Source: Microcaldota archaeon (GTDB taxonomy: Archaea > Micrarchaeota > Micrarchaeia > Micrarchaeales > Micrarchaeaceae). Taken from it: a stretch of 39,407 nt of DNA. Position 1 is the first letter of the stretch, and each line of letters begins with the position of its first letter. Below are positions 1-39,407 of this stretch, piece by piece. The stretch is taken from positions 1-39,407 of the forward strand of contig JAJYWI010000020.1 of assembly GCA_021791535.1 (NCBI GenBank). The letters are read 5' to 3'. The notes under the pieces are model-generated. The model was not told the DNA's origin, made no database searches, and saw only the letters and a list, made by a program, of their open reading frames with translations. A program made the position numbers and the translations under genes.

Positions 1-77
1 ATTACACTACAGATAAGCCCCCTGGCACCGTAGAGTGGGAATAGTACCGACTTTAAAACCCTTAATTCTGTGAATAA

Positions 78-824
78 ATGAGTAAAAAAGAAACGACGAG
101 AGTTACCTTCACTTTTTATCTAAAAGGTGATATGGACAACTGGTGGGCTGCCTGCCAGAAAGCTGGTTTTGGAATTGATTGGAAAATGAGAATACCACCT
201 AACCTGAGAAGAAGAATAGCTGGCGTGAAGTACGAAAAGGCCGTAAAATTCCTTAAGCCTTATCTAAAAAATCTATATAAAAGTAGAAAAAAGCACATAA
301 GGAAATTAATGAATGCATGCAGCACTTACTGGGCAGACAATGAAAAGGAAATCTTCAAAAGGCTAAAGAAAATAACAAAACATCCAATCTGGCCAGAAAG
401 GATCTACTGCTTCTATACCTCATTCCCACGCGGTCCATACGGCACGGCCAGAAATCACGCATGGCTGTATATAACAGAGTACTCTTTAAAAGATAGGAAA
501 AGATGTGCTTCTGTGATATTGCACGAGATTGTACATTTTCAATTCCATAAGTATTTTTGGGTGTATTGCGAAAAGCATGGGCTAAATGATCAACAAACAC
601 AGCACCTTAAAGAAGCAGTTACCTTTCTTATAAATGAAGAATTCTCTGATTTAGTACTTCATGATAAAGGATACCCAATCCATAAAAAATTGAGAGCAGA
701 GCTTAGAATAGTCTGGAGGAAGGATAAGAACTTTGGAAAAGTTTTAGATAGAGGAATATTTCTTATAAAGAACAAATATACCGATTTATCACCGGGAGGG
801 CGGGATAGAGTACTTATTTCGTAA
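78..824 (+). CDS. HExxH metallopeptidase-like protein
   Basis: A 248-residue basic protein of unknown substrate. The clear signature is HEIVHFQFH near residue 150, an HExxH zinc site at the end of a hydrophobic helix. About 30 residues later an acidic helix (LINEEFSDLV) could supply the third zinc ligand, as in gluzincin peptidases. No signal peptide or membrane segment is visible, so it should be cytoplasmic. The first 100 residues are rich in Lys and Arg and contain WW and aromatic clusters. A TATA-like CTTTAAAA at about 53-60 lies roughly 25 bp before the ATG, so the mRNA is probably leaderless. The gene is AT-richer than the housekeeping genes further right, which fits an accessory gene. 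I do not recognise the family. Zinc peptidase is inferred from the motif alone; an inactive relative is possible. Confidence 0.65.
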   Translation: MSKKETTRVTFTFYLKGDMDNWWAACQKAGFGIDWKMRIPPNLRRRIAGVKYEKAVKFLKPYLKNLYKSRKKHIRKLMNACSTYWADNEKEIFKRLKKITKHPIWPERIYCFYTSFPRGPYGTARNHAWLYITEYSLKDRKRCASVILHEIVHFQFHKYFWVYCEKHGLNDQQTQHLKEAVTFLINEEFSDLVLHDKGYPIHKKLRAELRIVWRKDKNFGKVLDRGIFLIKNKYTDLSPGGRDRVLIS

Positions 825-833
825 AAAAGTATA

Positions 834-952
834 TATCAAACGCTATACAAATGGCAAATAAGGTTTATAGCCAATCCCGGCTATCGCACCATGCTTAAAG
901 TAACCCTCAGCACTCTGGCAGGCAATGAGGCACCGAGATTGGCGGGCGAGCT
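834..952 (+). repeat. 119-bp dispersed repeat, copy 1 (with TATA box)
   Basis: This stretch aligns without gaps to 2140-2258, with about 13 differences in 119 bases by eye (about 89% identity). It contains TTTATA at 864-869 and an ATG exactly 27 bp later at 891. CCAATC (872-877 region) can pair with GATTGG (936-941 region), extended inward by CGG/CCG across one mismatch. Nested inside, CCTCA can pair with TGAGG around 905-930. Copies 1 and 2 lie on either side of the gene at 1050-2051. A 16-base fragment recurs at 9464-9479. Confidence 0.85.
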
Positions 953-983
953 AGACATACCCTCTAGAGGATTTACAAAATAA
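891..983 (+). CDS. possible 30-residue leaderless micro-ORF inside repeat copy 1
   Basis: An ATG 27 bp after TTTATA opens a 30-codon frame starting MLKVTLSTLAGNEAPR and ending TAA at 981-983. The matching frame in repeat copy 2 (2197-2256) starts MLKLTLNTLAGNEAPR and stops after 19 codons. The spacing is right for a leaderless mRNA in both. However, most differences between the copies change the amino acid and one makes a stop, so there is no sign of selection on a peptide. The repeat may instead encode a short RNA or be a mobile sequence. Treat as speculative. Confidence 0.2.
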   Translation: MLKVTLSTLAGNEAPRLAGELDIPSRGFTK

Positions 984-1049
984 CAAGGATTGGTTATGGT
1001 TTTGTAGCTAAAGAGAAAGCATAAATATCTAACAAATAGAATCTATTAT

Positions 1050-2051
1050 ATGGGAATTGTAATACGGGGCCGAGCACCTCACGAAGCACGACCGGTTCCT
1101 GGTATAGAAATGTTTAGGCCTCAGCAGGAGCCAACCTTAAGGAATGTAGTGCCGGGAGTTCGGGAATATTGGCATACATTCAACGATACATACGGCGGAG
1201 TAGGGCTTAGGGTAAAAGCGACCGAAGAACAGTATAAGAAAGTAAAAGGGAGTATAGATGCCAGTATGGTTAGTGCTGAGCCTAAAGAGCTAGCTGAGAA
1301 AATCAATGTAACTTACGATCAACGAGGCTACATAGACTTTTCGCTTGGCGGATACCACGTATCTCAAGACAGCACTGCGGTTCGCTTGTTAACTTCGCTA
1401 ACTGATTCGACTTACAAAAGCATACATGGCGGCGATCTTTCAGGCGCGCCGAGAGTTGGCTTAGCTGAAGCTTACAGACGCTTTAGCTCGGCCGGCGTTG
1501 AGGTTAAAAGGGAAACGTATTCTGATAAGAGCGTAATTCCCGTTATGCAGGGCTATTTTGGAGAGCTCACAGGAGATACTATTAGCTTGGGCTTCAATAA
1601 GATGGAGACTTGGGGTATAGGAACCTCTGTCGCCCTTGTTTTAGTAGGAGGAGAGGATAACGCGGTTCTGTTGGCCCACATCGATGTACTAAGAAAACTT
1701 GCTAGTCTAGAAATGAACCCGAGATATAAGAGCGTTGAAAAAGCATTTGTTATACTATCTTCACAGAGCAGCAGTGATATCAAATATGCAACGCTTTATT
1801 TTGCAAAGAGACATGCTTGCACTGTCGAAGTCATAAACCAAAGCAATCCTTCTGCTATTATTGGAGTAGACGCCAACGGGATAGTATATGAACCTAGGAA
1901 ATTAATCAAAGGGGTCATACCAGAGGACCCACTAGAAAGGACAGCATTCGAGCTAAGCCTATGCGCAGATGCTTTAAGCCCAAAGCCTCCTTTAAGGTCG
2001 ATGACACCATTACTCAGAAGACTTCAAGCATCTAATCCCGAGCATAGTTAA
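1050..2051 (+). CDS. hypothetical protein, possible CheD/CNF1-like deamidase fold
   Basis: A 333-residue protein with no membrane segment. The part from about residue 175 to 285 has a layout like the CheD/CNF1 glutamine-deamidase fold: a strand, then GIGTSVALVLV, then LLAHID, then further strand-helix units ending in IGVDANGIVYEP. In CheD the motif is a Gly-Ser-Cys triad followed by a His strand. Here the His is kept (LAHID) but the nucleophile position reads Ser (GTSV) rather than Cys, so if the fold is right the enzyme is altered or inactive. The N-terminal 170 residues are unrecognised. ATAAATAT at about 1021-1029 is about 27 bp before the ATG, so the mRNA is probably leaderless. The gene sits alone between two copies of the 119-bp repeat, suggesting a unit gained by insertion or duplication. 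The fold call is tentative; the ORF itself is solid. Confidence 0.6.
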   Translation: MGIVIRGRAPHEARPVPGIEMFRPQQEPTLRNVVPGVREYWHTFNDTYGGVGLRVKATEEQYKKVKGSIDASMVSAEPKELAEKINVTYDQRGYIDFSLGGYHVSQDSTAVRLLTSLTDSTYKSIHGGDLSGAPRVGLAEAYRRFSSAGVEVKRETYSDKSVIPVMQGYFGELTGDTISLGFNKMETWGIGTSVALVLVGGEDNAVLLAHIDVLRKLASLEMNPRYKSVEKAFVILSSQSSSDIKYATLYFAKRHACTVEVINQSNPSAIIGVDANGIVYEPRKLIKGVIPEDPLERTAFELSLCADALSPKPPLRSMTPLLRRLQASNPEHS

Positions 2052-2139
2052 GCCTCTAAGCCCATCCTCACCTCCCATCCGCCCGCGTCCATAGCAGGAA
2101 GTGAAGAGGGGCAGGGCATTTATTACATGAAGAAATGTA

Positions 2140-2258
2140 TATCAAATGATATACAAATGGCAAGTAAGGTTTATAGCGACTCTCGGCTATCGCACCATGC
2201 TTAAATTAACCCTCAACACTCTGGCAGGCAATGAGGCGCCGAGATCGGTGGGCTAGCT
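2140..2258 (+). repeat. 119-bp dispersed repeat, copy 2 (with TATA box)
   Basis: Second full copy, same orientation as 834-952 and 1306 bp downstream. TTTATA is at 2170-2175 and the ATG at 2197, the same 27-bp spacing as copy 1. TCTCGGC at about 2181-2187 can pair with GCCGAGA at about 2238-2244, in the same place as the copy 1 stem. Two bases that are mismatched in copy 1 are paired here. The micro-ORF runs 2197-2256 and stops early at TAG. Sequence similarity ends abruptly after 2258. Confidence 0.85.
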
Positions 2259-2272
2259 TGCTGCACAATACT

Positions 2273-2647
2273 TTAAGAGAGTTGAAGCTGAACTATATAC
2301 GGCTCGCTTCCGTTCACTTGCTCGCACTCTATCACAACTGACAAGTGGTTTCTTGGGACCATTTCTGGTCTTACATCAAAAGATTCAGTTCTCTTCGCTT
2401 CGATAGCCTCTATTCGTCCAGAATACAAATGACGTTCGTTGATTGAAATTGAGAGCACACCATTTACGCGAATGGAGTTATTCGGAATTGCTATAACTAT
2501 TTTGCTCAATGTTTCCATTGTTGTGAAATAGTTGTCGCCAGCAGGAGAGTTCTGAGTGACCATATAATAAGGCCTCCCGGCTGTCTTCCGCCCAGCCTCA
2601 AGTTCATGGCCTGATTCATTAAACTTGAAATCAACCGTTCTGCCCAT
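2273..2647 (-). CDS. hypothetical beta-rich protein
   Basis: A 124-residue soluble protein with alternating hydrophobic residues that suggest mostly beta strands (for example SKIVIAIPNNSIRVNGVLSI and LSVVIECEQVN). No catalytic motif, signal peptide or zinc site is visible. It lies 29 bp downstream of the zinc-ribbon gene at 2677-3027 on the same strand, so the two are probably co-transcribed. An AT-rich stretch just before the ATG could be a second weak promoter. The downstream end lies 14 bp from repeat copy 2. I do not recognise the family. Confidence 0.6.
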   Translation of the reverse strand: MGRTVDFKFNESGHELEAGRKTAGRPYYMVTQNSPAGDNYFTTMETLSKIVIAIPNNSIRVNGVLSISINERHLYSGRIEAIEAKRTESFDVRPEMVPRNHLSVVIECEQVNGSEPYIVQLQLS

Positions 2648-2676
2648 ACAAATCTATTTTATTTTAGTGCGAGAGT

Positions 2677-3027
2677 TTATATCCCTTCCTCTGAAGTGGT
2701 ATCTCGCTCTCCTACCGGGCAATCAGCACCTTCATATTTCTCAGGATCAACTTTAATTTTTCTTTTTAAGTCAAACATCCATCCACAATTCTTGCAGAAA
2801 ATAGCATCCCGTACGCTATAAACATCGCATTCCATAGCCTCACTGGACGGTGAATTGGGAGGGCATTCATTAAAGTCATCATTCTGTATGCGATTATGTG
2901 TTATACACCACCCTCCTACCTCATCTAGGTCTTCTTCTGATCCACACTCCGGGCATACTCCCTCGTCTATCTTTTGTTGCTCTTTGATGTTGAGTACCAT
3001 CACCCCAACATCCACATCCCCTGCCAT
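2677..3027 (-). CDS. acidic zinc-ribbon protein
   Basis: A 116-residue, strongly acidic protein with two Cys pairs of zinc-ribbon type: CPECG near residue 25 and FCKNCGWMF near residue 80, plus single Cys residues between them. The pairs could form one or two zinc sites. The ATG is preceded by AAGGTGAAC, a good ribosome binding site at the right distance, and by an AATTAAAA element about 38 bp upstream. This supports the chosen start and a transcript with a short leader. It is the first gene of a likely pair with 2273-2647. The acidic composition and ribbon suggest a protein-interaction or nucleic-acid-related role, but nothing specific can be claimed. Confidence 0.6.
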   Translation of the reverse strand: MAGDVDVGVMVLNIKEQQKIDEGVCPECGSEEDLDEVGGWCITHNRIQNDDFNECPPNSPSSEAMECDVYSVRDAIFCKNCGWMFDLKRKIKVDPEKYEGADCPVGERDTTSEEGI

Positions 3028-3276
3028 GAGTTCACCTTCTACGGCTTAGACTCCAATCCTTTTAATTGTATGTTTCATAAAATGCCGTGTTTTATTTATT
3101 CGGTGTTCCCGAAATCCTCTCTTATTTGCCACAGAACCACCCCGCATTATCCTATCCTACTTTCAATTTATTTATAACTTTTGATTGTTGCGGCACAATC
3201 CACGATGATATGGAAATACATTTAAATCTTATTAAAGATGCTAAAAGCGTAAATGCTCAGGTAATGGGGATTGAAA

Positions 3277-4755
3277 ATGGTTGCACGTGAGAATAGAGGC
3301 ATGGCGGTGAGAAAAAGCGGATCATCCAAGCTAAAGAAGGTAGCCGCTGCCGTCATAATCGTGATAGTAATAGCGCTGGTTGCGTTATTTGCATTCCACG
3401 GCGTAGGTCCTTCCACGGCAGCCCCGCCGGGAGGCACTACAACAGTTGGCATACGGGCATCCGGTCCGCCCGGCACCGTCCCCTACCTGTCTATGGAAGC
3501 AAGTCCATCCACATACGGCCAGCGCGATATCATTAATGCGACGCCGGGGCAGAAGAGACCCAATGATACGCTGAAGATAGTGCTCATTACATCAAAGAAT
3601 GTAAAGCTCACAGAACCGAATAATTTTGATGCGGCAAATCTAGCTGCAGGTGTTTATACCGTATATGCGTATGACATAGAAGCAAACAGCTCCTCAAGCT
3701 CGCAAACACTCGTGATAAACAAGGCAAAACTGCAGTTGAACCTGACAGCTCCCTTGTCTTTCAATTTCAACCAGAACGGCGGCAAGATATTATTTGCCGT
3801 ATCTAGCACGAATGACCAAGTAAATGCGACGTTGTCCGTAAATAATGCCACAATAAACACCGGCGTACAGGGAACCTATACGACTTCTCCGAACCCAAAC
3901 ACATACAATATAATGCTTGTTGCTATGCCATCGGCCAACTACACGGGAGCCAACGCATCGGCGTCATTCAGCATAAAGCCGAATATCGTGTTCAATAAGA
4001 GCACGACCCTGACAGGCGATGTCAACGTAGCAGGAAACATAATAGTAGAAGGAGGGGTGACGCTTACAACAGACGGATACAGCCTGATAGCTGGTGGTAG
4101 CATCACCAATTTCGGCACCATAAGGGCTGGTCTCGATAACGGCGGAAGCTACTCAAGCTCATATGGTGGTTCGGGTGGCGGCGGAGGCGGTGCATACTAT
4201 GACCCCTTTTATCCAAACGTTGCAGGCAGTCCTGGAGGATCTACATACGGGACCCCTGGAGGTGCAGGAGGCATTAACGCTTCTGCTTCTTCCAATGGGG
4301 CCAATGGCGGGAATGGCGGAACCCCAGACCGTCCAGCACTAAGTAATGCACAGATCCAAAGTTGGTACGGAAACGGAATTCAAAATTACTTTGCCGGTGG
4401 AGGAGGTGGAAACACCGGTACATATGGTGGAGGAGATGGCAGTTATGGAATATACCTGCAGGGAAATAAGGTTGACGGAGGAACAGTTTTCGCTAATGGT
4501 GCTAACGGCGGCGAGGAAACCAGCGGTGGAGGAGGCGGTGGTGGAGTATTGCTGATTGCTTACAGCGGTAGTGGGTATACATCAGGACTATACAACATTA
4601 CAGGTGGGGCAGGAGGCAGCGGCTTCTCGCTTGAAGGGAGCACAGGAGGCAGTGGCGGGAATGGTGGTAATGGCCAAGTACTAATCTATAATTACACTAC
4701 GCCACCGATACAGGTGTGTAGTGGCGTCTGCATTGGGCCGAACAAATATCCATAA
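3277..4755 (+). CDS. secreted or anchored glycine-rich surface protein
   Basis: About 492 residues. A basic N-terminus is followed by one hydrophobic segment (VAAAVIIVIVIALVALFAF), a signal anchor or signal peptide. Residues about 50-250 look like Ig-type beta domains and carry many N-x-S/T glycosylation sequons. Residues about 280-470 are dominated by glycine runs (GGSGGGGGG, GGAGGINAS, GGGGGGVLLIAY) with short hydrophobic strands between, like a cell-surface repeat domain. The C-terminus ends with two close cysteines (CSGVC). ATG 3277 is used here. ATG 3301 has AGAGG just upstream and begins MAVRKSG, and may be the true start; an upstream TTG at 3271 is less likely. A TATTAAAG/ATTTAAAT element lies near 3215-3230. 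A cell-surface role is inferred from composition. Confidence 0.75.
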   Translation: MVARENRGMAVRKSGSSKLKKVAAAVIIVIVIALVALFAFHGVGPSTAAPPGGTTTVGIRASGPPGTVPYLSMEASPSTYGQRDIINATPGQKRPNDTLKIVLITSKNVKLTEPNNFDAANLAAGVYTVYAYDIEANSSSSSQTLVINKAKLQLNLTAPLSFNFNQNGGKILFAVSSTNDQVNATLSVNNATINTGVQGTYTTSPNPNTYNIMLVAMPSANYTGANASASFSIKPNIVFNKSTTLTGDVNVAGNIIVEGGVTLTTDGYSLIAGGSITNFGTIRAGLDNGGSYSSSYGGSGGGGGGAYYDPFYPNVAGSPGGSTYGTPGGAGGINASASSNGANGGNGGTPDRPALSNAQIQSWYGNGIQNYFAGGGGGNTGTYGGGDGSYGIYLQGNKVDGGTVFANGANGGEETSGGGGGGGVLLIAYSGSGYTSGLYNITGGAGGSGFSLEGSTGGSGGNGGNGQVLIYNYTTPPIQVCSGVCIGPNKYP

Positions 4756-4786
4756 TTATTACTGCGTCTGTTTATCTTGTAACACT

Positions 4787-5040
4787 TTAAGATTTGTACG
4801 GTTCCGAGGGAAACTGTGATTGCAGGATGCTCGTCAGGTTTTCAATATAATCTGTGCCCTGCAGTTTCGATGACATGCACAACGACATCTGCATCGCATA
4901 GCTGTCCATATTGTCTACTCCTCTATTTTGCTGATTTATCCTTCTCTTTATGACCATCGGTCTCAGAGACCTTTCCGCTCTGTTATTTGTAGGTTCCACA
5001 TCGTTATATTCGAGGAAGTGAACCGTTCTGAGTTGAATCC
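4787..5040 (-). pseudogene. C-terminal remnant of an IS66-type transposase
   Basis: Reading leftward, the frame gives LEYNDVEPTNNRAERSLRP followed by VIKRRINQQNRG and then SLCMSSKLQG. PTNNxAERxLRP is the conserved end of the IS66 DDE transposase domain and contains the last catalytic Glu. SL...K.QG matches the following IS66 C-terminal helix. Only about 85 residues remain of a protein that is normally more than 450. The similarity stops where the stop codon of the upstream gene (5041) begins, and no ATG or ribosome binding site precedes it. It is therefore the dead end of a former insertion, not a gene. No terminal inverted repeats are visible nearby. Confidence 0.75.
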
Positions 5041-5439
5041 TTAATCCGCGCCTTTGCGCTCCTGTTTGGCCTGCGCTTTAGCGGCCTTCTCACTTCCCGC
5101 TTCCTTTGCGCTGTGTCCGTAAAGTACGAGCAGCCCAATCCCGTATTTGACGAACCTGCCGCCTATGCTCGCCATCACAAGGAGCACGAGCAGCGCTATG
5201 AAGAGGTAGACGAAGGTACCTGCAGGCCCGCCAAGCACCCCTCCTATTATGCCTACTATCCCGGCGCCTACCGTCTGCCCTGCGCCAGATGCCGGCGCCG
5301 AGCCTGCCGCATTGGACAGCGAGCCGGTGTAAAGGGCATATCCCAGATAGAACGTGAAAAGCAGGGTGGAGGCTCCCAGGGCAATGAATATGTAACCCAG
5401 AAGCTTATTGTCCTTCATTATATCGCACGAGGAACTCAT
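5041..5439 (-). CDS. small membrane protein, three hydrophobic segments
   Basis: 132 residues if started at the ATG whose bases overlap the TGA of the upstream gene (ATGA at 5436-5439). It has hydrophobic segments at about residues 14-36 (LLGYIFIALGASTLLFTFY), 57-95 (glycine-rich, then FVYLFIALLVLLVMA) and 96-108. It ends in a charged Ala/Lys/Glu tail (SEKAAKAQAKQERKG). The tail should be cytoplasmic. The overlap shows translation coupling with 5436-5738. The two probably act together in the membrane, but I do not recognise either. The gene ends exactly where the IS66 remnant starts, so its last residues may derive from an insertion boundary. Confidence 0.7.
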   Translation of the reverse strand: MSSSCDIMKDNKLLGYIFIALGASTLLFTFYLGYALYTGSLSNAAGSAPASGAGQTVGAGIVGIIGGVLGGPAGTFVYLFIALLVLLVMASIGGRFVKYGIGLLVLYGHSAKEAGSEKAAKAQAKQERKGAD

Positions 5440-5738
5440 CTGCGCTTCCTGCCCCTGCCGGAATAGTACTGAGCCGCAAGCAGCGCCACTCCGATTATGA
5501 TCAGGAATATCCCTATGTACTGCATGTTCGCTGCGTTGGTGCATGGGGCGAGCACCGCGGCGTACGTCGAGTTCGAGGTTACGCTGCTGTTGTGAAGCGC
5601 GCCCTGGACCAGGCTGCTGCTGCACGCGTAGGTGGCGATGAACGTCGTTACAGTTGCATTGGCGTTTACCGCGTACAATATCACGCCGCTCAGGATAAGT
5701 ATCGCCCCAACGACAGCCAGCAATGGTATCTTGGTCAT
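5436..5738 (-). CDS. small membrane protein with external Cys-containing loop
   Basis: 100 residues from the ATG at 5738 (MTKIPLLAVVGAIL). A TTG at 5753 would add five residues but has no support. There are two membrane segments: residues about 5-25 (LLAVVGAILILSGVILYAV) and about 70-90 (YIGIFLIIIGVALLAA). The roughly 45-residue loop between them holds two Cys, five N-x-S/T-like sites and many small residues, suggesting an outward, possibly disulphide-bonded and glycosylated loop. The C-terminus is very basic (RGRGRKRR). The TATA element at 5780-5785, read leftward as TATAAA, would start transcription near 5755. The gene overlaps 5041-5439 by 4 bp. Confidence 0.7.
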   Translation of the reverse strand: MTKIPLLAVVGAILILSGVILYAVNANATVTTFIATYACSSSLVQGALHNSSVTSNSTYAAVLAPCTNAANMQYIGIFLIIIGVALLAAQYYSGRGRKRR

Positions 5739-5777
5739 GAGTCCGCCCCGCAACCTATTGGTGCTTCTTTGGAAAAG

Positions 5778-5880
5778 TTTATATGCCTTTCAATCGGCAG
5801 CTCGCGGGGCGAGGCCTCCTATGCCGAGGCGGCGGAGGCGGCGAGGTCAGTGGGCGAGTACGGCTGCGGCATATTTTTAT
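5778..5880 (+). ncRNA. candidate GC-rich structured RNA behind a two-way TATA element
   Basis: TTTATATG at 5778-5785 is preceded by purine-rich bases on both strands (GGAAAA one way, GAAAGG the other) and could fire both ways. Rightward, transcription would begin near 5805. The sequence then becomes very GC-rich and folds well: CTCGC (5801-5805) pairs with GCGAG (5809-5813), and GCCTCC (5814-5819) pairs with GGAGGC (5834-5839) around an inner GCCG/CGGC pair. ATATTTTTAT at 5871-5880 could end a transcript. One frame reads EAARSVGEYG, close to EAPRSVG in the 119-bp repeat, so this may be a decayed relative. Not matched to any known RNA. Confidence 0.3.
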
Positions 5881-5889
5881 ATACCCTTC

Positions 5890-6897
5890 TCACCAACGCT
5901 CTTTCAAAATCTTTTTGTACCACTTTTTATATTTTATGTAACCATTATCGAGTTCGCGAGCTTTTCCGTACCATTCCTTAGCCTTTGTGCGATGTCTTCT
6001 TTTCTCTTCAATTATCCCCATTAGCACGAAGGCTTTTCTTTTTAATAATAGTTTTGATTTTATCACCCTGTTCAGATGGTTTATTGCACTATCTAAATCT
6101 CCTCTCTTTATCTCCACAACGGCTTCGTGGAACGCTGCATACGGATTGCGTTCAAGTTGCCTTCTATATTTTTCATCATTTTTTTTAAGTTCTTCATAAA
6201 CTTCTTCTCTTTGTCTTCTATATTTTTCATCATTTTTTTTAAGTTCTTCAGCAATTTCTTCTTCTTGCCTTCTATATTTTTCAACATTTTTTTTATGTTC
6301 TTTAAATTTTTCATCAACTTCTTCTATTATGTCAAGGGTGCTAAGTCCAATTTTTGCCATATAGTAATCAGGGTACAATTCAAGCGCTTTTCCGTACCAA
6401 AATCTCGCCTTTGCGTAGTTCTTTCTCCCAGTTTCAATTGAAGCCATCGCCATAGCGGCATCATGGCTTTTTGGCTGGAGTTCAAAAACCTTATTCAGAT
6501 TCTTTATCGCCGAGTCAAAATGCCCCACACTGGATTCAGCCAAGGCCTTATTGTGATACGCCGAGGCGAATTTGGGGTCTATTGAAATAGCAGCATCGAA
6601 CTCTTTCAATGCGTCAGCGAATTTTCCCTTCTCATAGAGCACCACCCCGGCATTAAACCTAGCCCTTGCGTCATTTAGGATCGCTTTGCCTACCTGCTGT
6701 TTCGCTTTGTAGGATATGTGCTTCTTAAAATATTCGTCCGGTATCTCTTCCAGCGCTCCGGTCTCATTTAGTTCAGCTATATGCTGTCTTATAGTCGCCC
6801 TAGATAGGCTCAGCTTCCTGCTAAGTTCTGGAACAGTCAGGCTGTTCTCCTTAAGCGCTTCGAGTATCTTTCTTTTTGTTTCAAGTCTTTTGCTCAT
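5890..6897 (-). CDS. HTH-TPR-coiled-coil protein
   Basis: 335 residues. Residues about 1-55 are a winged helix-turn-helix (ILEALKENSLTVPELSRKLS, then SRATIRQHIAEL), like archaeal MarR/ArsR-type DNA-binding domains. Residues about 75-190 are three TPR units (for example AGVVLYEKGKFADALKEFD and ISIDPKFASAYHNKA). Residues about 195-250 are a charged coiled coil made of an 18-residue unit (EKYRRQ.EE..EELKKND) repeated nearly three times. A fourth TPR-like pair closes the protein. This architecture suggests a DNA-bound scaffold or sensor. The start is backed by GGTGACGTGA just before the ATG, at the end of a roughly 65-nt leader that holds a strong hairpin. It is the last gene of a leftward group with a nuclease (7055-7744) and an Ala-rich protein (7785-8498). 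Base composition is AT-richer than the housekeeping genes. Confidence 0.75.
   Translation of the reverse strand: MSKRLETKRKILEALKENSLTVPELSRKLSLSRATIRQHIAELNETGALEEIPDEYFKKHISYKAKQQVGKAILNDARARFNAGVVLYEKGKFADALKEFDAAISIDPKFASAYHNKALAESSVGHFDSAIKNLNKVFELQPKSHDAAMAMASIETGRKNYAKARFWYGKALELYPDYYMAKIGLSTLDIIEEVDEKFKEHKKNVEKYRRQEEEIAEELKKNDEKYRRQREEVYEELKKNDEKYRRQLERNPYAAFHEAVVEIKRGDLDSAINHLNRVIKSKLLLKRKAFVLMGIIEEKRRHRTKAKEWYGKARELDNGYIKYKKWYKKILKERW
6161..6322 (+). repeat. 54-bp in-frame tandem repeat, about three units
   Basis: Units begin at 6161, 6215 and 6269, each starting CTTCTATATTTTTCA, with a strict 54-bp period. The first two are almost identical and the third more diverged. The repeat is in frame with the leftward gene 5890-6897 and adds an 18-residue coiled-coil unit per copy, so unit number can change without breaking the frame. 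Confidence 0.9.
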
Positions 6898-6916
6898 TCA
6901 CGTCACCAAATACTGA

Positions 6917-6968
6917 GGGAGGCCCTGATACCAACACCAAAAGGGGAGAAGGATTCCCCAGGCCTCCC
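6917..6968 (-). promoter_or_regulatory. hairpin in the 5' leader of the HTH-TPR gene
   Basis: GGGAGGCC (6917-6924) and GGCCTCCC (6961-6968) are perfect inverted repeats of 8 bp. Inside them GGGGA and TCCCC form a second 5-bp stem with a 7-base loop (about 6942-6958). A leftward TATA-like TTATTAATAT near 6990-7000 would start transcription near 6965, which places the whole structure in the untranslated leader, ending about 20 bases before the ATG at 6897. No T-run follows, so it is not an intrinsic terminator. A regulatory leader or protein-binding site is inferred. Confidence 0.5.
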
Positions 6969-7054
6969 CTTAACTTATGGATACTGGAGATATTAATAAG
7001 TTACCAAAACAAGCGGTTTTTGTTGGTTTTTAAAAGGGGTATGCGGCTCCGTTT

Positions 7055-7744
7055 TCAACCTAGGATGCCCAATTTCCTGAGCCGTGATCTTAGTCCTCCA
7101 TACTGTCTCCCAAATTCTACGGAAAGTCCTTTTACTATAGATTCCTCTGGGGCGGCCTTATCCAAATTTCTTAAGCGCAGATACCGCTCTTTTAACTTAT
7201 TGTCGTCGCTGGGGTACCACCTTGTTTCTTTATTCGCCGCTTGCACACCATAGAATAGCAGTGAGGGATTACTGGAATATTCAACCTTGTTGAACCGTCC
7301 TAGCGGCATGACAAAAAATTGAGACTTGGAGCTCTTTACGATTCTTCCAAGCTCTCTTATGTAATCCACCTGCACACCAAACCACTCCGAAAAATTGTCG
7401 ACTTCACTTGAAAAAACAAGAAAGACCGGCTTACCGAATTTATTCTCCGCTGCCGAGAGCCTATACACCTCCCCTCTGTTAATGGTAATCCCTCTCTGTT
7501 CGTTGGCGTGTGGCGGGAGATGCTTTGTGTCTACCAGTATCCCCCTGCCTTTCCCGATAGTTATATCGAAATCTGGCCTTTTGGCCCTATCGACCCTAAG
7601 ACTTTTTGAGAAGGTTTCTGGCGTTTGGTCTATGCGGGTATAGATCAGCTCATAGCGATCCAGCCACTCCTTAAATCGTTTTTCTACCTCTTCGCCTGCC
7701 TGTTTCTTATCGGCAGAAACCGCATACCTGTACATCGGGTTCAT
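7055..7744 (-). CDS. PD-(D/E)XK nuclease-like protein
   Basis: 229 residues. The core motif reads RPDFDI, then about nine residues, then GILVDTKHL at about residues 57-76, giving the Asp and the Asp-x-Lys pair of PD-(D/E)XK nucleases. An acidic helix near the N-terminus (AGEEVEKRFKEWL) matches the usual first conserved Glu. The region after the motif (FLVFSSEVDNFSEWFGVQVDYI) fits the following strand and helix of the fold. The C-terminal 70 residues are basic (RSRLRKLG). It is a cytoplasmic DNA or RNA nuclease by fold, with unknown target. The start ATG is 40 bp after the end of 7785-8498, implying one transcript. The group nuclease, HTH-TPR and helical protein looks like a small accessory or defence-type module, but this is inference. 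Confidence 0.65.
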   Translation of the reverse strand: MNPMYRYAVSADKKQAGEEVEKRFKEWLDRYELIYTRIDQTPETFSKSLRVDRAKRPDFDITIGKGRGILVDTKHLPPHANEQRGITINRGEVYRLSAAENKFGKPVFLVFSSEVDNFSEWFGVQVDYIRELGRIVKSSKSQFFVMPLGRFNKVEYSSNPSLLFYGVQAANKETRWYPSDDNKLKERYLRLRNLDKAAPEESIVKGLSVEFGRQYGGLRSRLRKLGILG

Positions 7745-7784
7745 GGGACTACTCTCATCAGTAATCTAATCTTCTGTGCAACAT

Positions 7785-8498
7785 TTATCCTTTGCGTAGC
7801 ATCCTGCCATAAGCCTCGATTGGCCTGGTACCGTAAATAACGAGCATGTCGCCGTAATCGCACAGAACCCCGTAACCTAGCTCCCATAGCTGCCAACGCC
7901 TTTTAACATGCTCCCAACTGGTATCTTTACCTTCAAAACCCACGCCAGTAGCAAGGAGGTATAATGCGTATAACGCCGCATCCCTTGCTGCAGCCTCCGC
8001 CGCGGCATACAGTTTGATCTCATCCAGCTCGCCTGAACGCTTTCCGGCGTCGTATACCGCATCCCTTGCTGCTTTACCTGCCGTAGTTTCCACCGCATAC
8101 AAAGCCTCGGTTCTATATCTCTGGCCAATCGGCAGATGTTCCTCAGAGCTCATTATCGCATCATGCACAGCATCCCACGCATCTTCGTACATCTTGTTGT
8201 AGAACGCCAAGCCCCCCATCCTCTCGACCTCCAGTGCATATTGCTCTGCTGTGGCTCGCGCAGTGCCACAGCCATCACCGTAAAATACCTTCTCATTCCA
8301 GAGGCATACGCCGTTAACTGCGTATCTAAAATGGGTTTCTATAATTTCGTTGTGCGGACTGAAGAACATACAATGATTGAGATTGCTCAAAAAATGGTTT
8401 ATAGATGTTCGGACTTCGTCAGGCAGATGGGGAACGTCCAAGACATTTCCGCCTTTGTTGGGAAGGCTTCCATAATCCGCTGTTTTTGCATGTTTCAT
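7785..8498 (-). CDS. hypothetical Ala-rich helical protein
   Basis: 237 residues. The middle (about 80-190) is Ala-rich and helical (AGKAARDAVYDAGKRSG, AAAEAAARDAALYALYLLA), possibly a helical bundle or short helical repeats. Flanks are richer in aromatic residues (WEHVKRRWQLWELGYGV). No catalytic motif, signal peptide or definite membrane span is visible. A TTTATTTATATC element at about 8529-8540, read leftward, would start transcription near 8506, so the ATG at 8498 gives an almost leaderless mRNA. It is the first gene of the leftward group with the nuclease and the HTH-TPR protein. I do not recognise the family. Confidence 0.65.
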   Translation of the reverse strand: MKHAKTADYGSLPNKGGNVLDVPHLPDEVRTSINHFLSNLNHCMFFSPHNEIIETHFRYAVNGVCLWNEKVFYGDGCGTARATAEQYALEVERMGGLAFYNKMYEDAWDAVHDAIMSSEEHLPIGQRYRTEALYAVETTAGKAARDAVYDAGKRSGELDEIKLYAAAEAAARDAALYALYLLATGVGFEGKDTSWEHVKRRWQLWELGYGVLCDYGDMLVIYGTRPIEAYGRMLRKG

Positions 8499-8540
8499 TT
8501 CATCATCGATATAGTGGCGCCCTCCCAGATATAAATAAAT

Positions 8541-8872
8541 TTCTAGGAAGGGTGGTTTCTGTTGGTTTTTGCATGCTCGGAAAACCGAGCCGCTGCCGGG
8601 CGAGCGGAGCGAGCGGCCAGCGGCAAGGCACAGGAGCGAAGCCGCCTCCGCCCGTAGAGTTGTATTGAAAGACGCAGAAATACAAGAGAAGCAGCTTCCA
8701 AAAAGGTGGATTCTAGGTGTAGTTGCATGCCGTCTAAGCTACACTACACTTCCCTCTTATCAACTACATATCGGTCAGGCTTGGTTTTGGTGTAGCTTGC
8801 AGGCAGTCCAGAAAGGGTTTGTAGTTGGGCCGCAGCAAATGTCAAAAACAAGAAATGAAGCACGCTTAGTAC
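8541..8872. other. 332-bp gene-free stretch with GC-rich hairpins and short repeats
   Basis: No credible gene. At 8575-8590, GCTCGG and CCGAGC form a perfect hairpin with an AAAA loop. It runs straight into CGCTG (8591-8595) pairing with CAGCG (8618-8622) around a GCGAGCGGAGCGAGCG core. The shared TATA element at 8528-8538 could transcribe this rightward from about 8560. Further on, GTGTAG (8717-8722) pairs with CTACAC (8739-8744), and a diverged copy of GGTGTAGTTGCATGCCGTC at 8716 recurs at 8789. A structured non-coding RNA is possible. ORFs crossing it have no gene-like composition. Confidence 0.4.
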
Positions 8873-9190
8873 TTACCTTCTCCCAGATTCGACAATGTTC
8901 AGGATGTGTTCGCCTATATGCGTGAGCTTGAAGTTTGAGTTAGTTATAAGCCCTCCAACAACTACTACGCTTCGGCCTATTATTGCACGGCGTGCAAACC
9001 CATCTACGAGTCCTTCCAACTCCCTTGGTTCCATAGCCACCCTTTCTCTAAGCTCGGCATATGGTATGTCTGGATTTTTTCCCACGACTTTCAATATCTC
9101 AATAGCCTTCGGATTTGAAAGGACATAATCTTCAGTTTCTTTGTGCCTTGTTACCAGTTCGGGTGGCAAGTCGCATGTTGCTTCTGTCAT
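8873..9190 (-). CDS. small winged-helix DNA-binding protein
   Basis: 105 residues from the ATG at 9190 (MTEATCDLPP). A TTG at 9202 would add four residues but lies at the predicted transcription start. Residues about 28-90 fit a winged helix: AIEILKVVGKNPDI (helix 1), YAELRERVAM (helix 2), EPRELEGLVDGFARRAII (recognition helix), then the wing VVVVGGLITNSNFKLT and a closing helix. It resembles archaeal ArsR/MarR-like regulators. The promoter TATTTATATC near 9222-9231 is embedded in an inverted repeat, which suggests the protein may control its own gene. It stands alone on its transcript. Confidence 0.65.
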   Translation of the reverse strand: MTEATCDLPPELVTRHKETEDYVLSNPKAIEILKVVGKNPDIPYAELRERVAMEPRELEGLVDGFARRAIIGRSVVVVGGLITNSNFKLTHIGEHILNIVESGRR

Positions 9191-9218
9191 AAAATCACAC
9201 AATGGATACCACGTAGCT

Positions 9219-9238
9219 GAGATATAAATACATATCTC
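9219..9238 (-). promoter_or_regulatory. inverted repeat over the TATA box of the winged-helix gene
   Basis: GAGATAT (9219-9225) and ATATCTC (9232-9238) are perfect 7-bp inverted repeats separated by six bases. They cover the TATA element that lies about 30-40 bp before the ATG at 9190. A dimeric regulator bound here would block TBP, and the winged-helix product of this gene is the obvious candidate. The rest of the 9239-9463 gap holds no gene. It includes a 12-bp perfect palindrome AGGCTTAAGCCT at 9293-9304. Confidence 0.5.
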
Positions 9239-9463
9239 CTCTTTTCATACGAACCTCCGTGTGGCCACGTTTGTGGGGATACACCCAATAATAGGCTTAA
9301 GCCTGTCAACACAGTCATATACTGTTAATAACCTGCATTTACTATCAAAAGAGAAGCCTGCCTGACGCTAAACGTCCGCAGAGCCCAGACTTGCATTTAC
9401 ATGCATTTGATAACATTTGTATCCGATAGCCTATGTTTCCGCAACCTACTTTACTTCGAGATA

Positions 9464-9479
9464 TCGGCTATCGCACCAT
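9464..9479 (+). repeat. fragment of the 119-bp repeat at the gatE 3' end
   Basis: TCGGCTATCGCACCAT here matches the core of repeat copies 1 and 2 (about 2182-2198 in copy 2) base for base. The match continues weakly upstream (TTTACTTCGAGATA here, TTTATAGCGACTC in copy 2) and stops downstream where gatE begins. CGATAGCC at 9424-9431 is the inverted complement of GGCTATCG at 9466-9473, so a hairpin with a long loop can form just beyond the gatE stop codon. A chance 16-base match in 39 kb is very unlikely. Confidence 0.65.
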
Positions 9480-11329
9480 CACACCAGGTAGCTGTTCAAC
9501 TCGCTGCCATCCACATTGAGCCTGTGCTTTGACATTATTTCCTTTTTTATCTGGTCTTTGTTATCGGTCTTCTTTCTTGCTTCATCAACAAGCTCCTTCA
9601 GCGGGATTCCGCTTATCCTCTCCAGCTTGTTCTGCTCGATTACGCTGCTGACGTCCTGGTCCCTTTTCGATAGGACCTTTAGTATCTCGTCAACCGCCTG
9701 TTTGGTTATCTTTCCGTTGTCATACGCCTCGAATAGCTCCGTAAGCCTCCCATCCCCTATCCCATCTACGCTGAAGCCTGCCCTCCTGAGCTCTGTGAGC
9801 TTCTGCAAAAGCACATGCGCCACGAATGTCGGATCCTTGGCCGATTGGACGATCGACGTATATGTCTGCAGCCTTGGCGAAAGCATAACCCTCCAGGCAA
9901 GCGACCTGTCCTTCAGCTGCCCTACCAATTTTTGCTCCTCGGCCTTTATGTCAGGTGCCGAAGACTCTGCATCAGAAAGCATCTTCTTAGTTACGGCTAT
10001 AGGCCGCGCATCGGTCTCCGGGTACATCCTAGAGCCGCCAGGCAGTGGCCTAAGGAACCTTGTAGTGCCAGTGCCATCCCCTATCACGCCGCGTGTCTCT
10101 GGAGGCACACCGACAAGTGCATACTTCGCCCTCTCTATCGCAAACCCTGCCGCTTTCCTTGAGCTCTCTGCGCCGCCGGCTATGATTATAAATGAGTCTC
10201 CATCCTTCAATGAGAGCTTCTTGCTAATCCTATCGATATCGCCATCGGAGAACCCGTAGCCCTTCAGGTCCTCATCGCTGTGTATTAGCCCGCCAACGCC
10301 GGCTGACTTGGCGTAGTCGCTTATCTCTGTGCCAAGCCTCCTTCTTGGCGCCACCTCCCGGCCAAGCATGCCTGAGAATCCTGCAAGCCTGAAGCCGAGC
10401 GCCTTCCCGCCTTTTCCGGCATGGCTCGATATCAGGCCTACCTTAGTTCCCTTGAGAGCGCTTGTGAGGTCAGTGGCCTTGCCAACAGAGGCTTTCCTAG
10501 CAACAAGCTCATCCCTGATCTTGAGCAGCTCCTGCTGCCTCTTCACCTCTGTGTCTATGTAAGCGTCCAAATACTCTATTTCCTGCAGGCCCTTGATCTC
10601 TACCCTTGCGCCGCCCCTTATCGACACGTTCACATCCTGCCTGACAGAGCCTATGCCGCGCTGCACCATGCCGGATATCCTCATCATCGTCCCGATGTAA
10701 AGAGCTATGTCCTTCGCCTCCTTAGGTGTCCTTATGTACGGCGACGTGTCTATCTCGACTAGCGGCACGCCGAGCATCTCGACGTTGTAGGTTATCTCGC
10801 GCCCGTGCGTAGCCTCAGCCCTGCACGATTCCTCCTCCAGGAATATCGAGGGTATGTCCACCCTGTTCCCGTCAACTATGATGTGGCCGTCGAAAGCCAC
10901 CATCGCCGTCCTCTGGAATGCGCTGGGGTCGCTTCCGTCTACAACCCCTTTCCTCATCGGCTGTATCTCATCGACTATCCTCATGCTGAGCGCCTTTGCG
11001 AAAGCAAGCACCGTGCCCATGGCCTCGGCGTTTATCCTGTGCGGTGGCTCCTCGTCTATCTCAACAAGGCAGGACCTTCCCTCTGCTACGTTGTATATGA
11101 AGGCGCGCCCCCTCTGAGCCTCGAACCCGGCCGATACGTCCACCGTTCCTAGCTCGCCTGCGATGGCCCTCTGCCTCCTTGTGATGGAGGCGGTGCTCCT
11201 CCCGCTGGCAGGTATTATGTTTGTCGGGCAGTCGCAGAAGAGCTTCCTTGGTACCGCAAGCCTCTGGTGAAGCTCCAGGCCGCACATGAAGCCTATGCTC
11301 CTGTAGTATTCCTCGTCCTGCATCCTCAC
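9479..11329 (-). CDS. gatE: Glu-tRNA(Gln) amidotransferase subunit E
   Basis: GatE is the tRNA-dependent kinase/transamidase subunit of the archaeal GatDE complex. It activates Glu on mischarged tRNA-Gln and amidates it with ammonia delivered from GatD, giving Gln-tRNA(Gln). The protein is 616 residues, the usual length. The N-terminus has the GatB/GatE signature (GLELHQRLAVPRKLFCDCP) with Cys residues in position for zinc. The core motifs follow (VEIDEEPPHRINAEAM, SVRQDVNVSI, VEIKGLQEIEYLD). The middle contains the AspRS-like GAD insertion, and the C-terminus the helical and YqeY-like domains that bind tRNA. Its ATG overlaps the gatD TGA by 4 bp, so the two subunits are translationally coupled. 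GatDE is found only in archaea. No GlnRS gene is visible, as expected if this route supplies Gln-tRNA. Confidence 0.97.
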   Translation of the reverse strand: MRMQDEEYYRSIGFMCGLELHQRLAVPRKLFCDCPTNIIPASGRSTASITRRQRAIAGELGTVDVSAGFEAQRGRAFIYNVAEGRSCLVEIDEEPPHRINAEAMGTVLAFAKALSMRIVDEIQPMRKGVVDGSDPSAFQRTAMVAFDGHIIVDGNRVDIPSIFLEEESCRAEATHGREITYNVEMLGVPLVEIDTSPYIRTPKEAKDIALYIGTMMRISGMVQRGIGSVRQDVNVSIRGGARVEIKGLQEIEYLDAYIDTEVKRQQELLKIRDELVARKASVGKATDLTSALKGTKVGLISSHAGKGGKALGFRLAGFSGMLGREVAPRRRLGTEISDYAKSAGVGGLIHSDEDLKGYGFSDGDIDRISKKLSLKDGDSFIIIAGGAESSRKAAGFAIERAKYALVGVPPETRGVIGDGTGTTRFLRPLPGGSRMYPETDARPIAVTKKMLSDAESSAPDIKAEEQKLVGQLKDRSLAWRVMLSPRLQTYTSIVQSAKDPTFVAHVLLQKLTELRRAGFSVDGIGDGRLTELFEAYDNGKITKQAVDEILKVLSKRDQDVSSVIEQNKLERISGIPLKELVDEARKKTDNKDQIKKEIMSKHRLNVDGSELNSYLV

Positions 11330-12657
11330 ACCAGGAATTCGCCCAGTTCTGTCCTCTGGCTTATCTCGCCGACAATATTCTTGTTAAGCATCTCGCCGGC
11401 CTTCTTTGGGCTATAGTTGCCAAGCAGCCATCCGAGCTTCACGTAGGCCGTCTCAGGCAACATGTCCTCGCAGTAGACGACGCCGAGCTCGCTTATCTTC
11501 CTCAGGTTGCTGTAGACATTCGTGTTCACCCTGCCGTAGAGCGTCTGCGTTGTCATGCCGACTACCACCCCTTTCTTTATCGCCTGCGCTATGTAATCCA
11601 TCCATGACCTGTCGACGTTCGATGGCAGCACTGGCACGTGCCCCATTCCAGTGCCCTCTATTATGATTCCGCGGTAACCCCTCCTAACATAGAAGTCTAT
11701 CAGCTCGGGGTCCGAGTTCGGGTAGGCGGTCACCAGCGCAACCTTGCTCTCGAACTTGGTCATCGCGCTTGCCTTGCTCTTCCCGGACATCTTCCTGTGC
11801 TGGCTCCCATATCTTATCCTGCCGTCAGCTTTGACGTACGCTATTGCTGAATCGTTTACAGGCCTGAATGCATCCCTTCTTGTCGAGTGCATCTTCCTTG
11901 CCTTTGTTCCCCTGATGAACTGGCACTCGTCGTCAGAGCTCGACCTGTGCATGCATATCCCAACCTCTGCGATATCGGACTTTGCTGCGATGTGCGCAGA
12001 GCAGATGAGGTTCATGAAAGCGTCGCTCGAACCCCTATCGCTGCTTCGTTGCGCCCCTGTTACCACTACGGGAGCGTTCAGCCCTTGGAGCATGAAGCCG
12101 AGCGCCGCTGATGCATAATGCATTGTGTCTGTCCCCATGGCCACTACGGCTCCGCGCGCCCCGCCGTTCAGCTCGCTGGCCACTTCATTGGCGATCACCC
12201 CCCATTCGCGGTATGAGATATCCTCGCTCGCCATGCTGAACGGGTTTCTTATCGATATCCTGGCTATCTTGGAAAGCTCCGGCACATCATAGAGCAGCTC
12301 CTCAGGCGTTATCACCGGGTGCACCCCGCCTGTCTTGTAGTCTATCTTGTTGACTATCGTGCCCCCGGTTATGATCAGCGATACCTTCGGTAGCCCCTTG
12401 TCCTCCCCAAGCTTTGCGGTCGGGAACGCCACAGGGCCTTCCGATTCCGCTATCTTCGTGACAGTCGCGCCTTCGAAAGCCACGCCGACATTGTAGCCGC
12501 TCTTCAGCTTCACTGTGAGCGTATCCGGGCTGCCGACCTCTGTCTTTGGCATCAGCTCGCCCTCTATTGTTACGCCGGAGTACTCCACCCTTATGTGGTC
12601 GCCGGTCTTTATGCCATGCTTTTTGAGGAATCCAGCTATCTCATCCGAGTACATCAA
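11326..12657 (-). CDS. gatD: Glu-tRNA(Gln) amidotransferase subunit D
   Basis: GatD is the glutaminase subunit: it hydrolyses a free amide donor and channels ammonia to GatE. The 443 residues begin with a small beta-barrel N-terminal domain (about 1-75), followed by an L-asparaginase-type catalytic domain. The two catalytic threonine motifs are present: ITGGTIVNKID near residue 95 and AMGTDTMHYASA near residue 170, with the Asp next to the second Thr. A later Lys (FESKVALV) completes the usual site. It starts 4 bp after the mtaB stop and overlaps gatE by 4 bp, making a compact operon. Two consecutive Met codons open the frame and either may be used. Confidence 0.97.
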   Translation of the reverse strand: MMYSDEIAGFLKKHGIKTGDHIRVEYSGVTIEGELMPKTEVGSPDTLTVKLKSGYNVGVAFEGATVTKIAESEGPVAFPTAKLGEDKGLPKVSLIITGGTIVNKIDYKTGGVHPVITPEELLYDVPELSKIARISIRNPFSMASEDISYREWGVIANEVASELNGGARGAVVAMGTDTMHYASAALGFMLQGLNAPVVVTGAQRSSDRGSSDAFMNLICSAHIAAKSDIAEVGICMHRSSSDDECQFIRGTKARKMHSTRRDAFRPVNDSAIAYVKADGRIRYGSQHRKMSGKSKASAMTKFESKVALVTAYPNSDPELIDFYVRRGYRGIIIEGTGMGHVPVLPSNVDRSWMDYIAQAIKKGVVVGMTTQTLYGRVNTNVYSNLRKISELGVVYCEDMLPETAYVKLGWLLGNYSPKKAGEMLNKNIVGEISQRTELGEFLV

Positions 12658-12661
12658 ACCA

Positions 12662-13924
12662 CTAGCTCCCGTAAATCGCGTTGGCGGAAGCCGCGGCTAT
12701 CTTAGTCACAACATAGTCGCCAACGCACGCCCCGCGCCCTGGTATGACAACCTGCTTGTAGGATTGGCTGCGCCCGTTCACAGACCTGCCTGTAATCTCT
12801 GTCATCAGCGCCTTCACGCTCATGCCGACCATGCGCCGATTTATATCATTTTGCACAGACCTCACCAGCCTGGACAGAACCATGCTCCTTCTACTTACCT
12901 CTTTGTTATTTATAGCCTTTAGCCTGGCTGCTCTCGCGTGAGGCCTTGCGCAGAATTTCGATATGTTGGTCACGTCGGGCTTCACCTCCTTTATCATATC
13001 GATTGTCGCGTCGAAGTCGCTGAGCGATTCTACAGGATAGCCGACTATCACATCTGTCTCTATCGAGGCTTCGGGGATGCGCTGCCTTATTGCGCGCACG
13101 CGCTCGATGAACTCTTCCGCTGTGTACCTCCTTCCCATGTGGCTCAGCACCCGGTTGCTTCCCGACTGCACGGGCAGGTGCACGAACTTGTAGAATTTGC
13201 TGTCCAGCATCGCATCTGCGAACCTGTCAAAGCACCTGTCTAGATGCTCAGGGTTGAGCATGCCCACCCTGACTTTGAAGTCGCCATCGATTTTCGATAT
13301 CTTTTCCATCAGCTCAGCTACATCTGTATTCCTGTCTATGCCGTACGCACCCGCGTCCTGGGATGTTATCTGTATCTCCTTCGCACCGCCTCTCACGCTG
13401 CGCTCCACGGCCTTAAGTATCAGTTCCTCGGAGAAGCTGTTCAGCCTGCCTCTCGCGTGCTTGGTCTCGCAAAACGCGCATGATGAGATGCAGCCGTCAT
13501 TTATCGGTATCCTCGCTATCACGCCGCCGGTCTGGCTGAAGAAAGCGAGCTTGTCGGTCCTGCCGCGCCCGTCGAACAGCGCCCTGCCTGAGCTGTACGC
13601 GGCTGACACGGCATCATAGACATGATGCACGTTGCTTGTATTGACAAGGCTTGCGCCAGGCGCGCATCTCGCTATGGCGTCGTCCCTAGAGCCGACCATG
13701 CATCCGGCGACCACCATCCTTTTCCCTGCGTCGCTCAGCTTCTTCAGCACGTGCAGGGTCCTCTGCTCGGTCGGCTTTTTTACAGTGCAGGTATTAAGCA
13801 CCACAACGTCCGAATCGTCAATGCTGTCCGCGATTTCTACGCCGTTGCTCTCAAGTATTGATGCCATCAGGTCGCCATCGGCCTGGTTGAGCGTGCAGCC
13901 ATAAGTTTTTATATATGCTTTCAT
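12662..13924 (-). CDS. tRNA t6A37 methylthiotransferase (archaeal MtaB/CDKAL1 type)
   Basis: A radical-SAM enzyme that adds a methylthio group to t6A37 in tRNAs reading ANN codons. The start at 13924 gives 420 residues beginning MKAYIKTYGCTLNQ; a longer upstream reading lacks support. The N-terminal UPF0004 domain has its three cluster Cys (YGCTLNQAD, NTCTVKKPTEQ, VAGCMVG). The radical-SAM motif CISSCAFC sits near residue 145. A TRAM domain closes the protein (about 360-420, KALMTEI through VGDYVVTKI). TTATAAAAA near 13952-13960, read leftward, lies about 30 bp before the ATG, so the mRNA is probably leaderless. It heads the operon with gatD and gatE, all acting on tRNA. Confidence 0.92.
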   Translation of the reverse strand: MKAYIKTYGCTLNQADGDLMASILESNGVEIADSIDDSDVVVLNTCTVKKPTEQRTLHVLKKLSDAGKRMVVAGCMVGSRDDAIARCAPGASLVNTSNVHHVYDAVSAAYSSGRALFDGRGRTDKLAFFSQTGGVIARIPINDGCISSCAFCETKHARGRLNSFSEELILKAVERSVRGGAKEIQITSQDAGAYGIDRNTDVAELMEKISKIDGDFKVRVGMLNPEHLDRCFDRFADAMLDSKFYKFVHLPVQSGSNRVLSHMGRRYTAEEFIERVRAIRQRIPEASIETDVIVGYPVESLSDFDATIDMIKEVKPDVTNISKFCARPHARAARLKAINNKEVSRRSMVLSRLVRSVQNDINRRMVGMSVKALMTEITGRSVNGRSQSYKQVVIPGRGACVGDYVVTKIAAASANAIYGS

Positions 13925-13973
13925 GATATTCTGTGTTTTACATACAGCCAAACTTTTTATAACGTGTGAGTCG

Positions 13974-14186
13974 ATGATCGTTTCGTGTGAGAGGTGCAAG
14001 AGACAGGTATTCAAGTACGAGACATGCAACTACTGCAAGCGCAAGATATGCTACAGCTGCATGAAGAGCTCGCAGAGGAGCCCAAAGACCAGGAGGCTAG
14101 TCATCTGCAAGGATTGCTGGGGCATGATGCCGAGGAGGAAGGCCTTCAAGAACAGAAGGGGCTCTGTCGTAGCGGAAGAAGCATGA
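13974..14186 (+). CDS. small eight-cysteine zinc-finger protein (FYVE/RING-like spacing)
   Basis: 70 residues starting MIVSCERCKR, very basic. Eight cysteines lie in four pairs: CERC, CNYC, CYSC and CKDC. The spacing CxxC - about 9 - CxxC - 4 - CxxC - about 15 - CxxC is the cross-brace pattern seen in FYVE and some RING domains, so it may bind two zincs. The basic tail (PRRKAFKNRRG) suggests RNA or DNA binding. It diverges from mtaB and shares the TATA element at 13956-13961. That element is only about 15 bp from the ATG, so either a farther promoter is used or translation depends on GTGAG just upstream. The function is unknown. A ribosome-associated small zinc protein is one option given the translation genes on both sides. 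Confidence 0.7.
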   Translation: MIVSCERCKRQVFKYETCNYCKRKICYSCMKSSQRSPKTRRLVICKDCWGMMPRRKAFKNRRGSVVAEEA

Positions 14187-14237
14187 TGGCCCCATATGCG
14201 TCTACAGCGTGAAGAGTTGCGCTTTTTGCAATTTGCA

Positions 14238-17200
14238 TCATATCCTCTTTACCGACACTTTCACGATCTCCCCCTCTATGTCGAACTGCTTCACCAGCGC
14301 TGCCTGGTCTAGCCTGGTGCCCACCCTGGTCGCCCTGAGGCTCCTCTTCACCCGCTTCATGTTCATTGGTAGTATCCTTGCGAGCTCCCCGACTGTGTCA
14401 TAATTGAGCTCTATGCTGTCCATTTTTGTCAGGGCGAGCTCCTTCCTTGTCATCTGCACATTCCTCTCGAACTCCCTGAGCAGCGCTTCATCCTTCAGCT
14501 CCTTGCTCAGCTCCTTGTCTATGTACGCTACGCCGTGCCTGAAGACGGTGCTTTCAGCCGCCTCCGCCCTCTCTACCACGGTGAAGTGCTTTGAAGTGAT
14601 TTCCGCCATCCCGTTCTTGGTGTGCAGCTGGTACGAGCCGCTTGTTTCTATAGCCTTAAGCACCTCGCCCGCATTGGCGCCTTTCAGCGCCTCTGCCACG
14701 GCCTGCGCTTCGCCCTTGAATGAGGGGCCTATCTCAGCGAATAGAGGCACCACCTCCTTCCTAGTGCCAGAAACCTGCTTCAGCTCAAGCCTTTTCGCAT
14801 TGACGTAGCTCTCGACAATGCCTGAGAGCTCCTGGAGCGCCGCATACGCGTCGTCTCCTGTCACCTCGACTACAGCCCTCGATATGGGCCACCTCAGGCT
14901 CACCCCCGCCCTCTCCCTGCTGTTTAGTATTGCCGATATCGCATCCCTAGCAATCTGCATCTTCCCCTCGAGCTGCTTGTTGACCAGCCTCTTGCTTGGC
15001 CTAGGCCAGTCCTCCATGAACACCGAGCCTCCATCCTTCGAGAACAGCTCTGAGAATATGTGCTCTGCGGCAAGCGGCGCAGCAACCGATACCATGATCG
15101 AGATGTTGTAGAGTATGTAGCTTGCCAGGCAGGCTATCCTCTTCAGCTTGCCCTTCGATGCATCGGCGGCGCGCTGCTTTGCAAACTTTAGGTAGAACCT
15201 GCTGAAGTCCTCTATCATGAAGGCCCTCAGCTTGTTTATAGCGTCATCCACCTGGTAGAGGTCCATGCGCTCTGTGAACTCTGATATGAGCGAGTTCAGC
15301 CTAGATAGTATATACAGGTCCTCGAGCTCCAGTTTCGACACGCCGGGGCGCTTGACCTCCTTCGTATCATATCCGGAGAGGCCTGCGAGCTCCTTTGCAA
15401 GCTCAGCTATGTTGTAGAGCATTATTATCTCGCCGTCAGAATCCTTCAGCTCCGACTTTTTCAGCTTGAGGTCCTGCCAGCGCGGCCTGCTCGCGCACCA
15501 TAGCCTGAAGCCATCGACAGATACGATGCTCATTATGTCATCCGGGGTGACCGAGTTGCCTTTGTTCCTGTGCATCTCCTCGCCGATCTCATCCTTCATC
15601 ATGCCACCGATCGTCACCCTATTGAACGGCCTTCTCCCGTTCGCTGCGACACCTGTCCTGAGCAGGGTGCTGAACCACCCCCTGATCTGGTCTAGGCTTT
15701 CTGATATCCAGTCGGCAGGGTAGAGCCTGGCGAACTCCTCATCCGTGAGGCTTGCGGTGTGGGCTATGCCGGATTCATACCACACGTCGAACAGGTCAGG
15801 CGTCCTTTTCATCGTCCCGCCGCACTTGCACTTCAGCTCTATCCTATCGATGTAGGGCTTGTGGAGGTGCAAGTCATCTAGAGGCGCATCCAGCTTAGCC
15901 CTCGTCTCCAGCTCCTTTACAGAGCCCATAACCTCGAAAGCGTTGCATGCGCCGCATATCCATAGCGGTATCGGGGCTCCCCAGTACCTCTGCCTGGATA
16001 TGCACCAGTCCGGCGAGCTCTCCACAGCATCGGCGAACCATTTCTGTGCAAAGTCGGGATACCATTTTATCTTCTTGTTCTCGCTAAGCATCTTCTTCCT
16101 TATCTTCCCGACATTGATGAAAAACTGGTCTGTAGCCCTGTAGATCAGCTTGCTTCCGCAGCGCCAGCAGAACGGGTACGAGTGGACGAGCTGCCCTTCG
16201 AATAGGATGTCGCCAGACGCCCTCAGATCTTTCAGCACCGCTTCGTTCGCCGCGACAGGAACCTCGAGCCCTGCGTATTTGCCGGCGTCTGCCGTGTATC
16301 TGGCATGCGGGTCTATGGGCGAGAAGGCAGGTATCCTGTTCGCCTTTGCGATCGCAAAATCTTCAGGCCCGTGGCCTGGCGCGATGTGAAGCAACCCTGT
16401 GCCTTCGCCGAGCGAGACTATCGCCTCCCCGGAAAGCACCCTGTGATACTTCGAAAACCTCTTCTGGATTGGGACCTGCTCGGCAAGCGGGCTCTCATAC
16501 TTAGTGCCAACAAGCTCAGAGCCGTAGAACTCATTCTTCACTACAGTGCTGCCTACAGCTTCTGTAAACACGTCAAGCCGGTCTTTCGCCACTATGTAAT
16601 CTTTCCCTTCAACACTGGCGACCACGTAAATAGCCTTTGGGCTTGCAGCGATCGCCATGTTCGACGGCAAGGTCCATGGCGTTGTCGTCCATATCACAAG
16701 GTATGTGTCTGGTGAGAGCTCTATCTTGCTGCTCTTTCCCGCTACCTTGAACCTGACAAACACCGACGTGTCCTGCGCATCCTTGTATTCCACCTCCGGG
16801 CCGTTCGCCGATAGGACGGTCTCGCAGTGCGGGCAGTACGCAAGCGGCTTCAGACCCCTGTAGAGCAGCTTCTTGTCGTACATCCTCCTGAATATCTGCC
16901 ATCCCTTGTCTATGTATCGGGAGGTGTACGGCACGTAAGTGTTGTCGAAGTCCATGAAGACGCCGAACCTCTTGAGCAGCTCTATAGATCCTTTTATCCC
17001 GCTCTCGGCATAGTCCCTGCATGCCTTCACGAAGTTCTCTACCCCCATCTCCTCTATTTCCTTCTTCGACTTGAGGTTCAGCTTCCTCTCTATCTTGTTC
17101 TCTATCGGAAGCCCGTGAACGTCGAAGCCTGGCCTGTCGTGCACGTCGAATCCCCTATAGCGCTTGTACTTGAGCACCAGATCCTTTATCGCGTAGACCC

Positions 17201-17354
17201 AGAGGTGGTGGACCGCCAGGCCGTACGCGTTGGGAGGGCCGTCCAGGAAGTAAAATTTCCTTCTGCCCTTGTTCCTCGCCCTTACCATGCTGTTTATGCT
17301 GCGCTCCTTCCAGTAGGCGAGCACCTTTTCTTCCCTCACTTTAAGGTCAATCAT
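14238..17354 (-). CDS. ileS: isoleucyl-tRNA synthetase
   Basis: Charges tRNA-Ile with isoleucine. 1038 residues, normal for archaeal IleRS. The Rossmann core is clear: FLDGPPNAYGLAVHH at the N-terminus, then DRPGFDVHGLPIENKIE. The CP1 editing domain is present (LVIWTTTPWTLPSN and GTGLLHIAPGHGPEDF). WCISRQRYWGAPIP marks the return to the core, and DQIRGWFSTLLRTGV precedes the KMSKS loop. The C-terminal extension (EITSKHFTVVE onward) matches the usual IleRS tail. Two motifs are off consensus: the HIGH-type element reads VHHLW near residue 50, and the KMSKS loop reads MHRNKGNS near residue 595. A leftward TATA-like TTAAAAAG lies at about 17390-17398. It diverges from the PLD-like gene and is transcribed alone. 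Confidence 0.96.
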   Translation of the reverse strand: MIDLKVREEKVLAYWKERSINSMVRARNKGRRKFYFLDGPPNAYGLAVHHLWVYAIKDLVLKYKRYRGFDVHDRPGFDVHGLPIENKIERKLNLKSKKEIEEMGVENFVKACRDYAESGIKGSIELLKRFGVFMDFDNTYVPYTSRYIDKGWQIFRRMYDKKLLYRGLKPLAYCPHCETVLSANGPEVEYKDAQDTSVFVRFKVAGKSSKIELSPDTYLVIWTTTPWTLPSNMAIAASPKAIYVVASVEGKDYIVAKDRLDVFTEAVGSTVVKNEFYGSELVGTKYESPLAEQVPIQKRFSKYHRVLSGEAIVSLGEGTGLLHIAPGHGPEDFAIAKANRIPAFSPIDPHARYTADAGKYAGLEVPVAANEAVLKDLRASGDILFEGQLVHSYPFCWRCGSKLIYRATDQFFINVGKIRKKMLSENKKIKWYPDFAQKWFADAVESSPDWCISRQRYWGAPIPLWICGACNAFEVMGSVKELETRAKLDAPLDDLHLHKPYIDRIELKCKCGGTMKRTPDLFDVWYESGIAHTASLTDEEFARLYPADWISESLDQIRGWFSTLLRTGVAANGRRPFNRVTIGGMMKDEIGEEMHRNKGNSVTPDDIMSIVSVDGFRLWCASRPRWQDLKLKKSELKDSDGEIIMLYNIAELAKELAGLSGYDTKEVKRPGVSKLELEDLYILSRLNSLISEFTERMDLYQVDDAINKLRAFMIEDFSRFYLKFAKQRAADASKGKLKRIACLASYILYNISIMVSVAAPLAAEHIFSELFSKDGGSVFMEDWPRPSKRLVNKQLEGKMQIARDAISAILNSRERAGVSLRWPISRAVVEVTGDDAYAALQELSGIVESYVNAKRLELKQVSGTRKEVVPLFAEIGPSFKGEAQAVAEALKGANAGEVLKAIETSGSYQLHTKNGMAEITSKHFTVVERAEAAESTVFRHGVAYIDKELSKELKDEALLREFERNVQMTRKELALTKMDSIELNYDTVGELARILPMNMKRVKRSLRATRVGTRLDQAALVKQFDIEGEIVKVSVKRI

Positions 17355-17443
17355 CAGACCACAAGACGTGAAGTAATACTGCTTTTTGCTTTTTAAGCTT
17401 GCTGCTCGGAATTAATTTAATATGTAAAGGCGCATTGCATAGT

Positions 17444-18016
17444 ATGGAAAGCGGACAGGGCTACAGTGGCAACAGCTCATACAGATACGTAGAGGCGCTG
17501 ATAACTGACAAGAGCAAGAGGCTGAAGGTCATATGCCCTTTCATAAGCCCGGCATACGCAAAGATGCTTGTGAGGCAATCAGCATCGAAGGACGTATTTG
17601 TTATAACATCAAGCTCCAGGATAAGCGAGTCGGCTGTAAGGATAATGAGAAGGGGGAGGAGGTTCCCGTACGCCACTCTCTCAGCGTATTTCATAATACT
17701 CAGCATTCTGTTCTACGCGTTCCGATTCTATGCTGCTGAGCTGGTCGTTGTGCCGATAACAGCGCTGGTGGTCGGATTGACTGTAGCGCACTACGTAAGG
17801 CCAAGGAAGCAAAGGATAAAGGTAAAGGTGGCAGGCGAAAGCTTCATACACGAGAAGGTGTATCTGTCAGACAACTCCGCTATAGTGGGCAGCGCGAACT
17901 TGACGTATGCAGGCCTGCACAAGAACATAGAGCACATAGAGCTTATACACGACGTTAACAAGATGCGCTCGCTTGAGGGGCACTTCGACGAGCTTTGGGC
18001 CGGCATAGTCGCTTGA
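17444..18016 (+). CDS. membrane phospholipase D-like protein, single HKD motif
   Basis: 190 residues from the ATG at 17444 (MESGQGYS), placed about 27 bp after AATTTAATATG. Farther-upstream starts lie before the predicted transcription start. The first third (YVEALITDKSKRLKVICPFIS) matches the opening of PLD-family proteins. Two membrane segments follow (about 78-97, YFIILSILFYAFRFYA; and 100-118, VVVPITALVVGLTVA). The catalytic HxKx4D motif then appears as HEKVYLSD with the trailing VGSANLTYAGL. One HKD motif is present, so it would work as a dimer, as in bacterial Nuc-type enzymes. The membrane hairpin splitting the domain is unusual. Substrate could be lipid or nucleic acid. It diverges from ileS. 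Confidence 0.75.
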   Translation: MESGQGYSGNSSYRYVEALITDKSKRLKVICPFISPAYAKMLVRQSASKDVFVITSSSRISESAVRIMRRGRRFPYATLSAYFIILSILFYAFRFYAAELVVVPITALVVGLTVAHYVRPRKQRIKVKVAGESFIHEKVYLSDNSAIVGSANLTYAGLHKNIEHIELIHDVNKMRSLEGHFDELWAGIVA

Positions 18017-18231
18017 CGAACATTACCGAAAAGGAGGCGAACCCGGAAAGCGGCATATTTTTTCCGGTTCTTTTGTTGTCGAGGTAAAAGTGGCTGAAAA
18101 TAAAGCTAAATTTATATAACAGCGCCAAAACAAGGAAAAATTCTAAATAGTTATTGGAAACTTCTCCTAAAGATTTAAATATCAAAACTCCGCATTAACA
18201 TTAAGGGTGAAGTGGTGGAAAGAGTGAGGGG

Positions 18232-18516
18232 ATGCGAGAGAGAAAAAGCAGAGGCAGGGTGTCTGCGCTAGGACTCAGCACCAAGTACAGGGTGCGAAAG
18301 ATGGCCGAAGAGGCGCTGAGGGAGAGCGAGATAGTCCAGGTCTTTAGCGAAGCGGGTGCATGCGACTTCGACGAGTCAGCGGGATCCGCACTAAAAGCAA
18401 TCCTTGCAGAGAAGGCGGCAGAATACACAATGAGGGCGGTGCAGGACTCGAAGAGGAAGGGAACGAGGTTCGGCGCAGCGGCGCTGATAATCGCCGCAGA
18501 AAAGGACAGATGGTAA
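18232..18516 (+). CDS. histone-fold protein with basic N-terminal tail
   Basis: 94 residues. From residue about 37 to the end it aligns without gaps to archaeal histones such as HMfB: VQVFSEAGACDFDESAG covers the end of helix 1 and loop 1, then LKAILAEKAAEYTMRAV is the long helix 2, and the last helix ends in IIAAEKDRW. The shared AGA, Ala-Leu-Ile-Leu-Glu pattern and closing Ala positions support a histone fold. Two differences stand out. The usual DNA-binding RKT loop reads GTRFG, and there is an extra N-terminal stretch of about 30 mostly basic residues. GTGAGGGG just before the ATG is a plausible ribosome binding site, and ATTTAAATAT at about 18173-18182 a promoter. Two hairpin/T-run terminators follow. 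The family call rests on pattern matching by eye. Confidence 0.6.
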   Translation: MRERKSRGRVSALGLSTKYRVRKMAEEALRESEIVQVFSEAGACDFDESAGSALKAILAEKAAEYTMRAVQDSKRKGTRFGAAALIIAAEKDRW

Positions 18517-18530
18517 ACACGCAGTGATGC

Positions 18531-18566
18531 GCGGCCGAGGCAGCTATGAGGCCGCCATTTTTTATT
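18531..18566 (+). terminator. hairpin plus T-run after the histone-fold gene
   Basis: GCGGCC (18531-18536) and GGCCGC (18550-18555) form a GC-rich stem, followed by CATTTTTTATTTT. It lies 14 bp after the stop codon at 18516, in the right orientation for rightward transcription. Confidence 0.6.
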
Positions 18567-18570
18567 TTCC

Positions 18571-18600
18571 AGGTTGTAGGGCAACCTCTCTTTTTTATTT
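18571..18600 (+). terminator. second hairpin plus T-run, before tRNA-Gly
   Basis: AGGTTG (18571-18576) and CAACCT (18582-18587) pair around a 5-base loop, followed by CTCTTTTTTATTT. With the hairpin at 18531 it forms a double stop. The T-rich part also lies about 30 bp before tRNA-Gly and may double as its promoter. Confidence 0.6.
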
Positions 18601-18623
18601 GTTCTTGTAGTATAGATAGCCAT

Positions 18624-18697
18624 GCGATCGTAGTCTAGCCTGGTTAGGACTTTGCCCCTCCAAGGCAAAGACCCGGGTTCAAATCCCGGCGATCGCA
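18624..18697 (+). tRNA. tRNA-Gly (anticodon TCC)
   Basis: A full cloverleaf can be drawn. Acceptor GCGATCG (18624-18630) pairs with CGATCGC (18690-18696), with discriminator A at 18697. The D-stem is GTCT/GGAC. The anticodon stem TTGCC/GGCAA (18652-18656, 18664-18668) has loop CCTCCAA with anticodon TCC at 18659-18661. The T-stem CCGGG/CCCGG has loop TTCAAAT. The CCA end is not encoded and there is no intron. Position 33, before the anticodon, is C (18658) instead of the nearly universal T. The body otherwise resembles archaeal tRNA-Gly. Confidence 0.92.
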
Positions 18698-18746
18698 TTT
18701 GCATTTACGAGGAGGGCGTGTGCAGTTCACTTATATACCAGCATAG

Positions 18747-19952
18747 TCATACGAACAGGGCTGCGAACACCTTTGCGTCCTCCACCATATCCTTTATCAC
18801 CAGGTACTCGTTTGGCTGGTGGGCTATGTTGTTGCATGTGAACCAGACAGCTGACGGGAGGCCTTTCCTCCTGAAATAGGCCGCACAAGTCCCGCCGCCT
18901 ATCCCTACAGCTTTCGGTACTATCCCGCGCTGCCTCTTTATCGCCCCTTTCAGCAGCTTCACTATCTCGGAGTCTACGCTTGTCGGCGGCGGCGCCTCCT
19001 CGTCCTGCACCAGTTCGAAGGATATCTTGGCGTCCCTGAATTCCTTGCGCCGTGACATCCTCCTTATGTAGCTGACAACCTCGTCCTTGTCGTACTCTGG
19101 CAGTACCCTGCAGTCAAGATATGCCACCTCGGTGCCAGGCATTATGTTTATAGAATCGACGTTCTTCTCGTGCTTGGTCATCTCGAATGTAGATACTGGC
19201 GGGTTGAAAATTGGGTTTGACCTGCCGTACCTCTTGTGGAGCTCCCTGTCGACCAAGCCAAAGAACCTTATAAGATACCTGAAGGCGTTGACACCCATCT
19301 CCGGCGTGCTGGCGTGCGCCTGCTTCCCGTGCACTGTAACCTTGAGCCAGACTATGCTCTTCTCTGCCACCTCTATCTCTTTGCCGCTCGCAACCCCAGA
19401 ATCGGGCACCAGGAAGAGATCATCCTTCTTGAACAGGTTTTCCCTGAGCATGCTCTGTATCCCGTATTCGCTGCCTAGCTCTTCGTCAGCAACCAGCGCG
19501 AGGCCGAAGCTGTATTTCATGCTTGTTCCGAGCTCCTTGAGAGCCTTCAGGGCGTACATGCTTGATATCACCGGCTGGCCGTCGTCGATTGTGCCACGCC
19601 CGTATATCCGTCCGTCCTTGACTACCGCCTTGAATGGGTCTGTCTTCCATAAATTGATGTCACCCTCAGATACGGTGTCCATGTGCGAGACTATCCAGAT
19701 TGTTCGCTTTTCTGCGCCATAGCGCACCGCAAGGTTTGGCCTTTCGGTTCCAGTGCCATCCCTGTAGACATACCTGTCCACCTTGAAGCCCCATGACCTG
19801 AGGGTCCTCTCAAGGAACTCCGCCCTTTTACCCTCACCGGTGCCTCCGCTCATCGGCGATATCGATTTTATTGAAATCATTCTGGACATTGTGCTTATCA
19901 TGTCGTTCCTGTACGAATCAAGTTTTCTGTTCAGCGCCGTGAGCTCGTCCAT
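18747..19952 (-). CDS. M20-family metallopeptidase (ArgE/DapE/carboxypeptidase type)
   Basis: 401 residues from the ATG at 19952 (MDELTALNRKL). A longer reading to 19976 begins inside the promoter. The dinuclear zinc site is complete: VSHMDTVSEGD (His and the Asp beside it), GRGTIDDGQ (bridging Asp), VADEELGSEYG (catalytic Glu pair), VPDSGVA (Asp) and CNNIAHQPNEY (last His). The dimerisation domain begins with VHGKQAHASTPEMGVNA. Such enzymes remove acyl groups from amino acids or cleave dipeptides; the exact substrate cannot be read from sequence. TATAAA at about 19984-19988, read leftward, gives a short leader. It converges on tRNA-Gly. Confidence 0.9.
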   Translation of the reverse strand: MDELTALNRKLDSYRNDMISTMSRMISIKSISPMSGGTGEGKRAEFLERTLRSWGFKVDRYVYRDGTGTERPNLAVRYGAEKRTIWIVSHMDTVSEGDINLWKTDPFKAVVKDGRIYGRGTIDDGQPVISSMYALKALKELGTSMKYSFGLALVADEELGSEYGIQSMLRENLFKKDDLFLVPDSGVASGKEIEVAEKSIVWLKVTVHGKQAHASTPEMGVNAFRYLIRFFGLVDRELHKRYGRSNPIFNPPVSTFEMTKHEKNVDSINIMPGTEVAYLDCRVLPEYDKDEVVSYIRRMSRRKEFRDAKISFELVQDEEAPPPTSVDSEIVKLLKGAIKRQRGIVPKAVGIGGGTCAAYFRRKGLPSAVWFTCNNIAHQPNEYLVIKDMVEDAKVFAALFV

Positions 19953-20217
19953 GGTCCCACGCGTTAGATGTTGCACACAATCTTTATATGCCTTTTATGC
20001 AGCCGGCTGCACAGAAAGCTTTTATCGTGCAACGTGCAAAAAGCATTTGGTTGGAATGGATTACGCTGTTATGCGAAACTGCTGCTCATGCTTTGCGGCG
20101 CCAGCGGCGCCAAGGCAGGAAACGCAGTCTGATGTCTCCAATTCACAAGAGCAAAAGGCAGCGCGGTTGGTACGCGGGGATGAGATGATCCTGTCTGGGA
20201 TGTGTAGAGTTTGACTC

Positions 20218-20532
20218 TTACATAATTAGAGGTCCTGGCTTCATCCTTGACGCAAGCACGTCCCTACTGTCGTTTGGCTGCGCCTTCACGCGCTTGCTCT
20301 CGCCGCATTTGAGGCATTTATGTATTATTGTGTAGTTGCCTCCCCTATCGTACACGACAGAATGGGGCTTCATAAGGCCATTGCACTTTGCTGCGCGGTC
20401 TCCAGGGTTGATGTCGACGTGCGTGCTCCAGAGGCAGTTCGGGCAATGGTTGGTGTAGCCTGTGCCCTTGATGCTGGTCCCGCAGATCTGGCAGACGAAG
20501 TCCTCGAATGTTCTCTTGAAATTAGATTCCAC
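20218..20532 (-). CDS. RNHCP-domain zinc protein
   Basis: 104 residues. The protein is almost entirely an RNHCP domain: FVCQICG, then GTGYTNHCPNCLWSTHVD, then PGDRAAKCNGLMKP, then IIHKCLKCGESKR. The Cys pairs should bind one or two zincs. The domain is widespread, and its function is not known. The start is a GTG at 20532; no in-frame ATG is better placed, and GGAGG lies about 20 bases upstream. It is the only gene between the M20 peptidase and tRNA-Phe. The 265-bp gap to its left (19953-20217) holds only weak small reading frames. Confidence 0.85.
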   Translation of the reverse strand: MESNFKRTFEDFVCQICGTSIKGTGYTNHCPNCLWSTHVDINPGDRAAKCNGLMKPHSVVYDRGGNYTIIHKCLKCGESKRVKAQPNDSRDVLASRMKPGPLIM

Positions 20533-20686
20533 TATGCCACTATTACGCCCTCCTTTCCTGATAACATCACCTGATTACCCATTCCAATTACAATTGTTCA
20601 GATATTTGTATGTTTCGGTTGCCGGTCCGGGTGGCTTATTCCATTATAAACCTTTTCAATCGCATCTCCGGAGCAATAAAATAGGA

Positions 20687-20760
20687 TGCCGTAGGTCGGA
20701 TTTGAACCGACAGCATATCGCTCTTCAGGCGATCACTCTCCCAGATTGAGTTACTACGGC
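20687..20760 (-). tRNA. tRNA-Phe (anticodon GAA)
   Basis: Read leftward: acceptor GCCGTAG (20760-20754) pairs with CTACGGC (20694-20688), with discriminator A. The anticodon stem ATCGC/GCGAT has loop CTGAAGA with anticodon GAA and the standard T33. The T-stem GTCGG/CCGAC has loop TTCAAAT. CCA is not encoded and there is no intron. Its promoter is the TATA element at 20787-20792, shared with the Hef helicase gene on the other strand. Confidence 0.95.
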
Positions 20761-20786
20761 GCGCATTCTATTTGCAGTGTCAAATC

Positions 20787-20792
20787 TATAAA
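20787..20792. promoter_or_regulatory. shared TATA element, tRNA-Phe and Hef helicase
   Basis: TATAAA here reads TTTATA on the other strand. It lies 27-32 bp before the first base of tRNA-Phe (leftward) and 23-28 bp before the ATG of the helicase (rightward). No other TATA-like element fits either gene better, so one site appears to serve both. The helicase mRNA would be leaderless. Confidence 0.6.
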
Positions 20793-20814
20793 CATTCTTG
20801 ACTAATGCTTAAAT

Positions 20815-22353
20815 ATGCCATCCTGGGATGAGCTTGGCGAGCCTGCCAAGCTGGTAAATACGCAGCTGGTCGAGCCAAGGGCGTACCAGATAAACATAGC
20901 AAAAAGCATAATGCGCGGCTACAACAGCCTTGTTGTGCTGCCTACCGGGCTTGGCAAGACGCTCATAGCGGTGCTTGCGATGGCCAACGCACTCTCCCAA
21001 GGCAAGAAGGCGATAATACTCGCGCCGACCAAGCCGCTGAGCGAGCAGCACTACGCCTCGCTGAGCAGCCTGCTCAAGATAGACAAGGCGATGATACTTC
21101 TTCTCACTGGCGGGGTGAGCGCTAAAAGCAGGGCAGGGCTGGAAAGGGACGCAAGGGCGATAGCGGCCACGCCGCAGACAATAGCGAATGACCTCAAGTC
21201 CGAGAGGCTATCTATGGAGGATGCCGGGATCGTTGTCTTCGACGAGTGCCACCGCGCCGTGGGCAGGTACGCCTACACTTACATAGCAGACGAGTGCAAG
21301 CTCAAGGGGGTGCAGCTGTTGGGACTGACAGCATCGCCAGGGAGCAACAGCAAAAAGATAAACGCACTCGTATCGGCATTGGGTATAGAGAATATAGAGA
21401 TAAGGATAAGCTCAGACAGCGACGTGATGTCATATGTGATGGACAAGTCAACCAATGTGATTCACGTTGAAAAGGAGCAGACGATGGACAAGATACTGTC
21501 TGCATTGAAGCTTGTGATAGATGAGCACTTGGGCAAGCTCTACCAGCACGGGCTGAGCCCTTTCCAGAGGTATGAGAACATGGGCAAAAGCAAGATACTA
21601 ATGATAGGCGCAGCGATAGACAAGCTGCAATCGTCAAACTACAAGTTCATGGCGATGTACAACTATGTCTACCTGCTCAACCTGTCTCACGCGTATGACC
21701 TGCTTGCTACAGAGGGGTTCTACCCATTCATACACTACTTGGACTCCCTGAAGGCTAGGGAGAAAAAGAGCAGGGCGGTGCAGAGCATACTGAACAACGA
21801 GACTGTGGTGAAGGCACTGATAGACGCGAGGGAAGCAGTAAGCAGCGGGATAGAGCATCCGAAGATATTCAAGATAATAGACCTGATGAGCAAGGAGCTG
21901 AAGGGGAAGAGTGTTATGGTTTTCGTGCAGTACAGGTCTACGATAAGGAGGATAGTGGAGCTCCTCAACGAGTACGGCATTGCGGCCCACCAGTTCGTTG
22001 GCAAGAAGGATGGCGTCACGCAGGCGCACCAGAAAGAGACGATCGAGATGTTCCGCGAAGGGAAGTTCAATGTCCTTGTCGCGTCATCGATAGGGGAGGA
22101 GGGGCTCGACATACCGAGCGTCGATGCGGTCATATTCTACGAGCCGATACCGAGCGAGATAAGGAACATACAGAGAAGGGGACGCGCCGGAAGGATAAAG
22201 TTCGGCGAGATATACATACTGGCGACAAAAGGCACAAAGGACGAGATATACCTTTATATATCGAGGCAGCGGGAGAGGAAGATGTACGAGCTTGTTGAGC
22301 GGGCAAGGCTGGCGCTAGGAGCCAGGAAGCCGAGCAACCAGAGGACACTGTGA
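20815..22353 (+). CDS. hef: Hef-type superfamily 2 helicase without nuclease domain
   Basis: 512 residues. It is the archaeal relative of FANCM/MPH1 that remodels stalled forks and branched DNA. Helicase motifs are in order: LPTGLGKTLIAVLA (I, Walker A, residues about 41-55), ILAPTKPLSEQH (Ia), ATPQTIANDL (Ib), VVFDECHRAVG (II, DECH), LTASPG (III), VFVQYRSTIR (IV), VASSIGEEGLDIPSVDAVIFYEPI (V, shown in part by its GEEGLDIP core) and QRRGRAGR (VI). The thumb-like insertion between the RecA lobes is present (about 215-350). Full-length euryarchaeal Hef has an added ERCC4-type nuclease domain. Here the protein stops soon after motif VI, so it is helicase only. The antiporter gene starts 4 bp later. 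The Hjc resolvase lies about 2.4 kb downstream. Confidence 0.9.
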   Translation: MPSWDELGEPAKLVNTQLVEPRAYQINIAKSIMRGYNSLVVLPTGLGKTLIAVLAMANALSQGKKAIILAPTKPLSEQHYASLSSLLKIDKAMILLLTGGVSAKSRAGLERDARAIAATPQTIANDLKSERLSMEDAGIVVFDECHRAVGRYAYTYIADECKLKGVQLLGLTASPGSNSKKINALVSALGIENIEIRISSDSDVMSYVMDKSTNVIHVEKEQTMDKILSALKLVIDEHLGKLYQHGLSPFQRYENMGKSKILMIGAAIDKLQSSNYKFMAMYNYVYLLNLSHAYDLLATEGFYPFIHYLDSLKAREKKSRAVQSILNNETVVKALIDAREAVSSGIEHPKIFKIIDLMSKELKGKSVMVFVQYRSTIRRIVELLNEYGIAAHQFVGKKDGVTQAHQKETIEMFREGKFNVLVASSIGEEGLDIPSVDAVIFYEPIPSEIRNIQRRGRAGRIKFGEIYILATKGTKDEIYLYISRQRERKMYELVERARLALGARKPSNQRTL

Positions 22354-22357
22354 TGCG

Positions 22358-23707
22358 ATGATAAACGTTAACCTGGTATTCCTTTTCCTTGCCGGGGTCG
22401 CTTTCCTCGGGTTCATCCTATCAGCGCTCTTTGACAAGGTCAGGATAACCTCAGTTCTTCCCCTCATGCTGATCGGTCTGCTTGTTGGGCCTGTGCTGCA
22501 CCTGGTCAACGTCAGCCCGAGCGGAGTGATATACACGCTGACTCCTTTCATAACCGCTATCACCGTTTCCTTCATACTCTTCGAGGTAGGCATGAACATG
22601 CGCTTCAGCAGTATGAAGAAGGTGTTGAGCCGGGCTAGCGCCTTCACCTTTTCCCTTGTGGTTGCTACGGCAGCGCTGCTGGCGCCTGTCGCGTTCTTCC
22701 TCTTCCACTGGAGCGCAATCGAATCAATCATATTCGCACTGGCGATAGCAGGACCTAGCAGCATCATAGTACCTTACCTTATGAAGGTGGTGAAGATATC
22801 AAAGGATCTGAAAACGGTGCTGCTCTACGAGAGTATATCCGATGACATATTGACCTTCATGCTCCCGCTTGTGCTCTTCGGCTTCGTGGCTATCGGCTCT
22901 GGGAGCATCGATGGCATAGCCGCATCTGTTTTCTATGCGGTCTTCGGCTCGCTGGTCGTTGGTTTCGTATCCGCGCTGTTTTGGCTCTACATACTGAACA
23001 GATTCAATGATTACAGCAAGAACTACAAGTGGATGCTCACCATAACCATGGTTATCGCGACCTACGGGATAGCGCAGCAGCTCTCGATGAGCGGGCCGAT
23101 AACATCCTTCGTTTTCGGGCTGGTGCTAGCCAACATAGGCGAACGATCTAGGAGCCAGGCGAACCGGAAGCCGACGTTGCTTGGGAGACTTTTCAGCCTA
23201 GATGGCGGGATATCCCACATAAGGAGCTACCAGAAGGAGATCGTATTCTTCGTTAGCACCTTCTTTTTCGTGTACATAGGCCTGCTGTTCAACCTCTCCC
23301 AGCTAAACCTTGCACTGGTCACTGTTGCAGTGCTCATCTCAGTTGTCATACTCTTTGCACGGTATCTTTTTGTCCCGATGATATCGAGGTACATCGCAAA
23401 GGAGGGGGAATCCCGCTCCGCTGACCTCTCTGTGACTAGGTTCAACGTGGCGAGGGGCATGACGCCTGCTGTGATAGCTACTGTGCCCCTGGCGCTCGGC
23501 TTGAACATACCCTACTTCCTTGACCTGATATTCCTGGTCATACTCCTCACTAACATAATATCTACGGCAGGCATATTCGCAACCTACAGGCCGGTGCAGA
23601 AAGCAGGGAAGGGAAGAGGCAGGAGCGGCGGCGCAAGTCCAGGCACAAAGAACGAGATAAAGCGGGAGACTGGCGCGCCGGCAGCTAAGGAGGTTGGGAA
23701 TCCTTAG
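22358..23707 (+). CDS. CPA2-family cation/proton antiporter (KefB/NapA type)
   Basis: 449 residues with about 12 membrane segments, starting VNLVFLFLAGVAFLGFILS. It exchanges Na+ or K+ for H+ across the membrane. Family landmarks are FEVGMNMRFSSMKKV (the Glu-x-Gly-x3 re-entrant region), AIAGPSSIIVPYLMK and YESISDDILTFMLPLV, whose paired Asp residues are the ion-binding site in this family. The C-terminus is a 45-residue hydrophilic tail rich in Lys, Gly and Arg, with no TrkA-N/RCK regulatory domain. The ATG follows the hef stop by 4 bp, so the two are co-transcribed, though no functional link is evident. Which ion is moved cannot be told from the sequence. Confidence 0.88.
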   Translation: MINVNLVFLFLAGVAFLGFILSALFDKVRITSVLPLMLIGLLVGPVLHLVNVSPSGVIYTLTPFITAITVSFILFEVGMNMRFSSMKKVLSRASAFTFSLVVATAALLAPVAFFLFHWSAIESIIFALAIAGPSSIIVPYLMKVVKISKDLKTVLLYESISDDILTFMLPLVLFGFVAIGSGSIDGIAASVFYAVFGSLVVGFVSALFWLYILNRFNDYSKNYKWMLTITMVIATYGIAQQLSMSGPITSFVFGLVLANIGERSRSQANRKPTLLGRLFSLDGGISHIRSYQKEIVFFVSTFFFVYIGLLFNLSQLNLALVTVAVLISVVILFARYLFVPMISRYIAKEGESRSADLSVTRFNVARGMTPAVIATVPLALGLNIPYFLDLIFLVILLTNIISTAGIFATYRPVQKAGKGRGRSGGASPGTKNEIKRETGAPAAKEVGNP

Positions 23708-23716
23708 CACTTTATC

Positions 23717-24706
23717 TCAGATCCTAATTACTCCAGCTGCATCGATCCTGCTCTGCTTCATCAGGGTCAATGCTTTGTTTGCCTCCTCAAGCTTGAACTC
23801 TTGCACCGTAGTCTTGATAGGGATCGCGGCTGCGAGCTTCAGGAACTCCTTTACGTCGGCCCTCGTGTAGTTCGTGACGCTGGTTATGGATCTCTCGCCG
23901 TAGAGCTTTGCATCGTAATCTATTTCTGGGATCCTGCTCATGTGTATATCTATTACCGCGACCCTGCCGCCTTTGTCTAGCGCGCTAAGCGCATCTAACA
24001 CAAGGGCGCCGGAGGGAGCTGTTATTATGGCGGCATCGGCCTTTATTGAGGAGGTCCCTACAGATATTGCGGCGCCGAGCCTCCTTGCCATAGCGCGATG
24101 CAGTCCGCTTCTTGTTGATACGATAACTCTGCACCCAAAATGCCTCGCTACCTGGGTTATTATGTGCGCTGATGCACCGAAGCCGAATATATGGAGCGTC
24201 TGGCCAGGTTTTGCCCCAGACAATTTGAACCCTCTGTAGCCTATTATCCCTGCGCACAGCAAAGGCGCGGCGTGGGCATCATCGAAGTTGCTAGGCAACG
24301 GATACGCGAAGTCCTGCCTCACTATCATGTATTCAGCGTAGCCTCCGTTGACGTCCCAGCCGGTGAAGCGCATGCCGTCGCAAAGGTTCTCCATGCCTGA
24401 TTTGCAGAACTTGCACTTGCCGCACGTGGAGTTTATCCATGTCACGCCCGCGCGGTCGCCCTGCCTGAACCCTTTTACCCCATACCCGACATCCGACACT
24501 GAGCCGACTATCTGGTGGCCAGGCACAATCGGAGACCTCCTCAGCTTTAAGTCCCCTTCCACTATGTGAAGGTCAGTCCTGCATATGCCACATGTGTTGA
24601 CCTTAACGCATATCTCGTTCCTGCCTGGGTGCGGCTTGGCAATCTCCTTAATGTGCAGCGGCGAGCTCTCGACCTTGCCCTGCTTCTCAAGGACGATCGC
24701 TCTCAT
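23717..24706 (-). CDS. zinc-dependent alcohol dehydrogenase family protein
   Basis: 329 residues from the ATG at 24706 (MRAIVLEKQGK). A longer start eight codons upstream would overlap the promoter. It is a medium-chain dehydrogenase oxidising an alcohol or reducing an aldehyde with NAD(P). Catalytic zinc ligands are CGICRTD (about residue 39) and the His of PGHQIVG. The usual GHE motif has Gln in place of Glu. The structural zinc site CGKCKFCKSGMENLC is complete. The cofactor motif is GFGASAHI in the Rossmann domain. It shares the TATA element at 24736-24741 with the divergent hjc gene. It converges on the antiporter with only 9 bp between stops. Confidence 0.88.
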   Translation of the reverse strand: MRAIVLEKQGKVESSPLHIKEIAKPHPGRNEICVKVNTCGICRTDLHIVEGDLKLRRSPIVPGHQIVGSVSDVGYGVKGFRQGDRAGVTWINSTCGKCKFCKSGMENLCDGMRFTGWDVNGGYAEYMIVRQDFAYPLPSNFDDAHAAPLLCAGIIGYRGFKLSGAKPGQTLHIFGFGASAHIITQVARHFGCRVIVSTRSGLHRAMARRLGAAISVGTSSIKADAAIITAPSGALVLDALSALDKGGRVAVIDIHMSRIPEIDYDAKLYGERSITSVTNYTRADVKEFLKLAAAIPIKTTVQEFKLEEANKALTLMKQSRIDAAGVIRI

Positions 24707-24735
24707 GCACTCGAATATACCATGCTGCACAGCAT

Positions 24736-24741
24736 TTTATA
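24736..24741. promoter_or_regulatory. shared TATA element, alcohol dehydrogenase and Hjc
   Basis: TTTATA lies 29 bp before the hjc GTG start (24765) and, read on the other strand, about 30-35 bp before the dehydrogenase ATG (24706). Both mRNAs would be leaderless or nearly so. This is the only TATA-like element in the 58-bp gap. Confidence 0.55.
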
Positions 24742-24764
24742 TTTCTTTTCAGCGTTAAAGTATT

Positions 24765-25154
24765 GTGGCGATCCAGAGATATTCGAAAGGCGCGAGGGGC
24801 GAAAGGGAGCTGCTCAACGAGCTCTACAACAGGGGCTATTCGGTCGTCAGGGCGGCCGGTAGCGGCGTCAACTCCGTATCTCCAGACATAATAGCGGTAA
24901 AGGCAGGCAAGGGCATGGTCTTCGAATGCAAGGCGTGGGACCGGGGAAGCCTCTCGATAGAGCTAGAGAAGTACGAATCGCTCAGGAGATGGCGCGATAG
25001 CGCACTAATGGATACCTTCATAGCATGGCGCATGAACGGCCAGGGCTGGTTCTTCGTAAAGCTTGACGAGATGACAAAGAACAGGAACAGCTACACTGTG
25101 ACAAGGAAGAACGCGGTTGCAAAAGGGCGCAGGCTGGAGAACATCGTGCTTTAG
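24765..25154 (+). CDS. hjc: Holliday junction resolvase Hjc
   Basis: 129 residues; cuts four-way DNA junctions during recombination and fork repair. The nuclease site is complete: the Glu in KGARGERELLNEL (near residue 13), the Asp in SPDIIAV (near 41), and the Glu-x-Lys in MVFECKAW (near 53-55), followed by the helix with the conserved basic residues. The RAAGSGVNS loop matches the substrate-binding Ser/Gly stretch of the family. The start is GTG at 24765, which coincides with the predicted transcription start from TTTATA at 24736, so it is leaderless with a non-ATG start. The aminotransferase begins 9 bp downstream. Since Hef here has no nuclease domain, Hjc is the obvious partner for fork cleavage; that is inference. 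Confidence 0.93.
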   Translation: MAIQRYSKGARGERELLNELYNRGYSVVRAAGSGVNSVSPDIIAVKAGKGMVFECKAWDRGSLSIELEKYESLRRWRDSALMDTFIAWRMNGQGWFFVKLDEMTKNRNSYTVTRKNAVAKGRRLENIVL

Positions 25155-25163
25155 GTATTTTGT

Positions 25164-26495
25164 ATGGGAAAGATCAACATTGGCAGGCGCACAAACAGCA
25201 TATTGAGCAGAGACAGGAAGGTAATGCTTACAACAACAAGGGCTCCATACCCTTTCGTTCCTGACCACGGGGAAGGCGACATCGTATACGACGTTGAGGG
25301 TAACAGGTTCATAGACTTCTCGAGCTTCGTGTCGGTCTACAACCTCGGGGTCGGAGGCAACGCCGCGATAAGGAGGTCAATGACCGGGCAGATAAAGAAG
25401 CTGACCCACAACGCTTTCACTGATTACTACAGCGAAAGGCCTGTCAGGTTCGCCGAGAAGCTGGTATCAATGATGCCGCGGGGCTTTGGCAGGGTATTCT
25501 TCTCAAACTCTGGCACAGAGGCGAATGAGGCTGCGCTCAAATTCTCAAGGGTATTCACAGAAAGGCAGTATGTGATGTCGTTCTACGGAGCATTCCACGG
25601 GAGAACAGGAGGAGTGCTAGGCATGACATCGTCGAAGCCTGTGCAGAAGGAGCACTTCGGGCCGTTTCCGAACGTAATCCATGCGATATACCCAGATACA
25701 TACAGGAACCCGTTCAACATCGATGACGCCGATGAGCTGAGTGACGCATGCATAGAGCACATAGAGAAGGATATACTTGGGAAGGGGTACTCCCAAAAAG
25801 AGATATCTGCCATTTTCATAGAGCCTATGCAAGGTGAGAGCGGTTATGTGATACCTCCAAAGCGTTTCATGAAGGAGCTAAGTAGGGTAGCCACCGAAAA
25901 CGGCATATTGCTAGTGGCAGATGAGATACAGACCGGGTATATGCGGACAGGTAAGTTCCTTGCGCTGGACAACTTCAACGTGCAGGCAGACATATACACG
26001 CTTGCGAAGTCCCTCGGTGGCGGGACGCCAATCGGGGCCACCATAACAAGGACGTCGCTTGGCGACATACCTGCCGGGTCGCACGCCAACACATTCGGCG
26101 GCAACCTCCTCGCAATCGCAGCGGCGGAAGCCTCGCTGGATTACGTGAAAAGGAACATGAGGTCGCTGCAGAGGAACATAAAGGAGAGGGGAGCATACAT
26201 AATGAAGCGCTTGGGTGAGATGAAAGATAAGTATGAGATAGTCGGGGATTGCAGGGGCATCGGCCTCTTCATAGGCATGGAGCTAGTCAAGGACAGGAAA
26301 ACGAAGGAGCCAGCTGTGGAGGGTCTTGAGGACGTCCTGAAAGAGTGCTTCTACAACGGGCTTATCATTCTCCCTGCAGGCAAATCGGTCGTAAGGATAA
26401 TACCACCACTCACTGTGTCGCAGAAGAGTGTGGAATCCGGCATGGATATATTAGAGGAGGCGGTGAAGAAAGCCGACGCAAAGAGCAAGAATTAA
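25164..26495 (+). CDS. class III PLP aminotransferase (4-aminobutyrate/ornithine type)
   Basis: 443 residues. It transfers an amino group, usually from an omega-amino acid, using pyridoxal phosphate. Landmarks are GDIVYDVEGNRFIDFSS at the N-terminus, FSNSGTEANEAALK (phosphate binding), YGAFHGRTGG, and VADEIQTGYMRTGKF with the cofactor-binding Asp. LAKSLGGGTPIGA carries the Schiff-base lysine, and HANTFGGNLLA follows. The fold is complete with no gaps. It closely follows hjc (9 bp) and is probably co-transcribed. Substrate choice among GABA, acetylornithine and related amines cannot be fixed from sequence, and no arginine or lysine biosynthesis genes adjoin it. Confidence 0.9.
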   Translation: MGKINIGRRTNSILSRDRKVMLTTTRAPYPFVPDHGEGDIVYDVEGNRFIDFSSFVSVYNLGVGGNAAIRRSMTGQIKKLTHNAFTDYYSERPVRFAEKLVSMMPRGFGRVFFSNSGTEANEAALKFSRVFTERQYVMSFYGAFHGRTGGVLGMTSSKPVQKEHFGPFPNVIHAIYPDTYRNPFNIDDADELSDACIEHIEKDILGKGYSQKEISAIFIEPMQGESGYVIPPKRFMKELSRVATENGILLVADEIQTGYMRTGKFLALDNFNVQADIYTLAKSLGGGTPIGATITRTSLGDIPAGSHANTFGGNLLAIAAAEASLDYVKRNMRSLQRNIKERGAYIMKRLGEMKDKYEIVGDCRGIGLFIGMELVKDRKTKEPAVEGLEDVLKECFYNGLIILPAGKSVVRIIPPLTVSQKSVESGMDILEEAVKKADAKSKN

Positions 26496-26861
26496 TCTTG
26501 CCTGCTAAAGAGATCTATCTGCCATATGCGCGTGTAATCTAACAAGAAATTATCGTGCTGTATAGTTCTGCAAGTTTTGCCATGTCCTTTTCATGCGCCC
26601 GCTGGTCGCTAGCGTGCATGCTGTCGCCTTGTGCCCCTATGCCAGCTCAACGTTATAAGCCAAGCCTGCAGGCAAGCTATTTATATTTGTTGGAATGATT
26701 AGTATAGAGCTGAAAGAGAAGAGAGAAAAACGGCAGATTTGATGATGCATTATACTTACTTCTACGACGGAAAAGTTCGCCAGGAAGATAGCATAGGCGC
26801 TGTGTAGACAGCGTATAGCTTAGCCGCAGATCCTCAGACTTTCAGCGCAAAAGGTGCTGAA
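26496..26861 (+). promoter_or_regulatory. 366-bp gap with a long structured leader before dnaG
   Basis: No gene is visible. A promoter TATTTATATT lies at about 26679-26688, so transcription should begin near 26710, leaving a leader of about 150 bases before the dnaG ATG. This is long for this window. The leader contains CGCTGT (26798-26803) and ACAGCG (26808-26813), a perfect hairpin with loop GTAG, and ends with AAGGTG, a good ribosome binding site. A GCCTGCAGGC palindrome lies just upstream of the TATA element. The first 150 bp show nothing notable. Confidence 0.5.
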
Positions 26862-28268
26862 ATGGCAAAATCGTACATAGACATCGTAAAATACATGGTA
26901 GAGGCTAGATTTGAGATATCAGGCAGCGTAGAGAAACCCGACATAATAGGTGCGGTATTCGGCCAGACTGAGGGGCTGCTCGGCGGAGACCTCGACCTTA
27001 GGGAACTGCAGAAGAACGGCAAAATAGGCAGGATAGAGATAGAAAGCTCCACGTCAGGCAACAGGACGTTCGGCAAGCTGTTTCTGCCATCTTCGATGGG
27101 CAGGGTGGAGACATGCATATTATCGGCGGCGATCGAATCGGTTGACCGCGTCGGCCCGTTCGAGACAAGGTTCCAGGTGCTCAAGATAGAGGACACAAGG
27201 AACGAGAAGCGAAGGAAGATAATAGCGAGGGCCAAGGAGCTGGTAAAGAACCTGCTAGTGACAGAGATACCTGATAGCAGGGAGATAAGTGACTTGGTCG
27301 AAGCTGATGTGAAGACAAGCACGGTCGGCACATACGGATCTGATAACCTGCCGGCAGGCCCTGAGATAGAGAAGAGCGATGATTTGGTGCTGGTCGAGGG
27401 CAGGGCAGATGTCATAAACCTGCTCAAGAATGACATAGCAAACTGCGTCGCTGTAGGAGGCGCCGCAGGGACGATACCGAAGACAATAATTGACCTCTGC
27501 ACAGCAAAGGAGACGACCCTCTTCGTGGACGGCGACCGAGGGGGAGAGATGATAGTCAGGAACATAACCAGCGTAGCTGACGTGGACTTCGTTGCAAGGG
27601 CGCCTGATGGCAAGGAGGTCGAGGAGCTGACAAGGAAAGAGATAATAAAAGCACTCAGGTCAAGGGTGCCTATAGAGCAGGTAAATGCTGCTGCAAAGCA
27701 GAGGCAGGAGCAGCAGGCGAGACGCGAGGACAGATTCAGGGATAGGAGGGAGCACAGGCCTCCGGCTCAGGAGACCACTGCCAGAGAGGTGCTCAGCCCC
27801 ACAGAGATAACAGCGAACTTGCAGAGGGCACAGGCGCATCAGCGCAGGGCTGTTGAGGGAGAGGCAACAGGTGCCCCGTCGTCGCTTGGCATCAAGGATA
27901 TCAGCGGGGAAGGCGAGCCTGAAGGGATAGAGAGCATAGCCCAGATAGAGGGAATGGAGGCGCAGCGTACTCAAGCTGGTGCTCCGAACCAGACGCTTGT
28001 GAAGGCGCTCAACGAGCTCAAGAACACGCTGAGGGGCAGGGTGTACTCAAACGAGGGCGTGGTCCTTAGCGAGGTGCCCATCAGGGAGCTCATCCAGTCG
28101 GTGCAGGACATGAAGAATGTCGGGGCGGTGGTGTTCGACGGGATAATAACGCAGAGGCTTGTGGACCTGGCGCACGAGCGCAGCATAAAGGAGGTTTACG
28201 GGTTGCGCGCAAGCCAGATAACCAGGAGGTATCCGGACCTTATGCTCTACACAGCAGAGCACGGGTAA
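26862..28268 (+). CDS. dnaG: archaeal DnaG (Toprim-domain primase-like, exosome-associated)
   Basis: 468 residues. Archaeal DnaG has a bacterial-type Toprim domain and in studied species is a subunit of the RNA exosome, with some primase activity reported. The Toprim domain runs from about residue 170: LVLVEGRADVINLLKN carries the catalytic Glu, and TLFVDGDRGGEMIVRNI carries the DxD-type metal site. The N-terminal region matches archaeal DnaG (DIVKYMVEARFEISG, then FGQTEGLLGGDLDLRELQK). After residue about 265 there is a charged, Gln/Arg/Glu-rich linker, then a C-terminal domain (TLVKALNELKNTLRGR onward). The ATG is set by AAGGTG seven bases upstream. It is transcribed alone with a long leader. 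Confidence 0.95.
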   Translation: MAKSYIDIVKYMVEARFEISGSVEKPDIIGAVFGQTEGLLGGDLDLRELQKNGKIGRIEIESSTSGNRTFGKLFLPSSMGRVETCILSAAIESVDRVGPFETRFQVLKIEDTRNEKRRKIIARAKELVKNLLVTEIPDSREISDLVEADVKTSTVGTYGSDNLPAGPEIEKSDDLVLVEGRADVINLLKNDIANCVAVGGAAGTIPKTIIDLCTAKETTLFVDGDRGGEMIVRNITSVADVDFVARAPDGKEVEELTRKEIIKALRSRVPIEQVNAAAKQRQEQQARREDRFRDRREHRPPAQETTAREVLSPTEITANLQRAQAHQRRAVEGEATGAPSSLGIKDISGEGEPEGIESIAQIEGMEAQRTQAGAPNQTLVKALNELKNTLRGRVYSNEGVVLSEVPIRELIQSVQDMKNVGAVVFDGIITQRLVDLAHERSIKEVYGLRASQITRRYPDLMLYTAEHG

Positions 28269-28310
28269 ATTAGCCTAGCAGGAAAGATTTTTATATCTGC
28301 GCAGCCTTTT

Positions 28311-28342
28311 AGTTTAAATCTAAACTATATTAGGTTTAAACC
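28311..28342 (+). promoter_or_regulatory. paired palindromes at the PadR-like gene start (likely operator)
   Basis: AGTTTA-AATC-TAAACT at 28311-28326 is a perfect 6-bp inverted repeat, and GGTTTAAACC at 28333-28342 is a perfect 10-bp palindrome. Both share the core GTTTAAA. The TATA element TTTATATC is at about 28290-28297, so transcription should start near 28318, inside the first palindrome. A dimeric regulator bound here would block initiation of the five-gene run that follows. The adjacent PadR-like product is the natural candidate. Confidence 0.65.
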
Positions 28343-28346
28343 AGGT

Positions 28347-28709
28347 GTGGGTCTGAAGGATAACTCATCGCATTTTGCATCGCAGCTAATGCCGATGGAG
28401 CTCAAGCGCGTGATACTCAAGGCCAGGATACTCGGCAGGCTGAAGCACGGCAAAACCTACTCGTACGCCATGATAAAGGAGTTCGAGGGTTCTGGGTTCG
28501 CTGAGTTTTTCGGGCCGACAATAAAGAACGACACGTACAACGCGCTCGGCGTCCTCATAAAGGCCGGCTACATAAAGATGCAGCCGAAGGTGGAAGGAGG
28601 CAAGGTGAAGAACTATTATGCACTGACAGCTAGAGGGGACGCCGCGCTCAAGTCTATAGGCAAGCTGATGGTAAGGACGCTTAAAGAGGCCAGCAGGCTC
28701 TTCAGGTGA
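28347..28709 (+). CDS. PadR-like transcription regulator
   Basis: 120 residues from GTG at 28347; an internal ATG at 28390 (MPMELKRV) is an alternative. The winged-helix core follows the PadR plan: KARILGRLKHGKTYSYAMIK (helices 1-2), a recognition helix in FGPTIKNDTYNALGVLIKAGYI, the wing QPKVEGGKVKNYYALTARG, and a C-terminal helix (DAALKSIGKLMVRTLKEAS) for dimerisation. PadR-type proteins usually repress a neighbouring exporter and their own gene. Here palindromes overlap the start site, and the ABC ATPase begins 4 bp after the stop, which fits that arrangement well. The inducing ligand is unknown. Confidence 0.75.
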   Translation: MGLKDNSSHFASQLMPMELKRVILKARILGRLKHGKTYSYAMIKEFEGSGFAEFFGPTIKNDTYNALGVLIKAGYIKMQPKVEGGKVKNYYALTARGDAALKSIGKLMVRTLKEASRLFR

Positions 28710-28713
28710 GTGC

Positions 28714-29703
28714 ATGAATGACATAATCAAGATAGAGCACCTGGTCAAGAGGTTCGAGGACTTCACTGCCGTCAACGACGTAAGCCTCACAGTCAAGGAT
28801 GGTGAGATATTCGGGCTATTGGGGCCGAACGGCGCGGGGAAGACCACTATAATAAACATGCTCCTGACGCTGCTGACGCCCACTTCGGGGAAGATAACAA
28901 TCAGCGGTATGGACCTCTCAAGGAACCATGAGAGGGTCAAGCAGCTCATGGGGCTGATGACCCAGGAGACTGTTGTCGAGGCAGACCTGACCGCGAGGCA
29001 GAACCTGAGCCTTTTCTCGCATCTTTACCACATACCGAGGGCTATTGCAAACAAGAGGATAGGCGAGGCATTGAGAGAGGCAGACCTGGTCAACTTTGCT
29101 GATGTGAAGGCTGGTACTTTCTCTGGTGGTATGCAACGGCGCCTCGGCCTGGTGCGAGCCATGCTGCAGGAGCCGAAGATCCTTCTCCTCGACGAGCCTA
29201 CAACCGGACTCGACGTGCAGAACAGGAGCACCATGTGGGAAAGGATAAAGGAGCTCAACAGGAGCGGCACCACGATACTCCTCACAACACAGTATCTGGA
29301 GGAGGCGGACGAGCTCTGCGACCGCCTTGGCATAATAGACCACGGCAAGGTGATAGCGCTTGGCACACCATCCGAGATAAAGAGGATAGCCGGCAGCGGG
29401 AAGGTGCTCGAGATAATAGTGAACCTGCAGGATGTCCAGAAGGTGGTATCGCTGCTCAAGTCCAGGTTCAAGCTGGCTGCGACGTACCATGGCGACAGGA
29501 TAACCGCGCCGCTGGACAAGGACGGCGAGGGAGAGTTCACGAAGATATCCGCGACGCTAGAAAGGATGAGGATACCCGTGCTGTCCATAGGTGCGCACCT
29601 GCCGACGCTCGATGACGTTTTCATAAAGCTAACGGGCACTGGAATGCGCGATGCTGCGGGTGAGATGCGTGGCAGCAGGGCTAATTTGAGGTGGAGACGA
29701 TGA
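28714..29703 (+). CDS. ABC transporter ATP-binding protein (DrrA type)
   Basis: 329 residues, the ATPase of an ABC-2 export system. All nucleotide-binding motifs are present: Walker A GPNGAGKTT (about residue 38), the Q-loop near LMTQETVVE, signature FSGGMQRRLG, Walker B ILLLDEPTTGLD, and the H-loop region in LLTTQYLEEADELC. The switch position reads Gln (TTQY), as in many DrrA-like proteins. The C-terminal 90 residues (VLEIIVNLQDVQKVV onward, ending with ..LDDVFIKLTG) are the DrrA-type extension. It is in a five-gene run led by the PadR-like regulator, and its TGA overlaps the permease ATG. Confidence 0.94.
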   Translation: MNDIIKIEHLVKRFEDFTAVNDVSLTVKDGEIFGLLGPNGAGKTTIINMLLTLLTPTSGKITISGMDLSRNHERVKQLMGLMTQETVVEADLTARQNLSLFSHLYHIPRAIANKRIGEALREADLVNFADVKAGTFSGGMQRRLGLVRAMLQEPKILLLDEPTTGLDVQNRSTMWERIKELNRSGTTILLTTQYLEEADELCDRLGIIDHGKVIALGTPSEIKRIAGSGKVLEIIVNLQDVQKVVSLLKSRFKLAATYHGDRITAPLDKDGEGEFTKISATLERMRIPVLSIGAHLPTLDDVFIKLTGTGMRDAAGEMRGSRANLRWRR

Positions 29704-30821
29704 GCCTTATAGAGGATTCCATAACAATATTCACTAGGGAGTTCGCTATATTCAAGGCTAACCTCAGGTCTAACATAATCAGGACAGCTATATTCCCGCT
29801 CGTCATACTGCTTTTCTTCGGGTTCCTTGGCTCCGCTATCACGAACGTGCCTGTCGTGGTGGTGAACTACGCGAACAACAACCAGGCGTCGCAATTCATA
29901 AGCACGCTAAGCTCGCAAAACCTTATGCAGGTCCAGGCGGTCACCACGCAGGGCGCTGCGCTGAGCATGCTCTCATCGGGCAAGGTCGACTTTGTCATAG
30001 TAATACTGCCTGGCTTCCCGTTGCAGGCAGGCAGCCCGACCGTCCAGGTCTACTACAACAACCTGGAATTTAGCACTACGCAGGAGATACTGCCAGCTAT
30101 ACAGAAGGATGCCGCGATATTCGGCCCTGCAATAAATTTCCAGAGCCAGGAATACCTGCCGGCATCAGGCAGTGCCGCTTCGGCGGTAACTCCGATAACC
30201 GGCGCGAACGGCAACTATGGGGATTTCCTCTTCTCCGGTGTTATAGGCATGATAATAGTATTCAGCACCCTCTTTAGCGCTGGCATAGGCGTGCTAACTG
30301 ACAAGCAGGGAGGGCAGATAAAGTCATTCCTGATAACGCCGATAAACAAATCGGCAATCGTGCTGGGCAAGATCCTATTCAGCGCGGTGCAGTCGATCCT
30401 CTCCATATTCATCGTCATAGTGATTGGCCTCCTTCTAGGGAACACGATACTGATGGGCTTGACAGGCATTGTATGGATATTGATACTAGGCACGCTGCTT
30501 GGCATAACGATGACCGGCATATCCATAAGCGTGGCGAGCAGGATGAAGAACATGACAGCTTTCCAGATATTCGGCCAGACGCTTGGCCTTCCGCTGTGGT
30601 TCATTGCAGGCGGCATAGTCCCGGTATCGAGCTTCCCGCCCATACTCCGGGCGCTCAGCGTCGGCGACCCGATGACATATGCCATCAAAGGCTTCAGGTA
30701 CGTGGTGCTCCAGGGATTCTACCCGTTTAGCAGCATGGTTGTCGATGTGACCGTGCTCGCAGCGCTGGGGATCATAACAACGATTATAAGCATATTGCTA
30801 TTCAAGAGCACGATAGATTGA
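29700..30821 (+). CDS. ABC-2 type permease
   Basis: 373 residues from the ATG at 29700, which overlaps the ATPase stop (ATGA) and is preceded by GAGGTGGAG, a strong ribosome binding site. Six membrane segments can be drawn. The first is near residue 35 (FPLVILLFFGFLGSAI). A large external loop of about 130 residues follows (VVVVNYANNNQASQF onward), then a five-segment bundle from about residue 185 (FLFSGVIGMIIVFSTLF) to the end. This is the usual ABC-2 layout for exporters of drugs, lipids or polysaccharide. It pairs with the ATPase at 28714-29703. The substrate may be linked to the secreted protein encoded next. Confidence 0.92.
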   Translation: MSLIEDSITIFTREFAIFKANLRSNIIRTAIFPLVILLFFGFLGSAITNVPVVVVNYANNNQASQFISTLSSQNLMQVQAVTTQGAALSMLSSGKVDFVIVILPGFPLQAGSPTVQVYYNNLEFSTTQEILPAIQKDAAIFGPAINFQSQEYLPASGSAASAVTPITGANGNYGDFLFSGVIGMIIVFSTLFSAGIGVLTDKQGGQIKSFLITPINKSAIVLGKILFSAVQSILSIFIVIVIGLLLGNTILMGLTGIVWILILGTLLGITMTGISISVASRMKNMTAFQIFGQTLGLPLWFIAGGIVPVSSFPPILRALSVGDPMTYAIKGFRYVVLQGFYPFSSMVVDVTVLAALGIITTIISILLFKSTID

Positions 30822-30839
30822 TGATAAAAAGGTGAAAAC

Positions 30840-32111
30840 ATGAACAAAAAAGCGGTTTTTGGTGTACTGTCGGCGTTTGCTGTGATCTCAATGCTGTTTG
30901 GGGTCGCTGCTGCGCAATCAACAAACGTGGCTACAGGGTCGCTGTCCATACAAGGCCTTACAGTGAGCCCAACGCCTGTAGCCGCGGGTGACAACATAAC
31001 AATATCGTTCAACCTCTTCAATTCATACAGCCAGTCGCTCTCGGACATAAGCCTGTGGGTCAGCGCGCAGAACCCGATAATAAACGTTTCTCCGGCGTAC
31101 AGCACATACATCAGCGGAATAGGCACGGGGCAGTACGGCGGTGTCGTAGCGAACAGGTTCACGTATGAGTTGCACATACCATCGACGCTGCCAGCCGGCG
31201 ACTATGAGATAGATGTGATCGCGAACTACCAGACGACAGAGGGGGTAAGCACCGGCATATCAGCCCAGTCGGTGATGCCTATCTACATATACGTGTACGG
31301 GAAGCCGCAGGTGTCGTTGAACGTGTATCCGACAGGCAAGATAGTCCCCGGGGAGGATTTCACGGCTGCGCTCACTGCGGTCAATTCTGGCACCGACCTG
31401 GCAAGGAACGTGACCGTCCAGCTTCTCAACTCCACTTACTTCAAGCCTGACGGCGCCGATGTCTTCTCGTTCGGGATACTCGGCTCTGGAAGCTCCGCCA
31501 GCTCTACAGCAACCATATTCACCGATCAGAACGTCACTGGGGGCCTGAACTACGTCGATGCTAGGGTCAGCTACACGACGAATGAGGGAGCATATGTCAG
31601 CAATATAGTGCAGGTGCCTCTAAATGTGCTGCAGAACACTGCCAAGTTCATTGTTACCAACGTGAGCGGAAAGGTCCAAGCCGGCGCAACATACGCGCCA
31701 GTCACCTTCACTGTCCAAAACACAGGGAACGAGGAGGCTACCGATGTGGAGTTCAGCCTTCAGACTATATACCCGGTCACTCCTGTCAATCCGGACGTTT
31801 TCCTTGCATCGATAGGGCCCGGGCAGTCGGCTAACCTGACCTTCTACGTGCAGGGCAACTCCAACGGCAACACCGGGGAGTACCCTGTCACGCTCTATGC
31901 GCAATGGAACCAGCCAAACGGGGCAACCAACCAGCAGTTCTCGGGTTCGGCAAACTACTATGTTGCAGTAGAGGGCAAGGTCGGGCTCTTCACAGCTGCG
32001 AACGATGACTACTTCATAATAGCGGCTGTGGTGATAGTAGCGCTCATAGCCATGAGGGTTGCAATAGCGAAGGCAAGAAAGAAAGCTATAAATTCCAGGG
32101 CGAAGAAGTAA
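30840..32111 (+). CDS. secreted, C-terminally anchored Ig-like protein (CARDB/S-layer-associated type)
   Basis: 423 residues. A signal peptide (VFGVLSAFAVISMLFGVAAAQ) is followed by three beta-sandwich domains of about 110-120 residues that share the pattern of CARDB/COG1361-like modules (VSPTPVAAGDNITISF; PTGKIVPGEDFTAAL; GKVQAGATYAPVTFTVQNTG). Many N-x-S/T sites suggest glycosylation. A C-terminal membrane segment (DYFIIAAVVIVALIAMRVAIA) and a basic tail anchor it with the domains outside. GGTGAAAAC before the ATG is a clear ribosome binding site. It follows the permease by 18 bp. Secreted proteins of this type often accompany archaeal ABC-2 exporters and may serve as the external part of the transporter. 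Confidence 0.85.
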   Translation: MNKKAVFGVLSAFAVISMLFGVAAAQSTNVATGSLSIQGLTVSPTPVAAGDNITISFNLFNSYSQSLSDISLWVSAQNPIINVSPAYSTYISGIGTGQYGGVVANRFTYELHIPSTLPAGDYEIDVIANYQTTEGVSTGISAQSVMPIYIYVYGKPQVSLNVYPTGKIVPGEDFTAALTAVNSGTDLARNVTVQLLNSTYFKPDGADVFSFGILGSGSSASSTATIFTDQNVTGGLNYVDARVSYTTNEGAYVSNIVQVPLNVLQNTAKFIVTNVSGKVQAGATYAPVTFTVQNTGNEEATDVEFSLQTIYPVTPVNPDVFLASIGPGQSANLTFYVQGNSNGNTGEYPVTLYAQWNQPNGATNQQFSGSANYYVAVEGKVGLFTAANDDYFIIAAVVIVALIAMRVAIAKARKKAINSRAKK

Positions 32112-32121
32112 CGTTGATGCA

Positions 32122-33006
32122 ATGAAGACTCCATACGAGGGCCTCATCAGCGTGGCGATGAAGAGGTACGGGGTGCCAGACTGGGTAGCCCCGTACATAT
32201 ACAAGTACGCCAAGCGGAGCGACCTTTTCACTATAAAGCGGGCAATCAGCTTCATAAACGTGCGCAGGAAGAAGGGGGTCCTCACAGGCAGGCAGGTAAG
32301 GCTGCCCAACGGGGTCACATTCGATATAGATACAGTATCGCACATACTCAACCAGTTCTACTACGGCGTCGACACGGAAGCGAGAATCTCTGAGCGGTGG
32401 GCTGCTGAGTACACCGATTATGACCATGCTAACTTCACGAAGCATTACAAGGAGCTTGCCGCGCTGAGAACGAAGCATGCGAGGGCGCTTAAGAACATGG
32501 TTGAGGGGCTGGGCCACAAGATAGATAAACCGAGCAGGGGCATTGAACGGGTGTTCAACACGATCGCCGAGCTCGACGAATGGCCTGACAGGCTGATAGC
32601 GACAGAGATAATACTGAGGGATTCGTATTCTAGGCCGTTCGGCTTCATCTTCTACAAGGTGTTTTACCCCGTTTCCCCGGAATTCATGAGATCGTTGGGC
32701 AAGCTATTCACTAAAAAAGATGATGGAGGCAATTGGGCCGAGGAGGAGATAGGGAAGGTTGTCGGGGAGATGGCGCTGACAAGCGAGCATATCATAGATC
32801 TAGCAGAAAGGATACTAGCGGAGATATACCGGTCGATAGACTCTGAGATGCCGCTGGCGAGGAGGTCGAAGGTGGAAGCCGAGACCATGCTGCTGCGCGA
32901 CATATCCATTGCGTATCCGCTGCACACGCTGAAGGAGCTCGGAGTGGAGCTGGACGTGGACAGGGAGATGAAGAGGATAGCAGTGCTGGGCAAGAAAAAG
33001 GGTTAG
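32122..33006 (+). CDS. hypothetical helical protein of the export operon
   Basis: 294 residues, soluble, almost all helical. The N-terminal 80 residues are basic with aromatic residues (VAPYIYKYAKRSDLF). The middle and C-terminal parts look like long bundle helices containing Glu and His (FTKHYKELAALRTKHARAL; EEIGKVVGEMALTSEHII). The Glu/His placement recalls ferritin-like four-helix bundles, but no standard ExxH pair is clear, so this is only a guess. It starts 10 bp after the secreted protein gene and completes the PadR-led run. A new promoter lies after it at about 33021-33030. I do not recognise the family. Confidence 0.6.
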   Translation: MKTPYEGLISVAMKRYGVPDWVAPYIYKYAKRSDLFTIKRAISFINVRRKKGVLTGRQVRLPNGVTFDIDTVSHILNQFYYGVDTEARISERWAAEYTDYDHANFTKHYKELAALRTKHARALKNMVEGLGHKIDKPSRGIERVFNTIAELDEWPDRLIATEIILRDSYSRPFGFIFYKVFYPVSPEFMRSLGKLFTKKDDGGNWAEEEIGKVVGEMALTSEHIIDLAERILAEIYRSIDSEMPLARRSKVEAETMLLRDISIAYPLHTLKELGVELDVDREMKRIAVLGKKKG

Positions 33007-33074
33007 CCGCCTTGCATAGAATCTTTATATATCTTGGCAGCAAAGCATTTTTGTGTTAGAATGCGTGGTGAGCT

Positions 33075-35678
33075 ATGCAGCACAAAAATCCCACAATCAC
33101 CCTGTGGACCGATTTGGACCACGACCTCGAGTTCAGGAAGGAGCAGATCGAGATCGGCGAGGGCAGCATTAGCGTAGCCACGCGACATGGAAGGCTGACA
33201 ATAGCGCTAAACGACATCAGCAGCGCATACACCGAGGAGGGGCTGGGCATCGGCAAGCTCGTAGTGATAACAAAGAACGGCAAGGAAACCGAGCTCGCTT
33301 ATGCAACGAAGAACCTGATGCCGAACTTCAAGAGGCTTGCACTCGCGCTCAATGCATACAAGGCGAAGAAAAGGCTGGACTTCGTACCAAGTCAGGAGGA
33401 GCAGGCAAAGAAAGCAGGCCGGATGGGCACCATAAGGTGGATAGCCGGGTTCCTCCATCCTTACAGGAAAGCGCTCATAATAGGCATGGTGCTTGCGGTC
33501 GTAGCCGCGGGACTGAGTCTTGTTCCTGCGTACATGCTCAAGATACTGATAGACAACGTGCTGCTGGTGAGCAACGCTCCGGAGGGGCTTTTCCTCAAGC
33601 TTACCGTAATACTGGTGTTCGCCTACCTGGCCAACACAATATTGTCGCTGGTCCAGAACTACGTGCTGAGCAACCTAGGCCAGCGGATAGTCAACAGCCT
33701 GCGCTCCAAGGTGTATGACCGCGCAATGGAGTTCTCGTCCGGCATGATAGACAGGATAACGAGCGGCAGGATAATCACGCGCCTGACTACAGACGCAGGC
33801 AACATGCAGTGGCTGATGGCGTTCGGCTTCCCAACCATACTGGTGAACATGCTTACGCTGATAGGCATAGGCGTAATCCTGTTCAGCATGGACTGGAACC
33901 TCGCAATATACGTGCTCATTCCTACGCCGTTCGTGGTGTACGCGCTGATAAAGTATAGGGAGAGGTCGCACAACGCCTACCACAAGAACTGGAGGCGCAG
34001 CGCCGACATGATAAACACGCTGTATGACACGGTGTACAGCTACACAGTAGTAAAATCGTTTGCCAAGGAGAGGTTCGAGGGAACCAGGCTGGAGGGGCAG
34101 CTCGACAAGCTGTACAAATCCAACAATGACATAATCAAGCTGAACCTTTCGTACTGGCCGGCCATAGGCTTCCTGACGTCGTTGTCAACAGTCATAATAT
34201 GGTGGGTCGGCGGCAACCAGGTGATCGGCGGCATAATAGAGGTAGGAGTGATTACCGCCTTCGTTGCGTATATGGTCATGTTCTATTCGCCCATAAACCA
34301 GCTGAGCAGCATCCTGCCCTATGTGCAGCAGGCGCTGACATCCGGCGACCGAATACGCGAGATAATAGACCGGGAACCGGACATAAGGAACGTGAAGTCT
34401 CCAAGGAAGCCGAACATGAACCAGGACATAGAGTTCAGGGGCGTATGGTTCGGCTACGATCCCTATGTGCCTGTCATCGAGAACTTCAACATGAAGCTGA
34501 AGGCCGGGCACAATATAGCAGTAGTGGGCAGGAGCGGATCCGGGAAGTCGACGATAGCGAAGCTGATGATGAGGTTCTACGAGGCGAACAGGGGCTCGAT
34601 AAGGGTAGGGAACACTCCGCTCAGGAACATAGAGCTCACTTACCTGCGTGACAGGATAGCGTACGTGCCGCAGGATGTTGCGCTTTTCGACAACAGCGTG
34701 GCCTACAACATAGGCTACGGGGCCAACAGGAGGATAACCGACAAGGAGATAATAGCATCGGCACGCGCCGCAAGGATACACGATGAAGTCATGCAGTTGC
34801 CCATGGCCTACGACACCGATCTTGGTGAAAGGGGATGGTCGCTGTCTGGAGGCCAGAGGCAGAGATTGTCTGTGGCGAGAGCGATAATCAAGAAGCCCGA
34901 CATAGTGATACTCGACGAAGCAACCTCGAACCTTGACGTTGAGAGCGAGCAGGAGATATACTCGGCTGTGCTCAACCTCACCAAGGGCAAGACCACGATA
35001 TTCGTCACGCACAACATAAACGAGGTCATGCACGCGAACAAGGTGATCATGATGAAGAAGGGCAAGATAGTGGAGTCGGGGGAGCCGAAGGCGCTATACC
35101 ATTCCAGAAAGGAGTTCCACAGGATGTTCAGCAAGCAAATGGAGCACTGGAACCCGAAGATAGCGAACCCTGCAAAGCACAACCCCTCGATAGAATCATA
35201 CGTGAAGGACGCAGTGAGGGATTACGCATCGGTCAGGATATCCGAAGGCGCGAGGAGGAGCAAGGTGGATGCCATCACGAACGGCATAAGGCTCAGCGGA
35301 CTGACCCCGAAGCTGCCATTCCCGATAACCAACTCCAACTTCATCATGCTCTACGATTCCGAAGGTAAGGCAAGGCTAATACTAGAGGACTACAGCAAGC
35401 TGGACAACGAGTCGAGGAACACGCTAGAGGCATCAGTGCTGCTTAGCACGTTCAAGCCTACGATAAGCAAAGTCATGAAGATAGATATAAGGGGAGATGA
35501 GCTAGACTGGAACGTCGTAGTGGGCGGCGGCGAGCTGACCATAAACACCAAGGGCAGGAGGAACGTGATGCTCTACCCGGGCAAGATAGTGTTGACTGAC
35601 GTGAAGGACAACATATACGAGATGAACCTTAGGGAGCTCGACAGGAGGAGCCAGCGCCTGATTGCGGCAACGATCTAG
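33075..35678 (+). CDS. ABC exporter with N-terminal PH-like and C-terminal DUF1854-like domains
   Basis: 867 residues, far longer than a normal half-size exporter (about 580). Residues about 5-105 form a small beta-rich domain (EQIEIGEGSISVATRHG, IGKLVVITKNGKETELAY) like bacterial PH domains. Residues about 115-430 are the six-helix exporter domain. Residues about 445-690 are the ATPase: Walker A GRSGSGKST (about 485), signature LSGGQRQRLS (about 590), Walker B IVILDEATSNLD, switch VTHN. Residues about 735-867 match DUF1854: LPFPITNSNFIMLYDSEGK, STFKPTISKVMKI, then VLTDVKDNIYEM and RELDRRSQRL. From memory, DUF1854 proteins are separate neighbours of ABC exporters in bacteria, some beside cyanophycin-type genes. 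GGTGAGCT sets the start. The promoter TTTATATATC is near 33022-33031. Confidence 0.88.
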   Translation: MQHKNPTITLWTDLDHDLEFRKEQIEIGEGSISVATRHGRLTIALNDISSAYTEEGLGIGKLVVITKNGKETELAYATKNLMPNFKRLALALNAYKAKKRLDFVPSQEEQAKKAGRMGTIRWIAGFLHPYRKALIIGMVLAVVAAGLSLVPAYMLKILIDNVLLVSNAPEGLFLKLTVILVFAYLANTILSLVQNYVLSNLGQRIVNSLRSKVYDRAMEFSSGMIDRITSGRIITRLTTDAGNMQWLMAFGFPTILVNMLTLIGIGVILFSMDWNLAIYVLIPTPFVVYALIKYRERSHNAYHKNWRRSADMINTLYDTVYSYTVVKSFAKERFEGTRLEGQLDKLYKSNNDIIKLNLSYWPAIGFLTSLSTVIIWWVGGNQVIGGIIEVGVITAFVAYMVMFYSPINQLSSILPYVQQALTSGDRIREIIDREPDIRNVKSPRKPNMNQDIEFRGVWFGYDPYVPVIENFNMKLKAGHNIAVVGRSGSGKSTIAKLMMRFYEANRGSIRVGNTPLRNIELTYLRDRIAYVPQDVALFDNSVAYNIGYGANRRITDKEIIASARAARIHDEVMQLPMAYDTDLGERGWSLSGGQRQRLSVARAIIKKPDIVILDEATSNLDVESEQEIYSAVLNLTKGKTTIFVTHNINEVMHANKVIMMKKGKIVESGEPKALYHSRKEFHRMFSKQMEHWNPKIANPAKHNPSIESYVKDAVRDYASVRISEGARRSKVDAITNGIRLSGLTPKLPFPITNSNFIMLYDSEGKARLILEDYSKLDNESRNTLEASVLLSTFKPTISKVMKIDIRGDELDWNVVVGGGELTINTKGRRNVMLYPGKIVLTDVKDNIYEMNLRELDRRSQRLIAATI

Positions 35679-35760
35679 CGCAAGCCAAAATGATTTAAAG
35701 CTTATCCAACTGATATTAGCTGGTTCATTCAAATTCAGAAAAATCGCAGGGGCAGGTAAC

Positions 35761-36381
35761 ATGGCAGAAACTATAGTTGGCGCGGAACATCAGGGGGCAC
35801 CAGACAACGTAATATACGTAGGGAAGAAGCCGACGATGAACTATGTACTTGCGGTAGTCACGCAGATAAACAGCGGTATCGGCACTGTGATGATAAAAGC
35901 GCGCGGGAATCTGATATCCAAGGCTGTTGACGTGGCCGACATCGTAAGGAAGAGGTTCCTTACAGACTTGAAGGATCCAAGCGGGGAAGGCATAGCTATA
36001 GGATCTGAGGAGCTCGCCAACGAGGACGGCACGAAGTCAAAGGTAAGCTATATACAAATCGCAGCTGTGTCAAGCAAGCGCAAGGATGACAACGCAGCAC
36101 CGCCAAAAAGCAGCATGGTATACATCGGCAGGAAGCCGACGATGAACTATGTACTTGCCGTAGTCACGCAGATGAACAGCGGTGTGCCGTCAGTAACCGT
36201 TAAGGCGCGCGGGAATTCGATCTCCAAGGCTGTTGACGTAGTAGAGATAGTGAGGCACAGGTTCCTTCCGGACATCCAGGACCCAAGCGCAGGGGGCATA
36301 GCGATAAAATCAGAGGAGATCGCCAACGAGGACGGGACTAAATCAAAGATAAGCTCGATCCAGATAGCGATTAAGAAGTAG
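35761..36381 (+). CDS. tandem Alba-domain chromatin/RNA-binding protein
   Basis: 206 residues made of two Alba domains joined head to tail. Domain 1 is about residues 15-100 (VIYVGKKPTMNYVLAVVTQ) and domain 2 about 117-205 (MVYIGRKPTMNYVLAVVTQ). Both keep the Lys-Pro pair of the Alba N-terminus, the ARGN(L/S)ISKAVDV helix and the C-terminal SYIQIA/SSIQIA strand. Single Alba proteins bind DNA and RNA as dimers, so this one should form an internal dimer. The DNA of the two halves is highly similar with a 306-bp period, pointing to a recent duplication or gene conversion. AGGTAAC precedes the ATG. It converges with the CBS gene with no bases between stops. Confidence 0.92.
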   Translation: MAETIVGAEHQGAPDNVIYVGKKPTMNYVLAVVTQINSGIGTVMIKARGNLISKAVDVADIVRKRFLTDLKDPSGEGIAIGSEELANEDGTKSKVSYIQIAAVSSKRKDDNAAPPKSSMVYIGRKPTMNYVLAVVTQMNSGVPSVTVKARGNSISKAVDVVEIVRHRFLPDIQDPSAGGIAIKSEEIANEDGTKSKISSIQIAIKK

Positions 36382-36723
36382 TCAGATCAGGTCAGAGCTG
36401 CTTACTGTGCCCAAACACCTCATACCCTCCCTAGAATCCACGACAGGCAGCCTTGCGAGGCCATGCTTTAGCAGCGTCCTGCGCGCGTCCTCCCTGCTGC
36501 TGCCCTCCTCTACGAATATAGGATCCATCATGGCGCCGCTGACTCTTCCCGAATCTCCGTGCAGGGATGATACGTCAAGAACGCCAACAAGCCTGCCCTC
36601 TGATATAACTGGCAGTACGCTCACTCCGGAGTTGCGCGCTAGCTGCTTCGCGGTCTTGAGCGTCGCTTCTGGGCTTATCGCAACGATGTGCCTGTCGACA
36701 ACATCGGCCACCGAGCCAGCCAT
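36382..36723 (-). CDS. CBS-pair protein
   Basis: 113 residues from the ATG at 36723 (MAGSVADVVDRHIV), which lies about 24 bp from the TATA element TATTAATAG at 36744-36752. A start six codons upstream (36741) would fall within the promoter. It consists of two CBS motifs: SPEATLKTAKQLARNSGVSVLPVISEG (shown by its core VSVLPV) and EDARRTLLKHGLARLPVVDS, each followed by the LVGVLDV/LGTVSSSDL strand. CBS pairs bind adenosine nucleotides and usually sense energy state. There is no catalytic domain attached. It diverges from the DHH phosphoesterase gene and may share its promoter element. Confidence 0.85.
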   Translation of the reverse strand: MAGSVADVVDRHIVAISPEATLKTAKQLARNSGVSVLPVISEGRLVGVLDVSSLHGDSGRVSGAMMDPIFVEEGSSREDARRTLLKHGLARLPVVDSREGMRCLGTVSSSDLI

Positions 36724-36741
36724 GATGTTATTGCTCGGCAT

Positions 36742-36898
36742 ATCTATTAATAGGTTTTTACCGATATGCTAGGGCGCAGACGGAGACGGCGCACCGCAGA
36801 CGAGCTACGCTGGAGCACAGCGGCGATGTGCCGGTCTTATCCTGGTGATAGCCCAGAAATTGCATGGAAAGAACTGATATGGAGTCAGGAGTGATTTT
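36742..36898 (+). promoter_or_regulatory. structured leader and ribosome binding site of the DHH gene
   Basis: The TATA element TATTAATAG (36744-36752) would start rightward transcription near 36775 as well as serving the CBS gene. The resulting leader of about 120 bases can fold. GGCGCA pairs with TGTGCC around 36805-36854, and inside it CCGC pairs with GCGG and CGCTG pairs with CAGCG. GGAGTGA just before the TTG at 36899 is an almost perfect ribosome binding site and decides the start. Confidence 0.45.
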
Positions 36899-37933
36899 TT
36901 GCTATACAACATAACGCATGCGGCTGACCTCGATGGTATGGCCAGTGCAGCTTTCCTGGCGCGTTGCCATGGCATGCCTACAAGCAACATCATATTCATA
37001 AATTACGGCGCACAGGACGTAGGCCGCGCTACTGAAAAGCTCTCCGGCATTAGAGGCGGGGGCAACGTGCTGGTCATAACAGACTTCAGCATGACTCGAG
37101 AGAATTCTTCCATGATTGATAGGGCGCTTGCGCGGTTCAGGAGAAGGGGCAACAGCATAATATGGCTGGACCATCACCCGTGGCCAGATAGCATGATCAG
37201 AAAAGCCTCGAAATACTGCGACCTGATGGTAGTAGGCGAGAACACCTACTTCTGCGGGGCGGAGCTTGTATACCACCTGCTCTGCGATAGGGACAGATAC
37301 GGGGATGAACTGGCAAGGATAACCCACCTGTCCGATTTCTGGCTCAAGTCGAAGTCGAGGAAGGACAACGAGGCAGTGAATGCGGCTGCGCTAGGCATAA
37401 AGCAGATACGCAGCTATGCTGACTGGGAGGAGAGGCTGCGCGGCTACGTGCATGAGCTTTCGCAGCATATAGACTCCAGGATCATTCTTGACGCTTACGA
37501 GGAGTACATGAGGATGACCAGGCCGGCGATGGAGAGCATGTTGAAGGAATGCGGGATAATAAAGTCAAAACGCGTAAAGATAGGGGTGGGCTTCGGCACT
37601 ATGCTCTCTGCGCAGGAGGCCTGCATGGCGATAATAGAGAGGCTGAAGTGCGACATAAGCATTTACATATCAGCTGAAAGCATGCACGGGAGCATTAGGA
37701 GCCGGCGCAACAAGGGGACCTGGGGCATCGACATACTGAAACTGGCCGAGAGCCTCAACGGGGGAGGTCACCCTCTAGCTGCTGGCTTCAGCGTAGAGAA
37801 CGAGGGATATGACCTTTCAAAGGCGCACGATAGGAAGCTTGTGCTTGATAGGATAGGGAAAACAGCTGAAAGGCTGTACGGAAAGAGGATTAGGTGGTTC
37901 CAGCAGAGCACGGGCAGGAGCGTCACGAGATAA
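36899..37933 (+). CDS. DHH/DHHA1-family phosphoesterase
   Basis: 344 residues. DHH-DHHA1 proteins cleave phosphodiester bonds in short oligonucleotides, cyclic dinucleotides or single-stranded DNA (NrnA, GdpP and RecJ relatives). Metal-site motifs are HAADLDGMASAAFLA (residues about 7-21), ITDFSM (about 60) and the signature WLDHHPWPD (about 93). The C-terminal DHHA1 domain ends with the substrate motif GGGHPLAAGFS (about 290). The start is TTG at 36899, four bases after GGAGTGA; no ATG gives as complete a first motif. Its last 11 bp overlap the aIF2 gamma gene on the other strand. A role as an oligonucleotide nuclease is likely; the exact substrate is open. Confidence 0.9.
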   Translation: MLYNITHAADLDGMASAAFLARCHGMPTSNIIFINYGAQDVGRATEKLSGIRGGGNVLVITDFSMTRENSSMIDRALARFRRRGNSIIWLDHHPWPDSMIRKASKYCDLMVVGENTYFCGAELVYHLLCDRDRYGDELARITHLSDFWLKSKSRKDNEAVNAAALGIKQIRSYADWEERLRGYVHELSQHIDSRIILDAYEEYMRMTRPAMESMLKECGIIKSKRVKIGVGFGTMLSAQEACMAIIERLKCDISIYISAESMHGSIRSRRNKGTWGIDILKLAESLNGGGHPLAAGFSVENEGYDLSKAHDRKLVLDRIGKTAERLYGKRIRWFQQSTGRSVTR

Positions 37934-39149
37934 TCCCGTAGCCCGTAAGCCTCCACCTCTGGGATATGTTGCGCAGCACCGCTATCTTGGTGTTCTTCTC
38001 GGCGCACACCGGCTTCCTGAGCTCAAGCTCGATCGTGTCCTTTTTGACCCTCTTCGCGTGGCCGACGACCGTAGCCGTGCCTATGCCCATCAGCAGCGGC
38101 TCGTTCTCCTTGACCTTCTGCGATGGCACGTCGTTCCTCTCTATGTTGTAGTACCTTATCGTTATGCTTGTAGAAGATTCGGGAAGCTTGCCGACATGGC
38201 CCACTAGGTTTCCAACCAGGCTATCGGCCTTGGTTAATGATGGGTCAACCTCGGTTGACAGGCCTATGAGCCCACCAGGCTGCGCTCTCTCCATCTGGTC
38301 GGTCCCGTTGCTTATCCCAGTCACGACAGTTACAAGGTTCCTATAGGAGCTTTTCTTTGAGCCAGGCTCAGCGAAGTCCCCGCCAGGCCTGACCTCTATC
38401 CTGTCGCCCACTTTTATCACACCGCGCTTTATCGCTCCGCCGATTACGCCGCCGGACAGTTTGGCCACATCGCTGCCAGGCCTGTTAACATCGAAAGACC
38501 TGACAACGTACATTACCGGATCTGATTCGAGGTCGCGCTCAGGCTTCGGCATGTTAGCTATGGCTTCCAGCACGGCATCGATATTGACGCCCTGGTTGGT
38601 CATCACAGGTATGACAGGCGCATTCTCTATTGCGCTGCCCTTTACGAATGCCTTGATCTGCCTGTAGTTGCTAACGGCGGCTTCCTTTCCGACTATGTCA
38701 ACCTTGCTCTGCACTATTATCACGTTCTTTATCCCGAGCAGGTTGATTATCATCAGGTGCTCCCTTGTCTGCTGCATCGGCACTGACTCGGTAGCTGCTA
38801 TCACAAACAGTATTGCATCTATAACGCTTGCTCCTGCTATCGCTGTAGCCATGAGGGTTTCGTGGCCTGGCGCGTCTAGCATCGATATCCTCATCAGCGG
38901 CTCTGTTGTTGACCCGTCTGCCCTGCACTTCTCTTCCGTGGTATAGGCGGCTGCGCCATCGCATGTCCGGCACTTCCTTATTATAGCATCTGCATAGCCG
39001 AGCTTTATCGTCATGTTCCTCTTCAGGCTTTCGCTGTGCTTGTCGGTCCACACGTGCGTTATTGCCCTGGTCAGCGATGTCTTTCCGTGGTCTATGTGGC
39101 CGAGGGTGCCTATGTTCATTACGCTCTGCTTTAGGTCATCCAATAGCAT
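37923..39149 (-). CDS. translation initiation factor aIF2 subunit gamma
   Basis: 408 residues. It is the GTPase subunit that carries Met-tRNAi to the small ribosomal subunit. G-motifs are GTLGHIDHGKTSLT (G1), the switch 1 Thr in KRNMTIKLGYAD (G2), MLDAPGHE (G3), VQSKVD (G4, Ser-Lys-x-Asp rather than Asn-Lys-x-Asp) and the later SAIENAPVIPV region (G5). Domains 2 and 3 follow to the C-terminus. The zinc knuckle reads CRTC followed by TTEEKCRAD, so three of the usual four Cys are seen and the fourth position is Asp. The ATG overlaps the rps6e stop by one base (TGATG). The rps6e-aIF2 gamma order is conserved in many archaea. Confidence 0.96.
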   Translation of the reverse strand: MLLDDLKQSVMNIGTLGHIDHGKTSLTRAITHVWTDKHSESLKRNMTIKLGYADAIIRKCRTCDGAAAYTTEEKCRADGSTTEPLMRISMLDAPGHETLMATAIAGASVIDAILFVIAATESVPMQQTREHLMIINLLGIKNVIIVQSKVDIVGKEAAVSNYRQIKAFVKGSAIENAPVIPVMTNQGVNIDAVLEAIANMPKPERDLESDPVMYVVRSFDVNRPGSDVAKLSGGVIGGAIKRGVIKVGDRIEVRPGGDFAEPGSKKSSYRNLVTVVTGISNGTDQMERAQPGGLIGLSTEVDPSLTKADSLVGNLVGHVGKLPESSTSITIRYYNIERNDVPSQKVKENEPLLMGIGTATVVGHAKRVKKDTIELELRKPVCAEKNTKIAVLRNISQRWRLTGYGIIS

Positions 39150-39407
39150 CAGCCCTTTGCCTCTGCGGCCTGCGCCTCAGGCTTCTCTGCATCTTTGGCA
39201 GGCTCTGCTGCCTTACCCTGCTTCGCTGCCTTCGGGAATATCTCGTCCGCGCCCTTCTCCCCGTACTCTGTTATTATAGTGTTCAGCTGCTCGACGTCGG
39301 TGCTTACCATGTTACCCCTAACTGTCTGCATCTTTGGCTTTCCGGCAGACCTGCCTGTAGCAGTTATCCTGCTGGTCCTCGTCTTTATAGTGCCCTGTAT
39401 GCTCCTT
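39149..39407 (-). CDS. rps6e: ribosomal protein S6e, 3' part (runs off the window)
   Basis: The last 85 or so residues of a leftward gene whose 5' end lies beyond base 39407. The reading frame is open to the window edge and gives IKTRTSRITATGRSAGKPK, then TVRGNMVSTDVEQLN. The TVRGNxxSxD stretch is the S6e signature. S6e is a protein of the small ribosomal subunit. The end is an Ala/Lys/Glu/Pro-rich tail (AAEPAKDAEKPEAQAAEAKG), longer than in many archaeal S6e proteins. It is coupled to aIF2 gamma through a TGATG overlap. Confidence 0.85.
   Translation of the reverse strand, partial: RSIQGTIKTRTSRITATGRSAGKPKMQTVRGNMVSTDVEQLNTIITEYGEKGADEIFPKAAKQGKAAEPAKDAEKPEAQAAEAKG

Follow-up and report, generated by a model that had tools for sequence, protein, structure and literature searches.

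The nearest NCBIfam models to the protein analysed here are NF052233, an ABC transporter, and NF052234, a DUF1854 protein, which describe a bacterial two-gene module and are both named 'cyanophycin metabolism-associated'. A literature search returned no paper on DUF1854, PF08909, NF052233, NF052234 or 'cyanophycin metabolism-associated', and no experiment on any member. PH-domain proteins have been linked to ABC export in another system, the peptide EntDD14, whose export is reported to require them beside an ABC transporter (PMC8657885). The family models and the DUF1854 domain are already public; what is new here is a fused archaeal branch of the two-gene exporter module.

The window is the whole 39,407-nucleotide stretch of Micrarchaeota DNA that was analysed, and belongs to a genome of 741,367 bases (∼0.74 Mb, 93.3% complete). 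An 867-aa ORF with an ATG start and no internal stops was located on its forward strand, and the three-part fusion of PH-like N-terminal domain, ABC exporter and DUF1854 reported in a preliminary description was confirmed there. The following features were assigned.

33075–35678, + strand: whole gene of the PH-like / ABC exporter / DUF1854 fusion protein, 867 aa

33096–33368, + strand: N-terminal domain of predicted PH fold, residues 8–98 (predicted structure, fold alignment, bPH_3 in unfused homologues)

33474–34292, + strand: ABC_membrane transmembrane region, residues 134–406 (Pfam, 1.1e-40)

34479–34928, + strand: ABC_tran ATPase, residues 469–618 (Pfam, 6.4e-31; catalytic residues invariant in 10 sequences)

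34527–34553, + strand: Walker A, GRSGSGKST, residues 485–493 (read from the sequence; conserved in the alignment)

34842–34856, + strand: ABC signature LSGGQ, residues 590–594 (read from the sequence; conserved in the alignment)

34908–34922, + strand: end of Walker B with the catalytic Glu615, ILDEA, residues 612–616 (D614 and E615 invariant)

35298–35666, + strand: DUF1854 (PF08909), residues 742–864 (Pfam, 2.2e-25, 89.4 bits)

33024–33035, + strand: TATA-box-like stretch, tttatatatctt, upstream of the exporter gene (seen in the sequence)

ABC_membrane, ABC_tran and DUF1854 were each matched by Pfam well above their own cut-offs. DUF1854, placed at residues 735–867 in the preliminary description, was matched at 742–864 with 89.4 bits against a curated cut-off of 26.8 bits; this family match is beyond chance and is the single occurrence of the domain in the window genome. 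ABC_membrane followed by ABC_tran in a single chain is the layout of a type IV (ABCB-like) ABC exporter. The ATPase motifs are intact (Walker A, Walker B with its Glu, LSGGQ, Q-loop and H-loop), and both Walker motifs, LSGGQ, Q533, E615 and H646 were invariant across 10 aligned sequences. A C39 peptidase domain was not found in the 867-aa protein by the Pfam scan. The best one-chain relatives of solved structure were TM288, a bacteriocin ABC exporter, Sav1866, BmrA and MsbA, and relatives with the same architecture were ∼40–46% identical to the window protein. The upstream stretch, which we take to resemble a TATA box, suggests that the exporter gene may have a promoter of its own.

The N-terminal ∼105 residues gave no Pfam match over cut-off; CheF-arch alone appeared, at E 0.025 and under its cut-off. 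A model predicted from 48 related N-domains has seven strands and a C-terminal helix, with a mean pLDDT of 89.1. All 50 chains listed by VIA-align were of PH, PTB, FERM or GRAM type, as classed by their entry titles, with Z 7.6–9.5, and the bacterial PH domains 3dcx and 3hsa aligned to the model at Z 8.0–8.1. Foldseek placed PH-type entries on top, none at E ≤ 0.001, and comparison of the N-domain with the sequences of solved structures gave nothing below E 0.25. The bacterial PH family gave a divided result: Pfam bPH_3 (PF14470, cut-off 23 bits) did not match the window N-terminal fragment at E up to 5, whereas among 10 homologous N-domains scanned five were above the cut-off and two below it, the three without a match being those of L127, L154 and the bacterial (Gemmatirosa) exporter. 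The earlier assignment of the window domain as PH-like is upheld by predicted fold and by relatives; a family match of its own does not contribute. Proteins, too, are bound by many PH folds, and lipid binding is not obligatory. Homology between the N-domain and DUF1854 was also considered and was ruled out (hhalign probability 1.7%).

DUF1854 was modelled from 51 sequences with a pLDDT of 91.4 and a pTM of 0.56, the latter pointing to two well-formed parts of unsure mutual placement and leaving the overall predicted shape uncertain. Comparison of first-half and second-half profiles gave a score of 30.6 over 30 aligned columns, far above 100 column shuffles (≤ 14.4), and DUF1854 therefore holds an internal repeat. 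A strand-turn-strand segment and an LD-x-x-S helix close each copy. Across the 51 rows F30, P31 and G100 are invariant, and W93, D123, D137 and S140 are conserved at ≥ 90%. The DUF1854 fold search gave no match at E ≤ 0.001, and nothing below E 0.25 was found among the sequences of solved structures. The best VIA-align result was DUF1285 (2ra9, 2re3), at Z 5.3 and rmsd 3.0 over 67 residues of the second half only, which is within the tool's uninformative range. DUF1285 is described as a duplicated, vaguely PH-like protein (PMC2954208), and an internal duplication would be common to both families. A resemblance of predicted fold at Z 5.3 would be too low a foundation for kinship.

DUF1854 was found in 17 of 301 genomes of the Micrarchaeota phylum, with 18 matches, none of which was a stand-alone gene. 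Fourteen lay within ORFs of ≥ 856 aa; the other four came from an ORF with a frame change (G223), a contig end (G271) and a gene spread over two contigs (G228, two matches). The phylum of G304, read as Thermoproteota, carried DUF1854 in 45 of 300 genomes at 52 places, made up of 29 in ORFs of 163–188 aa, 15 in ORFs of 833–947 aa (including L151, an artefact) and eight others. For the order of the Sulfolobales genome, matches were obtained in 15 of 147 genomes, 14 in ORFs of 833–888 aa and one in a 499-aa ORF. The genome of a Sulfolobus acidocaldarius laboratory strain also contains a DUF1854 match. A one-genome-per-species scan with a transmembrane alignment yielded 22 loci, among them ones from Caldivirga, Thermoproteus, a Sulfolobales archaeon and Thaumarchaeota. 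Nine of these were profiled together with a bacterial locus (L065): six were three-part single ORFs, three were cut or broken and the bacterial one was split. Judged by ORF length and domain content, the three-part protein recurs in Micrarchaeota and Thermoproteota and is not peculiar to the window archaeon. Two side observations concern individual loci. An identical exporter was present in two MAGs of different families (L055 of G236 and L056 of G212), both from the DBS1 site, probably through mis-binning; and a stray DUF1854 fragment consisting of the last 35 positions (L066 14704–14880, iE 1e-9) lies ∼4.5 kb downstream of an intact gene.

Forty archaeal loci were fetched and profiled for the three domains, and all three parts were fused in 16 of them. 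At the 16 split archaeal loci covered, out of the 29 stand-alone DUF1854 rows of the G304 phylum, a PH-ABC exporter gene was in every case directly upstream of the separate DUF1854 gene and on the same strand. The exporters of 14 split loci were positive with the N-domain profile; L130 and L133 were negative, although L130 reaches bPH_3. In L145 and L146, which are fused, the N-domain has diverged beyond the reach of the profile and can be seen by eye beside that of L127. L119, L121, L123 and L124 are exporters of 754–783 aa with a DUF1854-like C-terminus and without a PH domain; three of the four genomes concerned also have a separate DUF1854 gene. The ORF of L139 is broken. A 947-aa N-bearing fusion at L151 (G507, 5566–8406) was rejected as artefactual, being produced by a stretch of N together with a shift of frame; the tail of the exporter is in another frame, and the locus is probably split. 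At L118 (3195–9530) and L122 (4475–10840) the PH-ABC exporter, DUF1854 and two more ABC exporters of ∼590–603 aa lie in a row.

The bacterial sample consisted of one example, Gemmatirosa kalamazoonensis, which carries the split form on a plasmid as an exporter gene with an adjacent DUF1854 gene on the same strand. Its exporter has an N-terminal extension that aligns to the PH-like domain, with a probability of 34.6% and E 0.0004 (for a single comparison) on profile comparison; N-domain profile searches did not reach it. The extension is probably a PH-like homologue. A tblastn search of a plasmid collection with the window DUF1854 and N-domain gave no match at E up to 1. The full window protein matched 3654 plasmid records, none with 80% query coverage in one place, and Gemmatirosa DUF1854 recovered only itself. 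Since unfused, two-gene exporters already carry the PH-like domain, this domain appears as an old component of the exporter, and DUF1854 alone was joined on. In the preliminary description the PH-like domain counted as an additional fusion partner; this view is not supported, as archaeal exporters of the unfused kind already have the domain and the bacterial exporter probably does.

A tree was built from 58 exporter cores, leaving out L054 (broken ORF), L061 (cut) and L139 (broken). Thirty-one fused rows formed one clade with full support, L145 and L146 paired (100/99) with L127, a split row, and the fused rows that lack the PH domain (L119, L121, L123 and L124) formed a separate clade. A single clade of the 33 N-bearing fused rows without L151 was rejected (p-AU 0.0006), as was one of 34 fused rows including the doubtful L151 (p-AU 6.8e-56). 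At least three changes between fused and split forms are needed without L151, and two if the PH-less rows are also dropped. As the fused forms are not one clade, fusion or fission has recurred on this tree, which does not separate fusion from fission. The recurrence supports the direct working link between exporter and DUF1854 that had been proposed from the fusion alone, and with the adjacency at 16 of 16 split loci that link is well backed. The window core was nearest to rows of the Caldivirga type, with 57% identity to L149. The idea that Micrarchaeota acquired the exporter several times over was considered and dropped, a single Micrarchaeota clade not being rejected (p-AU 0.519).

Genes around the exporters were compared for ORFs down to 80 aa, shorter ones falling outside the comparison. 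Thirty proteins, of which 28 flank exporters and two are further upstream genes of the window, were scanned and proved mixed, including GH57, GH38, alpha-L-fucosidase, sulfatase, DNA ligase, Rad51, ThiI, AdoHcyase and OTCase; a run of carbohydrate enzymes was seen but was inconsistent. Neighbour genes were rejected as a substrate clue: the most shared cluster, an oxidoreductase family, occurred in only 9 of the 58 sequences compared, and because no neighbour gene is widely common the substrate is not readable from context. Downstream of the window exporter (35761–36381) is a tandem fusion of two domains that we take to be Alba domains. A single-copy gene of this type by the G223 exporter (L054 7166–7471) matches both window halves, at 61% and 68%; L054 comes from another family of the window's order, and the downstream Alba gene is common to the two loci. 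Upstream (28347–32111) are a small, presumably PadR-like ORF, an ABC-2 ATPase and permease, and a secreted NPCBM/CARDB-type protein, among which the generic ATPase alone exceeded weak similarity to proteins near related exporters. The 294-aa ORF just upstream of the exporter (32122–33003) gave no Pfam match.

The window protein would be a conserved exporter module in one-chain form. Two such chains would pair to form a type IV exporter of the MsbA / P-glycoprotein type with two complete ATP sites, transporting outward. The PH-fold domain would lie in the cytosol, immediately ahead of the first membrane helix, with DUF1854 attached to the end of the ATPase domain; together they may recruit a substrate or partner at the inner membrane face and control the use of ATP, DUF1854 acting as a dedicated regulatory subunit that is sometimes covalently tied on. 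The substrate would most likely be an amphiphile or a small peptide-like compound taken from the membrane or cytosol, and not cyanophycin. We consider it reasonably probable that the protein works as an ABC exporter in homodimeric form, with its PH-like and DUF1854 domains serving to recruit substrate or to gate the ATPase, bearing in mind that DUF1854 could be purely structural and that PH folds need not bind lipid.

Export or handling of a peptide-like polymer of the cyanophycin kind had been put forward in the preliminary description, and is in keeping with the names of the nearest NCBIfam models and with an ABC transporter gene reported beside two copies of cphA in sludge bacteria (PMC10687191). 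The window protein scored far below the cut-offs of those models, at 418.1 bits against 880 for NF052233 and 41.7 bits against 150 for NF052234. Cyanophycin synthetase (TIGR02068) was over cut-off in none of the 40 exporter-bearing archaeal genomes, and the search of the window genome (G000) gave no match at all. Weak matches were obtained in 28 of the 40, most of them confined to a single short segment that the profile has in common with other enzymes, the best partial match having 55.9 bits against a cut-off of 850. One of 14 control genomes did exceed the cut-off, which shows that the search works. A role in moving or handling such a polymer is thus highly improbable. That the fusion arose by accident in this one lineage, or through misassembly of the window MAG, is scarcely credible. 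DUF1854 is absent from all eight other genomes of the window genus, and the apparent fusion at L151 did prove an artefact, but the idea is already refuted by the uninterrupted architecture in separate genomes of the phylum, in other orders and in other phyla.

Export of a small leaderless bacteriocin-like peptide, the PH domain acting like DdE/DdF of EntDD14, is a possibility to which we give limited weight. The reported need of EntDD14 export for PH-domain proteins (PMC8657885) is consistent with it, as are the bacteriocin exporter among the best one-chain solved relatives and the missing C39 peptidase domain, which fits a leaderless cargo; against this, no small precursor gene was conserved beside the exporter among ORFs ≥ 80 aa, and DdE/DdF were likened by description, not by sequence. 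It is similarly unlikely that the pump is a general drug or lipid exporter in which the two accessory domains, DUF1854 and the PH-like one, do no more than stabilise or position it through folding or dimerisation. The PH-less relatives (L119, L121, L123 and L124) manage without that domain, which is not essential to every member, but the invariant and near-invariant residues of DUF1854 over 51 rows would exceed the need of a mere tether. Less likely still is an exporter or flippase of archaeal membrane lipids or lipid-linked glycans, in which the cytosolic PH fold would read the membrane or a lipid headgroup and the internally repeated DUF1854 would pass the signal on to the ATPase; on that view the cyanophycin neighbourhood in bacteria would have arisen later, as a lineage-specific use of the pump and not its original role.

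An unstudied bacterial gene pair with a possibly misleading label thereby becomes an exporter module whose parts are defined and listed, and which occurs both in Micrarchaeota, with their reduced genomes, and in Thermoproteota. The 'cyanophycin metabolism-associated' label should not be carried over to archaea. In the fused chain the parts are tied 1:1 and only one polypeptide needs to be purified, which makes the role of DUF1854 directly testable.

MsbA, Sav1866, BmrA, TM287/288 and P-glycoprotein share with the window protein every catalytic motif and the core formed by transmembrane region and ATPase; to our knowledge their cores have neither an N-terminal PH-fold domain nor a C-terminal DUF1854. 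The EntDD14 system, with the PH proteins DdE/DdF and the ABC transporter DdHIJ, likewise combines PH domains with ABC export, but its PH domains are on separate proteins and its abstract names no DUF1854 (PMC8657885). The bacterial module of NF052233 and NF052234 has the same exporter core and the same DUF1854; it consists of two chains instead of one, the window protein scores far under its curated cut-offs, and no cyanophycin synthetase was matched in the window genome. The two-gene archaeal module of Thermoproteota has the same three domains in the same order as the window protein, and differs in that its DUF1854 is a separate ORF of 163–188 aa.
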